Shown here in pieces: positions 1 to 64,000 of a stretch of DNA of 64,000 nt. The position numbers and the translations under genes were made by a program. Numbering within the stretch: position 1 is the first letter of the stretch; every line of letters begins with the position of its first letter. The stretch is taken from the NCBI GenBank assembly GCA_947623965.1, contig CANQIF010000012.1, positions 1 through 64,000 on the forward strand, read 5' to 3'. The DNA is from an uncultured Alistipes sp. (GTDB taxonomy: Bacteria > Bacteroidota > Bacteroidia > Bacteroidales > Rikenellaceae). The notes under the pieces are model-generated. The model made no database searches. It was given only the letters and a program-made list of their open reading frames with translations, and had not been told where the DNA came from.

Positions 1-5
1 TCTAT

Positions 6-68
6 ATCCTACTTTTTGCATATTAGAACAGATCGGATCCTTTTTCATCCTACTTTTTGCATATTAGA
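6..68. repeat. 22-bp direct repeat ATCCTACTTTTTGCATATTAGA at 6-27 and 47-68 (41-bp period)
   Basis: Exact repetition read in sequence; may continue left of the window. Confidence 0.85.
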
Positions 69-150
69 CCTTTTTTTTGTCCGTATCGGAGAGGCACGGT
101 CCCGATGCGACGCGGGGAACGACGGTCGCAACGCTTTGAACGGATGAGGT

Positions 151-366
151 ATGAGTTTATTCAGGAAAAAGAAGAAGCCGGACCTGTCGAATTTGGACAA
201 GCTGCTGGCAATGAAAGATCCCTTTGTGACGTGGATGACCCGCGTTACCGCTGCGGACCTGGATTACCAGGATGCGTGCGGAAAGGTCGATCCGGCCGAT
301 CTGCAGGCACTGGTCGATAAACGGTTTCTGCACTACGCAGCCTACCAGGCGAAAAAGACGAAATAG
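151..366 (+). CDS. small hypothetical protein (71 aa, Lys-rich N-terminus)
   Basis: ORF MSLFRKKKKPDLSNLDKLLAMKDPF...; compact ORF ahead of an intergenic repeat. Confidence 0.55.
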   Translation: MSLFRKKKKPDLSNLDKLLAMKDPFVTWMTRVTAADLDYQDACGKVDPADLQALVDKRFLHYAAYQAKKTK

Positions 367-399
367 ACGAGCGGGCCGCTTTTGCAAGCCCATTTTTCT

Positions 400-895
400 G
401 TTTATCGGTCGCGTAGCGACCGAGCAGCCCGCAGCCGCCCCCCCTGGCGGAGGGCTGCTCCTCTACGTCGCAAGCCCATCCGCTCGGCTGCGGGCGCATC
501 TCAAGTTGGAATCGGTCCGTCAGGACCGGCGGGCCGCAGCAAAATCGACCTCGCAAGAGGTCGTGCGGGCCGCAGCCTGGGGGCGGCGGAGGCCCGCAAT
601 TCGTACCCGAACATGCGGGCGCTCTGCAGGCTGCGTCCCGAAACGGGATCTATGTCTAAATGTGTCCGGAAGCCCTGCTTAATTCTGAATTTTGAATCTT
701 GAATTTTAAATTTGCGCCCGAACGGGCGCAGCGGGCCGCAGCTTCGCCCGGCGAAAGCCCGCACTCGCGTCCGCCGTTGCGTCCGCTTGTGCGTCCCTTC
801 GCAAGTTGCAGCCCGAGCTTGAATCGAAATAGGTGGCAGCGGAGAGCTGCTCCTCTAAAGTCGCAAACCCATCCGCTCGGCCGCGGGCTTGCCAT
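400..895. repeat. modular intergenic hairpin-repeat cluster
   Basis: Hairpins GGTCGCGTAGCGACC, CGGTCCGTCAGGACCG (513-528), CGACCTCGCAAGAGGTCG (546-563), plus the TTGAATT-type A/T tract. Confidence 0.88.
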
Positions 896-1110
896 CGGGT
901 TCGGCGCCGAAAAGGGAACGGGCGTCGAACAAAAAAAGGTCCGACTCCTTTTCGGGGTCGGACCGAAGTTTTTATGCGCTGCGCACCTTACCGAACTTTC
1001 GCCCGGCTTGCGTCGCAGTTGTCGGAAAGTCAGCCGTCAGAAAACCGGTCCTTCGAAATTTAAAGGCCGCATAAGGGCCGCCTGTCAGCCCGTTGTCGGA
1101 AAGTCAGCCG

Positions 1111-1680
1111 TCAGAACGGCAGGTCGTCGGGATCCTCGGCCGGGGCCGGCGGGACGGGTGCCGCAGCAGGCGCCGTTTCGGGGGCATTTTGCTGCTGGCG
1201 GTTGTAGCCGCCGTTCCGGTTGCTGTTCCGGTAGCCGCCGTCATTGTTCCGGTAGCCGCCCCCGTCGTTGCCGCGATACCCGCCGCCATCGTTGCCGCGG
1301 TAGTTTCCTCCATCATTCCCCCGGTAACCGCCGCCGTCGTTCTCCTGCCGGTTGTCGCGGCGGCCGAGCAGGTTCATCGTGTCGGCCATGATCTCCGTCG
1401 TGTAACGTTTGTTCCCGCTCTGATCCGTCCATTCGCGCGTGCGCAGACGCCCTTCGATATAGAGCTGCGAGCCCTTGTGCACGAAGCGGTCGACTACGTC
1501 GGCCAGGCCGCGCCACAGCGTGACGGTGTGCCATTCGGTATGTTCGCGGTTTTCGTTCGTCGCACGGTCGCGGTAGCGCTCCGTCGTGGCCAGTCGGATA
1601 CGGGCCACCTTGCCGTTTTCCGTGGCGCGTATTTCGGGATCGACACCGACATTCCCGATCAAAATGACTTTATTTACCAT
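1111..1680 (-). CDS. ssb: single-stranded DNA-binding protein with GNDGGxYR-repeat C-terminal linker and acidic DDLPF tip
   Basis: MVNKVILIGNVGVDPEIR...; OB-fold SSB signature; C-terminal DPDDLPF. Confidence 0.96.
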   Translation of the reverse strand: MVNKVILIGNVGVDPEIRATENGKVARIRLATTERYRDRATNENREHTEWHTVTLWRGLADVVDRFVHKGSQLYIEGRLRTREWTDQSGNKRYTTEIMADTMNLLGRRDNRQENDGGGYRGNDGGNYRGNDGGGYRGNDGGGYRNNDGGYRNSNRNGGYNRQQQNAPETAPAAAPVPPAPAEDPDDLPF

Positions 1681-1697
1681 TGTTGTCCGTCGTTTGT

Positions 1698-2504
1698 TTA
1701 AAGTTCGCGAATCATCGCTTTGAAAAGTGTTTCCATATTGCCGGCCGCCTTGCGTCCCTGCCGCTGTACGTCTTCGTGGTCGCCGACCTCGTCCGAAAGG
1801 CCGCAGTTCGTGATGACCGAGACGCCGAAACAGGGGATTCCCATGTGGCGCGCCACGATCACCTCGGGAACGGTGGACATCCCCGCCGCATCGCCGCCGA
1901 TCGCCTTGAAGTAGCGGTACTCGGCCTGCGTCTCGAACGTGGGACCCGTGCCGCCGACGTAGACGCCGTACTGGAGCTTGATGTGCTCGCGCTCGGCGAT
2001 GGCCGTCGCACGCTCGATGAGCCCCTTGTCGTAGCAGTTGTGCATATCCGGGAAGCGGGGGCCGAGTTCGGCGAGGTTGGGGCCGATGAGCGGATTGGGC
2101 ATCAGGTTGATGTGGTCCGTGATGACCATGAGGTCCCCGACGCGGAACGAGGTGTTGATGCCCCCCGAGGCGTTCGAGACGAAGAGGCGGCGGATGCCGA
2201 GGAGCTTCATCACGCGGACCGGGAAGGTGACCTGCGTCATTTTGTACCCTTCGTAGTAGTGGAACCGTCCCTGCATAGCGACCACCTTGCGCCCCTCGAC
2301 CGTGCCGAAGATCAGGCGTCCCTTGTGGCCCTCGACCGTCGAGACGGGGAAGCCCGGAATCGAGGCGTAGTCGAGCGTGCAGACGGCTTCGATCTTTTCG
2401 CCGAAGTCGCCCAGCCCCGTACCGAGGATGATGCCCACTTCGGGGGCGAAGTCGTTCGTGGCGGTCCGGATCCAGGCCGCCGTCTTTTTAATTTCTTCTA
2501 ACAT
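1698..2504 (-). CDS. purine nucleoside phosphorylase
   Basis: GIILGTGLGDF..., VEGHKGRLIFGTVEGRKVVAMQGRFHYYEGY, SNASGGIN motifs. Confidence 0.95.
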   Translation of the reverse strand: MLEEIKKTAAWIRTATNDFAPEVGIILGTGLGDFGEKIEAVCTLDYASIPGFPVSTVEGHKGRLIFGTVEGRKVVAMQGRFHYYEGYKMTQVTFPVRVMKLLGIRRLFVSNASGGINTSFRVGDLMVITDHINLMPNPLIGPNLAELGPRFPDMHNCYDKGLIERATAIAEREHIKLQYGVYVGGTGPTFETQAEYRYFKAIGGDAAGMSTVPEVIVARHMGIPCFGVSVITNCGLSDEVGDHEDVQRQGRKAAGNMETLFKAMIREL

Positions 2505-3531
2505 CTTCTTCTATTTTTTGGAGAAAATCCGTTGCCGAATCTTCGATGAAAGCAATATCGATGGGCAGGTAGTAGAGGCTGCGCCGCACGACGGCCGGAA
2601 TCTTCTTGCGGCGGCACATCTTCACGGCGTCTTTCTCCGTCGTGACGATGACCGCGTCGGGGTGCTGCCCGAGCAGTCCGGCCAGCTCCTCCATATCGCT
2701 CACGCGGTAGACGTAGTGGTCCTTGCGCGTCAGCTCGGCGACGACGTCGTACCGTTCGTGCAGCGTCTGCAGGAAAGGTTTCGGGTTGCCGATGCCCGAG
2801 AGGGCGATCACGCGGCGGCGCTGCGTGACGGGGGCGGCGGGCGCCTCGCCGGGGTAGACGGGCTGGGGCGTGAAGCTCTCGAAGCGGGTGAAGTAGATCT
2901 GCTGGTAGACGTACTTGATGAGAACCTTGCGCAGAATGCGGCGGTCGATCGGCGCCATCCGCTCGGGGCATTTCGTGACGATGAAGTAGTGGGCGCGGTA
3001 GAGCTGGTCCGGCAGGTCTCGCAACGAGCCTGCGGGAAGCATCCGGTCGCTCTGGATCGGCCGCGTCGAGTCGATCATCAGCACGTTGATCTTGGGGTCT
3101 ACGTAGCGGTGCTGGAAGCCGTCGTCCATAATGATCAGATCGACCTCGGGGTGTTCGCGGCAGAGCCGGCGGATCCCCTCGACGCGCTTTTCGCAACAGA
3201 CGACGACGGCCGACGGAAATTTGCGCTTGATCTGCAGCGGCTCGTCGCCCACGTCGCGGTAGTGGTCCTCGGGGTGTACCTCGACATAGCCCTTCGTGCG
3301 GCGCCCGTAGCCGCGCGAGAGGAGCGCCACGCGGTGCGAGCGCGACATATAGCCGATGAGCATCTCGGCCATCGGGGTTTTGCCCGTGCCGCCGACGGTG
3401 ATGTTGCCGATGCAGATGATCGGAATATCGAACCGCACGCTTTTCAACACACCCCAGTCGAACAGCCGGTGCCGCAGGGACACCGCCAGTCGGTAGAGCA
3501 GGGCGATCGGGGCGAATAGCAGGTTGCGCAT
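2488..3531 (-). CDS. lpxK: tetraacyldisaccharide 4'-kinase
   Basis: Start taken at MRNLLFAPIALLYRL; IICIGNITVGGTGKTPMAEML Walker A, IIMDDGFQHR; ORF-track N-terminal extension runs into the repeat. Confidence 0.93.
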   Translation of the reverse strand: MRNLLFAPIALLYRLAVSLRHRLFDWGVLKSVRFDIPIICIGNITVGGTGKTPMAEMLIGYMSRSHRVALLSRGYGRRTKGYVEVHPEDHYRDVGDEPLQIKRKFPSAVVVCCEKRVEGIRRLCREHPEVDLIIMDDGFQHRYVDPKINVLMIDSTRPIQSDRMLPAGSLRDLPDQLYRAHYFIVTKCPERMAPIDRRILRKVLIKYVYQQIYFTRFESFTPQPVYPGEAPAAPVTQRRRVIALSGIGNPKPFLQTLHERYDVVAELTRKDHYVYRVSDMEELAGLLGQHPDAVIVTTEKDAVKMCRRKKIPAVVRRSLYYLPIDIAFIEDSATDFLQKIEEDVRRN

Positions 3532-3719
3532 AGTCGGTTCGTCGGGTATACGGGGTGCTTGATACGATTTTGGTAAAGGTAGCGACTTTTTTCCGTTCCG
3601 GCAAACGAAAACGGCCTTTTCTTCGTCCGAAGCGTGAATCGGTGTGCTTTTCTTGGGTTTTCGGACGGTCGGCAGCGGTTTCTTGCAGGAACTGCGAAAT
3701 AAAAATTCAAAATTTATGG

Positions 3720-4595
3720 CGGCTTGCCGATGCCTGCAACAAGCCCGCAGCCCGCTTGGCCTCCAGAGAGGGCGATTTTCTAATCGCCTAATTTCCGACG
3801 GCAGTCCCGCAGCCGGGCGGACGGGCCTGCACGAGCGGCCTGCGGGACGCGAAGCTGCAGCCCTCCGCCAGGGGGCGGCTGCGGTCTGCCGGTCCTGACG
3901 GACCGATTTTGTCAGCAAGCACTTTCACTCCGACCGGTTGCGTGCTTGTTGCAGGCAGATTCGATGCCGCAGGCATCGGCGGGCTGCAGCCTCCGGGCAG
4001 CGGAGGCCCGCAGTTCGTTGCCGAATCTGCGTGCGCTCCGCAGGCTGCAGCCCGAATTGGAATGTACGCCCAAGCGCCCCCGAAAGCCCTTTTTAATTTT
4101 GAATCTTGAATTTTGAATTCTGAATTTGCGGCTTCGATAAGAAGCCGCAGCGGGCCCCAGCTTCGCCCCGCGAAGGCCCGCACCTCGCATCCGCTCGTGC
4201 CGGCGCTTCGCAAGCTGCTGCCCGAGCATCATTTTTAATTCTTCATTTTTCATTTTTAATTGCACCCGCATGGGCGCTGCAGCCCGCAGCCGCCCCCGGG
4301 CGGAGGGCTGCTCCTCTGCGTCGCAGGCCCGTCCGCTCGGCTGCGGGCTTTTGCAGTGGGTCGATCGCGCAGCGATTGGCGGGCCGCAGCCTTGCGACCC
4401 GAACTGGAATATATGCCCAAGCGCACCTGAAAGCTCCTTTTAATTTTGAATCTTGAATTTTGAATGCTGAATTTGCGGCTTCGATAAGAAGCCGCAGCGG
4501 GCCGCAGCTTCGCCCCCGCGAAGGCCCGCTGCTCGCGTCCCGCAGGTCCGCTTCGTGCGGCCGCTTCGCAAGCTGCGCCCCGCGGATGCAGATGC
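3720..4595. repeat. modular intergenic hairpin-repeat cluster
   Basis: GCAGCCCGCAGCCGCC...CGGCTGCGGGC, GCGGGCC(C)GCAGC...GGCCCGC and TTTTGAATCTTGAATTTTGAATT modules. Confidence 0.85.
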
Positions 4596-4604
4596 GAATG
4601 CAAA

Positions 4605-4803
4605 CCTCGGCAAAACCGCGAACTCCGTTTGCTTTTGCCCTCGGCTTTTCGTACTTTGACTTCGTCGAAGATACTTGGGCCTCGGCAAAACCGCAAACTC
4701 CGTTTGCTTTTGCCCTCGGCTTTTCGTACTTTGACTTCGTCGAAGATACTCGGGCCTCGGCAAAACCGCAAACTCCGTTTGCTTTTGCCCTCGGCTTTTC
4801 GTA
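4605..4803 (+). repeat. 75-bp tandem repeat (units start 4605, 4680, 4755) carrying promoter-like sequence
   Basis: CCTCGGCAAAACCGC(A/G)AACTCCGTTTGCTTTTGCCCTCGGCTTTTCGTACTTTGACTTCGTCGAAGATAC repeated. Confidence 0.92.
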
Positions 4804-4809
4804 TCTTTG
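4778..4809 (+). promoter_or_regulatory. Bacteroidetes-type promoter for the exonuclease gene
   Basis: TTTG (4778-4781) - 20 nt - TATCTTTG (4802-4809). Confidence 0.75.
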
Positions 4810-4845
4810 TCCGACTTTTTCCGAAAAGATGATACCGCGACAAAG

Positions 4846-5457
4846 ATGACACCGCGACCTCCCTATATCCATAAGATCGACAACGAACAGACGGCCCTGC
4901 TGCCCGCCATCGAGTTCCGGGGCGAGATTTGCGTCGTCGACCGCGAAGAGCAGATCGAAGAGGCCTGCCGCTACCTCGCCGAGCAGCCGATGCTGGGTTT
5001 CGACACCGAGACCCGCCCCTCGTTCCGCGCCGGGGTGACGTTCCGCGTCTCGCTGCTGCAACTCTCGTCGGCCGAGCGCTGCTACCTCTTCCGGCTCAAC
5101 CTGATTCCGCTGGCGAAGCCCATTCTCCAGCTCCTCGAGAACCGCGACCTGCCGAAGATCGGCACCGATGTGGCGGGCGACCTGCGCGCCCTGCACCAGT
5201 TGCGCCACTTCCGCGAGGCGGGGTTCGTCGATCTGCAGTCGCTCGTCGGCGAGTGGGGCATCGAGGAGAAGAGCCTGCGCAAGATGTCGGCCATCATCCT
5301 CGGCAAGCGGGTCTCGAAGGCGCAGCGGCTGAGCAATTGGGAGAGCTCGGCCCTCACCGAGAAACAGCAGCTCTACGCCGCCACCGACGCCTGGGTCTGC
5401 ACGAAGATCTACCGCCGGCTGCGTCACGTCCCGAAGATCGGAAAGGAGGCGCAATAG
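4846..5457 (+). CDS. 3'-5' exonuclease domain protein (RNase D-like)
   Basis: MLGFDTETRPSFR...DLQSLVGEWGIEEKSLRKMSAIILGKRVSKAQRLSNWE...YAATDAWVCTKIY; the 4807 ATG lies inside the promoter, so 4846 is preferred. Confidence 0.9.
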   Translation: MTPRPPYIHKIDNEQTALLPAIEFRGEICVVDREEQIEEACRYLAEQPMLGFDTETRPSFRAGVTFRVSLLQLSSAERCYLFRLNLIPLAKPILQLLENRDLPKIGTDVAGDLRALHQLRHFREAGFVDLQSLVGEWGIEEKSLRKMSAIILGKRVSKAQRLSNWESSALTEKQQLYAATDAWVCTKIYRRLRHVPKIGKEAQ

Positions 5458-5625
5458 CCGCCCGAATGCTGCCGCCGGGCTGCATAACACCGGACGCATA
5501 ACCGCTGACTGTAACCCCTCGGGGCGTAAAACGCGGGGCCGTAAACCGCCTTGGTTGTGAATCTGCGGGTCGCAGAGCGCAAGCCGCAAACCGCCGGGCT
5601 GCGACGCTGCCCCTTCGGTCGTAAA

Positions 5626-5712
5626 CCCCGGCCACAACCCCGGCCACAACCCCGGCCACAACCCTGGCCACAACCCCGGCCACAACCCCGGCCACAACCC
5701 TGGCCACAACCC
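5626..5712. repeat. 12-bp tandem repeat CCCCGGCCACAA, about 7 units
   Basis: Direct reading. Confidence 0.95.
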
Positions 5713-5785
5713 CGCTGGCAAACCCGGCCGCCCCTCATCCCGAATCCCGGGAGGCGGTCACCGAAAACGTACAAACAGAGATTCC

Positions 5786-6985
<1,200 letters not shown>

Positions 6986-7004
6986 ACAAACGCCCCCGAG
7001 ACAG

Positions 7005-7046
7005 CGCATCGCCCCGCCGGAGTACACTTTCCGGCGGGGCGATGCG
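7005..7046. terminator. bidirectional stem-loop between convergent genes
   Basis: CGCATCGCCCCGCCGGA / TCCGGCGGGGCGATGCG, 17-bp arms. Confidence 0.75.
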
Positions 7047-7068
7047 TTCCGGAAGCGGACGGCCGCTT

Positions 7069-7587
7069 TTACGATTCCTCCTCCTCTTCGCCCGCCGCTC
7101 CCGCATTGAGCAGATCGACCAGCTCGCCGGCCTGCTGGCAGGAGACCCAGATGCGGTCTTCGTAGACGGTCATCACCTCGACCAGGTTGCGCCATTCAGA
7201 GGCGTAGATTAGGATGCGGTCGAAGTGGCGCAGGTCGAAGAAGTGGCCGTAGTAGCCGAAGAATCCGCACCCGCCGAAGATGGGTACGAGGAGTTTCATT
7301 TCGTCGGGCTGCACGAGCCGGGCGCCGGCGATTTCGTCGCGCCGCAGCTCCGTAATATCGAGCAGGCAGCGAATTTCGAGCTTCTCGTCGGTCAGCACCA
7401 ACCTGCGCGGAATCGAGAGGGCCATCAGGATCAACAGCGCCCCGATGCAGGAGATGAACCAGGCCGAGAGATACTCCCCTTCGTAGAGCCAGTAGAGCCC
7501 CCAGCCCAAGCCGATGTAGACCAGAACGTAGAGCGCCGTCCAGTAGAGGGTCCGGCGGTCGATGCGGTATTTGTAGGTGCGGATCAT
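7069..7587 (-). CDS. hypothetical membrane protein (PH-like fold possible)
   Basis: Two predicted TM segments then LVLTDEKLEIRCLLDITELRRDEIAGARLV. Confidence 0.75.
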   Translation of the reverse strand: MIRTYKYRIDRRTLYWTALYVLVYIGLGWGLYWLYEGEYLSAWFISCIGALLILMALSIPRRLVLTDEKLEIRCLLDITELRRDEIAGARLVQPDEMKLLVPIFGGCGFFGYYGHFFDLRHFDRILIYASEWRNLVEVMTVYEDRIWVSCQQAGELVDLLNAGAAGEEEEES

Positions 7588-8399
7588 GGCTGTTCGCAGG
7601 GGGTGACGGGGCCGCCGGGGTTGCCGGACCGGTCGGGGTTGCCGGACGGGTCGGATGGGGTGGGGAAGTCCGGGGTATCGGGGCTGCCGGCCCCGGAATC
7701 GGCGGCTGCTTGCAGCGCTTCGGCTTCGGCCTCCAGCAGCGCCGCGGCGATCGTCAGGTCGTCGGGCGTGGTGAGCTTGATGTTGCCGCGCTCCCCGTCG
7801 CAGAGGTGCACCGCCTCGCCGGCCGCCTCGACGACCGAGGCATCGTCCGTGAAGGCGGTCGTGTAGGGCTGCTCGTAGGCGCGGTCGAGCAGGGCCCGGT
7901 CGAAGAACTGGGGCGTCTGCACGATCCGCAGGGTTCGCCGGTCGAGGATCCGCGACCGCCCCTCCGCATCGACGCAGCGGTAGGAATCGACCGCCTCGAC
8001 GACCGGGACGGCCGACCCGTAGCGGGCCGCCTCCCCGGCTGCGCGACGGATCAAGGCCTCCGAGGCGAGCGGCCGCACGGCATCCTGCACCCCCACGATT
8101 GCGGCGTCGTAGGCCACGGCCGCGAGGCCGTTCTTCACCGAATGGAACCGCTCGGCACCCCCCTCGACGATCGTGTGGGCGGGCACGTCGAAACGCGCCT
8201 TCAGCTGCTTCCAGTATTCGATGTGGGCGGCGGGCAGCACGACGATGAGTTGCGCCGCGGGCAGCGCCCGGTGGAAGCGGTCGAGCGTGTGGGCCAGCAC
8301 GGGACGCATTCCGAGCAGGCGGAACTGCTTGGGGATCGTGCCGCCCATCCGGGTGCCGCCGCCGCCGGCGACGATGATGACGGAGGTTCGTGGTTGCAT
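7584..8399 (-). CDS. ispD: 2-C-methyl-D-erythritol 4-phosphate cytidylyltransferase with Pro/Gly/Asp-rich C-terminal extension
   Basis: VIIVAGGGGTRMGGTIPKQF; VQDAVRPLAS; KLTTPDDLTIA. Confidence 0.94.
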   Translation of the reverse strand: MQPRTSVIIVAGGGGTRMGGTIPKQFRLLGMRPVLAHTLDRFHRALPAAQLIVVLPAAHIEYWKQLKARFDVPAHTIVEGGAERFHSVKNGLAAVAYDAAIVGVQDAVRPLASEALIRRAAGEAARYGSAVPVVEAVDSYRCVDAEGRSRILDRRTLRIVQTPQFFDRALLDRAYEQPYTTAFTDDASVVEAAGEAVHLCDGERGNIKLTTPDDLTIAAALLEAEAEALQAAADSGAGSPDTPDFPTPSDPSGNPDRSGNPGGPVTPCEQP

Positions 8400-8479
8400 A
8401 TCGGGATATACTTATTTATACGTCGCCGGTTGCCGGCCGGCGGCTGTTTCCATACCTTTTTCCCTGCGTTAGCAACAGG

Positions 8480-9832
8480 TTATTTCTTCGTCTCCGCTTT
8501 CTCTCTTTCCGCCGCGTTCATTCCTGCGGCGCCGGCCAGCGTGTCGGCTCCCCGCAGCGCCTCGGCCGAGGGAAGCGAGTCGAGCTGCGTGATGCACGCC
8601 TCGATCGGCACGTCGCCCTCCAACTCGGCGACGATGCGGTCGCGGACATATTCGAACTGGGGCCGGAGCGCCGCGGCGATCGGCTCGGCGGGCTCCTGCG
8701 GGACGGTCAGCGGGTTGATCGGCGAGCCGTTTTTCCAGATGCGGTAGTCGAGGTGCGGACCTGTCGAGGTGCCCGTCGAACCGACGTAGCCGATCAACTG
8801 CCCCTGCGCGACGCGCGTTCCGACGGCGATGCCCTTCGCGAAGCGGCTCAGATGGAGATAGCCCGTCACGAGACTGCCGGCGTGCTTGATCTTGATCGTG
8901 TTGCCGCCTCCGCCGCCCCAGCCGCGGAAGGTCACCACCCCGTCGGCCACGGCCCGCACGGGCGTCCCGGCCGGCGCCGCGTAATCGACCCCCGTATGGG
9001 GCCGGCGCACCTTGTGCACGGGGTGCAGCCGCGAGTAGCTGAAGTGCGAGCTGATGCGCGAATATTTCAGCGGCGCCTTCAGCAGCTGCTTGCGCAGCGA
9101 GGCGCCGTCGGCCTCCCAGTAGCGCAGCCGGTCGTCCTGCCGGAAGGGAATCGCGTAATAGACCTTGCCGCGCTGCTCGAACTTGGCGCCCCAGATGCGG
9201 CCGACGCCGATCGACACCGTGTCGTCGATGAAGCGCTCGTCGTAGATCACCGTGAAGTTGTCGCCCTTCTGAATGCTGAAGAAGTCGACCGTCCATTGGT
9301 AGATATCCTCCAGCTCGGCGGCCAGCGCATAGGGCAGATTCTGTTCCATAATCGCCCCCCAGAGCGACGAGTGGATCGTGGCGGTGCGCTTCGTGCGGCG
9401 CACGGCGGTGGGCTTTTCGCCCAGCTCGACCGAGACCGAATCGCCCGCGAAGCCGAAGACGACGTATTCCGCGACGGAGCGTTCGTAGGCCAGGAAGTCG
9501 AGGTGGGGGGTGTGGAGCGAATCTTCGTGGATGAAGGCGGTGTACTTGTGCCCCGCGCGGATGTTGCGGAGCGGGAAACGCTCTTTCGAGGCCTTGTCGA
9601 GCCGGTCGATCTGCGCGGCCGACACGCCGAAGCCGCTCAGGATGCGGCCCACGGTCTCGCCGGACTGCACTTCGCCCGTTTCGAGGCGGTAGCGGTCGGC
9701 GTCGATGCCGTAAACCAGTCGGACGGGGCGCTTCTCCTCTTCGGGTGTGTCGGCCGCGGAGCGGGAACGCGAACAGCCTGCGGCCAGCAGCAGCGAAGCG
9801 CATAGGAAAGGAAGCAATCGGGACGATTTCAT
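8480..9832 (-). CDS. M23 family metallopeptidase (lipoprotein-type signal)
   Basis: LLAAGCSRS; RRPHTGVDYAAPAGTPVRAVADGVVTFRGWGGGGGN...HLDYRIWKNG. Confidence 0.93.
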   Translation of the reverse strand: MKSSRLLPFLCASLLLAAGCSRSRSAADTPEEEKRPVRLVYGIDADRYRLETGEVQSGETVGRILSGFGVSAAQIDRLDKASKERFPLRNIRAGHKYTAFIHEDSLHTPHLDFLAYERSVAEYVVFGFAGDSVSVELGEKPTAVRRTKRTATIHSSLWGAIMEQNLPYALAAELEDIYQWTVDFFSIQKGDNFTVIYDERFIDDTVSIGVGRIWGAKFEQRGKVYYAIPFRQDDRLRYWEADGASLRKQLLKAPLKYSRISSHFSYSRLHPVHKVRRPHTGVDYAAPAGTPVRAVADGVVTFRGWGGGGGNTIKIKHAGSLVTGYLHLSRFAKGIAVGTRVAQGQLIGYVGSTGTSTGPHLDYRIWKNGSPINPLTVPQEPAEPIAAALRPQFEYVRDRIVAELEGDVPIEACITQLDSLPSAEALRGADTLAGAAGMNAAEREKAETKK

Positions 9833-9938
9833 CGTGGATACGTTTTAGCCAATACTCAAACGGAACGGCTCGCGCGGAGGGTTCGGCGGCGCGTTTCGCG
9901 ACGCGTTTTTGCAGCGGCGGTTTTGCCGTTCCGTCTGG

Positions 9939-9971
9939 CAAAGATACGAAAAGCCGAGGGCAAAATGCAAA
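9939..9971 (-). promoter_or_regulatory. promoter for the M23 peptidase gene within the promoter-repeat family
   Basis: Reverse strand TTTG-21 nt-TATCTTTG, spacer CATTTTGCCCTCGGCTTTTCG. Confidence 0.7.
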
Positions 9972-10059
9972 CGAAGTTTGCAGATTTTGCCGAGGCGGAG
10001 TATCTAAGGCGCAGCCGAAGTACGAAAAGCCGAGAAATGAGGCCGCATTTTTAATTCTT

Positions 10060-10610
10060 TATTCTAATTGCAGCCTTGTAAAGGCTGCAGCAGCCCGCAG
10101 CCGCCCCCGGGCGGAGGGCTGCTCCTCCACGTCGCATGCCCATCCGCTCGGCTGCGGGCTTGTCTCGAGTTTAGACCGGTCCGTCAGGACCGAGCGGGCC
10201 GCAGCCTCCGCCCGGCGGAGGCCCGCAGCTCCTTGCAGTCGTGCGCGCGCTCCGCAGGCTGCGTCCCGAATCGGATTGAGCGCCTAAGAACCCTGCAGGC
10301 CCAATTAATTTTGAATCTTGAATTTAGAATTTTGAATTTCGGCCTTGCAAAGGCCGTGCGGGCCGCAGCTTTGCCCGGCGAAGGTCCGCTGCTCGCGTCC
10401 CGCAGGTCCGCTTCGAGCAGTTCCTCCGCAGGCTGCAGCCCGAATGGTAATTTTGAATCTTGAATTTTGAATTCTGAATTGCGCCCGAATGGGCGCAGCG
10501 GTCCGCAGCCTTCCGGCAGCGGAGGCCCGCAGTTCGTACCCGAACGTGCGCGCGCTCCGCAGGCTGCAGCCCGAATTCCATCATTCTGAATTTTGAATCT
10601 TGAATGATGA
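10060..10610. repeat. modular intergenic hairpin-repeat cluster
   Basis: Same modules; hairpins GGCCTTGCAAAGGCC (10341-10355), CGGTCCGTCAGGACCG. Confidence 0.88.
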
Positions 10611-12581
10611 ATTTTCCATCAGCTTTCCGTCCTTGGCGAGCACGATTGCGCCTTCGCTTTGCATCGTGCGCAGCAGCTCGGCAATCCGTTCCGGCCGGCC
10701 GCCGAACGAGGCGAGCAGCGTGCGGGGATCGGCCGGTTCCCGGCGAAGCGCTTCGAGGATCGCTGCGCGCAGCGCCCGGTCCTCCTCCCCGTTCTCGTTT
10801 CCGTTCTCGCGCAGCCTGGCCGCCCGCCGTTCGGCCAGGCAGAGGTCGCAGATGCCGCACGGGCGGCTCTCCTCGGCGCCGAAGTAGCGTTCGATCACCT
10901 CGCTGCGGCACTCCGTTTCGTTCGTGGCATAGCGCAGCATCCCCTCGAAACGTTCGTGCGTAAGCTCCTTGCGGCGCTGGTAGGTCTCGGGGGCGATGTA
11001 GAGGTCGGCCCGCGGCAGCCGCTCCTCGTTGAAGTAGAGGATGGGCGAGGCGTTGGCGGGAATGTAGCGGATCACGCGCAGCTGCCACAGCCGGCGCAGC
11101 AGCTCGCGGACCCGTTCGACCGTGTAGCCGCTCCAGGTGGCGATCTGCTGTTCGTCGATCGGCCGGAAGTCGGTGAAGACGCCGTTGTAGAGCCGCAGCA
11201 GCACCCGGATGAAGGGGTCGAGCTCGTCGCGCCGCAGCCGCAGCCGGTAGAGCTCGTCGCGGCTGACGGTGAAAAGAATGCGCGCCGGATGCTCGCGGGC
11301 GTCGGTCAGGGTCAGATAGCCGTTGAGCTGCAGCAGCTTGATGGCGCACGATACGCTCCCTTCGTAGAGATGTTCGCGGGCGCAGAAGTCATAGATGTTG
11401 AAGAGAAACGAGGCGCCGTCGCCGTCGCCGACGGCCACCTGCAGGTAGGAACAGAGTTTTTCGTAAATGTCCTTGACCCGTTCGAGGGGCGGAAACTCCT
11501 GCTCGAAGCTGCGGACGATGCGGTCGGCGTCGTCGGGGGCGACCAGCAGCAGGGCGTATGCCCGTTTCCCGTCGCGGCCTGCGCGGCCCGCCTCCTGGTA
11601 GTAGCTTTCGAGCGAGTCGCACATCGTGTAGTGGACGACGAACCGGACGTCGCTCTTGTCGATGCCCATCCCGAAGGCGTTCGTCGCGACCATGATCCGT
11701 ACCCGGTTTGCCAGCCAGGCCTCCTGACGGGCCGAACGCTCCTCGTAGCGGAGGCCGCCGTGGTAGGCGGCGGCCGTCTCGCCCTCCGAGCGCAGCCATT
11801 CGGCCAGCTGCTCGGTCGCTTCGCGCGTGCGGACGTAGACGATGCCCGAGCCGGCGACGCCATGCACGAGGCGTAGCAGCTGGCTCTCCTTGTCCTCGGT
11901 GTGGCGGACGCTGAAAGAGAGGTTGGGCCGGGCGAAGCTGCTGCGGAGCAGGTGCGGCTCGGCGAAGCGGAGCTGTTCCATAATGTCCGCCGCGACCCGG
12001 GCGGTGGCCGAGGCGGTCAGCGCCAGCACGGGGACCTCGGGCAGCAGCTTGCGCAGCTCGGCGATGCGCAGGTAGGCGGGGCGGAAGTCGTAGCCCCACT
12101 GCGAGATGCAGTGAGCCTCATCGACGGCCAGCAGCGAGACGGGCATCCGCGCCGCGCGGGCGCGGAAGAGCTCCGTGGCGAGCCGTTCGGGTGCGACGTA
12201 GAGGAATTTCGTGTCGCCGTAGACGCAGTTGTCGAGGGCGATGTCGATCTGACGGGGCGAGAGCCCCGAGTGGATCGCCACGGCGCGGATGCCCTGACGC
12301 CGCAACCGGTCGACCTGGTCTTTCATCAGGGCGATGAGCGGCGTCACGACGATGCACAACCCGTCGCGCATCATCGTCGGGAGCTGGTAGGTGAGCGACT
12401 TGCCGCCGCCCGTCGGCATCAGGGCCAGCGTGTCGCGCCCCGCCAGCACGGCACGGACGATCTCGCCCTGCATCGGGCGGAGCGTGTCGAACCCCCAGTA
12501 GCGGCGAAGGGTCTCGCGAAGCAGGGTGTCCGTGTCGCGTGCGTCGCGGGTATCGCGTGTGTTGCGGTCGTGCGGTTCCAT
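10581..12581 (-). CDS. recQ: RecQ family ATP-dependent DNA helicase
   Basis: LMPTGGGKSLTYQLP, DEAHCISQWGYDFRP, QEAGRAGRDG; start placed just downstream of the promoter. Confidence 0.95.
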   Translation of the reverse strand: MEPHDRNTRDTRDARDTDTLLRETLRRYWGFDTLRPMQGEIVRAVLAGRDTLALMPTGGGKSLTYQLPTMMRDGLCIVVTPLIALMKDQVDRLRRQGIRAVAIHSGLSPRQIDIALDNCVYGDTKFLYVAPERLATELFRARAARMPVSLLAVDEAHCISQWGYDFRPAYLRIAELRKLLPEVPVLALTASATARVAADIMEQLRFAEPHLLRSSFARPNLSFSVRHTEDKESQLLRLVHGVAGSGIVYVRTREATEQLAEWLRSEGETAAAYHGGLRYEERSARQEAWLANRVRIMVATNAFGMGIDKSDVRFVVHYTMCDSLESYYQEAGRAGRDGKRAYALLLVAPDDADRIVRSFEQEFPPLERVKDIYEKLCSYLQVAVGDGDGASFLFNIYDFCAREHLYEGSVSCAIKLLQLNGYLTLTDAREHPARILFTVSRDELYRLRLRRDELDPFIRVLLRLYNGVFTDFRPIDEQQIATWSGYTVERVRELLRRLWQLRVIRYIPANASPILYFNEERLPRADLYIAPETYQRRKELTHERFEGMLRYATNETECRSEVIERYFGAEESRPCGICDLCLAERRAARLRENGNENGEEDRALRAAILEALRREPADPRTLLASFGGRPERIAELLRTMQSEGAIVLAKDGKLMENSSFKIQNSE

Positions 12582-12586
12582 CCCTG

Positions 12587-12618
12587 CAAAGATACGAAAG
12601 CCGAGGGCAAAAGGCAAA
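12587..12618 (-). promoter_or_regulatory. recQ promoter
   Basis: Reverse strand TTTG-20 nt-TATCTTTG. Confidence 0.75.
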
Positions 12619-12649
12619 CGGAGGTTACCTTTTCTATTGCACAGCAATT

Positions 12650-13080
12650 GGTGGGCCGCAGTTCATTTTGCATTTCGGCCTTGCAAAGGCCGTGCGGGCC
12701 GCAGCCTGGGGGCGGCGGAGGCCCGCAGTTCGTACCCGAACTTGCGTGCGCTCCGCAGGCTGCAGCCCGAATGGTAATTTTGAATCTTGAATTCTGAATT
12801 TGCGGCTCCGCAGGGAGCCGCCGCAGCCCGCAGCCGCCCCCGGGCGGAGGGCTGCTCCTTATGGTCGCAGGCCCGTCCGCTCGGCTGCGGGCTGGTCTCG
12901 AGTTCGGGCCGGTCCGGTAGGACCGAGCGGGCCGCAGCTTCGCCCCGCGAAGGCCCGCAACTCCTTGCAGTCGTGTGCGCGCTCCGCAGGCTGCGTCCTG
13001 AATCGGTAATTTTGAATTTTGAATTTTGAATCTTGAATTTGCGGCTCCGCAGAAAGCCGCCGCAGCCCGCCCCGAAAAAT
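12650..13080. repeat. modular intergenic hairpin-repeat cluster
   Basis: Same modules as the other clusters. Confidence 0.88.
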
Positions 13081-13092
13081 CGCATCCGTCCG

Positions 13093-13124
13093 TTTGCTTT
13101 TGCGCGCGTTTTTTCGTACCTTTG
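13093..13124 (+). promoter_or_regulatory. promoter of the PqqD-like gene
   Basis: TTTG-20 nt-TACCTTTG, 7 nt before ATG. Confidence 0.75.
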
Positions 13125-13131
13125 CACCCGT

Positions 13132-13401
13132 ATGAAAATTCGACCCGAATACACGGTCCGCGAAATGGCGGGCGAGTATCTGATCGTCATGCCGGGGCGC
13201 TACGGCGCCGATCTTACGCGTGTCATCGCGATCAACGCCTCGTCGCTCTACCTTTGGGAGGAGCTGCGGGAGCGGGAGTTCGGCACGGAGGATGCAGCGC
13301 GTCTGTTGATCGAACGCTACGGGATCGACGCCGAAACGGCCCGCCGGGATGCCGAGGCCTGGGCCGGCCGCCTCGTCGCGTGCGGCGTGGCCGAGCCCTG
13401 A
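13132..13401 (+). CDS. PqqD-family (RRE-like) stand-alone protein
   Basis: REMAGEYLIVMPGRYGADLTRVIAINASSLYLWEEL...DAARLLIERYGIDAETARRDAEAWAGRLVACGV. Confidence 0.8.
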   Translation: MKIRPEYTVREMAGEYLIVMPGRYGADLTRVIAINASSLYLWEELREREFGTEDAARLLIERYGIDAETARRDAEAWAGRLVACGVAEP

Positions 13402-13503
13402 CGGAACCCCCGCTGCCGGATCGCTGTTCCGATCGCTGCCGCTGGTGCTGTGTGCCGTCCGGCCGTGTACCCGATGGCTTGTCGGATCGTTCATACGCAG
13501 CGA

Positions 13504-14070
13504 ATGGAAAAACGAACCATGAAATCGCGCAGAATCATCGCCTCTTTCTTTTTCGTCGTCTATGTCTGGGCGGCGATCGGGGCGTTGTGCAGTTCGCTGA
13601 CCTGCTCCTGCGCGGCGGTGCACGGCCGCGATGCGCTTTGCGCCCGCCATGCCCAGGAAGCCCCCTGCGCCCGCCATTTGCGCGAAAACCCCTGCGCCTT
13701 GCCGGAATCTCCCTGCACCTGCGCTTCGTGCGAGGCTCATGCCCAGGCGCAGGATCAAGCCCAACCGCAGGCCCCGACAACCGCCGGCACGGCCTATTCG
13801 GCCCCCTGTTGCAACCATCTCCACGCCCTCTACGAAACGCTCTACACCCGCTGCTGCGACGGCGAGCGTTGTCGTCAGCATCTCTCCTACAAGCTCCTTT
13901 CCTACAAGCTTCTTGCGGAGAAACTCTTCGCGGCGGGCCTCGCCGATCCGGCTGCCTGGCGGCCCGAGGCGCCCGAACCGACCCCCGTGCACTGCGACCG
14001 CACGATCCCGCCGCTCCGGCGGGGATACTCGCGGCTTGCGGGGCTGCGCGCCCCACCCGTTACGGCCTGA
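13504..14070 (+). CDS. Cys/His-rich putative secreted or membrane-anchored protein
   Basis: N-terminal hydrophobic segment; 15 Cys including CSCAAVHG, CCNHLH, CCDGERC; upstream of TonB receptor. Confidence 0.65.
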   Translation: MEKRTMKSRRIIASFFFVVYVWAAIGALCSSLTCSCAAVHGRDALCARHAQEAPCARHLRENPCALPESPCTCASCEAHAQAQDQAQPQAPTTAGTAYSAPCCNHLHALYETLYTRCCDGERCRQHLSYKLLSYKLLAEKLFAAGLADPAAWRPEAPEPTPVHCDRTIPPLRRGYSRLAGLRAPPVTA

Positions 14071-14146
14071 CTTCGATCGTAGGCTGCGACCCGCCGTGTG
14101 CGGTCGGCAGCCGCTGAAAGTTTAACCGTAATTAAGTGGAAACCGA

Positions 14147-16513
14147 ATGAAAATCAAACTGTCAATCTGTTTTCTCGTCCTGCTCGGCTGCGCGGCGAAC
14201 GCCGCGGCGCAGGATCTGCGCGCGAAGGTCTGCGACCGGGAAGGGCAGCCGCTCATCGGCGCCGCGGTCTACTGGGCCGAGACGAATGTCGGCGGCAGCG
14301 CCGATGCCGAAGGCGGCGTGCAGCTGCACCGCGTCAAGGGCTACGACCGGCTGGTCGCCTCCTACCTCGGCTATACGAACGACACGATCCGCGTGCCGGC
14401 CGGCGTCGAACGCATCGACTTCGCCCTCGAACCCGAAGGGGTCTCGGTGGATGAGGTGGTGATCGAAGGCCGCCAGAGCGGCAACTACGTCAAGAGCGAA
14501 GGGCTCGTCAAAAGCGAGATGATCTCCTTCGCGGGCCTTTGCAAGATGGCTTGCTGCAACCTGGCCGAGTCGTTCGAAAATTCGGCCTCGGTGACGGTGG
14601 GGTACAGCGACGCCATTTCGGGCGCCCGTCAGATCAAGATGCTCGGCCTGGCCGGCACCTACACCCAGATCCTCGACGAAAACCGCCCGATCATGCGCGG
14701 CCTCAGCGCCCCCTACGGCCTGAGCTACACGCCCGGCATGTGGCTCTCGTCGATCCAGGTCTCGAAGGGCGTCGCCTCCGTCACGGCGGGCCACGAGGCG
14801 ATCACGGGGCAGATCAACCTCGAACACCGCAAGCCCACCGACGAGGAGCGTCTCTTCGTCAACCTCTACCTCGACGACCAGCTACGCCCCGAGGTGAACC
14901 TCTCGTCGGCCTTCCCCGTCACGAAGGACAAGAAGCTCTCGTCGATCATCCTCTTCCACGGCTCGGCCGATACCGACGTCCGCGAAATGGACCACAACCA
15001 CGACCGCTTCTGCGACCAGCCCGAGACGAACCTCCTCTCGCTGGCCAACCGCTGGGTCTATGCCGCCGACAACGGCATCCAGATCCGCTGGGGCTTCAAG
15101 CTCCTGCAGGAGAACCGCCTGGGCGGCATGCTCGACTACAAGGACCGCGACGCGAACCGCGAGGCGATGGCCGACCGCTGGAACTGGAAGGAGGAGGGGC
15201 TCGCTATGCCGCTCTACGGTTCGCACATCCGCAACCGCGAGGCGGGGGCCTATCTCAAGATCGGTATGCCGGTCGGGGCGGCCGTCTACGACCCCGACGA
15301 GCAGGATGAGCTGCGCTCGAACCTGATTCTGGTCGCCGACTTCGACCACTACGGCGAGCAGGCCTATTTCGGCCTGAACGACTATGCCGGCACGGAGAAC
15401 GCCGTATCGCTGAACGTGGCCTACAACCACTACTTCACCTACCGCTCGTCGGTGATCGTCGGGCTGCAGGGTCACCACGCCTCGATCAACGAACGGCTGC
15501 TCAACGCCACCCCGTGGATCGAGGAACACGCCGCGACGGACTACCTCTTCGACCGGCGCGAGCAGGAGGCGGGCATCTATGCCGAGTACACCTACTCGAT
15601 CAAGGACAAGCTCTCGATCGTGGCGGGCATCCGCGGCGACTACAACGCCTTCTACGACAAGTCCTTCGTGACGCCGCGCGGCCATATCCGCTGGAACATC
15701 ACCCCGCGGACGGCGCTGCGCCTCTCGGCCGGTCTGGGCTACCGCTCGACCAACGTGCTGACGGACAACATCGGCATCCTGACGACGGGCCGCCACATCC
15801 TCTTCGAGGACGGGCGGCACACGGCGGCGGACTGGTTCGACCGCTTCGACCGGATGGAGAAGGCGCTGACGGCGGGCGGTTCGCTGACGCACACCTTCTC
15901 GCTGGCCGGCTCGGAGAATGCCACCCTCAGCTTCGACTACTTCCGCACGCAGTTCGACAACTCCGTGGTGGTGGATCAGGAGTGGGACCCCTCCTATATC
16001 AATATCTACAACACGGACGGCAAGTCCTACACGGACACCTACCAGGTCGACTTCTCGTGGACGCCCGCCGACCGGCTCGACATCTTCGCCACGTTCCGCT
16101 ACACGGACAGCCAGATGACGATCCGCCGCCCCGACGGCACGACCGCTTCGGTCGAGCGCCCGTTGGTGAACGCCTACAAGACGCTGCTCAACATCCAGTA
16201 TGCGACGAAGTTCCGCCGCTGGGTCTTCGATGCGACGGCCCAGCTCAACGGCCCGGCCCGCATCCCGACGCAGGACGGCGACCTGGCCCACGACGACAAG
16301 TCGCCCTCCTACCCGATGTTCTTCGCCCAGGTGACGCACAAGGTCGGCAAGTTCGACTTCTACGTCGGCTGCGAGAATATCGGCGACTACCGCCAGAAGG
16401 TCCCCATCCTGAACGCTTCGAATCCCTACTCGACGGCCTTCAACTCGATGAACATCTGGGGCCCGCTGATGGGACGCAAGTTCTACGTGGGTCTGCGGTT
16501 CAACCTCTATTGA
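14147..16513 (+). CDS. TonB-dependent receptor with carboxypeptidase-regulatory-like N-terminal domain
   Basis: Signal peptide, plug and beta-barrel sequence, C-terminal KFYVGLRFNLY. Confidence 0.93.
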   Translation: MKIKLSICFLVLLGCAANAAAQDLRAKVCDREGQPLIGAAVYWAETNVGGSADAEGGVQLHRVKGYDRLVASYLGYTNDTIRVPAGVERIDFALEPEGVSVDEVVIEGRQSGNYVKSEGLVKSEMISFAGLCKMACCNLAESFENSASVTVGYSDAISGARQIKMLGLAGTYTQILDENRPIMRGLSAPYGLSYTPGMWLSSIQVSKGVASVTAGHEAITGQINLEHRKPTDEERLFVNLYLDDQLRPEVNLSSAFPVTKDKKLSSIILFHGSADTDVREMDHNHDRFCDQPETNLLSLANRWVYAADNGIQIRWGFKLLQENRLGGMLDYKDRDANREAMADRWNWKEEGLAMPLYGSHIRNREAGAYLKIGMPVGAAVYDPDEQDELRSNLILVADFDHYGEQAYFGLNDYAGTENAVSLNVAYNHYFTYRSSVIVGLQGHHASINERLLNATPWIEEHAATDYLFDRREQEAGIYAEYTYSIKDKLSIVAGIRGDYNAFYDKSFVTPRGHIRWNITPRTALRLSAGLGYRSTNVLTDNIGILTTGRHILFEDGRHTAADWFDRFDRMEKALTAGGSLTHTFSLAGSENATLSFDYFRTQFDNSVVVDQEWDPSYINIYNTDGKSYTDTYQVDFSWTPADRLDIFATFRYTDSQMTIRRPDGTTASVERPLVNAYKTLLNIQYATKFRRWVFDATAQLNGPARIPTQDGDLAHDDKSPSYPMFFAQVTHKVGKFDFYVGCENIGDYRQKVPILNASNPYSTAFNSMNIWGPLMGRKFYVGLRFNLY

Positions 16514-16695
16514 CGGCGCACCGGCGGGGAGGCGTCCGGTGGGGTGTCCGTTGAGGTGCCCGGCGGGGTTCCCGATGAGGTGCCCGGCGGCGCGGGCGGG
16601 GCGGCTTTTCCCCGCCGCGGCGCGGAAGCAGCCCCGGACTGCGGCCGAAACGAATAAAAAAATTGAAAAAATAAACCATTAAACACTGCAACACG

Positions 16696-17016
16696 ATGAA
16701 AAAGTTTTTGGTAATCTGCCTGGCCCTCGTGATGGGTACGGGTATCTGCCTGGCACAGAAGCCGGCGAAGAAGGCACACAAGCAGCTGACGACGACCGTC
16801 TTCAGCACGGATCTCGACTGCCCGAACTGCGCCAAGAAGGTCGAGACGAACGTTCCGGCCCTCGGCAAGGGGATCGAGGATCTGCAGATCGACATCAAGA
16901 AGCGCGAGGTGACGGTCGTCTACGACGCGGCGAAGAACAACGACGCTACGATTCTCGAGGGCTTCCGCAAGCTGAACGTCAAGGCTTCGGTGAAGGAGAC
17001 GCAGAAGCAGAAATAG
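16696..17016 (+). CDS. secreted heavy-metal-associated (HMA) domain protein
   Basis: Signal peptide then DLDCPNCAKKVETNVPAL (CxxC). Confidence 0.88.
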   Translation: MKKFLVICLALVMGTGICLAQKPAKKAHKQLTTTVFSTDLDCPNCAKKVETNVPALGKGIEDLQIDIKKREVTVVYDAAKNNDATILEGFRKLNVKASVKETQKQK

Positions 17017-17083
17017 CCGGAACGGCGCGGGCGGTGCTTCGGCCTGCCCGCGCTTTCGTTTTTGTAGAAAAAACGTCGATACC

Positions 17084-18118
17084 ATGAAGATCGTCACCTT
17101 CGGCGAACTGATGCTGCGGCTGACGCCGCCCGCGTTCCGCCGATTCAACCAGACGGGCCGTTTCGAGGCCGGCTTCGGCGGCAGCGAAGCCAACGTCGCC
17201 GTCTCGCTGGCCAACTACGGCCTTGCGAGCGAGTTCGTCACCTGCCTGCCCGCCAACCGGATCGCCGATGCGGCCGTCGCCGATCTGCGCCGCTACGGCG
17301 TCGGCACGGACTTCGTCGTCCGCAAGGAGGGCCGCATAGGGCTCTATTATATGGAGGAGGCCGTTGCGATGCGTTCGTCGCAGGTGGTCTACGACCGGGG
17401 CAACTCGTCGTTCGATGCCCTGCAGCCCGGCGACATCGACTGGAACGCGGTCTTCGCCGATGCCGGCTGGTTCCACTGGTCGGGCATCTCGGCGGCCGTG
17501 AGCGCCGGCACGGCGGCCGTTTGCGCCGAGGCGATCGCCGCCGCGCGCCGTCGCGGGCTGGTGGTCTCGTGCGACATCAACTACCGCCGCAACCTCTGGA
17601 AATACGGCAAGACGGCCCGCGAGGTGCTGCCGCCGCTCCTGGCCGAGTGCGACATCGTCTTCGGCACCGAGCTGGAGTACCTCCAGGCGCTCGGGGTTCC
17701 GATGCCCGCCTTCAAGGCGTGCGACACGGCCTACGAGATGCCGATGGAGGGGTATGCGAAGGCGGCCGGGGAGGTGGCGCGGCTGCTGCCGAAGTGCCAT
17801 ACGATCGTCTTCGCGCTGCGCAACGTCCTCAATGCCCAGCACCACCTGCTGGGCGGCACGCTGTGGCACCGGGGGAAGATGTATGCGGCGCGGATCTACG
17901 ACATCGAAGGGGTCGTGGATTGCGTGGGCGTGGGGGATGCCTACAACAGCGGCATCATCTACGGAATGGTCCACGGGATGGAGATGCCGCGGGCGCTGGC
18001 GCTCGGCGCTGCGGCCTGCGCGCTGAAGAACACCGTCCCGGGCGACTACGCCCAGTTCCCGATCGAGGAGATCATGGCCGCCGCCGACGGCGCCACGAAC
18101 GGCCGGATCGCCAGGTAG
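17084..18118 (+). CDS. PfkB-family sugar kinase (2-keto-3-deoxygluconate kinase-like)
   Basis: MKIVTFGELMLRLTPP; FGGSEANVAVSLANYG; DCVGVGDAYNSGIIYG. Confidence 0.9.
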   Translation: MKIVTFGELMLRLTPPAFRRFNQTGRFEAGFGGSEANVAVSLANYGLASEFVTCLPANRIADAAVADLRRYGVGTDFVVRKEGRIGLYYMEEAVAMRSSQVVYDRGNSSFDALQPGDIDWNAVFADAGWFHWSGISAAVSAGTAAVCAEAIAAARRRGLVVSCDINYRRNLWKYGKTAREVLPPLLAECDIVFGTELEYLQALGVPMPAFKACDTAYEMPMEGYAKAAGEVARLLPKCHTIVFALRNVLNAQHHLLGGTLWHRGKMYAARIYDIEGVVDCVGVGDAYNSGIIYGMVHGMEMPRALALGAAACALKNTVPGDYAQFPIEEIMAAADGATNGRIAR

Positions 18119-18142
18119 GACGAACGGCGCGCATATCGCTGC

Positions 18143-18185
18143 GATCCCCCGCTCCTGTTTTTCGGGAGCGGGGGATCTCTTTTTA
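18143..18185 (+). terminator. Rho-independent terminator after the kinase
   Basis: GATCCCCCGCTCC...GGGAGCGGGGGATC followed by TTTTT. Confidence 0.88.
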
Positions 18186-18398
18186 AGGGCCGCAGCTGCC
18201 CGGAGGCCGGGGATTTGGCTGGGCAGTGGGGGCGGGGGGGGTGGTCCAGGTTCGAGCTCCGCCAGACGTTGCGGCGCCCGGAACGAATGCACCGAAGCTC
18301 CGTATGCTCCGGTTGCGGTTTGCCGCCGATCTGCCGATCTTGGTTTTTCGAAATTATTTGGCGATCTTTGCTCCGGCAACAGTCCGAAAAAGATGACG

Positions 18399-18430
18399 TT
18401 TGCATTTTCCGAATAAGTTTTTTACCTTTG
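18399..18430 (+). promoter_or_regulatory. promoter of the two-rSAM locus
   Basis: TTTG (18399-18402) - 20 nt - TACCTTTG (18423-18430). Confidence 0.75.
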
Positions 18431-18676
18431 CAGCGACATTTGGAAAGTGTAAGTTTATTCTTCTGTAACGAACTTAGGAAATTCGATGAGAGTGAAGAAT
18501 AGGCGGACATCTTTCGCGCCGTATCCATTTGTGGCATAAGGCGTGGGGACTGTTGCTTATTTTATACTCCGAGGTTTCCTAAGACCTGTTACAGTAAAAT
18601 AGGCTTTCAGCTCTGCGCTTTTCTTTTTTTTCTGCTTTTATCTTTCAGGGGCTGGAGAGACAAAAACGGTCTCCGT

Positions 18677-20026
18677 ATGGAACGCTTCGACTGCGAAACC
18701 GGCTTGCTGGGCGAATGCACGCTCTTTGCCTCGCAAGAAAGTGCGCTGCTGTTACAGTCTGCGACGGGGGCGACTTTGCTCGCTTCCCGGGAATTGGGAT
18801 CGCGTATTGTCCGTGGCGACCGGCGACCGGAGTTGCAGCGCGTGCTCTCCCTGCGCGGATTCGCCCTCGGTAATGAGCGGACCGCCGCCATCAAAACCGT
18901 CGATCCCCGTTTCTTTATGATCGATTTGACACGGGCCTGCAACAATCGCTGTACCTATTGTTTCCGGAAACTGCACCCGACGGAGCGTATCGGCGAAGCG
19001 ATGCTCGACGGCATCGTCGCAAAGATCGTTGCGCATTGCCGGGCCTGCGGGTTGCAGCGCATCGCCCTTCAGGCCTGGGGCGGGGAACCGCTGCTGGCCT
19101 GGGATTCGGTCCGCCGGATGCAGGATGCGCTGCACGATGCCGGAATCGAGGTGCGGATGCTGATCGAAACCAACGGTGTCTGCGTGACGCCCACCCTTGC
19201 CCGGGAGATGTACGCACGGGGCATCCTGTGCAGCGTGAGCATCGACGGTCCCGCCTTTATCCACGATCGCAACCGGTTGTCTCGGGATGGCGGTGGTTCG
19301 CATGCTGCGGCTATTCGGGGGTTCGAACGGTTGCGCGAAGCCGGTTACGGCCGCAAGGTCGGCGCCGTTTGCGTCGTAACGCAGGAGACGCTCTCCCACC
19401 TCCCGGAAGTCGTGGCCTATTTCGCCTCCGAACTGGGCCTTCCGCGCATCAAGATGAATGTCGTGAAGGAGAGCGCCCAGATGTCGGATAAATCGCTGTG
19501 CCTTACGCAAGATGACGTAGCCCGGTTTTGGCGGGCGCTGCTGGGTGAATTGGAGGCTGTCAACCGGCAGGGCATCTCGTTCGGCGAAAGCACCGTGATC
19601 GCCATGCTTCATAATCTGACGACGCATCGTCCGGTGAGCTTCTGCCATTCGCAAGGGTGTCAATCGGGTTACAGGATGCTCTCTTTCGGAATGGACGGCG
19701 GGGTTTATCCTTGCGATCTGACCGATTGTCCCGAGCTGCGGCTGGGCGATGTCCGTTCGTCCGAGGGACTGACCGCTATGGTGTCGCGCCAGACGTCGTC
19801 GCACCCGTTTCTGTGCATGTCTCTTCCGGCAGCGTGCGCGGACTGTCCGTGGCGGACGTTCTGCGGAGGCGGATGTACCTCGATGCGCCTGCATAATGGA
19901 GCCGGTGAACCCGATTGGTCCGACTGTGTCCGCAACCGGACGTTGTATCCGCTGCTGATAGAACTTATTCTCGATAAACCGCGTATCGTCTCTTCGCTTA
20001 CCGGAATGGAGGTGAAGATCACATAG
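18677..20026 (+). CDS. radical SAM/SPASM peptide maturase-like protein
   Basis: DLTRACNNRCTYCFRK (CxxxCxxC); C-terminal Cys-rich CHSQGC...CDLTDC...CADCPWRTFCGGGC. Confidence 0.9.
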   Translation: MERFDCETGLLGECTLFASQESALLLQSATGATLLASRELGSRIVRGDRRPELQRVLSLRGFALGNERTAAIKTVDPRFFMIDLTRACNNRCTYCFRKLHPTERIGEAMLDGIVAKIVAHCRACGLQRIALQAWGGEPLLAWDSVRRMQDALHDAGIEVRMLIETNGVCVTPTLAREMYARGILCSVSIDGPAFIHDRNRLSRDGGGSHAAAIRGFERLREAGYGRKVGAVCVVTQETLSHLPEVVAYFASELGLPRIKMNVVKESAQMSDKSLCLTQDDVARFWRALLGELEAVNRQGISFGESTVIAMLHNLTTHRPVSFCHSQGCQSGYRMLSFGMDGGVYPCDLTDCPELRLGDVRSSEGLTAMVSRQTSSHPFLCMSLPAACADCPWRTFCGGGCTSMRLHNGAGEPDWSDCVRNRTLYPLLIELILDKPRIVSSLTGMEVKIT

Positions 20027-20066
20027 ACAAACCCGATATTGGGCTAACTTCAAATTTAATGTAAAA

Positions 20067-20177
20067 ATGAAAAAACTGGAAAATTTGCAATCGGTGGATT
20101 TCGAGGAAGTCTCCGTGAAGTCGATGAACGACGCCTGGATTGTCGCAGGCTATGACAATTTTTGTGTAATCGCTTAA
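20067..20177 (+). CDS. candidate RiPP precursor peptide (36 aa) MKKLENLQSVDFEEVSVKSMNDAWIVAGYDNFCVIA
   Basis: Not in the ORF track; ATG 20067, TAA 20175-20177; MKKL-type start, between two rSAM genes, same strand. Confidence 0.72.
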   Translation: MKKLENLQSVDFEEVSVKSMNDAWIVAGYDNFCVIA

Positions 20178-20221
20178 TGGCTGTCGGCGGGCATTTCCGA
20201 TGCCCGCCGTTTTTTTATCCG

Positions 20222-21316
20222 ATGAATCGTAAATGCACCCTTTTGATTACCCGCGCCTGCAATCTGAATTGCATCTATTGTTATGAACGCCATAAATCCG
20301 AAGCCCGGATGCCGTTCGAAACAGCCTGCCGTATCGTCGAGGCGGAACTCTATGAAACGGCGCATGCCGGACGATACGACGGCGTGGATTTTCATTTTCT
20401 CGGCGGGGAGCCGCTGCTTCATTTCGATTTGATCCGCGATCTTTGCGAATGGACCTGGTCTGAAGCACGACCTTGTCCATACCGTTTCTATGTCATTACG
20501 AACGGGACCCTGCTCGATGCGTCGCGCCGGAGTTGGTTCGAATCCCACGCCGGGCGGATCACGGTCGACGTGTCCGTCGACGGCGTCGATGGAATGCACC
20601 GAACCAATCGGGGATGTTCGGTGCATGAACTGCCCGTGGAATGGGTCCATCGCTGCTGGCCCGGTTCCCGGTTTAAAATGACGGTTTCCCGACAGACGCT
20701 TTCGGGTTTTGCGGAGGGGGTAATCAGTCTTGTGGACAGAGGTTACGATGTCACGGCTTCACTGGCTGTAGGCGAACGCTGGACGGATGCCGATGTCGCG
20801 GAATACACTCGTCAGTGGGAGAGGCTGTCTTCCTATTACCGCTCCATTGCCGACGGGCCGATATGGCGGCAGCTGCTCAAATCCATCGATCCGCTGTTCG
20901 ACAACTCCTGCGTACAAGACAAATGCTGCGGTTCGGGCGACAGCGCCGTCACCTACGATGTCGATGGCGAGCGTTATCCTTGCGTGATCTTCACACCGCT
21001 GGTTTCCGGGCAAGATATGCGCGGTATGCTGCGCGGCATACGTTTCGACGATCCCGCCGTATTTGCCGATCCGGCGTGTGCCGGCTGTTTCATCCGCAAT
21101 ATGTGCAAGACCTGCTACGGCTTTAATCTGCGGGAGCGGGGAAGCCTTGCCGAACGGGACAAGTCCGTTTGCGGAATGTTCCGGGTCGAGATTGGCGCGA
21201 TTTGTTCTTTCCAACGCGATTTGCTCCGAAGTTTTGCCCGGGTGCGGAATCTATCGGATGCGGAGGCGCAGCGCTTGCAGAGGGCCGAGGCCGCATGCGA
21301 AGCCTTGAATCGGTAG
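20222..21316 (+). CDS. second radical SAM protein with C-terminal SPASM-like Cys cluster
   Basis: LLITRACNLNCIYCYERH; GGEPLLHF; C-terminal CAGCFIRNMCKTCYGF; ATG 20222 preferred over upstream TTG. Confidence 0.9.
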   Translation: MNRKCTLLITRACNLNCIYCYERHKSEARMPFETACRIVEAELYETAHAGRYDGVDFHFLGGEPLLHFDLIRDLCEWTWSEARPCPYRFYVITNGTLLDASRRSWFESHAGRITVDVSVDGVDGMHRTNRGCSVHELPVEWVHRCWPGSRFKMTVSRQTLSGFAEGVISLVDRGYDVTASLAVGERWTDADVAEYTRQWERLSSYYRSIADGPIWRQLLKSIDPLFDNSCVQDKCCGSGDSAVTYDVDGERYPCVIFTPLVSGQDMRGMLRGIRFDDPAVFADPACAGCFIRNMCKTCYGFNLRERGSLAERDKSVCGMFRVEIGAICSFQRDLLRSFARVRNLSDAEAQRLQRAEAACEALNR

Positions 21317-21345
21317 ATAACTTGCTGGCCTGTCTGTGCGAAGAG

Positions 21346-21386
21346 AAAACAAAAGGAACGACAACCTGCGTCGTTCCTTTTGTTTT
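21346..21386. terminator. strong (bidirectional) terminator closing the rSAM locus
   Basis: AAAACAAAAGGAACGAC / GTCGTTCCTTTTGTTTT, 17-bp arms. Confidence 0.9.
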
Positions 21387-21453
21387 GGGTAGGTGCGGAC
21401 GTTTCGTCGTTTGGATGTTTTGTCGGGGGAGGACAGTGCGCCGCGGCTGCGGG

Positions 21454-22080
21454 TCAGCGGATGAAGTTCGTGCGGATCGTCTTCTCGGGTTCGGGCGGCA
21501 TGATGCCTGCTTCGCGGGCGGCGGCGAAAGCCTTGAGCATCCAGGCCATATTGCGTCCGAGCGTCCGCATGATCTGCAGCCCCTCGGCATCCTGCCGCAC
21601 CTGGTCGGGGGTCGAGCCGTGGACCATGTTCCAGTACTGCGACGGCACGAGCGGCATCTGATGGAAGACGATGTATTTGTTAAGCTGGTCGAGTGCGGCG
21701 GTGGTGCCGGCGCGGCGGGCGCTCACGACAGCGGCGGCGGGCTTGTGGCGGTAGATGCCCTGCGAACTGCCCGCCATAAAGGCGCGGTCGAGGAACGAGG
21801 TGATAGCGCCCGAGGCGGCGGCGTAGTGGACGGGCGATCCGAAGATGAAGCCGTCGGCCGTGCGGGTCTTCTCGATGAAGGCGTCCACGAGGTCGTGGCG
21901 GAAGCAGCTGCCGGTGCGGAAGCAGGTGCCGCAGCCGATGCAGCCGGCGATCGGATCATTGCCGAGCCAGAAAATTTCCGAATCGATTCCTTCGTTCGAG
22001 AGGACGGCCGCGATTTCATCGAGGGCCGTGCGGGTGCAGCCGTCGCGATGCGGGCTGCCGTTGAGCATCAATACATGCAT
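21454..22080 (-). CDS. flavodoxin/NADPH-dependent FMN reductase family protein
   Basis: MHVLMLNGSPHRDGCTRTALDEI; IAGCIGCGTCFRTGSC; DGFIFGSPVHY. Confidence 0.9.
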   Translation of the reverse strand: MHVLMLNGSPHRDGCTRTALDEIAAVLSNEGIDSEIFWLGNDPIAGCIGCGTCFRTGSCFRHDLVDAFIEKTRTADGFIFGSPVHYAAASGAITSFLDRAFMAGSSQGIYRHKPAAAVVSARRAGTTAALDQLNKYIVFHQMPLVPSQYWNMVHGSTPDQVRQDAEGLQIMRTLGRNMAWMLKAFAAAREAGIMPPEPEKTIRTNFIR

Positions 22081-22192
22081 GGGTGTGTCGGATTTTGAAT
22101 TGTACAAAGATAGCGAAACGAACCGGTCCCGCCAAATCGCGGGCCATCCGGAGCCGTCGGCAGCGAAAACCGATCGAAAAAACGGAAAAAAA

Positions 22193-22223
22193 TTTGGAGA
22201 ATGGAAAATTTTGGTTACCTTTG
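22193..22223 (+). promoter_or_regulatory. promoter upstream of the tRNA-Gly array
   Basis: TTTG-19 nt-TACCTTTG. Confidence 0.65.
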
Positions 22224-22247
22224 CTCTCGCAATCCGAAAGGATTATT

Positions 22248-22459
22248 GCGGAAACAGCTCAGTTGGTAGAGCACAACCTTGCTTCAGGGAAAATAAGCAC
22301 GCCCGACCTTGGCAAGGCGATGACCGCGGAAAGAGAGGTGTGCGAGAAGATTTGCGGAAACAGCTCAGTTGGTAGAGTACAACCTTGCCCCAGGAAAATA
22401 GGCACGTCCAACCTTGGCAAGGCAGAGACCGCGGAAAGAAGGGCGTGCAACAGATTATT
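22248..22459 (+). repeat. two 106-bp tRNA-Gly-derived partial copies (22248-22353; 22354-22459)
   Basis: Both begin GCGGAAACAGCTCAGTTGGTAGAG(C/T)ACAACCTTGC then diverge from the tRNA; same 106-nt spacing to the intact tRNA. Confidence 0.88.
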
Positions 22460-22532
22460 GCGGAAATAGCTCAGTTGGTAGAGCACAACCTTGCCAAGGT
22501 TGGGGTCGCGAGTTCGAGTCTCGTTTTCCGCT
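22460..22532 (+). tRNA. tRNA-Gly (anticodon GCC)
   Basis: Cloverleaf: GCGGAAA acceptor pairing with TTTCCGC, anticodon loop TTGCCAA, T-arm GTTCGAGT. Confidence 0.95.
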
Positions 22533-22848
22533 CTAAACAAGAGAACAGTATCTAAAAGTGCTGTTCTCTTGTTTTTTGCGAGCAGGCAGCCCTTCTTTTT
22601 GCCCGCGATTCCCGAATAAATTTGGTGTTGTGCCCGATTCTTTGTATCTTTAGCTGCGAAGCGTTCGGTCCCGGCCGGGGCGTACCGTGTTCGCGGTGCA
22701 GAAGACGGCCGGGCTTCGAGGAACGGTGCGCGGCCGTACGGTGGAGGAACAACGAAACAAAAACAAAATAACCTTTTCGATAAGCCGTGGGCAGAGCCGA
22801 GCCTGCTCGGACTATGCCGAGGCGAGAAAAGGCCCAAAAATTTGAACT

Positions 22849-23232
22849 ATGTCGGCACACGGAAAAGACGAGTTGGTATTGAATGCAAGCCTGATCGAGA
22901 TGGAGTACGATCTTGATTTATGGGCCGGGGTTATCGTCGGGTTCGACGAAAAGAAAAATTTCATTCTTCGGATCGAATACAATCATTGCAACGAGGCAAG
23001 CCTCTATTACGGTACTGACGTGATTGTCGAACCGGAGGAAGCCTACCGGCTTGCCCACTCGCAGGGTGTCCGGCTGGTCGATCTGCCCGCCTATTTCAAC
23101 AAAAAGTTCGGTAAAGACGGTCTTGTCTTCGATTCGCTCTCCGTGAAACGGCTTTTCGACGACTTGATCGATTTCGTGACGCTCCACAAAACGAACTATC
23201 GGAAGCGCCCGTACCGGTATCTGCGCCGGTGA
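22849..23232 (+). CDS. hypothetical protein (127 aa)
   Basis: MSAHGKDELVLNASLIEMEYDLDLWAGVIVGFDEKKN... Confidence 0.65.
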   Translation: MSAHGKDELVLNASLIEMEYDLDLWAGVIVGFDEKKNFILRIEYNHCNEASLYYGTDVIVEPEEAYRLAHSQGVRLVDLPAYFNKKFGKDGLVFDSLSVKRLFDDLIDFVTLHKTNYRKRPYRYLRR

Positions 23233-23284
23233 ACGGGAAGGGCTTTGTTACTCGGATCGGTAAGAACTTGCTGCGGTTCCTTGC

Positions 23285-23960
23285 CGGGACTGCAAATTCA
23301 TGATTCAATATTCAGAATGATGGAATTCGGGGCGCAGCTTGCGAAAGACTCGCACAATCGGACCTGCGGGACGCGAAATGCGGGCCTTCGCGGGGCGAAG
23401 CTGCGGCCCGCTGCGGTTCCATTCGGAACCGCAAATTCAGCATTCAAAATTTAAGATTCAAAATTAAGAGGGCATTCTGGGCACGCTTGGGCATATATTT
23501 CAGGTCGGGTCGCAGCCTGCGGAGTGCTCGCCTGCGACGATAAGGAGCAGCGGGCCTCCGCCGCCGGGAGGCTGCGGCCCGCACGACCTCTACCGAGGTC
23601 GATTCCAGTCGCAAGCGATAAGCCCGCAGCCGAGCGGATGGGCCTGCACGAGCGGCCTGCGGACGCGAGAATGCAGCCCTCCGCCCGGGGGCGGCTGCGG
23701 GCTGCGGCGGCTTCCTGCGAAGCCGCAAATTAAAAATGAAGAATTAAAAATGAAATGTTCCGAATCGGGCTACAGCCTGCGGAGAACACGCAAGTTCGGG
23801 TACGAACTGCGGGCCTCCGCGCCGAGGAGGTTGCGGCCCGCTCGGTCCTGACGGACCGGCTCCACACACAGCAACCTTGACTGCCGAAACAGCACTACGT
23901 CCCGCACGTTCTCTGCAAGGCAAGGTCGATATTCAATAGCTTAAATTCAAAATGAATCGC
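23285..23960. repeat. modular intergenic hairpin-repeat cluster
   Basis: Same modules, inverted relative to some other copies. Confidence 0.85.
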
Positions 23961-24044
23961 CCGTCGATCGCTGCGCGATCGCTTCCAGCTTTCTCTCCTT
24001 TCAAGCGCACTTACGGCGAAACCTCCGCACCTCCCTCAAAAAAT

Positions 24045-24995
24045 CTACAGCCCCTTCCGGGCGATTTTCCAGGCCAAGTAATTGTAGCAGGCCATCACCG
24101 TCGGCCGCCAGCTGCGCGGCAGCCGGATCAGCACCTGCACCTTGTGCAGCGTGCGGCGGTAGGTGCGGGTGAAGCCGAAAGTGCGGATGGCCCGCCGGGC
24201 CGCCTCCGTGTCGCCCTTCGCGGCGAGGATGAGCGCCTTGCCCAGTGCAGCCCGGGCGATGAATTCGCGCTCGTCGACGGGAGCCGCGGGGTCGTAGAGC
24301 GTTTCGAACGAATAGGGCGTCTGCTCGGGGGTGTAGATCGCGGCCGAGCGGTTCGAGGCGATCTTCGAGCAGTCGACTAACCGGCGGGGCGAGAAGCAGA
24401 CCCGGTAGCGGCGGGCGATCTTGATCCAGGTGTACAGGTCGCCGCCGATCTTCATCCCCTCGGGAAATCCGCCGACCTCGTCGAATACGCGGCGCGGCAT
24501 CGCCGAGGTGGAGGAGGTGGCGATGTAGCGGTGAGCCGAATCGCGGAAGAAGTTGTCGACGACACCCCGTTCGGCGGGGCCGGGGGCGGGGAATGCCCCC
24601 TCCCGGTCGATGATGTTGAATCCCGTGCAGTAGAGGCCGCAATCGGGCCACTCGGCGATCATCGAGGCGATCTCGGTCAGAAAGTCGGGATGCCAGCAAT
24701 CGTCGGCATCGACCAGCGCGACCCACTCCGAACGGGCCTCGCGAATGGCGCGGTTGCGGGCGGCGCACTCGCCGGCGTTCGGCTGGCCGATGAGCCGGAT
24801 CGAGGGCGCACCGGGCTGCGCGGCCGTCTCTTCGGCGATGCGGCGGACGATCCCGGCCGAACGGTCCGTCGAACCGTCATCGACGACGACGATCTCGGCG
24901 GCCGCGTGGCGCTGTGCGAGAATGGAGCGAAGCGTGGCTTCGATTTCGCGCTCCTTGTTGTAGAGCGGAACGAGGACGGAGAATCGGATATCCAT
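24045..24995 (-). CDS. glycosyltransferase family 2
   Basis: MDIRFSVLVPLYNKEREIEATLRSILAQ; EIVVVDDGSTDRS; VALVDADDCWHPDFL. Confidence 0.93.
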   Translation of the reverse strand: MDIRFSVLVPLYNKEREIEATLRSILAQRHAAAEIVVVDDGSTDRSAGIVRRIAEETAAQPGAPSIRLIGQPNAGECAARNRAIREARSEWVALVDADDCWHPDFLTEIASMIAEWPDCGLYCTGFNIIDREGAFPAPGPAERGVVDNFFRDSAHRYIATSSTSAMPRRVFDEVGGFPEGMKIGGDLYTWIKIARRYRVCFSPRRLVDCSKIASNRSAAIYTPEQTPYSFETLYDPAAPVDEREFIARAALGKALILAAKGDTEAARRAIRTFGFTRTYRRTLHKVQVLIRLPRSWRPTVMACYNYLAWKIARKGL

Positions 24996-25000
24996 GGGAT

Positions 25001-25996
25001 TCAACGGATTTCGTAGGTGGATCGATCTGGAAGCAGCTCTTCGAAAGCCGATTCGAGCCGGCGGCGCGAATGTTCGAAATCGGCGATGTCGGTGCTGTCG
25101 TTGAGGCAGACCATACGGCGGCGGCCGGCGGCCACTTCGCGGCAGACCCGTTCGATCGAGCGGTCGTCAAGGTCGCTGAGCAGCGTATCGGCGAAGCCGC
25201 GCGGGACAAATTCGCCGCGGCAGAGGGTATCGTAGCGGACGAGCCAGTGCGAGAGGTCGGAGGGTGCGCGGAAGCGGTTGCGGCAGGCGGCTGCGAGCTC
25301 CGCACCCCACACCTCCCAGGCCCGCTCGAACGCCGAACGGCGGTAGGGCTGCGGCATGTGGGGATCGAAGAAGCCCGGGAAAAAGCTCCAGGGAAGCAGC
25401 GAAAGGGTCTTGCAGAGGTTGCCGAAGCCGTAGCGCGGCGAGAGCCACTTCGCCAGATGACGGTTGAGGTCGCTCCGCGGATGGACCCGGTCGATCAGGG
25501 CGAGGTCGTTCAGCACGGTCTGCGCGATGCACGAAGGGCGCACGATGCTCAGCCGGGCCATGTCGCACGGCAGTCCGCGGCGGAAAAAATCCTCCGGGCG
25601 GCAGGGGCGGGTCAGCAGCGTGTCGTCGTTGAAGAGGACGAAATGTTCGGCGAGCCCCCCTCCTATGCGGGAGATGTTGAGCTCGATAACGTTCGAATTG
25701 AAGGTGGGCAGCCACTCCGCAGGGATGTAGTCCGCGTGGCGGACGATGCGCAGTTTCGGATGGCTGCAGTCGAGCCAGACGGGCAGGTGGCCCCAGGTGA
25801 TGAAGTGGATGCGCCGCACCCAGGGGGCGAAGCGCTCCACGCCGCGGAACCAGTAGCGCAGCAGCCCCCAGTCGCGGTAGCGGACCTCGGAGGCGTCCAT
25901 TCCCGCTTCGCGGCGGTAGCGGTTGAACTCCTCGCGCCAGGCAGGATCGGCGCCATCCACCCAGAGCAGGACGAAGTCGATGTCGGTAGGATTCAT
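25001..25996 (-). CDS. Stealth-family (capsule phosphotransferase-like) protein
   Basis: MNPTDIDFVLLWVDGADPAW; YRDWGLLRYWFRGVERFAPWVRRIHFIT; HFVLFNDDTLL. Confidence 0.9.
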   Translation of the reverse strand: MNPTDIDFVLLWVDGADPAWREEFNRYRREAGMDASEVRYRDWGLLRYWFRGVERFAPWVRRIHFITWGHLPVWLDCSHPKLRIVRHADYIPAEWLPTFNSNVIELNISRIGGGLAEHFVLFNDDTLLTRPCRPEDFFRRGLPCDMARLSIVRPSCIAQTVLNDLALIDRVHPRSDLNRHLAKWLSPRYGFGNLCKTLSLLPWSFFPGFFDPHMPQPYRRSAFERAWEVWGAELAAACRNRFRAPSDLSHWLVRYDTLCRGEFVPRGFADTLLSDLDDRSIERVCREVAAGRRRMVCLNDSTDIADFEHSRRRLESAFEELLPDRSTYEIR

Positions 25997-26154
25997 CGGT
26001 CGTATCGGTATCGGTTTAAAACGGTATGGTCTTCGGCGGACGGCCGCCGGCGGCAGGCTGCGCGGGGACGGTCGATCGGGTTCAAATCCTTGCACCTTTT
26101 CCCGCCTCGGCAAAGCCCGGACAAGATCGGCTCTGCCCTCGGCTTGTCGAAAAG

Positions 26155-26385
26155 GTTTGTTTTTTATTTGCAGTTCCGAATGGAACTGCAGCGGGCCGCA
26201 GCCTCCCGGCAGCGGAGGCCCGCAGTTCGTACCCGAACTTGGCGGGCACTCCGCAGGCTGCGTCCCGCAGACACCGGACATTCAAGGTTCGTTTACACGC
26301 ACCTTTTTTCGCCTCGGCATAGTCCAAGCAAGCTTGGCTCTTTCCAAAAGGTTCGGTTCCCTTGAGCAAGCTGGCTTGAGGAATA
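26155..26385. repeat. composite repeat: hairpin module plus CGCCTCGGCATAG... module
   Basis: Nearly the same order and sequence as 39055-39260. Confidence 0.85.
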
Positions 26386-26424
26386 CGCTGTACGTCAGAC
26401 CGCGGCGGTCGATCGGGTTCGGGG

Positions 26425-27399
26425 TCATTGCACGAGCAGGTTGCAGCCGCGGATCTCGCTGTGGTCGATGCGGCCCTCGACCTCGAACGAACCGTCGGCG
26501 TGGACGCGTCCCACATCCTCGGTCTGGATGAAGGCGCACGAATGGAGGTTGGCCAGGTCGATGATGTCGAGCCCGCCGCGCGCCTCGCCCGCGAAGTGCT
26601 CGAAGGGGTCGTTCACGTCGCGCGCCAGCACCCGCATCCAGCGCGGGCAGCGGAAGCGGTTCGCCCCCGCGGAGTAGGCCTGCGAAGTGAGCTCGGCCAT
26701 CCCGTATTCGGAGTGGATCGCCTCGACGCCGAAGGCCTCGCACAAAATGCGGTGGAAGGCCGCCTTCGGCAGCTCCTCGCGATGTCCCTTCATGCCGCCC
26801 GTCTCCATGACGACTGTGTCGCGCAGCGGCTGCGGATAGCGCTCGGCCAGCTCCCAGAGGGCATAGCTCACGCCGAGCAGGATCTTCGGCTTCGGGTCGG
26901 CCTTCAGGTCGGCGAGCAGTTGCTCGTATTGGTCGAGGTAGAAGCCTCCCGAGCCGCAGGCGGCAATCAACCGGTCGGCCATGTAGACCAGCGACGAACC
27001 GGTGCGCTGCAAGTAGTTGGGGAGCAGCGCATAGAGGCTCCAGCCGGCCGGATCGCCGTAAAAGGTGCGGAACGCCTCTGTGAAGACCCGCTCGTAGTGG
27101 GCCAGCGAGGCCATCGGATGGCGCGAGGGAACCATCCCCGTCGTGGCGCTCGATGTGAAGACCGCCTCGGGGGGACGGCATCCGTCGTAGACGTCGCGAT
27201 GCTTGAAGAGACGGATCGGCAGAAAGGGAATCTCTTCGATCCGTCGGACCGCCCCGATGGCGGCGGCATCGTACCCCAGGCGCTTTAGGTACTCCCCGTA
27301 CGGAGGGCACGCGGCGGCCTGCCGGCGAAAGAGCGCCAGGGCGCTCCGCTCGAAGGCCGTCTCGTCAGCGATACGGAATATCTCCTGCTCGTGAATCAT
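26425..27399 (-). CDS. LuxE/acyl-protein synthetase family protein
   Basis: FTSSATTGMVPSRHPM; HSEYGMAELTSQAYS; GRIDHSEIRGCNLLV. Confidence 0.85.
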   Translation of the reverse strand: MIHEQEIFRIADETAFERSALALFRRQAAACPPYGEYLKRLGYDAAAIGAVRRIEEIPFLPIRLFKHRDVYDGCRPPEAVFTSSATTGMVPSRHPMASLAHYERVFTEAFRTFYGDPAGWSLYALLPNYLQRTGSSLVYMADRLIAACGSGGFYLDQYEQLLADLKADPKPKILLGVSYALWELAERYPQPLRDTVVMETGGMKGHREELPKAAFHRILCEAFGVEAIHSEYGMAELTSQAYSAGANRFRCPRWMRVLARDVNDPFEHFAGEARGGLDIIDLANLHSCAFIQTEDVGRVHADGSFEVEGRIDHSEIRGCNLLVQ

Positions 27400-27544
27400 T
27401 CGACAAATGTACGAAATAAAACGGAAAAACGAAGCGGATTGCCCGGTGGGCGCGTCGTTCCGGACGAGGTAAGTTCTTTTTGGAGGGGGCGGTACAGGAG
27501 GTTCGATGCGGTTCGCAGCTGCCAGCTGTGGCGGAAAGGCTTGC

Positions 27545-27850
27545 CTGTAAATTCGACGTCGCAGACGTCGGCAGCCCGCAGCCGCCCTCGGGCGGAGGGC
27601 TGCTCCTTGGCGTCGCAGGCCCGTCCGCTCGGCTGCGGGCTTGGCTCGAGTTTGGATCGGTCCGTTAGGACCGTGCGGGCCGCAGCCTGGGGGCGGCGGA
27701 GGCCCGCAGTTCGTTGCCGACCTTGCGAGCTCTCCGCAGACTGCGACCCGAACTAAAATATATGCCCAAGCGCGCCCGGAAGGCCCTCTTAATTTTGAAT
27801 ATTGAATTTTGAATTATGAATTTGCGGTTCCAAATGGAACCGCGCCCCGT
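27545..27850. repeat. modular intergenic hairpin-repeat cluster
   Basis: GACGTCGCAGACGTC (27555-27569), CGGTCCGTTAGGACCG and common modules. Confidence 0.85.
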
Positions 27851-29346
27851 CACTGGCGCAGCCCCGTTTCGCATTCAGCATTCCGGGTATTCCGGTCGCG
27901 GCGTTCGCAGATGATCGCCAGCAGGCGGTCCAGTTCGCCGTCGCGCCCCGAGAGGTGTTCGGCGGCGATGGCGGGAAGGGGAATATCGGGAACGATGTAC
28001 CCGTCGTCGCGGCGCGTGCATTCGTCGATGGCAATCATCGAGACGCCTACCTCGGCGAGTTGCACGGGTCTGAACCAGCCGCCGTCGAGCACCTCGCCGT
28101 ATTTGAGTGCGTTGTGCCGCAACGGCTCCCCGGCGAGCAGGGCGCCGCCGTGGTATTGCAGCATATTGACGAACGAGGCGGCGATCGATCCCGTGTCGCG
28201 TCCGACGAGGACGTAGTAGCGCATGCCCTCGACATATTGTCCGGGCGCGGTTTCGAACGAGCGGACGTATTGATCCTCCGGCAGCTCTACGACCTGACCG
28301 AGCTGCTCCTCCGTGAGAAAGTCGTAGTAGCGCATCGCCTCGCGCGAAGCCTTGATCCGCTGCCCCCGACAGTAGGCAACTTCGGGTTTGTCGATGAAGA
28401 TCGACAGCATCTCGTCGAAAGCGTGGCCGCTGCCGCCGGGGTTGCGCCGCAGGTCGAGAACGACGTCGGCAATACCCTGCTTCTTGAAATGGACGATCGC
28501 TTTGCGGACGATGCGGATAAGGCGGCTGTTGTTCGGGAAGAACTGCGGGATGGCGATATAGCCGCACCGGGCGTCGGCATAGGTGCGGATGTTGGCGTCG
28601 GTCTCCTCGGCCTTCTTCAACCGGAAGAGGGTGTCGAAACAGGGGAGCCCCGCCGTTTCGACGGTCAGCGGCGCCCCGTCGCGGTACAGGTCGATCCGGA
28701 ACCGATCGACGAAGAGGTTGTAGAAACAGTTGCAAAGGAGATACGAGGGATTCATATAACGGTCGTCGTAGACGTAGCGGAGGTATTCGGCCGTCGAAAT
28801 GCCGTTGATGGCGGCGATGCGGTCGCCGCGCCGGAAGAGCGGGTCGAGCGAACGGTCGATGATGAGCGTGTCGTTGATCTGCTGCAGGCTGAATCCCGGC
28901 ATCCGGGTTTGGCGGAGTTTGAGCCGCGCTTTCCGTTCGGGATAGATGGTGCTGTCTACCTCGACGACCGGCATGATGCGGTAGTGCGGATCTTCGTGAT
29001 GCAGCCGGTCGTACCAGGGGCGCATGACCCAGAGGAGATCGGCGGTAAGCAGCGAATCCTTGCCCGAAGCGTCGCAGCGGGCGTTGATCTCGGCCAATAC
29101 GGCAGCCCTCTCGGCAGGCGAAGGCAGCGTGTCGAGGCCGGGATGACGTGAAACGCGATGAAGATTCTGTTCGAGGCCGATCCGCGAACGGGGGATCTTG
29201 TAATCGCGGATGGCGATGTTGCGGTCGGGAATGCGGACCGAGCGGCCGGCGGAAGGTTGCAGCGTGTCGGCCGGGGCCGGCGTCTGTGCCGCGCAGAGAC
29301 ACGTGAGGCCGGCTTGCAGCACGAGCGAGAGGAGGATGGATTTCAT
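27850..29346 (-). CDS. S41-family peptidase-like secreted protein
   Basis: Signal peptide MKSILLSLVLQAGLTCLCAAQ; VVLDLRRNPGGSGHAFDEML; GSIAASFVNMLQYHGGALLAGEP. Confidence 0.82.
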   Translation of the reverse strand: MKSILLSLVLQAGLTCLCAAQTPAPADTLQPSAGRSVRIPDRNIAIRDYKIPRSRIGLEQNLHRVSRHPGLDTLPSPAERAAVLAEINARCDASGKDSLLTADLLWVMRPWYDRLHHEDPHYRIMPVVEVDSTIYPERKARLKLRQTRMPGFSLQQINDTLIIDRSLDPLFRRGDRIAAINGISTAEYLRYVYDDRYMNPSYLLCNCFYNLFVDRFRIDLYRDGAPLTVETAGLPCFDTLFRLKKAEETDANIRTYADARCGYIAIPQFFPNNSRLIRIVRKAIVHFKKQGIADVVLDLRRNPGGSGHAFDEMLSIFIDKPEVAYCRGQRIKASREAMRYYDFLTEEQLGQVVELPEDQYVRSFETAPGQYVEGMRYYVLVGRDTGSIAASFVNMLQYHGGALLAGEPLRHNALKYGEVLDGGWFRPVQLAEVGVSMIAIDECTRRDDGYIVPDIPLPAIAAEHLSGRDGELDRLLAIICERRDRNTRNAECETGLRQ

Positions 29347-29519
29347 CGGTGACGGTTTTTCTGTTTGCTTTGTTAAAACGGCATCTCCGATAAAATATTG
29401 CACCGCATGCTCAGAATCGGGTCGGATCGGGCGAATGAATATTGGCGGACCACCGCGTTGTTTCGGCCCGAAAGGAGCGAGCGGGTAGCCGTTGCTGTTC
29501 GTTGCGCGGTGTTTTGTGT

Positions 29520-30015
29520 CGGGCTCGGTCGCGCAGCGACCCGGCAGCCTGCAGCCGCACCGGTTTGGCGGAAATGTCTGCCTGTAAATTCGACGTCGCA
29601 GACGTCGGCAGCCCGCAGCCGCCCCCTGGCGGAGGGCTGCTCCTTATGGTCGCACGCCCGTCCGCTCGGCTGCGGGCTTGTCCTCGAATGGAGTCAATCG
29701 CGTAGCGATTAGTGGGTCGCAGTCGTTGGTGTTTTATACTGTACATGCGACCTCGAAGAGGTCGGCGGGCCGCAGCCTCCCGCCGGCGGAGGCCCGCAGT
29801 TCGTTGTCGAACTTGCGTGCTCTCCGCAGGCTGCAGCCCGAACCGGAATAGATGCCCAAGCGCACCCGAAAGCCCCTTTTAATTTTGAATCTTGAATTTT
29901 GAATTCTGAATTTGCGCCCGCAGGGCGCAGCGGGCCGCAGCTTCGCCCCGCGAAGGCCCGCTCTTCGCGTCCTGCAGGTCCGCTCGTGCGTGCCCTTCGC
30001 AAGCTGCAGTCCGCC
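29520..30015. repeat. modular intergenic hairpin-repeat cluster
   Basis: Same modules. Confidence 0.87.
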
Positions 30016-30155
30016 CACTTCACCGAATGTTCGCTCCTCGCAAAAAAACGGGCGGCCCGAAAAGGTCGCCCGTCGAACGGCCGGCGGTCGCAACCCAGCA
30101 ACCGCAGCAACTGCCGCCGCAATGTAAATGTAAAAACGTGTCCCGTCTGTCTAAA

Positions 30156-32753
<2,598 letters not shown>

Positions 32754-32999
32754 GGTTATCTGTTTTTTGATGATTTCCGTTTTCGGAAGGGGTATCCGCA
32801 AAAGATTTGCCAAGCCGCCGCGGCCGGACAGATTGACGCATCGTGACAGGTTTTGACACGAAATGACACCTCGGGAGGGGCCGGGGCATGCCATTCCGGC
32901 AGATGCGGGGTCGTTTTTTGCAGGCAGGAACGGCATCGGATCGCTGGCGGGTGCGGTCGCCGAGCGGTCGGCGGACTGCAGATGCCCTCCCCGTTTGGA

Positions 33000-33695
33000 G
33001 GAAATGCCTGCCAGCAAATTCGACGTCAAAGACGTCGAGCAGCCCGCAGCCGCCCCCGGGCAGCTGCGGGCTGGCCTTGCAGCTGGAATCGACCTCGCAA
33101 GAGGTCGGCGGGCCGCAGGCTGCTGCCCGAAAATAATTCTTCATTTTTCATTGCGCCCTCAAGGGTGCCGCAGTCCGTCCGCTCGGCTGCGGGTTGGTTC
33201 TGAATCGGAATCGGTCCGTTAGGACCGTGCGGGCCGCAGCCTGGGGGCGGCGGAGGCCCGCAACTCCTTCGCGTCGTTGCGCCCTCCGCAGGCCGCGGCC
33301 CGAACGGAAATATATACCCAAGCGTACCCGGAAAGCCTCTCTCCTTAATTTTGAATCCTGAATATTGAATTTTGAATCATGAATTGCGCCCGAACGGGCG
33401 CAGCAGCCCGCAGCCGCCCCCCCCCGGCGGAGGGCTGCATCTTCGCGTCCCGCAGGCCGCTCGTGCAGGCCCACCGCTCGGCTGCGGGCTTGTCTCAAGT
33501 TGAAATCGGTCCGTTAGGACCGAGCGGGCCACAGTTGTTGGTGCTTTATACTGTATATGCGACCTCGAAGAGGTCGGCGGGCCGCAGCCTCCCGGCGGCG
33601 GAGGCCCGCAGTTCGTTGCCGAACTTGGCGTGCCCTCCGCAGGCTGCAGCCCGAGCATAATTTTGAATCTTGAATTCTGAATTTGCGGCTCCCCG
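33000..33695. repeat. modular intergenic hairpin-repeat cluster
   Basis: GACGTCAAAGACGTC, CGACCTCGCAAGAGGTCG, CGGTCCGTTAGGACCG and common modules. Confidence 0.87.
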
Positions 33696-33768
33696 CATGG
33701 TGTCGCCCCTCCCCATTTTTCGAAGCGAAATTTTCATTTTCGGGGCAAAGGTATTATCTTTGTCGTCT

Positions 33769-35841
33769 ATGAGCGATTTTATTGTCAGTGCACGCAAATA
33801 CCGTCCGGCGACCTTCGCTTCGGTCGTCGGCCAGCAGCATATCACCTCGACGCTGAAGAACGCGATCGAGCGCGGCCAGTTGGCGCACGCCTACCTCTTT
33901 TGCGGTCCGCGCGGCGTGGGCAAAACCACCTGCGCCCGCATCTTCGCCAAGGCGATCAACTGTCTCTCGCCCAACGGAGCCGAGGCCTGCAACGTCTGCG
34001 AATCGTGCCGCTCCTTCAACGAGGGGCGTTCGCTCAACATCCACGAGCTGGACGCCGCCTCGAACAACTCGGTCGAGGATATCCGCACGCTGATCGAGCA
34101 GGTGCGCATCATCCCGCAGGTGGGCCGCTATTCGGTCTTCATCATCGACGAGGTCCACATGCTGTCGGCCGCCGCCTTCAACGCCTTTCTCAAAACCCTC
34201 GAGGAGCCCCCCGCCCACGCCATCTTCATCCTCGCCACGACCGAGAAGCACAAGATCATCCCGACGATCCTGTCGCGTTGCCAGATCTACGACTTCAACC
34301 GCATCCGCGTCGAAGACGCGGTCGGCTACCTGCAGTATATCGCCTCGCAGGAGGGGATTGCGGCCGACGAGGAGTCGCTCAACCTCATCGCGCAGAAGGC
34401 CGACGGCGGTATGCGCGACGCCCTGTCGATGTTTGACAAGGCGGTGTCGTTCTGCGGCACGACGCTCGACTACCGTTCCGTGGCGCGCACCCTCAACGTG
34501 CTCGACTACGACACCTATTTCGATATGACCGACCTGCTGCTGCACGGCGACTACGCGGCGGCGCTCATCGCCTTCGACGGCGTTCTCTCGAAGGGCTTCT
34601 CGGGCCAGACCTTTATGTCGGGGCTGAACCGCCACATGCGCGATCTGCTGATGGCGAAGCAGGCCGACACGCTGCGGCTGCTCGAGATGACCGGCACGCT
34701 CCTCGAACGATACCGCACGCAGGCGGAGGCCTGCGACGTCGAATTCCTCTTCGCGACGATCTCGATCCTCACGGAGCTGGACGGCAAAATCCGACAGTCG
34801 TCGAACGGACGACTGCTCGTGGAACTGGGTCTGATGAAAATCGCACGACTCGGTCAAAAAAAAAAGGAGCCGCTGAACGATGAAGGCTCCTACCCGCTCC
34901 CCGAACTGACGCCCCGACCGGCCGCGGCGGAAGTGGCAGCGGCGAATGAGATGCAGGCTGCAGCGACGAACGGTGCGGCGGGAGCCGCGGTGCCGCCGGC
35001 TGCAAAAAACGCGATACCGACGGCTGCGGCAGGGCCCGCCGGTATTGCAATGGCTTCGGCAAAACCTGCGGCTGCAACGACGGCTGCAACGCCTGCCGGT
35101 ATGGCGGCTGCGGCAAGACCTGCGGCTTCCGTTCCGCCGGCGAGTGCGACGCCCTCCGCATCCCCGGCGGCCGATCCCCGGATCGGTTCCGCCGAAACAG
35201 CGACTGGCGGAGGAGGAATGCCCGCTGCGGGAAGCGAAGCGGAACGTTCCCCGATAAGAGATGCCTCTGCGGGACACGCTGCAGCAGGACAAGCCCTTTC
35301 GGGACAGGCCTGTCCCGAATCGCGGCCGGTGTCCGACGCTCCCCGGAGCGGGACCCCGACCCACCGCCCCTCGACGCTCGGGACCTCGCTCTCGGCGATG
35401 CTTGCCCAAACGGAGGAGGCGCCCCGGACGGCGACGACCGCAGCACGGACTGAAACGGCGGCACCGACAGCCTCCATCACGATCGACCCCGCCTCCGAGG
35501 CGAAGATCGAACGGGCCCGGGAGACGATTCTTGCCCGGATCCGCGAACGCCGGCCCCGCTTCGAGCAGGCGTTCGAGCAGATGGAGGTGCACGGCAACCG
35601 CATCGCGGTCGCCGTACCGACACGCGAATTGCACGACGAGATCCAGCGCAACCGCACGGCGCTGCTGCTGGCGATTGCCCGTATGGCGGGGATCGAGGGA
35701 ACGCTCGAACTGGATGTCGCGATCAACGAAGCGATCCGGGCCGCCCGTCCGATCAAGCTCGAAGACCGCATCCGCTACCTGACGGAGAAGAACCCGCTGC
35801 TCACCGAGCTGCGGCAGACGCTCGATATGGAGGTGGAGTAG
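33769..35841 (+). CDS. dnaX: DNA polymerase III subunit gamma/tau
   Basis: RPATFASVVGQQHITSTLKNAI; FCGPRGVGKTTCARIFAKAINC; Ala/Pro-rich linker then C-terminal tau domain. Confidence 0.95.
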   Translation: MSDFIVSARKYRPATFASVVGQQHITSTLKNAIERGQLAHAYLFCGPRGVGKTTCARIFAKAINCLSPNGAEACNVCESCRSFNEGRSLNIHELDAASNNSVEDIRTLIEQVRIIPQVGRYSVFIIDEVHMLSAAAFNAFLKTLEEPPAHAIFILATTEKHKIIPTILSRCQIYDFNRIRVEDAVGYLQYIASQEGIAADEESLNLIAQKADGGMRDALSMFDKAVSFCGTTLDYRSVARTLNVLDYDTYFDMTDLLLHGDYAAALIAFDGVLSKGFSGQTFMSGLNRHMRDLLMAKQADTLRLLEMTGTLLERYRTQAEACDVEFLFATISILTELDGKIRQSSNGRLLVELGLMKIARLGQKKKEPLNDEGSYPLPELTPRPAAAEVAAANEMQAAATNGAAGAAVPPAAKNAIPTAAAGPAGIAMASAKPAAATTAATPAGMAAAARPAASVPPASATPSASPAADPRIGSAETATGGGGMPAAGSEAERSPIRDASAGHAAAGQALSGQACPESRPVSDAPRSGTPTHRPSTLGTSLSAMLAQTEEAPRTATTAARTETAAPTASITIDPASEAKIERARETILARIRERRPRFEQAFEQMEVHGNRIAVAVPTRELHDEIQRNRTALLLAIARMAGIEGTLELDVAINEAIRAARPIKLEDRIRYLTEKNPLLTELRQTLDMEVE
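34856..34891 (+). promoter_or_regulatory. candidate dnaX slippery A10 run plus hairpin
   Basis: A10 at 34856-34865; AGGAGCC(34865-34871)/GGCTCCT(34885-34891). Confidence 0.65.
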
Positions 35842-35879
35842 TTGCGGCGCACCGACCCCTGGTGCAAAGGATAATCGGG

Positions 35880-36535
35880 GCGCAGCCTGCGAAGGAGCTG
35901 CACGGCCCTGATGGACCGATCCTAACTCAAGGCAAGCCCGCAGCCGAGCGGACGGGCTTGCTTTCGAGCAGCGCAAGGATGCAGCCCTCCGCCAGGGGAC
36001 GGCTGCGGGCTGCCAATCGCTTCGCGATTGATTTTGCTGGTGAAAAGCCCTTGTGGGGGTGAGGTTGTGGACTATCGACTTCTAATGAGGTCGATTCCAG
36101 TTGTAAAACGAGCCCGCAGCCGAGCGGACGGGCCTGCTTTCGAGCAGCGCGAGGATGCAGCCCTCCGCCCGGGGGCGGCTGCGGGCTGCTCGACGTCTCC
36201 GACGTCGAATTTGCGGGCAGGCATTTCCTCCAAAACCCGGAGTGGCTACGGGGCTGCAAGCTCCCGTCTGGAACTGCAAATAGTTAAAATAAAATAGTTT
36301 GCACTTCTATTCGGGCCGCGGCTTGCGAAGGACGCATACGAGCGGACTTGCGGACGCGAGTAGCGGGCCTTCGCCGGGCGAAGCTGCGGCCCGCTGCGGC
36401 TTCTTGCGAAGCCGCAAATGAAAAATGATTTTCGGGCTGCAGCCTGCGGAGCACGCCTGCGACGAAAAGGAGCTGCGGGCCTCCGCCGCCGGGAGGCTGC
36501 GGCCCGCTCGGTCCTGACGGACCGATGAGACAGCT
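35880..36535. repeat. modular intergenic hairpin-repeat cluster
   Basis: AATCGCTTCGCGATT, ATCGACTTCTAATGAGGTCGAT and common modules. Confidence 0.85.
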
Positions 36536-36626
36536 GTAATCCGCTGCCCGTCTCGTGATCGGTTTTGCGCAACCCCCACGCTCCCGGAACGAAAAAGAAA
36601 CAATTAAAAACAAAAAAGACCATACG

Positions 36627-37922
36627 ATGACCAAGAATTTCATCGAAGAACTCGAATGGCGCGGCATGATCCACACGATCATGCCCGGCGCCAAGGAACA
36701 ACTCGAAAAGGAGATGACGACGGCCTACCTCGGCATCGACCCGACAGCCGATTCGCTGCACATCGGCCACTTGGTGGGCGTGATGATCCTCAAGCACTTC
36801 CAGCTCTGCGGCCACCGTCCGCTGGCTTTGATCGGCGGTGCGACGGGCATGATCGGCGACCCCTCGGGCAAGTCGCAGGAGCGCAACCTGCTCGACGAGC
36901 AGACCCTCCGCCACAACCAGGAGGCGATCCGCCGCCAGCTTTCCAAGCTGCTCGATTTCGATTCGGACGCCCCGAATGCCGCCCGCCTGGTGAACAACTA
37001 CGACTGGATGAAGGACTTCTCGTTCCTCGACTTCGCGCGCGACATCGGCAAGTGCATCACCGTGAACTATATGATGGCCAAGGATTCGGTCAAGAAGCGG
37101 TTCAGCGGCGAGGGCGACGGCATGTCCTTCACCGAGTTCACCTACCAGCTGCTGCAGGGCTACGACTTCCTGCACCTCTACCAGACGATGAACTGCAAGA
37201 TCCAGTTAGGCGGCGCCGACCAGTGGGGCAACATCACCACCGGTACGGAGCTCATCCGCCGCAAGTTGGGCGCCGAGGCGGAGGCCTACGCCATTACCTG
37301 CCCGCTCATCACGAAGGCCGACGGCACGAAGTTCGGCAAGACCGAGAGCGGCAATGTCTGGCTCGATCCGCGCTACACGTCGCCCTACAAGTTCTACCAG
37401 TTCTGGCTCAATGTCAGCGACGAGGATGCCAAGCGCTACATCAAGATCTTCACGCTCCTCGACCGCGAAACGATCGAGGGGCTCATCGCCGAACACGAGC
37501 AGGCCCCCCACCTGCGCATCCTGCAGAAGCGGTTGGCCGAGGAGATCACGACGATGATCCACTCGCGCGAGGAGTACGAAAAGGCGGTCGAGGCGTCGCA
37601 GATCCTCTTCGGCGGCTCTTCCGAGGCGCTGCACCGGCTCGACGAGCAGATCCTCCTGCAGGTTTTCGAGGGGGTGCCCCAGTTCCGCATCGCCCGCACG
37701 GCCCTCGAAGGGCTCACTTTCATCGAGCTGGCGGCCGGCGCGACGCAGATCTTCCCCTCGAAGGGCGAATGCCGCAAGCTGGTTCAGGGCGGCGGCGTCT
37801 CGCTCAACCGCGAGAAGGTGACCGACTCGATGCGCGCCGTCACGAAGGATGATTTGATCGCCGGCAAATACCTGCTCGTGCAGCGCGGCAAGAAGAATTA
37901 CTACCTCGTCATCGCCGAATAA
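36627..37922 (+). CDS. tyrS: tyrosine--tRNA ligase
   Basis: [41 protein letters not shown]. Confidence 0.97.
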
Positions 37923-37924
37923 CG

Positions 37925-38278
37925 ATGGAGTACCGGATCACGCTCGAACGCATGGAGTTCCGGGCTTTCCACGGCTGCTACGACCTGGAGCGGCAGGTGG
38001 GCAACCGGTTCACGGTCGATCTCGAACTGACGACCGAGCTGGGCGATGTGGCCGCGGCGGACGACGTCCGGCGAGCCGTCAACTACCTGACTGTCTACGA
38101 GGTGGTGCGCGAACGCATGCGGCAGACGCAGCGGACGATCGAGCGCGTCGCCGTGAACATCATCGAGGCCGTGAAAGCGCGTTTTCCCGAGGTGCGGCGC
38201 GTACGGTGCACCGTGGCGAAACTGGCGCCGCCGTTAGGCGGCAAGATCGCCTGCGTAAGCGTGACGATCGAGGCATAA
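37925..38278 (+). CDS. folB: dihydroneopterin aldolase
   Basis: ITLERMEFRAFHGCYDLERQVGNRFTVDLEL; NYLTVYEVV; KLAPPLGGKIACVSV. Confidence 0.92.
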   Translation: MEYRITLERMEFRAFHGCYDLERQVGNRFTVDLELTTELGDVAAADDVRRAVNYLTVYEVVRERMRQTQRTIERVAVNIIEAVKARFPEVRRVRCTVAKLAPPLGGKIACVSVTIEA

Positions 38279-38504
38279 TGCCTCCGGGCATCGCTGGAAT
38301 GAGCGGCCCCGGGCACGTCGGAAGAACGGTGCAGGGCTGGAAGAACTGAAAAAAGAGCGGAGCGAAAGCGATCGGAGTGCGCCCGCCGGGCAATAGGGTG
38401 TTGCTCCGTCGTTTCGACCGCTCCGTCGGGCTGCAAGAATTCAAGAGGTTTCGGTGAATGCCTGGGAGCTTCAGCGGGCACCGATCCCGGGTGCAAAGGC
38501 AAAA

Positions 38505-38930
38505 GGAGTATAAATCGGGCTGCAGCCTGCGAAGGAACCGCACGAGCGGCCCTGCGGGACGCGAGTTGCGGGCCTTCGCCGCCGGAGGCTGCGGCCCGCC
38601 GATCCCTGCGGGATCGATTTCGTTCTGATCGGCCCGCAGCCGGGCGGAGGGCGGCATCGACTGCAAGGAGCTGCATCCCTCCGCCCGGGGGCGGCTGCGG
38701 GCTGCCGATTGCTTCGCAATCGAATTTACTGCAGAACATCCCGGCGATAGCCGGCAGCTGCGGGGCTGTAGGGTTGCGTTTAGAACTGTAATACATTTTG
38801 TAGTCCTATTCGGGCCGCGGCTTGCGAAGGACGCATACGAGCGGACTTGCGGACGCGAGCAGCGGGCCTTCGCGGAGTGAGGCTGCGGCCCGCTCGGTCC
38901 TGACGGACCGATTCCGATTTAGGACGGGGC
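38505..38930. repeat. modular intergenic hairpin-repeat cluster
   Basis: GATCCCTGCGGGATC (38601-38615), GATTGCTTCGCAATC (38707-38721). Confidence 0.85.
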
Positions 38931-39054
38931 TGAGACCGGGCGGATGAGTGACGCAACGGGCAGCGCGAAGACGCCGCCTTTCGCCGGGGAGAGGGGTTGC
39001 GGGCCGGCAGGGGGAAAGGGAACGGCCCCAAAATTCCCTCCCCAAAAACAAAAG

Positions 39055-39260
39055 GCTCGTTTTATTTGCAGTTCCGAAAGGAACTGCAGCGGGCCGCAGC
39101 CTCCCGGCAGCGGAGGCCCGCAGTTCGTTCCCGAACTTGGCGAGCACTCCGCAGGCTGCGTTCCGCAACCCCGGACATTCAAGGTTCGTTTACACGCACC
39201 TTTTCCCGCCTCGGCATAGCTCGAGCAAGTTCGGCTCTGCCCTCGGCTTATCGAAAAGGT
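39055..39260. repeat. composite repeat homologous to 26155-26385
   Basis: GTTCCGAAAGGAAC hairpin, GCGGGCCGCAGCC..., CATTCAAGGTTCGTTTACACGCACCTTTT, CGCCTCGGCATAG... Confidence 0.87.
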
Positions 39261-39280
39261 TCGGTTTATTTTAGGTTAAT

Positions 39281-40642
39281 ATGAAGGAATCTCAACATCG
39301 GGCCACCTTCGGTGGCCGCATCAGCGCCGTGCTGGTCGCTGCCGGCGGAGCCGTAGGCTTGGGCAACATCTGGCGTTTCCCCTACGTCGCAGGCGACAAC
39401 GGGGGCGGCGCCTTTCTGCTCATCTACATCCTCTGCATCCTCTTTCTGGGGCTGCCGCTCATGATCGCCGAGTTCTCGATCGGCAAGGCGACCCACCGCA
39501 ACGCCGTGGGGGCCTTCCATCTGCTCGACCGGCGGTGGAGCGGCATCGGCTATATGGGCGTCCTCTCGTCGGTCCTCATCTTAGGTTTCTACCTCGTCGT
39601 CGCGGGGTGGACGGCCGAATATATGATCCACTCCTTCACGAGCGATCTGGTGCGCCAAACCTCCGCCGAGGTGCACCGCCACACCTTCGAAGCCTTCATC
39701 ACCCACCCCTGGAAACCGGTCTTTTATGCGACCCTTTTCGCCGCGGCGACGCACCTCATCGTCACGCTCGGCGTCAAGGAGGGCATCGAACGGGCCGCCA
39801 AGGTGATGATGCCGCTGCTGTTCCTCTTCCTCATCGTCCTCTCGGTGCACTCGATGCTGCTGCCGGGAGGCATCGAGGGGCTGCGCTTCTTCCTCACGCC
39901 CGACTTCTCGAAGGTCACCGCCTCGTCGGTGCTCACCGCCTTGGGGCAATCCTTCTTCTCGCTCTCCATCGGTCTGGGGACGATGATAACCTATGCCTCC
40001 TACTTCACTCCCGAGACGAGCATCCGCCACACGGCCCTGCACGTGACGCTGCTCGACACGCTGGTCGCCCTGCTGGCGGGGCTCATGATCTTCCCGGCCG
40101 TCTTCAGCGCCGGTATCGAACCCGCGGCCGGTCCCTCGCTCGTCTTCATCACGCTGCCGACGATCTTCGGCTCGATGCCCTTGGGCGAGCTGTGGTCCAC
40201 GATCTTCTTCCTGCTGTTGGTGATCGCCGCACTCACCTCGACCATCTCGCTGCACGAGACCGTCACGGCCTACCTGCAGGAGGAGTGGGCTCTGAGCCGT
40301 TTTGCCGCCGCCCGCTGCACGACGCTCTTCACGGCGCTGCTCGGCGCCCTCGCCTCGCTCTCGTTAGGCGTGCTGCAGGAGTGGCGCATCGGCGGGCTCA
40401 CTCTCTTCGATGCCCTCGACTTCGTCACGGCCAACATCCTGCTGCCGTTAGGCGGCCTGCTGATCTGCGTGTTCGTGGGCTGGCGCTGGAAAAGGGACGA
40501 GATCGCCTCGCAGCTCTACGCCCCGACCGGCGGCGCACATCGCCGCCCCGGTTTCAGCATCTTCCGCTTCCTGGTCCGCTATTTCTGCCCGGTGGTGATG
40601 CTGCTGCTCTTCCTCGACAACCTCGGCTGGAAACTCTTCTGA
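39281..40642 (+). CDS. sodium-dependent (SNF/NSS family) transporter
   Basis: RISAVLVAAGGAVGLGNIWRFPYVAGDNGGGAFLLIY; multiple TM segments. Confidence 0.95.
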   Translation: MKESQHRATFGGRISAVLVAAGGAVGLGNIWRFPYVAGDNGGGAFLLIYILCILFLGLPLMIAEFSIGKATHRNAVGAFHLLDRRWSGIGYMGVLSSVLILGFYLVVAGWTAEYMIHSFTSDLVRQTSAEVHRHTFEAFITHPWKPVFYATLFAAATHLIVTLGVKEGIERAAKVMMPLLFLFLIVLSVHSMLLPGGIEGLRFFLTPDFSKVTASSVLTALGQSFFSLSIGLGTMITYASYFTPETSIRHTALHVTLLDTLVALLAGLMIFPAVFSAGIEPAAGPSLVFITLPTIFGSMPLGELWSTIFFLLLVIAALTSTISLHETVTAYLQEEWALSRFAAARCTTLFTALLGALASLSLGVLQEWRIGGLTLFDALDFVTANILLPLGGLLICVFVGWRWKRDEIASQLYAPTGGAHRRPGFSIFRFLVRYFCPVVMLLLFLDNLGWKLF

Positions 40643-40767
40643 CCGGAGCGGCGGCAGCGTCCGATCTTCTTTCCCTGCACAAACAAGTCTGCATCGGCCC
40701 GGACGGCCTCTTTCCGCGCGCTCTTCGCGATGGCTGGGAATGCTGGGAACGCCCCCAATAAACGAAT

Positions 40768-40803
40768 CAGGCGGAGCGCCGTTTCGAAAACGGGCTCCGC
40801 CTG
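40768..40803. terminator. stem-loop between convergent genes
   Basis: CAGGCGGAGC...GCTCCGCCTG. Confidence 0.65.
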
Positions 40804-40901
40804 AAAGTGCGGCGGTACGTGTCGCGGGCAAGCCCGCGGGTCATTCCGACCGCGATCGGTCCGCGGGGAAAGCACCGGAGCGCCTCCCGAGCGGCCGGTT
40901 G

Positions 40902-41246
40902 CTATTTAACCGCATTAACTACTGCTTCGAATGCCTTCGGCTCGTTCATGGCCAGGTCGGCGAGAACCTTGCGGTTCAGCGCGATGCCCTTGGCATTGAG
41001 CTTACCGATGAACTGCGAATAGGTCATTCCCTGCGCGCGGACGGCGGCGTTGATACGCGTGATCCACAGCGAACGGAATGTCCGCTTCTTGAGCTGACGG
41101 TGCGCATAAGCGAACTGCAAACCCTTCTCGACCGTGTTTTTCGCAACGGTCCATACGTTTCCCCTTGAACCAAAGTTGCCCTTGGCAAGTTTCAAAACTT
41201 TCTTTCTGCGCGCACGAGACGCAACAGCATTGACTGAACGTGGCAT
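40902..41246 (-). CDS. rplT: 50S ribosomal protein L20
   Basis: [23 protein letters not shown]...[35 protein letters not shown]. Confidence 0.97.
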
Positions 41247-41358
41247 AATGTAAAAGTTTTAGTAGCGCTCGCAGCGATGCGGTTCTCCCGCATTCTTCGG
41301 GGCTGCTTTGCGCCCGATTGAAAATGGTGCTCGTCGAATTTCGGTTGTCCGAAGCTAT

Positions 41359-41553
41359 TTATTTGACGAGCAGGTTCTTGATTTTGGCCTCGTCGGCCGC
41401 AGAAACGATCCCCGAATAGCAGAGGTTGCGCTTCTGTTTCGTCGTCTTTTTGGTCAGGATGTGACTGTGATAAGCGTGCTTGCGCTTGATCTTTCCTGTG
41501 CCGGTGAAGGTAAAGCGTTTCTTCGCCGCGGCATTGGTTTTCATTTTCGGCAT
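41359..41553 (-). CDS. rpmI: 50S ribosomal protein L35
   Basis: [44 protein letters not shown]. Confidence 0.97.
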
Positions 41554-41883
41554 TGTCGTAAACAGTTAATTAGTTAAACATAGCTTGCAAAAGTACACAT
41601 TTTTTCGCAATCGGCAACTTTTTTCGACCGATTTTTCGATTTCCAGGGCGCTGCAGACCGACGGCCGGGAGGCTTTCCGCCGCGCCCGGGCGGATTGCCG
41701 CCTCCGACCAGGCTCCGCGATGCCAACGGGATGGCGCGGATCGGCCCTTCAGATCGGCTGCTACGGCCTCGGCACAACCGGGCGAACCGGGTCTCCAATC
41801 GGCTTCCACAGCCCGGGGAGACCGGCCGGATCGTCCTCTCCGATCCATCTTTGCGGCCCAGGCACTGCCGCTCCGGACGGCGG

Positions 41884-42744
41884 CTACTGTTTCCGGCGTT
41901 TCCGATGGGACTTGCGGTAGTTGGGGAAGGTGATGGCGGCATAAAAAAGGCGGTAGCGGCGGCGCAGCGTTTCGTAGTCGGCCAGCTCCTCATGCGGCAG
42001 CGAGTGGGCGCGCCAGGGGAGCTGCAGCTTCCGTTCGCGGGGGAACCAGTTGCCGTAGAGCTCGAACTCCGAGAAGCACGAGAGCTCCGTCCGGTCGAGG
42101 CTCTCGACGATCGCCCGGTCCCACCGAAGCCCTGTGCGCTGTTCGATCTCGGCCCGAAGCCGGGCCAGCTCCTGCCGCGAGAAGAGCATCTTGTGGGCGA
42201 CGTACGACAGCCGGCTGGCGGGCCGGAACCCCATCAACCGCTCGATCTGCTCGTAATAGGGGCGATGGCATTCTCGGCTGCCGTAGAAGACGGTCCGGCC
42301 GTCGCGCGTCAGAAAGGTGTGGGGGCGCAGCAGCAGGTGATCCGAATCGATCGTCAGAAAGTATTCGCTGTCGCCCACCGCGCCCGAAAGCTTGAGCAAC
42401 TGCTGGAAGATCCAGCCGCTGCGATCCCGACCGTTCGGGGGGGGGACTTGGATGTTCAACGATTTAGCGTCGTAGCCAAGGACGCTGCGCTCATCGACGA
42501 AGCGGCAGTCGTGCACCCGGCAGAACTCCTCGAAGACGGGCGAGGGCGCCGCGATGATGTAGATGGCGGCGATCGGATGGCAGACCTGGCGGCGGACCCC
42601 TTCGAGGGCGAGGGGCAGAATTTCGAGATCCTTCTCGCAGACGGGAATCAACACGTCGATCAGCACGTCGGCCGGGGCCGGCATCCGCCCCGTACAGCGG
42701 AGCAGTTCGAAGCCGTAGAGAATCTTGCGCAAGAATTTGTTCAC
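41884..42744 (-). CDS. DUF6492-like glycosyltransferase-type protein
   Basis: DVLIPVCEKDLEILPLALEGVRRQV; FLTIDSDHLLL; GTG start (VNKFLRKILYGFELL) downstream of promoter at 42817-42849. Confidence 0.75.
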   Translation of the reverse strand: MNKFLRKILYGFELLRCTGRMPAPADVLIDVLIPVCEKDLEILPLALEGVRRQVCHPIAAIYIIAAPSPVFEEFCRVHDCRFVDERSVLGYDAKSLNIQVPPPNGRDRSGWIFQQLLKLSGAVGDSEYFLTIDSDHLLLRPHTFLTRDGRTVFYGSRECHRPYYEQIERLMGFRPASRLSYVAHKMLFSRQELARLRAEIEQRTGLRWDRAIVESLDRTELSCFSEFELYGNWFPRERKLQLPWRAHSLPHEELADYETLRRRYRLFYAAITFPNYRKSHRKRRKQ

Positions 42745-42816
42745 GGGCGGTGGTTGTTTAAGGGTTGTTTTACAGGTTGCTTTTAGGGCTGCTTTTAAGG
42801 CTGCTTGGCGGCTTGA

Positions 42817-42849
42817 CAAAGATACTGCTAAGCCGGGGGTAAAAGCAAA
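42817..42849 (-). promoter_or_regulatory. promoter for the DUF6492-like gene
   Basis: Reverse strand TTTG-21 nt-TATCTTTG. Confidence 0.7.
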
Positions 42850-42969
42850 TTTATTTGCATTTTTGCTGTTACCTCGGGCGGCGCGTATCCAAGGCGGAGC
42901 CAAAGATACGAAAAGCCGAGGGCTGAAGCAGGCGAATATTTGATTTAGTCAAGGCAGGGTATTCCGGCC

Positions 42970-43460
42970 ACAAGGTTGGTCGCGATGGCGGGCGGCGGGC
43001 TGCAGACTGCAGGATGCCGAGTGTGCTGTTTCGGCAATCGTTGCGCAGTGTGTGGAATCGGTCCGTCAGGACCGAGCGGGCCGCAGCTGCTGTTTGTTGC
43101 GGAGGGTGTCGTGTCGAGCTCGGTCGCGCAGCGACCGGCAGCCCGCAGCCGCCCCCGGGCGGAAGGCTGCATTCTCGCGTCCGCAGGCCGCTCGTGCAGG
43201 CCCATCCGCTCGGCTGCGGGCTTATCGCTTGCGACTGGAATCGACCTCGGTAGAGGTCGGCGGGCCGCAGCCTCCCGGCGGCGGAGGCCCACAGTTCGTT
43301 GCCGAACTTGGCGTGCCCTCCGCAGGCTGCAGCCCGAGCATAATTTTGAATCTTGAATTCTGAATTTTGAATTTGCGGCTTCGCCCGGCGAAGGCCCGCT
43401 TTTCGCGTCCTGCAAGTCCGCTTGTGCGTGTCCTTCGCATGCGCTCCGAATATCATTTTT
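42970..43460. repeat. modular intergenic hairpin-repeat cluster
   Basis: CGGTCGCGCAGCGACCG (43121-43137), CGACCTCGGTAGAGGTCG. Confidence 0.87.
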
Positions 43461-43535
43461 TATTTTGTATTTGCGGCTCCGGAAAAGGGCCATTGCAAAC
43501 TGCGGCCCGATAAACTCCGTTCCATTATGAAAAAA

Positions 43536-43574
43536 AAGCCTGCATGACGCCAAAAGCGGCCGCCCTGCAGGCTT
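43536..43574 (-). terminator. stem-loop downstream of hppA
   Basis: AAGCCTGCA...TGCAGGCTT with poly-A on + strand (poly-T on -). Confidence 0.75.
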
Positions 43575-43600
43575 CCATAATAACCGTCCCGTCGAGACGG

Positions 43601-45811
43601 TCAGAAAAGGCTGTAGGCCACCGTCAGACCAGCCATGACGATCGAGACCATCGACATAAGTTTGATCAGAATATTGAGCGACGGGCCCGACGTATCCTTG
43701 AAGGGGTCGCCGACTGTATCGCCCACGACCGTGGCCTTGTGGCATTCCGATCCTTTGCCGCCGAAATGGCCCTCCTCGACGTACTTCTTGGCGTTATCCC
43801 ACGCGCCGCCCGCATTGGCCATGAAGATCGCCAGCACGAAGCCCGAACCGAGACCGCCGATGAGCAGCCCCATCACGCCGGCCACGCCGAACAGCAGCCC
43901 GACAGCCACCGGGACGATGATCGCCAGCAGGCTCGGGAAGATCATCTCGCGCTGCGCGCCGCGGGTCGAAATTTCGACGCAGCGGGCGTAGTCGGGCGTC
44001 GCCTTGCCCGTGAGGATCCCCTCGATCTCGCGGAACTGCCGCCGCACCTCGACCACCATGCTCTCGGCGGCGCGGCCCACGGCATTCATCGTGAGGCCGC
44101 AGAAGAGGAACGACATCATCGACCCGATGAAGATGCCCACCAGCACGATCGGATTCATCAGGTTGATCTGGTAGTAACTGATGAAGTCAAGAATCGTGGC
44201 GCGCGCCACCTCGATCGTCGAGCCGTCGGCCAGCTCGATCACTGCGGTGCCGATGTGCTGCAGTCCGATCTTGATCTCCTCTACATAGGACGCAAGCAGC
44301 GCCAGCGCCGTCAATGCAGCCGAGCCGATCGCGAATCCCTTGCCCGTGGCGGCTGTCGTGTTGCCCAAGGCGTCGAGAGCGTCCGTGCGGCGGCGTACCT
44401 CCTCCCCGAGACCGCTCATCTCGGCATTGCCGCCCGCATTGTCGGCAATCGGTCCGTAGGCATCCGTCGCGAGTGTGATGCCGAGCGTCGAGAGCATGCC
44501 GACGGCCGCGATGCCGATGCCGTAGAGCCCCAGCGAGACGCTCTCGGCCGTCATAGCGGGTTCGAAGCCGTTGGCGAAGAGGTAGGCCAGCATGATCGCC
44601 GCCCCGATCGTCACGACCGGCACGGCTGTCGAGATCATCCCCATGCCGACGCCCGAAATGATGACCGTCGCCGGCCCCGTCTCGGCGCTGCCGGCGATCT
44701 TCTGCGTCGGCCGGTAGGTGTGCGAGGTGTAGTATTCGGTCGCCTGGCCGATGATGATGCCCGCCACGAGCCCCGTTACGACCGAGAAGGAGAGCCCCAG
44801 CCAGTTGGCGATGCCGAGACCGTAGAGAATGCCGAAGGTCGCCGCGGCGATGAGCAGCGCCGAAAGGTTCGTGCCGAGCCCCAGTGAGCGGAGCAGCTGC
44901 CTCATCGAGGCTCCCTCCTTCGTGCGGACGGCGAAGATGCCGAGGATCGAGAGGAGAATGCCCGCCGCCGCGATCAACATCGGCGCCAGGACGGCCCGGG
45001 TCTGCATCGCCACGTCGCCCGTTACGGCATAGGCCGCCGCACCGAGCGCCGCCGTCGAGAGAATCGAACCGCAGTAGCTCTCGTAGAGGTCGGCACCCAT
45101 GCCGGCCACATCGCCTACGTTGTCGCCCACGTTGTCGGCGATCGTCGCCGGGTTGCGCGGGTCGTCCTCGGGAATGCCTGCCTCGACCTTGCCCACGAGG
45201 TCGGCGCCCACGTCGGCCGCTTTGGTGTAGATGCCGCCGCCGACACGGGCGAAGAGGGCCTGCGTCGAGGCGCCCATGCCGAAGGTGAGCATCGTGGTGG
45301 TGATGACGACGAGTTTCTGCGCTGCGGCCGCCTCGACGAAGCGGTCGAGAATCAAGTACCAGATCGAGATGTCGAGCAGGCCGAGCCCCACGACCACCAG
45401 CCCCATGACAGCGCCGCTGCGGAAGGCGATGCGCAGACCGCTGTCGAGCGACCGACGCGCGGCGTTGGCCGTGCGGGCTGAGGCGTAGGTGGCGGTCTTC
45501 ATGCCGAAGAAGCCCGCGAGGCCCGAAAAGAAGCCGCCCGTGAGGAAGGCGAAGGGAACCCAGGGGTTCTGCACGCCGAATCCGTAGGCCAGTACAGCGA
45601 AGAAGAGAGCCAGCACGGCGAAGACGATCCCGACGACCTTGTACTGCTGGCGCAGGTAGGCCATGGCGCCCTTGCGGACGTGGGAGGCGATTTCGCGCAT
45701 GCGGGGCGTCCCCTCGTCGGCCTGTTTCATCGAGCGGTAGAAGAGCCCCGCCACGACGAGTGCGACGACGGAGGAGGCCGGAACCAGCCAGAAAAGCGAT
45801 GGAGTGTTCAT
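43601..45811 (-). CDS. hppA: membrane-bound sodium/proton-translocating pyrophosphatase
   Basis: KAADVGADLVGKVEAGIPEDDPRNPATIADNVGDNVGD; multi-TM. Confidence 0.97.
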   Translation of the reverse strand: MNTPSLFWLVPASSVVALVVAGLFYRSMKQADEGTPRMREIASHVRKGAMAYLRQQYKVVGIVFAVLALFFAVLAYGFGVQNPWVPFAFLTGGFFSGLAGFFGMKTATYASARTANAARRSLDSGLRIAFRSGAVMGLVVVGLGLLDISIWYLILDRFVEAAAAQKLVVITTTMLTFGMGASTQALFARVGGGIYTKAADVGADLVGKVEAGIPEDDPRNPATIADNVGDNVGDVAGMGADLYESYCGSILSTAALGAAAYAVTGDVAMQTRAVLAPMLIAAAGILLSILGIFAVRTKEGASMRQLLRSLGLGTNLSALLIAAATFGILYGLGIANWLGLSFSVVTGLVAGIIIGQATEYYTSHTYRPTQKIAGSAETGPATVIISGVGMGMISTAVPVVTIGAAIMLAYLFANGFEPAMTAESVSLGLYGIGIAAVGMLSTLGITLATDAYGPIADNAGGNAEMSGLGEEVRRRTDALDALGNTTAATGKGFAIGSAALTALALLASYVEEIKIGLQHIGTAVIELADGSTIEVARATILDFISYYQINLMNPIVLVGIFIGSMMSFLFCGLTMNAVGRAAESMVVEVRRQFREIEGILTGKATPDYARCVEISTRGAQREMIFPSLLAIIVPVAVGLLFGVAGVMGLLIGGLGSGFVLAIFMANAGGAWDNAKKYVEEGHFGGKGSECHKATVVGDTVGDPFKDTSGPSLNILIKLMSMVSIVMAGLTVAYSLF

Positions 45812-46089
45812 GCGTATGAAGTTTTAAGGTTGTTCCCTTTTTGAGCAGAGGCTGTTATTGATTGTAAGCCGGGGCCAATGCCAAATTTATTTGGGTATGG
45901 CCGAGGCGGAGTATTTTCGGTTCAGCCAAAGATACGCATAAACTGAAAGCAAAAGGCCATTCATTTGCGTTCTGCTGAAACGACGTATCCAAGACAAAGC
46001 CAAAGATAACGAATTTCAACGAAAAATGAATCGTCGAAGAGCGAAAAACGGGGCCGGAGTTGGAATTTTGCAGCGCAGGACTTGCTCGA

Positions 46090-47135
46090 AACAGCATCGA
46101 TGCCGCCAGACTACTGCCTAAGTCTGCAGGTTCGTTGCAGAGCGACGGCGGGCCGCAGCATTGTTTCGGTCCGTCAGGACCGGCAGCCCACAGCCGCGTC
46201 GGTCGGCGTCGAGGTGTTTTGCAGCAAAATCGGTCGCTGCGCGCCCTCCACAGGCTGTGCTCCGATTGGTAATTTTGAATTCTGAATTTGCGGTTCCGAT
46301 AAGGAACCGCAACGGGCCGCAGCCTCCCGGCAGCGGAGGCCCGCAGTTCGTGTCCGAATCTGCGTGTCCTCCGCAGGCTGCAGCCCGAGTGGTAATTTTG
46401 AATCTTGAATTTGCGGCTTCGCAGGGAGCCGCCGCAGCCCCCGGTTTTGTAGGAAATGCCTGCCAGCAAATTCGACGTCAGAGACGTCGAGCAGCCCGCA
46501 GCCGTTATTTATTGAGAGATATTTTGCGCAGAGATCGGTCGCGAAGCGACCGGCAGCCCGCAGCCGCCCCCGGGCGGAGGGCTGCTCCTCTAAAGTCGCA
46601 GGCCCGTCCGCTCGGCTGCGGGCTGGCCCCGAGGTTGAGCCGGTCCGTTAGGACCGTGCGGACCGCAGTCTCCGCCCTGCGGAGGCCCGCAGTTCGTACC
46701 CGAATCTGCGCGTCCTCTGCCGGCTGCGACCCGACCTGAAATATATGCCCAAGCGTGCCCAGAAAGCCCTCTTAATTTTGAATCTTGAATTTTGAATTTT
46801 GAATTTGCGGTTCCGAATGGAACCGCAGCGGGCCGCAGCCTCCACCCAGCGGAGGCCCGCAGTTCGTACCCGAACTTACATGCACTCCGCAGGCTGCGAC
46901 CCGACCTGAAATATAAGCTCAAGTGTGCCCAGAAAGCCCTCTTAATTTTGAATTCTTAATTTGCGGTTCCGAATGGAACCGCAGCGGGCCGCAGCTTCGC
47001 CCCGCGAAGGCCCGCTTTTCGCGTCCCGCAGGTCGGTCCGCTCGAGCGTGTCCTTCGCAAGCTGCGGTCCGAGTATAATTTTGAATTCTGAATTTGCGCC
47101 CGCAAGGGCGCCGCCGCCCGCCGCCCGCCGCCCGC
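46090..47135. repeat. modular intergenic hairpin-repeat cluster (longest in window)
   Basis: Multiple tandem modules incl. GCGGTTCCGATAAGGAACCGC (46290-46310), repeated GCGGTTCCGAATGGAACCGC blocks. Confidence 0.88.
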
Positions 47136-47151
47136 CGCCCGAACGCGCGAT

Positions 47152-48075
47152 CTATCGCTCCGCCTCCTCCTCTCTTTGGATGTTCTGCCGGATCCGCTGC
47201 AGCCCGCTGCGCGTGAGGGGCGTATCGCCGAACCGTTCCGCGAAGGCTGCCTCGTCGAGCTCCAGCCAGGCCTCGGCATTCATCGTGCGCGGGTCGAAGC
47301 GGGGATCGAAAGCGGGATGGCGGTGGAGAGGAGCGCGGCGGTTGTAGGGGCAGCGCTGCTGGCAGGCGTCGCACCCGAAGATCCAGCCGTCGAGCCCGAT
47401 CCGCGTGTCGGGCTCTCGCTCGATCGTGTGGCAGGCGATGCAGCGGCGGGTGTCGATCATCCGCTCTTCGAGGATCGCCCCCGTCGGGCAGCTGTCGAGG
47501 CAGATGCGGCAGTTCCCGCAGCGCGACCCGGCGAAGGGGGTGTCGTAGCGGTCCGCCTCGTCGGTGAGGAGCAGTTCGCCCAGCAACACGTAGCTGCCGA
47601 ATGCCGGCGTGATGAGGAGCGACTGCCGCCCGATCCAGCCCAATCCCGCCTCGACAGCGAGCTGCTTCTCGCAGAGCGGGGCCGAATCGACGAAGCATCG
47701 CCCCTCGACCGACGGTGCATCCGCACGGATGCGGGTGAACAGTTCTCGAAGCATCTCCTTGATCGTCAGGTGGTAGTCGCGGTTGCAGGCGTAGGAGGCG
47801 ATCTTCGTGCGGTGCCCCGCGGGATAGCCTTCGCCGATCGCATTCTTGTAGCCGACAGCGCAGACAACCGCCGTGCGGGCCCGTTCGACCAGCTGCGACG
47901 GATCGAACCGTTTCCCGGTGTTGCGTTCGAGATAGCCGAGCGACGAGTGGTACCCCGCGGTGAGCCAGGCGCGGAAGCGGCGTTCGCTTTCGGCCAGATG
48001 CCGGCACGGCGCAAGTCCGCAGAGGTCGAACCCGACAGCCGCCGCTGCCTGTCGTATCGCATCGTAAGAGAGCAT
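47152..48075 (-). CDS. queG: tRNA epoxyqueuosine(34) reductase
   Basis: GFDLCGLAPCRHL; CRICLDSCPTGAILEERMIDTRRCIACHTIE; CDACQQRCPYNR. Confidence 0.94.
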   Translation of the reverse strand: MLSYDAIRQAAAAVGFDLCGLAPCRHLAESERRFRAWLTAGYHSSLGYLERNTGKRFDPSQLVERARTAVVCAVGYKNAIGEGYPAGHRTKIASYACNRDYHLTIKEMLRELFTRIRADAPSVEGRCFVDSAPLCEKQLAVEAGLGWIGRQSLLITPAFGSYVLLGELLLTDEADRYDTPFAGSRCGNCRICLDSCPTGAILEERMIDTRRCIACHTIEREPDTRIGLDGWIFGCDACQQRCPYNRRAPLHRHPAFDPRFDPRTMNAEAWLELDEAAFAERFGDTPLTRSGLQRIRQNIQREEEAER

Positions 48076-48280
48076 TTCTTTCCGTTTTTCGTTTGCGAAT
48101 TTCACCCCTCATAAACGGATTTCACCCCGCATAGCCGATTTTCGCCTTGTGCCCGGGCTTCTGTCCCATATTTTTTGGCTTTTCGCGGAATAGTCCGATC
48201 TTCGTAAAACATCGGGGCGGCGTGCACCTGCATGCCAACCCCGGCGAAAATACGAAATTGTCGAAACAAATCAAAACGGT

Positions 48281-49975
48281 ATGGAGCATTATTTGATCCG
48301 GATCGAAGAGCGACTGCGGCGCGATCGCGACCGCACGGTGTTGAGCGACTACCGCGGCGACTCCTTTACGGGCGGCCGCCTTGCCGGCGAGTTGCTCCGC
48401 CTGCACCGGCTCTTCCGGCGGGCCGGTCTTGTCCCCGGCGACCGGATCGCGATCGCGGCCCGCAACTCGGCCCGCTGGGCCACCGTCTTTCTGGCGGCCA
48501 ACACCTACCGCGCCGTCGCCGTACCGATCCTTTGCGATTTCACCCCTGCCGACATCTCCTCCCTGACCGAACATGCCGGCTGCCTTCTGCTCTTCACCGA
48601 GCGCCGCATCTGGGACCGGATGCCCGCCGGGGCGATGCCTGCCCTGAAAGGGGCGGTCGCCGTCGAGGACTTCTCGCTGCTCCGGGCCGCCGACGCATCC
48701 TTCGGGAGCGCCTTCGCCCGTTTCGCGGCGGAACCGGCCGGGGCCTGCGGCGACGGCGGGAAGGAATCCCTGTTGCCGGAGGTCCCTCCGCTCGACGAGT
48801 TGATGATCATCAACTACACCTCGGGGACGACCGGCCGCCCCAAGGGCATCATGCTGACAGGTCGCAACCTCTCCTCGAACATCTCCTTCGCACTGGCGCG
48901 CATTCCCGTGCCGGACGGCGCCACCTCCATTTCGATGCTGCCGCTGGCCCACATGTACGGGCTGGCTTTCGAATTTCTCTACCCCTTTTGCGGCGGCAGC
49001 CGCGTGACCTTCCTCGGGGTCGCCCCCTCGCCGACGGTCCTGCTGGCCGCCTTCGCCGCCGTGCGCCCCTATATTCTCATTACGGTGCCGCTCGTGATGG
49101 AGAAGATCGTCAAGGGGCGCGTGATGCCCCTGTTGGAGCGCCCGGCGATCCGTGCGCTGACGGCGGTTCCGGGGCTTCGCCGGCTGGTTTACAACCGCAT
49201 CCGCCGCGGCATCCTCGCCTCGTTCGGCGGTCGGGTGCAGACCCTCGTCATGGGCGGCGCCCCCCTGAACGAGGGGGTCGAACGGATCCTCCGCACGGCC
49301 CGCATCCCCTACACGGTGGGGTACGGTATGACCGAATGCGCCCCGCTGGTCGCCTATGAAGACTGGCACGCCTTCGCGCCGCGCTCCTGCGGCCGCGTAG
49401 TGACGGGGCTCGAGATTCGCGTCGCCTCGCCCGATCCCGAACGGATGGTGGGCGAACTCCAGGTGCGCGGCGAGAATGTCATGCAGGGGTATTACCGCGA
49501 TCCCGAGGCGACGTCGGCGGCCTTTACGGAGGACGGCTGGCTGCGGACGGGCGACCTGGGCGTCATCGACCGCGCGGGCAACATCTTCATCCGGGGGCGC
49601 TCGAAGTGCATGATCCTCTCCGCGAACGGGCAGAACATCTACCCGGAGGAGATCGAGGCCCGGTTGAACCTGATGCCCGGCATCGCCGAATCGCTCGTCG
49701 TCGAGCGCGACGGGCTGTTGGTGGCGCTCGTCGCCCTCCAGAACACGCCGGCGGCCGGAGCCGGGGCGAAGCCCGGCGCAAAACCGGGTACCGAATCCGG
49801 AAGCGGAGCCGTGTCCGAACCGACGGCCGAAGCGGTCGCCCGGTCGCTCGAGGAGACGCGCAGCCGCCTCAATGCGCTGCTGCCCGCCTACAGCCGCATC
49901 GCGCGTATCGAGGTGCTGCCCGACGGGTTCGCCCATACGCCGAAACAGTCGATCCGGCGCTTCCTGTACACGTAG
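48281..49975 (+). CDS. AMP-binding acyl-CoA synthetase/ligase
   Basis: IINYTSGTTGRPKGIMLTGRN; YGMTECAPL; DGWLRTGDLG. Confidence 0.92.
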   Translation: MEHYLIRIEERLRRDRDRTVLSDYRGDSFTGGRLAGELLRLHRLFRRAGLVPGDRIAIAARNSARWATVFLAANTYRAVAVPILCDFTPADISSLTEHAGCLLLFTERRIWDRMPAGAMPALKGAVAVEDFSLLRAADASFGSAFARFAAEPAGACGDGGKESLLPEVPPLDELMIINYTSGTTGRPKGIMLTGRNLSSNISFALARIPVPDGATSISMLPLAHMYGLAFEFLYPFCGGSRVTFLGVAPSPTVLLAAFAAVRPYILITVPLVMEKIVKGRVMPLLERPAIRALTAVPGLRRLVYNRIRRGILASFGGRVQTLVMGGAPLNEGVERILRTARIPYTVGYGMTECAPLVAYEDWHAFAPRSCGRVVTGLEIRVASPDPERMVGELQVRGENVMQGYYRDPEATSAAFTEDGWLRTGDLGVIDRAGNIFIRGRSKCMILSANGQNIYPEEIEARLNLMPGIAESLVVERDGLLVALVALQNTPAAGAGAKPGAKPGTESGSGAVSEPTAEAVARSLEETRSRLNALLPAYSRIARIEVLPDGFAHTPKQSIRRFLYT

Positions 49976-50039
49976 CGCCGAGGGGCCGGGGGCCGGGGCT
50001 GGGGGATCGGGGGCTGCAGCCGCGCAGGCGGTTTTGCCT

Positions 50040-50275
50040 CGGATTCGCCGATCGTCCCGCCGATCGTCCCGCGGATTGTCCCGCGGATTGTCTCGCTGCT
50101 GCCCCGCCGACGTCCCGCCACGGTTCCGCTGCAAAACGGCCGAAGCCCCGCCGGCATCCGGCCGATCGTCCCGCCGCGGTCCTGTTGCTGCCCCGCCGGC
50201 ATCCGGCCGACCGTCCTGCCGCGGTCTCGTTGCAAAACGGTCGCAGCCCCGCCGACGTCCCGCCGCTGCCCCTCC
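50040..50275. repeat. degenerate GC-rich short-period repeat region (CGATCGTCCCGC / GATTGTCCCGCG)
   Basis: Imperfect reiterations by eye. Confidence 0.55.
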
Positions 50276-50406
50276 GATCGTCTCCGCAACCCGTTCCGGC
50301 GGGCGCGCGGAGCCCTTTTTGAGCAGAAGATTGGGTTATTTCGCCGCTTTTTCGTACTTTTGCGACGCAGTATCCGTTCTTAATAACGAACTACATTTAG
50401 TTGGAT

Positions 50407-52080
50407 ATGGCTATTCAAACATTGTATGAGCTGGTTCAACGGAGTACCGAACGCTTTGCCGATCGCATCGCCTACACGATGCTCGACGGGGAGGATGTGA
50501 CCTTCCGCGAAGCGGGCCTCCGGATCGCCCGGCTTCAGGAGACGCTCCTCTCGGCCGGCCTCGGTCCGGGCGACAAGGTGGCGCTCTTCAGCAGCAGCAT
50601 GCCCAACTGGGGCATCTGCTATTTCGCCGTCGTAGCGGCGGGCATGGTGGTCGTTCCCGTCCTGCCCGGCTTCTCGGGCGAGGAGGTCGACAAGATCCTC
50701 GAGCATGCCGAAGCGAAGGCGCTGCTGGTTTCGGACAAACTCTACGGCATCCTCTCGAAGGAGACGATCGCCCGGTTGAACATCGTGATCCGCACGAAAA
50801 ACCTCAGGGTCCTGACGCAGCGCGTCGAGGCGCCCGGATCGAAGACGGTCCCCGCACCCGATGACCTGGCAGCCCTCATCTACACCTCCGGGACGACCTC
50901 GTCGCCCAAGGGGGTGATGCTCTCGCACCGGGCGCTGGTGCACCACATCGAACTCTGCCGCGGCTTCTATCCGATCACCGAGGAGGACCGCTTCCTCTCC
51001 GTGCTGCCGCTTTCGCACGTCTACGAATGCTCGATCGGCTTGATTTATCCCTTCTCGGCCGGTTCGAGGGTCTACTACCTGGATCGGCCGCCCGCCGCGT
51101 CGGCCCTCGTGCCGGCGATGCGCCGCGTGCGGCCGACGGCGATGCTCATCGTGCCGCTCGTGATCGACAAGATCTACCGCTCGCAGATCCTCGCCAAGTT
51201 CACCGCCAACAAGGCGATGCGCCTCCTCTACGGACTGGCGCCCGTGCGCAGGCTGTTGCACCGCATCGCGGGGCGCAAGCTCTACGGCGTCTTCGGCGGC
51301 TGCCTGCAGTTCCTCGGCATCGGCGGGGCGAAGCTCGACCCGATGACCGAACGTTTCCTGCTCGAATCGAAGCTGCCCTATGCCGTGGGCTACGGCCTGA
51401 CGGAGACGGCGCCGCTGCTGGCGGGGGCCGTGGGCGACAACGTGACGATCGGCACGACCGGCCCGGCGGCCGAAGGGGTCGAACTGCGTCTCGAAAACGT
51501 CAACCCCCAGACGCACCAGGGCGAGCTGGTGGCCCGCACCCCCTGTATCATGATGGGGTACTACAAAAATCCCGAAGCGACGGCCGAGGTGATCGACGCC
51601 GACGGGTGGTTCCACACGGGCGACCTCGGCGAATTCGACAGCCGCGGACGGCTCTACATCAAGGGGCGTCTGAAGAACATGATTCTGGGTCCCGGCGGCG
51701 AAAACATCTACCCGGAGGATATCGAGAGCGTGCTCAACTCGCACGTCTGCATCGAGGAGGCCCTCGTGACGGAGCAGGAGGGGGGCCGGTTGGTGGCCTT
51801 CGTCCACTTCAACCGCGAGCAGCTCGAGCGTTCGATCGCCGACTGGCGCGCCACGTGGAAGACCAAGCAGGAGGCTATCGAGGCGAAGAGCGCGCAGCTC
51901 TGCAATGAGATTCGGGAGTATGTGAACGAGAAGGTGAACCGTTATTCGCACCTTTCGGAGGTGATCGAGCTCAAGGAGGATTTCATCAAGACGCCCTCGA
52001 TGAAGATTCGCCGGTTCCTCTACAACAACCTCAAGAATCTGAACAACATCCGCAAGGGCAACGGCTCGCTGCTCTGCTGA
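50407..52080 (+). CDS. AMP-binding long-chain fatty acid--CoA ligase-like protein
   Basis: LIYTSGTTSSPKGVMLSHRALVHH; YGLTETAPLL; DGWFHTGDLGEFD. Confidence 0.93.
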   Translation: MAIQTLYELVQRSTERFADRIAYTMLDGEDVTFREAGLRIARLQETLLSAGLGPGDKVALFSSSMPNWGICYFAVVAAGMVVVPVLPGFSGEEVDKILEHAEAKALLVSDKLYGILSKETIARLNIVIRTKNLRVLTQRVEAPGSKTVPAPDDLAALIYTSGTTSSPKGVMLSHRALVHHIELCRGFYPITEEDRFLSVLPLSHVYECSIGLIYPFSAGSRVYYLDRPPAASALVPAMRRVRPTAMLIVPLVIDKIYRSQILAKFTANKAMRLLYGLAPVRRLLHRIAGRKLYGVFGGCLQFLGIGGAKLDPMTERFLLESKLPYAVGYGLTETAPLLAGAVGDNVTIGTTGPAAEGVELRLENVNPQTHQGELVARTPCIMMGYYKNPEATAEVIDADGWFHTGDLGEFDSRGRLYIKGRLKNMILGPGGENIYPEDIESVLNSHVCIEEALVTEQEGGRLVAFVHFNREQLERSIADWRATWKTKQEAIEAKSAQLCNEIREYVNEKVNRYSHLSEVIELKEDFIKTPSMKIRRFLYNNLKNLNNIRKGNGSLLC

Positions 52081-52105
52081 CCCGCCCCGGAGGGGCATGA
52101 CGCTG

Positions 52106-52141
52106 TCGGCCGCGGCTTCCATACACGGAAGCCGCGGCCGA
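52106..52141 (+). terminator. stem-loop after acyl-CoA ligase
   Basis: TCGGCCGCGGCTTCC/GGAAGCCGCGGCCGA; weak T-tract. Confidence 0.6.
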
Positions 52142-52178
52142 TGCGTTTTGTCCGGCGCTCCTTGCCGGGATGCGGCCG

Positions 52179-52268
52179 TCCGGTCCCAGGTTGTCCGGTC
52201 CCAGGTTGTCCGGTCCCAGGTTGTCCGGTCCCAGGTTGTCCGGTCCCAGGTTGTCTGGTTCCAGGTCC
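52179..52268. repeat. 15-bp tandem repeat GTCCGGTCCCAGGTT, about 5-6 units
   Basis: Direct reading. Confidence 0.93.
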
Positions 52269-52323
52269 CCGGTCGCAGGCCGTCCAAGGCCGGCGGTCGC
52301 CCGCCGCGCCCGCCTCTCCAGCC

Positions 52324-53532
52324 TTACAAGGACTTAAGAATAAGCCGGTTCGCCCGGTCTACGACCGAGGTGTCCAGCGAGGCGAGGTAGATGCGCGTCG
52401 TGGCCTCCGAGTCGTGTCCCATCGCTTCGCTGATGGTCGAGATGGGGATGTTCTTGCTTTTGGCGATGGAGGCCCAGGCGTGGCGGGCGACGTAGCTCGT
52501 CAGCGGGATGGCGAGCCCCAGCTTTTCGCCGATCCGCTTCAATCGCCTGTTGACGAAGTGGCCGGCATTCTGGTATTGCCGCCGCTCCTCCTGCTGCGTG
52601 TCGCGGATGATCGGCAGCAGATAGGGGCTCCCCGGGGTGTCGTATTTGGCGACGATCTCCTCCATCTGCCGCTCCCACTTGATGAAGAGCCGCTGCCCCG
52701 TTTTCTGGCGCCGGTAGGTGAGCACGCCGCCCTGCAAATCCCGCTTCTTCAGGTAGGCCATATCCACGAACGACATCCCCCGGGTGTAGAACGAGAAGAG
52801 AAACAGATCCCGCGCATACTCCATATCGGCGTCGAAGGAGAGATCCATATCCCGGATGCGCCGGATGACCTGCAGCGGGACAGCCCGTTTGACGGTCTTG
52901 TCCACCCCCGTGTAGACGTGCTTGAAAGGGTTGCGCTGCGCGGTCAGCCCCCGTTCCACGGCCCGGTTGTAGATGGCCCGCAGGTTGCGCATGTAGAAGG
53001 AGGTGCTGTTCGGACAGATGCCGGTGGCGCGGAGCTGGCTTTCGTAGCCCATCATCAGCGTCGAATCCACCTCCTCGAACAGCAGCTCCCCCTCCCCGCA
53101 GTAGCGCTGGAAGCTGTTCAGGGAGGTCGTATAGGTCTCGGCGATCCGCCGTTTCCCGATCTGGCGCAGCTCCCGGACCAGCTGCCGCGCGAAGGTGAAG
53201 AACCCGCCGGCCGCCGACCGCGAGGTGAAGCACGCCAGCACCCGGTCGATGGTGTAGGGGATGCCCGAGCGTTCGAACCGGGCGATGATGCCGTCGAAGC
53301 GGTCGCGCTCCTTCGCCAGCGCCTGCTGGATGGCGAACAGGTAGTCGCTGCGCTGTTTCTCGATGCCCGGAGACAGGACGACTTTCGAACGGACGGCGTC
53401 CCACTCCTCGGGAAAGAGGCGGTAGCCGGTGTTGATCTGGCGGACCTGCCGGTTGTGGATCACCTGGTAGTAGAGCTTCCCCTCCCTCATCTCGACGGTG
53501 GAGGCCCGGAATTTGATTTTTACGCTTGCCAT
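52324..53532 (-). CDS. tyrosine recombinase/site-specific integrase
   Basis: FYTRGMSFVDMAYLKKRDL; TSYVARHAWASIAKSKNI; GHDSEATTRIYLASL (R-H-R-H-Y pattern). Confidence 0.93.
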   Translation of the reverse strand: MASVKIKFRASTVEMREGKLYYQVIHNRQVRQINTGYRLFPEEWDAVRSKVVLSPGIEKQRSDYLFAIQQALAKERDRFDGIIARFERSGIPYTIDRVLACFTSRSAAGGFFTFARQLVRELRQIGKRRIAETYTTSLNSFQRYCGEGELLFEEVDSTLMMGYESQLRATGICPNSTSFYMRNLRAIYNRAVERGLTAQRNPFKHVYTGVDKTVKRAVPLQVIRRIRDMDLSFDADMEYARDLFLFSFYTRGMSFVDMAYLKKRDLQGGVLTYRRQKTGQRLFIKWERQMEEIVAKYDTPGSPYLLPIIRDTQQEERRQYQNAGHFVNRRLKRIGEKLGLAIPLTSYVARHAWASIAKSKNIPISTISEAMGHDSEATTRIYLASLDTSVVDRANRLILKSL

Positions 53533-53788
53533 ATTGCTTGATTGTTAGGTAAAAGTGGTCCGTGAATATGGCAAATGTTCGGTAAATGGGGGCGATCGGG
53601 ACGTTTCTCCGCTGTAATTATACGGACGTTTTGTCCGGTTCCGATCGTTTCGGCGCCGGGACGGGGCCTTTTTTCGGACGCTGCGGCCGGTCTTTCGAGC
53701 GGTGCAGTCGATCTTTCGGCGGGTGTAGCCGGGTTTTTCGGCAAGTGCGGCCGGTTTCCCGGAGAGCGGTGGGGCGGTGCGCATAAAA

Positions 53789-53815
53789 AAAGCCTCGGAG
53801 TAGTTTCCGAGGCTT
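53789..53815 (-). terminator. terminator of infC
   Basis: AAAGCCTCGGA...TCCGAGGCTTT with poly-A on + strand (poly-T on -). Confidence 0.85.
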
Positions 53816-53847
53816 TGCCGTGCAGCCGACAGACGGCCGGCTGCACG

Positions 53848-54477
53848 TTACTTCTTCGTCCCCTTCGGGGCGAGCATCATGTTCATTTTCTTGCCGTCGA
53901 GCTTGGGCATCATCTCCACCTTGGCCAGCTCCTCGAGGTCGGTCGCGAAGCGCAGCAGCAGAATTTCGCCCTGCTCCTTGAAGACGATCGAACGGCCGCG
54001 GAAGAAGACGTAGGCCTTCACCTTCGCCCCCTCCTTCAGGAAGTTCTGGGCGTGCTTGAGCTTGAAGTTGTAGTCGTGGTCGTCGGTCTGCGGTCCGAAG
54101 CGGATCTCCTTGATGACCACCTTCGTCTGGTTGGCCTTGATCTCCTTGGCCTTGCGTTTCTGCTGGTAGAGAAACTTCTGGTAGTCGGCGATCCGGCATA
54201 CGGGAGGTTCGGCCTTGGGCGAGATCTCGATCAGATCGAGCTCCAGTTCGTCGGCCAGACGCAGGGCGTCGCGGATCGGCATCACTTGCGCCTGCGGCAC
54301 GTTGTCGCCCACCACGCGCACCTCGGGTGCCGTGATCTGGTGGTTGATCCGGTGCGGATTCTCCTTCTCGGCTCGCGGGCCGCGCGGCCCGGGGGCGCCG
54401 GCAGGTTTCGGTCTGTTGTTCCCGGGGTTGAAAGGCCTCGGCGGGAACGGTTTTGTCGTTGCGATAGTCGTATGAAT
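53848..54477 (-). CDS. infC: translation initiation factor IF-3, non-canonical start codon
   Basis: [24 protein letters not shown]...[33 protein letters not shown]-terminal 50+ codons upstream of ORF-track GTG lack ATG/GTG/TTG; ATT at 54477 is a candidate start. Confidence 0.88.
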
Positions 54478-54565
54478 TAAAAAGTGAATGAATGATTCTG
54501 GTACGTCGCCGGTGCCGGCCGCAGACCCGGAGCCCCGGGCTGCCGCCTGCGCCGACGGGCAAAAA

Positions 54566-56518
54566 TCAGGCCCGTTCCAGTTTGTTGGCTTCGACCTCCT
54601 GGCGGACCGATTCGAGAATCAGCTCCTTGAAGGCCTCCATCGTCATCTGGCCCTTGTCGCCCTCGCCCTGTGCGCGGACCGATACGAGCCCCTCGCTGGC
54701 CTCCTTCTCGCCGACGATCAGCAGGTAGGGGATGCGCTTGAGCTCGTTGTCGCGGATCTTGCGGCCGATCTTCTCGTTGCGGTCGTCGATCTGGACGCGG
54801 ACATCGCTGCGGTTGAGGTATTCGACGACCTCGCGGGCGTAGTCGTTGAACTTCTCCGAGATGGGAAGCACGACCGCCTGGTCCGGGGCGAGCCACAGCG
54901 GGAATTTGCCCGCCGTGTGTTCGAGCAGCACGGCCACGAAACGCTCCATCGAGCCGAAGGGGGCGCGGTGGATCATGATCGGGCGGTGGAGCTTGTCGTC
55001 GGCTCCCTTGTAGGTGAGGTCGAAGCGCTCGGGCAGGTTGTAGTCCACCTGGATCGTGCCGAGCTGCCAGCTGCGGCCCAGGGCGTCCTTGACCATGAAG
55101 TCGAGCTTCGGGCCGTAGAAGGCGGCCTCGCCGTACTCGACGACCGTGTTGAGCCCCTTCTCGCGGGCGGCCTGCATGATGGCCGACTCGGCCTTCTCCC
55201 AGTTCTCGTCCGAACCGATGTACTTCTCGTGGTTCTCGCGGTCGCGCAGCGAAACCTGGGCGGTGTAGTTGTCGAACTTGAGCGTGCGGAAGATGTAGAG
55301 CACGATGTCGATCACGCGCTCGAACTCCTCGAGCAGCTGGTCGGGACGGACGAAGAGGTGGGCGTCGTCCTGCGTGAAGGCGCGCACGCGCGTCAGTCCG
55401 TGCAGCTCGCCCGACTGCTCGTAGCGGCAGACCGTGCCGAACTCGGCCAGACGGACGGGCAGGTCCTTGTACGAGCGGGGCTTCGAGCGGTAGATCTCGC
55501 AGTGGTGGGGGCAGTTCATCGGTTTGAGGAAATACTCCTCGCCCTCGATCGGGGTCTTGATGGGCTGGAAGGAATCCTTGCCGTATTTGGCGTAGTGGCC
55601 CGAGGTGACGTAGAGCTCCTTGTTGCCGATCGGCGGGGTGATGACCTGCTGGTAGCCGTATTGCTTCTGCACCTTGCGCAGGAACTGCTCCAGCCGGTCG
55701 CGCAGGGCCGTGCCCTTCGGCAGCCACAGCGGCAGCCCCTGGCCCACCTTCTGCGAGAAGGTGAAGAGCTCGAGGTCCTTGCCGAGTTTGCGGTGGTCGC
55801 GCTTCTTGGCCTCTTCGAGCATGACGAGGTATTCGTCGAGCATCGACTTCTTGGGGAACGAGATGCCGTAGATGCGCGTCAGCATCTTGTTCTTCTCGTT
55901 GCCGCGCCAGTAGGCGCCGGCCACGGAGGTGAGTTTGATGGCCTTCACGAGGCCCGTATTGGGAATGTGCGGACCGCGGCAGAGGTCGGTGAAGGCGCCG
56001 TTCGTGTAGAACGAGATCGTGCCGTCCTCCAGATCGCGGATCAGCTCCACCTTGTAGGGGTCGTTCTTCTCGGTGAAGGTCCTCAGGGCCTCCTCCTTGG
56101 GCACTTCGCGGCGGATCACCTCCTCCTTGGTGCGGGCCAGCTCGGTCATCTTCTGTTCGATGGCGGGCAGATCGGCCTCCGTGATGGGGGTGGGGCTGTC
56201 TACGTCGTAATAGAATCCGTTCTCGATCGCGGGTCCGATGCCGAACTTGATCCCCGGGTAGAGGGCTTCGAGCGCCTCGGCCAGCAGGTGCGACGAGGTG
56301 TGCCAGAAGGCGTGCTTGCCCTCGGGGTCCTCCCACTTGAAGAAGCGGATCGTGCCGTCCTCCGCGATCGGATGCTGCAGATCGACGGTGTTGCCGTTGA
56401 ACGAGGCCGCTAACGAGTCGGCAGCTAAACGAGGGCTGATGCTCGATGCGATCTCGAAGGCCGTTGTCCCTTCGGCGAACTCTTTGCATGTGCCGTCGGG
56501 AAAAGTGATGTGAATCAT
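54566..56518 (-). CDS. thrS: threonine--tRNA ligase
   Basis: [37 protein letters not shown]-type C-terminal motifs; [10 protein letters not shown]. Confidence 0.97.
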
Positions 56519-56699
56519 AGTTTTTTTTTGTATTTAAGTTTTCGGGGCCTTCGGCGCTTCCACAATTACGAGACGGAATACGCTTCCGGTGTGCCCGGTT
56601 TTTTTCGGTGCGGTATGTGCGGGTCCGGACGGGGCTGCGCCCCTTCGGGTGCAAATTCATTCTTCACAATTAAACAGCTTTGCCGGACGCGGTTGGGCA

Positions 56700-57455
56700 A
56701 GCATTCCGGTTCGGGACGCAGCCTGCGGAGGGCACGCTCGAAGCGGACCTGCGGGACGCGAGCTGCGGGCCTCCGCCGCCGGGAGGCTGCGGCCCGCGGC
56801 GGTTCCTTGCCGGAACCGCAGATTCCCGACTCAAAATTCAGCATTTTGAATCGGGCTGCAACCCGCTGTCCTGACGGACCGATTCTTGTTGCACAAGGCC
56901 AGCCCGCAGCCGAGCGGACGGGCCTGCGACACAAAGGAGCAGCCCTCCGCCAGGGGGCGGCTGCGGGCTGCCGGTCGCTGCGCGACCGAGCCACAAGCGT
57001 AATCAACTGCCAAAGAACAAAACTGCGGCCTGCCGATTGCCGTGCGACCGAATCATTCTGAATTCGGGTCGCGGCCTGCGAAGGTTCCGCTCGACTGCAA
57101 GGAGCTGCGGGCCTTCGCCGCCGGAGGCTGCGGCCCGCCGATGCCTGCGGCATCGAAACCGTCTCGAAGCCAGCTCACAGCCGGGTGGACGGGCTTGCGA
57201 TGTAGCGGAACAGCCCTCTGCGCGGGGAGGCTGCGGCCCGCCGATGCCTGCGGCATCGAAACCGTCTCGAAGCCAGCTCACAGCCGGGTGGACGGGCTTG
57301 CGATGTAGCGGAACAGCCCTCTGCGCGGGGAGGCTGCAGCCCGCCGATGCCTGCGGCATCGAAACCGTCTCGAAGCCAGCTCACAGCCGGGTGGACGAAC
57401 TTGCGACGTAGAGGAACAGCTCTCCGCCCCGGGAGGCTGCGGCTCGCCAGCGTCA
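56700..57455. repeat. modular hairpin-repeat cluster with 103-bp tandem units
   Basis: CGATGCCTGCGGCATCG at about 57139, 57242, 57345 (103-bp spacing). Confidence 0.9.
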
Positions 57456-57479
57456 TCGACGCCGGAATACTCTTCCCCA

Positions 57480-58571
57480 CTACTCCTTCTCCGTCTGCGG
57501 CAGCTCCTTGACGGAGAGGTCGCGCCGGCTCCGTTCGCGCTCGGCCCGGGGCAGCGGATCGGCCGACCACTCGTTCCAGTCGCGTCGGTGGCGGACGATG
57601 TCGATCGCCGCATAGAGGGCGCTGCGCATCGACTGCGGATCGGCGAGGTTCTTCCCTGCAATATCGAAGGCCGTGCCGTGGTCGGGCGAGGTGCGGACCG
57701 CGCTCAGCCCCGCCGTGAAGTTCACGCCGTCGGGCGAGAGGGTCTTGAAAGGAGCCAGCCCCTGGTCGTGGTACATGGCCAGAATCCCGTCGAATTTGCG
57801 GTAGCCGCCGCTGGCGAAGAGCCCGTCGGCGGCGAAGGGTCCGAAGGCCAGCACGCCGCTGTCGAAGGCTTCGGCGATGGCGGGGGCGATCGTCTCCTGC
57901 TCCTCGCGGCCCAGCAGTCCGCCGTCGCCTGCGTGGGGATTGAGCGCCAGCACGGCGATGCGGGGCGCCACGATGCCGAAGTCGGCCACGAACGTCTGTT
58001 TGAGGGTCTTGAGGTCGGCGATGATCTTTTCGCGGGTGATGCGGCTTGCGATCTCGGCCACGGGGACGTGCTTCGTCACGAGCCCCACTCGCAGCAGCTC
58101 GCTGCACAGAATCATCATCGGTTCGCCTTCGAATGCGGCCCCGAAAAATTCGGTGTGGCCCGTGTAGCGGAAGTCGTCGCTCTGGACCGTCTCCTTGTCG
58201 AAGGGGGCGGTGACGAGTGCGTCGATCGTCCCGGCCTTCAGTTCGTCCGTCGCGCGGCGGAGCGCCTCGACCGCCGCAGCACCCGCCTCGCGGGTGGCCA
58301 GCCCGGGTTCGATCTTCGCAGGGACGCCGCACTCGACGAGCGCGATGTGTCCGGCGCGGGCCTCCTCGGCCGAGGCGACCGGGTCGAACGGCAGGGCCTC
58401 GATCTCGGGAATCGTGTTTAAATAGTATTGCAGGGCGTTTGCGGCGCCGTAAACGACCGGCGTGCAAAGCTCCGTGATGCGTGGATCGGCCAGCGTCTTG
58501 AGAATCACCTCCCAGCCGATGCCGTTCGGGTCTCCCTGCGTGATGCCTATTTTGAGTTTCTGTTCGGACAT
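57480..58571 (-). CDS. pdxA: 4-hydroxythreonine-4-phosphate dehydrogenase
   Basis: LKIGITQGDPNGIGWEVILKTL; ALNPHAGDGGLLGREEQ; MYHDQGLAPFKTL. Confidence 0.95.
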   Translation of the reverse strand: MSEQKLKIGITQGDPNGIGWEVILKTLADPRITELCTPVVYGAANALQYYLNTIPEIEALPFDPVASAEEARAGHIALVECGVPAKIEPGLATREAGAAAVEALRRATDELKAGTIDALVTAPFDKETVQSDDFRYTGHTEFFGAAFEGEPMMILCSELLRVGLVTKHVPVAEIASRITREKIIADLKTLKQTFVADFGIVAPRIAVLALNPHAGDGGLLGREEQETIAPAIAEAFDSGVLAFGPFAADGLFASGGYRKFDGILAMYHDQGLAPFKTLSPDGVNFTAGLSAVRTSPDHGTAFDIAGKNLADPQSMRSALYAAIDIVRHRRDWNEWSADPLPRAERERSRRDLSVKELPQTEKE

Positions 58572-58809
58572 GCCTTTCTTTCGTTTCAAAGGACAAATGT
58601 AGCAAATATTCTTTGAGTTGGCAATCGGCGAGGAAAAAATGAGACACGGAAATGGAAAAAACGGCAGGGCGGATTCTGCCGTTTCGCTTTGCGTGCGGCG
58701 GTTCGGACGGCGCTGCCGGCATGCGGCGGCGGCATTTCGTCGGACGGGGCGGTCTCATCCGATCGGAATGTCGTCGTATTTACCTGGAAAACATCCGGTT
58801 GCGAAACTT

Positions 58810-59556
58810 TTATCGCTGTGCGGCCCGTCGCCGGAACTCGGCGCAGACGATACCCGTGGCCATCGCGACGTTGAGCGATTCGGAGGCGCGGCGGTCGGCG
58901 GGGTAGGGCGGGATCAACAGCTTGCGCGTGACGGTGTGCGCCGTCTCGGCCGAGATGCCGCGCCCCTCGTTGCCCATTACGATGACCCCCGCGGGCGTGA
59001 GCGCCGCATCGTAGAGGTTCTCGCCTTCGAGGAAGGTACCGTAGACCGGCGCCCCCTCGCCGGCGGCCCGCTGCAGGAAGGGTGTCAGGGGGGCGTAGTG
59101 GACCCGCACGCGCAGAATGGCCCCCATCGTGGCCTGCACCACCTTGGGGTTGAAACAGTCGGCCGTACCGGGCGAGCAGACGATGTCGCGGATGCCGAAC
59201 CAGTCCGCGAGGCGGATGATGGTGCCCAGATTGCCCGGGTTCTGGACCTCGTCGAGCGCCAGCACGAGCGTTTCGGCAGGGCGGACCGCCGCGAGGTCGC
59301 CGTGCGGGAGCTCGACCAGCGCCAGTGCCCGGTTGGGGCTCTTGAGGAGCGAGAGGCGCTCCATTTCCTTCGGCGTTACCACTTCGACGTCCGCCCCTTC
59401 GAAGCTCCCCGCGAGGGCGAAGAGGCGGCGGATGCGGAGGTGCGACGAGCGGATCTCGCCGACGAGTTTCTCCCCCTCGGCGACGAAAAGCCCGTGTTCG
59501 GTGCGGCTGCGTTTGTCGGCCAGCGAGCGGATCAGTTGGATATCGGCTTTGGTCAT
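58810..59556 (-). CDS. TrmH/SpoU family RNA methyltransferase
   Basis: ALDEVQNPGNLGTIIRLADWFG; VIVMGNEGRGIS; SLNVAMATGIVCAEF. Confidence 0.93.
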   Translation of the reverse strand: MTKADIQLIRSLADKRSRTEHGLFVAEGEKLVGEIRSSHLRIRRLFALAGSFEGADVEVVTPKEMERLSLLKSPNRALALVELPHGDLAAVRPAETLVLALDEVQNPGNLGTIIRLADWFGIRDIVCSPGTADCFNPKVVQATMGAILRVRVHYAPLTPFLQRAAGEGAPVYGTFLEGENLYDAALTPAGVIVMGNEGRGISAETAHTVTRKLLIPPYPADRRASESLNVAMATGIVCAEFRRRAAQR

Positions 59557-59620
59557 GGTGGTTTCAGCGGATGGATGGGGTTTGTCCGGCCGGCTCGGCT
59601 GCGGGCCTCCCCGGCGTTTT

Positions 59621-60544
59621 TTAGCGTTGTTTCTCGATGGTGAAGATTTCGCCTTCGCGGGCGGGGTAGCTCTCCGCGAAGAGGCTTCGCGCCTCGGCGA
59701 CGAGGGGCTCGACCGACTTGTAGCGGGAGGAGTAGTGGCCGATGACGAGCCGTTTCGCCTCGGCCTTGAGGGCTGCGCGGGCCGCGTCGAGGGTGGTCGC
59801 ATGGCCGCGGTCGCGGGCCGAACGCTGCTCGGCGGCGGCGTAGGTCGCTTCGTGGTAGAGCAAATCGACCCCGCGGCAGAGCGTCGCTGCCCGGGCCGAG
59901 AAGTTCGTGTCGGAGAGGTAGGCGTAGGAGCGCGGCGCGTAGGGGCGGTAGGTGAGTTCGGCGTTGGGGATCGTTTCTCCGTCTTCGCGCACGACCGCCT
60001 CGCCCCGCTTGGCGGCGGTGATCTCGGCGATCGAGAGCCCGTATTTCGCGATCTTGAACTTATCGACGTTCAGCGGCGGCTCCTTCTCGCGGAAGAGAAA
60101 CCCCGCGCACGGCACCCGGTGGCGCAGCGGAATGCTCCATACCTCGATCGTGCGGTTCTCCAGCAGCAGGCGGTGTTTCGTCGTGTCGGTTTCGACCCAC
60201 TCGACGGGGTACGGCAGAGCCGTGTCGAAGTACTTCAGATGCACGGCGAGGAGCTCGCCGAAGGGGGCCGGCGCATGGATGCGGAGCGGTGTGCGGCGGC
60301 CGTAAAGGCCCAGCGTCGAGAGGAGCGGGAAGATGCCGAAGCAGTGGTCGCCGTGGAGGTGCGAGAGGAAGACTTCGCGAATCTTCAACGGGTTGATTCC
60401 GAAGCGGATGAGCTGTTGCTGCGTACCCTCCCCCGCATCCACGAGGTAGTGCTGTTCGTGGATGTTCACCACCTGCCCCGAGGGGTGACGGTCGATCGTG
60501 GGCTTGGCCGAGGCGCAGCCTAAAATGGTGACGGTGAAACTCAT
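59621..60544 (-). CDS. rnz: ribonuclease Z
   Basis: VTILGCASAKPTIDRHPSGQVVNI; FLSHLHGDHCFG; HEATYAAAEQ; VIGHYSSRY. Confidence 0.95.
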   Translation of the reverse strand: MSFTVTILGCASAKPTIDRHPSGQVVNIHEQHYLVDAGEGTQQQLIRFGINPLKIREVFLSHLHGDHCFGIFPLLSTLGLYGRRTPLRIHAPAPFGELLAVHLKYFDTALPYPVEWVETDTTKHRLLLENRTIEVWSIPLRHRVPCAGFLFREKEPPLNVDKFKIAKYGLSIAEITAAKRGEAVVREDGETIPNAELTYRPYAPRSYAYLSDTNFSARAATLCRGVDLLYHEATYAAAEQRSARDRGHATTLDAARAALKAEAKRLVIGHYSSRYKSVEPLVAEARSLFAESYPAREGEIFTIEKQR

Positions 60545-60619
60545 CGGTTCGTCGTTTCGCGAAATCGTTCGTGCCGGGCGCTTGGGCGGCGGGCGTTGGG
60601 CTTGTTGGCTCTGCTGCGG

Positions 60620-61560
60620 GCTTGTCTTGCAGCAGGAATCGACCTCGTTAGAGGTCGGCGGGCCGCAGCCTCCGGTTGTTGCTCGTTATTTTGCCTGCAA
60701 AATCGGTCGCGGAGCGGCCGGCAGCCCGCAGCCGCCCCCGGGCGGAGGGCTGCTCCTTTACGTCGCATGCCCGTCCGCTCGGCTGCGGGCATTTCCTCGG
60801 GTGAAATTGATACCGCAGGCCGGTCTGTCAGGACTGAGCGGGCCGCAGCCTCCCGGCGGCGGAGGCCCGCAACTCCTTGCAGTCGTGTGCGCCCTCCGCA
60901 GTCTGCTGCCCGAACCGGGACATATCGCCAAGCTCGTCCGGGAACTCCATTTAATTTTGAATTTGCGCCCGCAGGTCCGCTTCGAGCGAGCCCTCCGCAG
61001 GCTGCTGCCCGTGTGTAATTTATCGTGTCTTTATCGGTCGCGGAGCGATCGGCAGCCAGCAGTCGTCCCCCAGCGAAGGCCCGCTATTCGCGTCCCGTAG
61101 GTCCGCTTCGAGCGAGCCCTCCGCAGGCTGCTGCCCGTGTGTAATTTATCGTGTCTTTATCGGTCGCGGAGCGATCGGCAGCCAGCAGTCGTCCCCCAGC
61201 GAAGGCCCGCTATTCGCGTCCCGCAGGTCCGCTTCGAGCGAGCCCTCCGCAGGCTGCTGCCCGCGTGTAATTTATCGTGTCTTTATCGGTCGCGGAGCGA
61301 CCGGCAGCTCGCAGCCCCCCCGGCGAAGGCCCGCTATTCGCGTCCCGCAGGTCCGCTTCGAGCGAGCCCTCCGCAAGCTGCTGCCAGCGTGTAATTTATC
61401 GTGTTTTTATCGGTCGCGCAGCGATCGGCAGCCCGCAGCCGCCCCCGGGCGGAGGGCTGCATGCTCGCGTCCGCAGGCCGCTCGTGCAAGCCCACCGCTC
61501 GGCTGCGGGCCGCACTCGCATCCGCTTGTGCTGTTCCTCCGCAGCACGCAGCCCCATTTT
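60620..61560. repeat. modular hairpin-repeat cluster containing ~126-bp tandem units (marker TAATTT at 61016, 61142, 61268, 61392)
   Basis: Unit GTGTAATTTATCGTGTCTTTATCGGTCGCGGAGCGATCGGCAGCCAGCAG... Confidence 0.9.
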
Positions 61561-61595
61561 TAGTTCTTCATTCCCGCCCGAATGGACGGGCCTGC

Positions 61596-62519
61596 TTACT
61601 TGCTGCGCAGGAACCGTTCGCAGTCGAGGGCCGCCATGCAGCCCGTCCCGGCGGCGGCGATCGCCTGCCGGTAGCGGGGATTCATCACGTCGCCCGCGGC
61701 GAAGACCCCCTCGACCGAGGTGCGCGACGTCCCCGCCTCGACGCGGATGTATCCCTCGTCGTCCAGCGCGAGCTGCCCCTCGAAGAGTTCGGTATTGGGG
61801 TGGTGTCCGATGGCCAAGAAGAGCCCCGCCACGTCGAGCGTGCGCTCCGAGCCGTCCGTCTTGCGGAGCCGGAGCCCCGTCACGCCCGCCTCGTCGCCCA
61901 GCACTTCGGCCGTGTTGTACTCGAAGAGCACCTCGATGTTGGGCGTCTCGAAGACGCGCTGCTGCATCGCCTGCGAGGCGCGCAGGAAGGGTTTGCGGAC
62001 GATCATGTAGACCTGCCGGCAGAGCGAGGCGAGGTAGGCGGCCTCCTCGCAGGCCGTGTCGCCGCCCCCGACCACCGCCACGTCGCGCTTGCGGTAGAAG
62101 AAGCCGTCGCAGGTGGCGCAGGCGCTCACGCCCATGCCGCGGTATTTCGTCTCGGAGGGGAGCCCCAGGTAGCGGGCCGTGGCTCCCGTGGCGACGATGA
62201 GGCTCTCGGCCTCCACCTCCGCACCCTCCTCGATCGTGAGCCGGAAGGGGCGCGACGAAAGATCGACCTTCGTCACGATGCCCGTGCGGATGTCGGCGCC
62301 GAGGTTCAGCGCCTGCTGGCGCATCTGCCCCATCAGCTGGTTGGCGTCGATGCCGTCGGCGAAGCCGGGGTAGTTCTCGATAAGGGTCGTGGTGGTCAGC
62401 TGGCCGCCTGGCTGCAGCCCCTCGAAGAGCACGGGATGCAGATCGGCTCGCGAAAGGTAGATCGCGGCGGTATATCCGGCAGGTCCGCTGCCGAGAATGA
62501 CGGTTTTGTATCGTTCCAT
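61596..62519 (-). CDS. trxB: thioredoxin-disulfide reductase
   Basis: YKTVILGSGPAGYTAAIYLSRADL; SACATCDGFFYRKRDVAVVGGGDTACEEA. Confidence 0.95.
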   Translation of the reverse strand: MERYKTVILGSGPAGYTAAIYLSRADLHPVLFEGLQPGGQLTTTTLIENYPGFADGIDANQLMGQMRQQALNLGADIRTGIVTKVDLSSRPFRLTIEEGAEVEAESLIVATGATARYLGLPSETKYRGMGVSACATCDGFFYRKRDVAVVGGGDTACEEAAYLASLCRQVYMIVRKPFLRASQAMQQRVFETPNIEVLFEYNTAEVLGDEAGVTGLRLRKTDGSERTLDVAGLFLAIGHHPNTELFEGQLALDDEGYIRVEAGTSRTSVEGVFAAGDVMNPRYRQAIAAAGTGCMAALDCERFLRSK

Positions 62520-62652
62520 ATCTTTTTCGGTTTGTATCGGTTTTGTTCGCGGGGGGGGGCACTCTCGACACCTCGCCGCCTCATAGCCGCCGGGAGCCTG
62601 TCGGAAGGCCCGTTGGGAGTGCCGCCGGGAGCCTGTCGGGAGCCCCGCCGGC

Positions 62653-64000
62653 TTACGCCTCGCCCCGCACGTTGCAAAAATCGCGCAGCCGCTCCTCCTC
62701 CGTATCGCAGTCGATGCCGTAGCCGACGGCCATTTCTGGCGAGAAGTCGCGCTGCCGGTCGGCGTCGGTCGTGCGCCGCATCGCTGCCCGGGCGTTGGCG
62801 CCCGCCTCGATCGCCTCGCGCACCTCCTCCGCCGAGGGGTAGTGGCCCAGCACGGCGGCATAGGCCTGCTCGGCCCAGCTGCGGGCGTAGTCGTCGTAGT
62901 GAACGTCGAAGCAGCGGAAGGCGTTGTCCACTTCGCCGAGGGTTTTCAGCTCGCCCGTTTCGATCCGTTCGGCGATCCGCTCTGCGGCGCTCTTGGCGAT
63001 GAACTGTCCCGCCGCGTCGATCCAGCGCCCGCCGCCGTCGTACCGCTCCGTCGAGGCGCCCCGTTCGAGCATCGCACCGAGCGAGGCGACGATCGCCCGG
63101 TTGTAGAGCGTGAGGCCGCGCTGCAGGGCCGTCGCGGCGATCCGGACCCCGTTGTGGCTGTATTCTTCACTTCCGGGGGCCTGCTCTTCGAGCGTGTGGA
63201 GCGTATCGACCGCCCGCAGCATCGCCCCCGCGGTGTAGGGGTTGTGCTCCTCGAAGGAGATCACGTCGCGCTGCACCGTGCGGCGGTCGCGGGCCGGCCA
63301 CTTCTCGATGTCGCGCACCGTGCCGCAGCTGGTCAGATTGGCCCCGGGAAGCAGGTACGACCGCTCCTTCCGCTCCAATAAATAAGAGTAGGGCAGGGCC
63401 GAGGTGTCGTGGTGGTGCGAGTGGTGCCCCATGACCATCGTGAAGGGACCCTCGACGGCAGGAGCCATGATGTAGGCGCCGCTGGCGAACTTGCAGCCGC
63501 GGGCGTGCACGGCCTGGTGGACGGCGCCGCTTTTGAAGAGGTGGTTGCTCTGATTCGAGGCGCTTCCCGCATTGAAGAAGGAGAAGAACCCCGCGATGAG
63601 CAGCGTCGATTTGTGGTGCGAGACGGTGTAGGGACCGGCGAAGACCGCCGAGGCCTCGCCGTTCTCGCAGTGCGAGTTGGCGAAGAAGAGCGAATCGGTC
63701 GCCGTGAAGCCCTTGTCGAGGATGCAGCTTTCGCCGGCGAAGCAGCGTTCGAGCGTCGTGCCGCCTCCGATGCGGGCCCTTTCGGCGGCGATGAAATCCG
63801 TCGCCCGGACGTCGATGCCGATGCGGACGTCGTCGCACAAGGTGCCGTTTTCGAGCAGCGAGGCCCCCTCGATCGCGACACGGTCGCCGATCCGCATTTC
63901 GCGGATGAGGCGGGCCCCCGTGATCGTGCAGTCGGCGCCGATCGTGCCGATCGTGTCGGTGCGCGCTTCGGCGACGTCGGCGACCATCGCTTCGAGGGCC
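62653..64000 (-). CDS. DUF4954-family protein (left-handed beta-helix-like); N-terminus beyond window
   Basis: Hexapeptide-like N-part; FSFFNAGSASNQSNHLFKSGAVHQ; GHHSHHHDTSALPYSYL; open at window edge. Confidence 0.8.
   Translation of the reverse strand, partial: ALEAMVADVAEARTDTIGTIGADCTITGARLIREMRIGDRVAIEGASLLENGTLCDDVRIGIDVRATDFIAAERARIGGGTTLERCFAGESCILDKGFTATDSLFFANSHCENGEASAVFAGPYTVSHHKSTLLIAGFFSFFNAGSASNQSNHLFKSGAVHQAVHARGCKFASGAYIMAPAVEGPFTMVMGHHSHHHDTSALPYSYLLERKERSYLLPGANLTSCGTVRDIEKWPARDRRTVQRDVISFEEHNPYTAGAMLRAVDTLHTLEEQAPGSEEYSHNGVRIAATALQRGLTLYNRAIVASLGAMLERGASTERYDGGGRWIDAAGQFIAKSAAERIAERIETGELKTLGEVDNAFRCFDVHYDDYARSWAEQAYAAVLGHYPSAEEVREAIEAGANARAAMRRTTDADRQRDFSPEMAVGYGIDCDTEEERLRDFCNVRGEA

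Follow-up and report, generated by a model that had tools for sequence, protein, structure and literature searches.

A 64,000-nt stretch of DNA from an uncultured Alistipes sp. (the window) contains two radical SAM genes, rSAM1 and rSAM2, with a 36-aa open reading frame between them, and this arrangement raises the question of whether the two enzymes act on that short peptide and how their synthesis is controlled. The reading preferred here, with a probability of about 0.6, is that the cassette is a RiPP locus using the 36-aa peptide. In addition to two CxxxCxxC proteins with SPASM-like C-terminal Cys residues, a sequence-only reading of the window had described the ORF between them, a promoter of their own, terminators on both flanks, a lower GC content than that of the neighboring genes and the lack of an adjacent exporter or peptidase, and all of these features were found (Table 1). 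The radical SAM motifs are C88xxxC92xxC95 in rSAM1 and C13xxxC17xxC20 in rSAM2, with matches of both proteins to Pfam Radical_SAM (PF04055; E = 9e-14 and 9e-11). The promoter consists of TTTG (18399-18402), N20 and TACCTTTG (18423-18430), and the ORF lies 40 nt 3' of the end of rSAM1 and about 45 nt 5' of rSAM2. Overlooked in the earlier reading were an internal terminator hairpin (20185-20209 followed by T7; -20.8 kcal/mol, z -3.2) and a structured leader (18442-18660) within the 246-nt leader. The inverted repeat that closes the block (-23.8 kcal/mol, z -5.4) is absent from the list of the terminator pattern scan because its T-run sits within the stem.

Table 1. Features of the two-radical-SAM block and its flanks (window coordinates).
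Feature	Position	Strand	Evidence
Intrinsic terminator of the upstream PfkB-type gene	18143..18185	+	15-bp stem 18143-18177, then T-run
Bacteroidetes-type promoter TTTG-N20-TACCTTTG	18399..18430	+	read directly
Structured leader RNA, rod of helices P1-P7	18442..18623	+	MFE; covariance model R1, 173.8 bits; covariation
Pseudoknot arm 1 (likely), AGCUCU, in the junction 5' to the 3' strand of P1; longer form TTTCAGCTCT	18609..18614	+	partner complementarity
Pseudoknot arm 2 (likely), GGGGCTGGAG, ~20 nt before the rSAM1 ATG	18648..18657	+	partner complementarity; locus L160
rSAM1, 449-aa radical SAM/SPASM protein, HxsB-like orphan	18677..20026	+	profiles, Pfam, model
36-aa ORF, candidate precursor MKKLENLQSVDFEEVSVKSMNDAWIVAGYDNFCVIA	20067..20177	+	sequence reading
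Intrinsic-terminator hairpin between peptide and rSAM2	20185..20216	+	11-bp stem + T7
rSAM2, 364-aa radical SAM/SPASM protein, Bacteroidales RiPP-maturase family	20222..21316 (ATG 20222)	+	profiles, family alignment
17-bp inverted repeat resembling a terminator, between rSAM2 and the FMN-reductase gene convergent with it	21346..21386	.	fold energy

The block also differs from its surroundings in base composition, with GC3 values of 0.72 for rSAM1, 0.57 for the peptide and 0.64 for rSAM2 versus 0.85-0.92 in four neighbors, and the gene set was probably acquired horizontally. The foreign GC3, together with the absence of pathway neighbors and of relatives, would also suit a decaying imported cassette whose genes are still open and whose product is no longer made. 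Such decay is very improbable, however, as both radical SAM frames are intact with all catalytic Cys residues, and the promoter, leader RNA and terminators are likewise intact. A tRNA-Gly (gcc) gene, possibly a former integration site, is located at 22460-22533, ~1.1 kb 3' of the block.

Judged by its sequence, rSAM1 resembles HxsB and the cyclophane maturases. Its auxiliary-cluster Cys residues are arranged as GX4C and CX2CX5CX3C, and Pfam SPASM scores 18.9 bits, slightly below the cut-off of 21.5. The top profiles are HxsB, DynA, sulfatase maturase, PapB, AmcB and YhhB, all of which score far under their NCBIfam cut-offs. The best of them, HxsB (TIGR03978), aligns with 358 residues, and plasmid HxsB sequences cover 94% of rSAM1 at 23.6% identity; however, its 135.9 bits compare with a cut-off of 370, the His-Xaa-Ser repeat is missing from the window peptide, and there is no HxsC, which does not appear among the 25 best profiles listed for rSAM2. 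The sub-cut-off score and the missing partners rule out rSAM1 as HxsB itself. The predicted core matches CteB (5why), anSME (4k38) and ChlB (9gm3) in Foldseek, and no RRE was resolved in the rSAM1 model, residues 1-74 of which have a pLDDT <50. No relative above 31% identity occurs in 180 congeneric genomes, and those in GTDB are distant ones only.

rSAM2 is very likely a RiPP maturase, because nearly every one of its relatives has a Cys-rich ORF beside it. These relatives (29-41% identity) are scattered across Bacteroidales, a second family member is encoded in the same genome (G000:C13:30755), and the three radical SAM Cys residues as well as seven C-terminal Cys residues are invariant across 11 members of the family; Pfam SPASM gives no match to rSAM2. 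A short Cys-rich ORF of 42-111 aa, each with at least three Cys residues, adjoins the relative in 11 of the 13 loci examined (G000:C13, G034, G218, G154, G066, G617, G371, G407, G472, G558 and the phage-labelled record MT836223), as exemplified by MNVQETLLAEAKATLEENRQALVADDAIVSIGCFGCGLGCADTVGG in the genome of the window and MKVDESLLQEAMNLVTASAKITKEVEKDVISAGCSFCGLGCEGIVG in G617. The best rSAM2 profile is that of the PapB ranthipeptide maturases (NF047865), which make Cys-Xn-Asp thioethers (PMC9413430), and the match extends over nearly the full profile. The relatives of rSAM2 also have Cys-rich ORFs, but the score is 116.7 bits against a cut-off of 340, and the single Cys of the window peptide stands in an Asp-X2-Cys context without a Cys-X3-Asp motif. 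The second-best profile belongs to the CXXX-repeat peptide system (TIGR04115/TIGR04119), which the spaced Cys residues of the relatives' ORFs recall (e.g. CFGCGLGC), although rSAM2 is again under the cut-offs and the window peptide has no CXXX repeat.

A homologous rSAM1-rSAM2 pair was found neither in the 180 congeneric genomes nor in GTDB, and in no known locus is rSAM1 paired with rSAM2. The presence of two maturases, which the sequence-only reading had considered unusual, is nevertheless less exceptional than it supposed, as paired radical SAM enzymes are already documented (HxsB/HxsC, for example; PMC9062424), and in one relative, L220, two radical SAM genes accompany a Cys-rich ORF. This locus (MT836223.1:7097-11793), on a phage-labelled faecal contig, is possibly a mobile two-rSAM RiPP cassette: besides two rSAM2-family genes and a Cys-rich ORF of 62 aa, it carries an integrase fragment. 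Also in the rSAM2 family, a leader-like element in G066 (L050:7384-7660) lies 5' of a frame-broken homologue and is followed by a partial second copy of the conserved core.

With respect to the substrate, the earlier proposal of a radical-SAM-modified RiPP holds for the enzymes, which are both of the peptide-maturase kind and, for rSAM2, have relatives adjoining Cys-rich ORFs, but is weakened by the 36-aa ORF, for which no homologue was found in the 180 congeneric genomes or anywhere else searched (weak matches at E 0.17-0.34 are at chance level). The peptide is matched by none of the precursor models and contains one Cys (Cys33), compared with at least three in the ORFs of the rSAM2 family. 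Moreover, when the 195-nt gap is Markov-shuffled, 16% of the copies contain an ATG ORF of at least 36 aa (p about 0.16), so that its length alone is not beyond chance. The lack of a homologue, the chance-level length and the single Cys suit an explanation that is doubtful, though to be taken seriously, in which the frame is a chance or leader ORF and one or both enzymes act on a substrate encoded elsewhere, with rSAM2, for example, acting in trans on the fitting Cys-rich peptide of the paralogous operon in the same genome (G000:C13:31915). That peptide, however, has a radical SAM enzyme of its own, whereas the 36-aa ORF begins in an AT-rich context, occupies the gap exactly and is followed by a terminator, and its position and spacing, 45 nt 5' of rSAM2, match those of the Cys-rich ORF in G617, 56 nt 5' of its radical SAM gene. 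On present sequence evidence the 36-aa peptide is the best candidate substrate of the locus. Its Tyr29-Asp30-Asn31 segment fits the Aro-Xaa-Asn cyclophane motif (PMC9062424), as would be expected were rSAM1 of the cyclophane type, this being one motif in one unconserved sequence, with the AmcB and YhhB profiles below cut-off. Two other precursors were considered and rejected: an ORF in the 5' leader (MRVKNRRTSFAPYPFVA, 18486) is not conserved among the other leader copies, and a frame 3' of rSAM2 runs through the terminator inverted repeat without a stop.

The very short precursor, the lack of an exporter and the appearance of a quinohemoprotein-maturase profile among the radical SAM matches might instead be taken to indicate a pathway like those of PqqA or mycofactocin, in which the peptide is matured to a small redox cofactor rather than to an exported RiPP. 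This is improbable in view of the operon, where neither a peptidase nor an oxidoreductase partner nor any other gene of a cofactor pathway adjoins, and of the profile matches, none of which reaches its cut-off.

The RNA upstream of rSAM1 is almost certainly a real structured RNA. The window copy (18442-18660) has a minimum free energy of -79 kcal/mol versus -55.4 kcal/mol for shuffled sequences (z -5.7). A DNA search with positions 18400-18680 as query recovered copies of 70-80% identity, several of them in each genome, from 24 of 61 relatives, and 15 copies were aligned. Helices P1-P7 pair in 94.6% of cells, as against 41-50% when slid. Among 58 order-wide matches, double changes are seen in 43 of 56 pairs, with 536 double-change cells versus 58-108 when slid, in an alignment that was fitted to the covariance model and hence leans towards it; 19 sequences from outside model building, aligned with MAFFT and folded de novo, reproduce this rod and show changes on both sides in 16 pairs. 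A pseudoknot immediately 5' of the start codon is likely from sequence complementarity: the P2-P1 junction pairs with the segment just 5' of the start codon, and over 43 distinct junctions the complementarity to the own partner is 15.9, compared with 12.7 ± 0.4 for swapped partners (0/2000).

Many copies per genome, a near-palindromic sequence, a weak antisense match and the location of some copies at contig ends are features that mobile palindromic DNA of the MITE or attC type would share. The covariation described above, the independent recovery of the rod from 19 sequences and the fixed order of promoter, rod and gene led to the rejection of a MITE or attC, and mobile DNA in place of a functional RNA is extremely improbable. 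A same-strand ORF of at least 80 aa begins within 150 nt 3' of the leader in 55 of 69 loci, versus a divergent ORF in 11 of 67, and a TAnnTTTG -7 element is found at most 60 nt 5' of it in 56 of 74 loci, compared with 18 of 607 control windows. The leader is a structured cis-acting leader RNA by virtue of its covarying helices and its fixed place between promoter and start codon.

The covariance model detects this leader in 162 of the 180 genomes of the genus, in 61 of 246 genomes of the order and in 3 of 115 genomes sampled elsewhere in the phylum; in a control set of unrelated loci (201 kb) it detects nothing. Up to 17 copies occur per genome, the number found at E <= 0.01 in the genome of the window (18442-18660 and 16 others). 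The same-strand ORFs start mostly 44-78 nt 3' of the RNA, and many of the remaining loci begin with an ORF of 35-58 aa. Typically, a surface-protein, fimbrillin or rSAM operon follows at a distance of 45-80 nt. The genes that follow encode BspA-type LRR proteins, Mfa-like fimbrillins, T9SS-tailed proteins, lipocalins and zinc-ribbon proteins, and the leader heads four rSAM2-family operons. The block had been called autonomous, which is too strong because both its promoter type and its RNA leader recur at many other genes.

For the leader, Rfam 15 gave no family at the gathering threshold and no match at E <= 1-5 that convincingly overlaps it. Flavo-1 (RF01705) and DUF805 (RF03081) are, like the leader, structured RNAs near Bacteroidetes genes, but the DUF805 RNA adjoins the leader without overlapping it. 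The literature yielded unrelated motifs plus HMP2_1881, a 108-bp Bacteroidetes structured-RNA candidate reported near radical SAM domains (PMC8040213); HMP2_1881 may be a fragment of the leader RNA.

The leader is a candidate for an undescribed class of cis-regulatory RNA. Such a class would probably be Bacteroidales-wide, with a rod of ~160-210 nt reaching from just after the -7 element to the start-codon pseudoknot, and its copies, as many as 17 in one genome, would place surface adhesins, fimbrillins, lipoproteins, zinc-ribbon proteins and RiPP operons in a regulon that answers to one signal. Few structured leaders are, to our knowledge, understood in the dominant gut phylum, and this one may expose a widespread, uncharacterised gene switch across Bacteroidales. 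Present in 90% of the genomes of the genus, where it precedes many operons for surface structures, it offers a handle on how adhesins and peptide products are coordinated.

Taken together in the preferred reading, the locus would be a horizontally acquired RiPP cassette expressed from a single promoter, with a transcript that starts with a structured RNA of ~220 nt, the 3' pseudoknot of which would lie ~20 nt before the rSAM1 start codon. This leader most likely controls how the operon is translated, according to a signal. rSAM1 and the 36-aa peptide would be made first, and the hairpin 3' of the peptide (to 20216) would stop most transcripts, resulting in less rSAM2. Both enzymes may then modify the C-terminal part of the peptide by two successive cross-links, with rSAM1 predicted to cross-link the aromatic residue at Tyr29-Asp30-Asn31 and rSAM2, by analogy to PapB, to attach Cys33 through a thioether, while the leader would be removed and the product exported by functions supplied in trans. 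On this reading, the locus is a small two-rSAM cassette outside the existing classes; its peptide differs from the Cys-rich ORFs that accompany the maturase family, and it offers a compact test case for new cross-links.

Several further observations concern other copies of the leader. A second RNA-led operon in the genome of the window (L048:5527-8056, G000:C13:29526-32055), with near copies in G034 and G218, encodes small membrane and zinc-ribbon proteins, the rSAM2 paralogue and an ORF of 46 aa that resembles a precursor and ends in SIGCFGCGLGCADTVGG. Rfam DUF805/DUF805b RNAs are located near or close 3' of leader copies at L209:1703-1768 and L198:2697-2731, where a functional link is possible. 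Finally, six loci (L143, L146, L154, L155, L159 and L170) contain, between the leader RNA and fimbrillin-type genes, ORFs of 35-46 aa that share an [E/A]xEQGF/EHGF-type motif.
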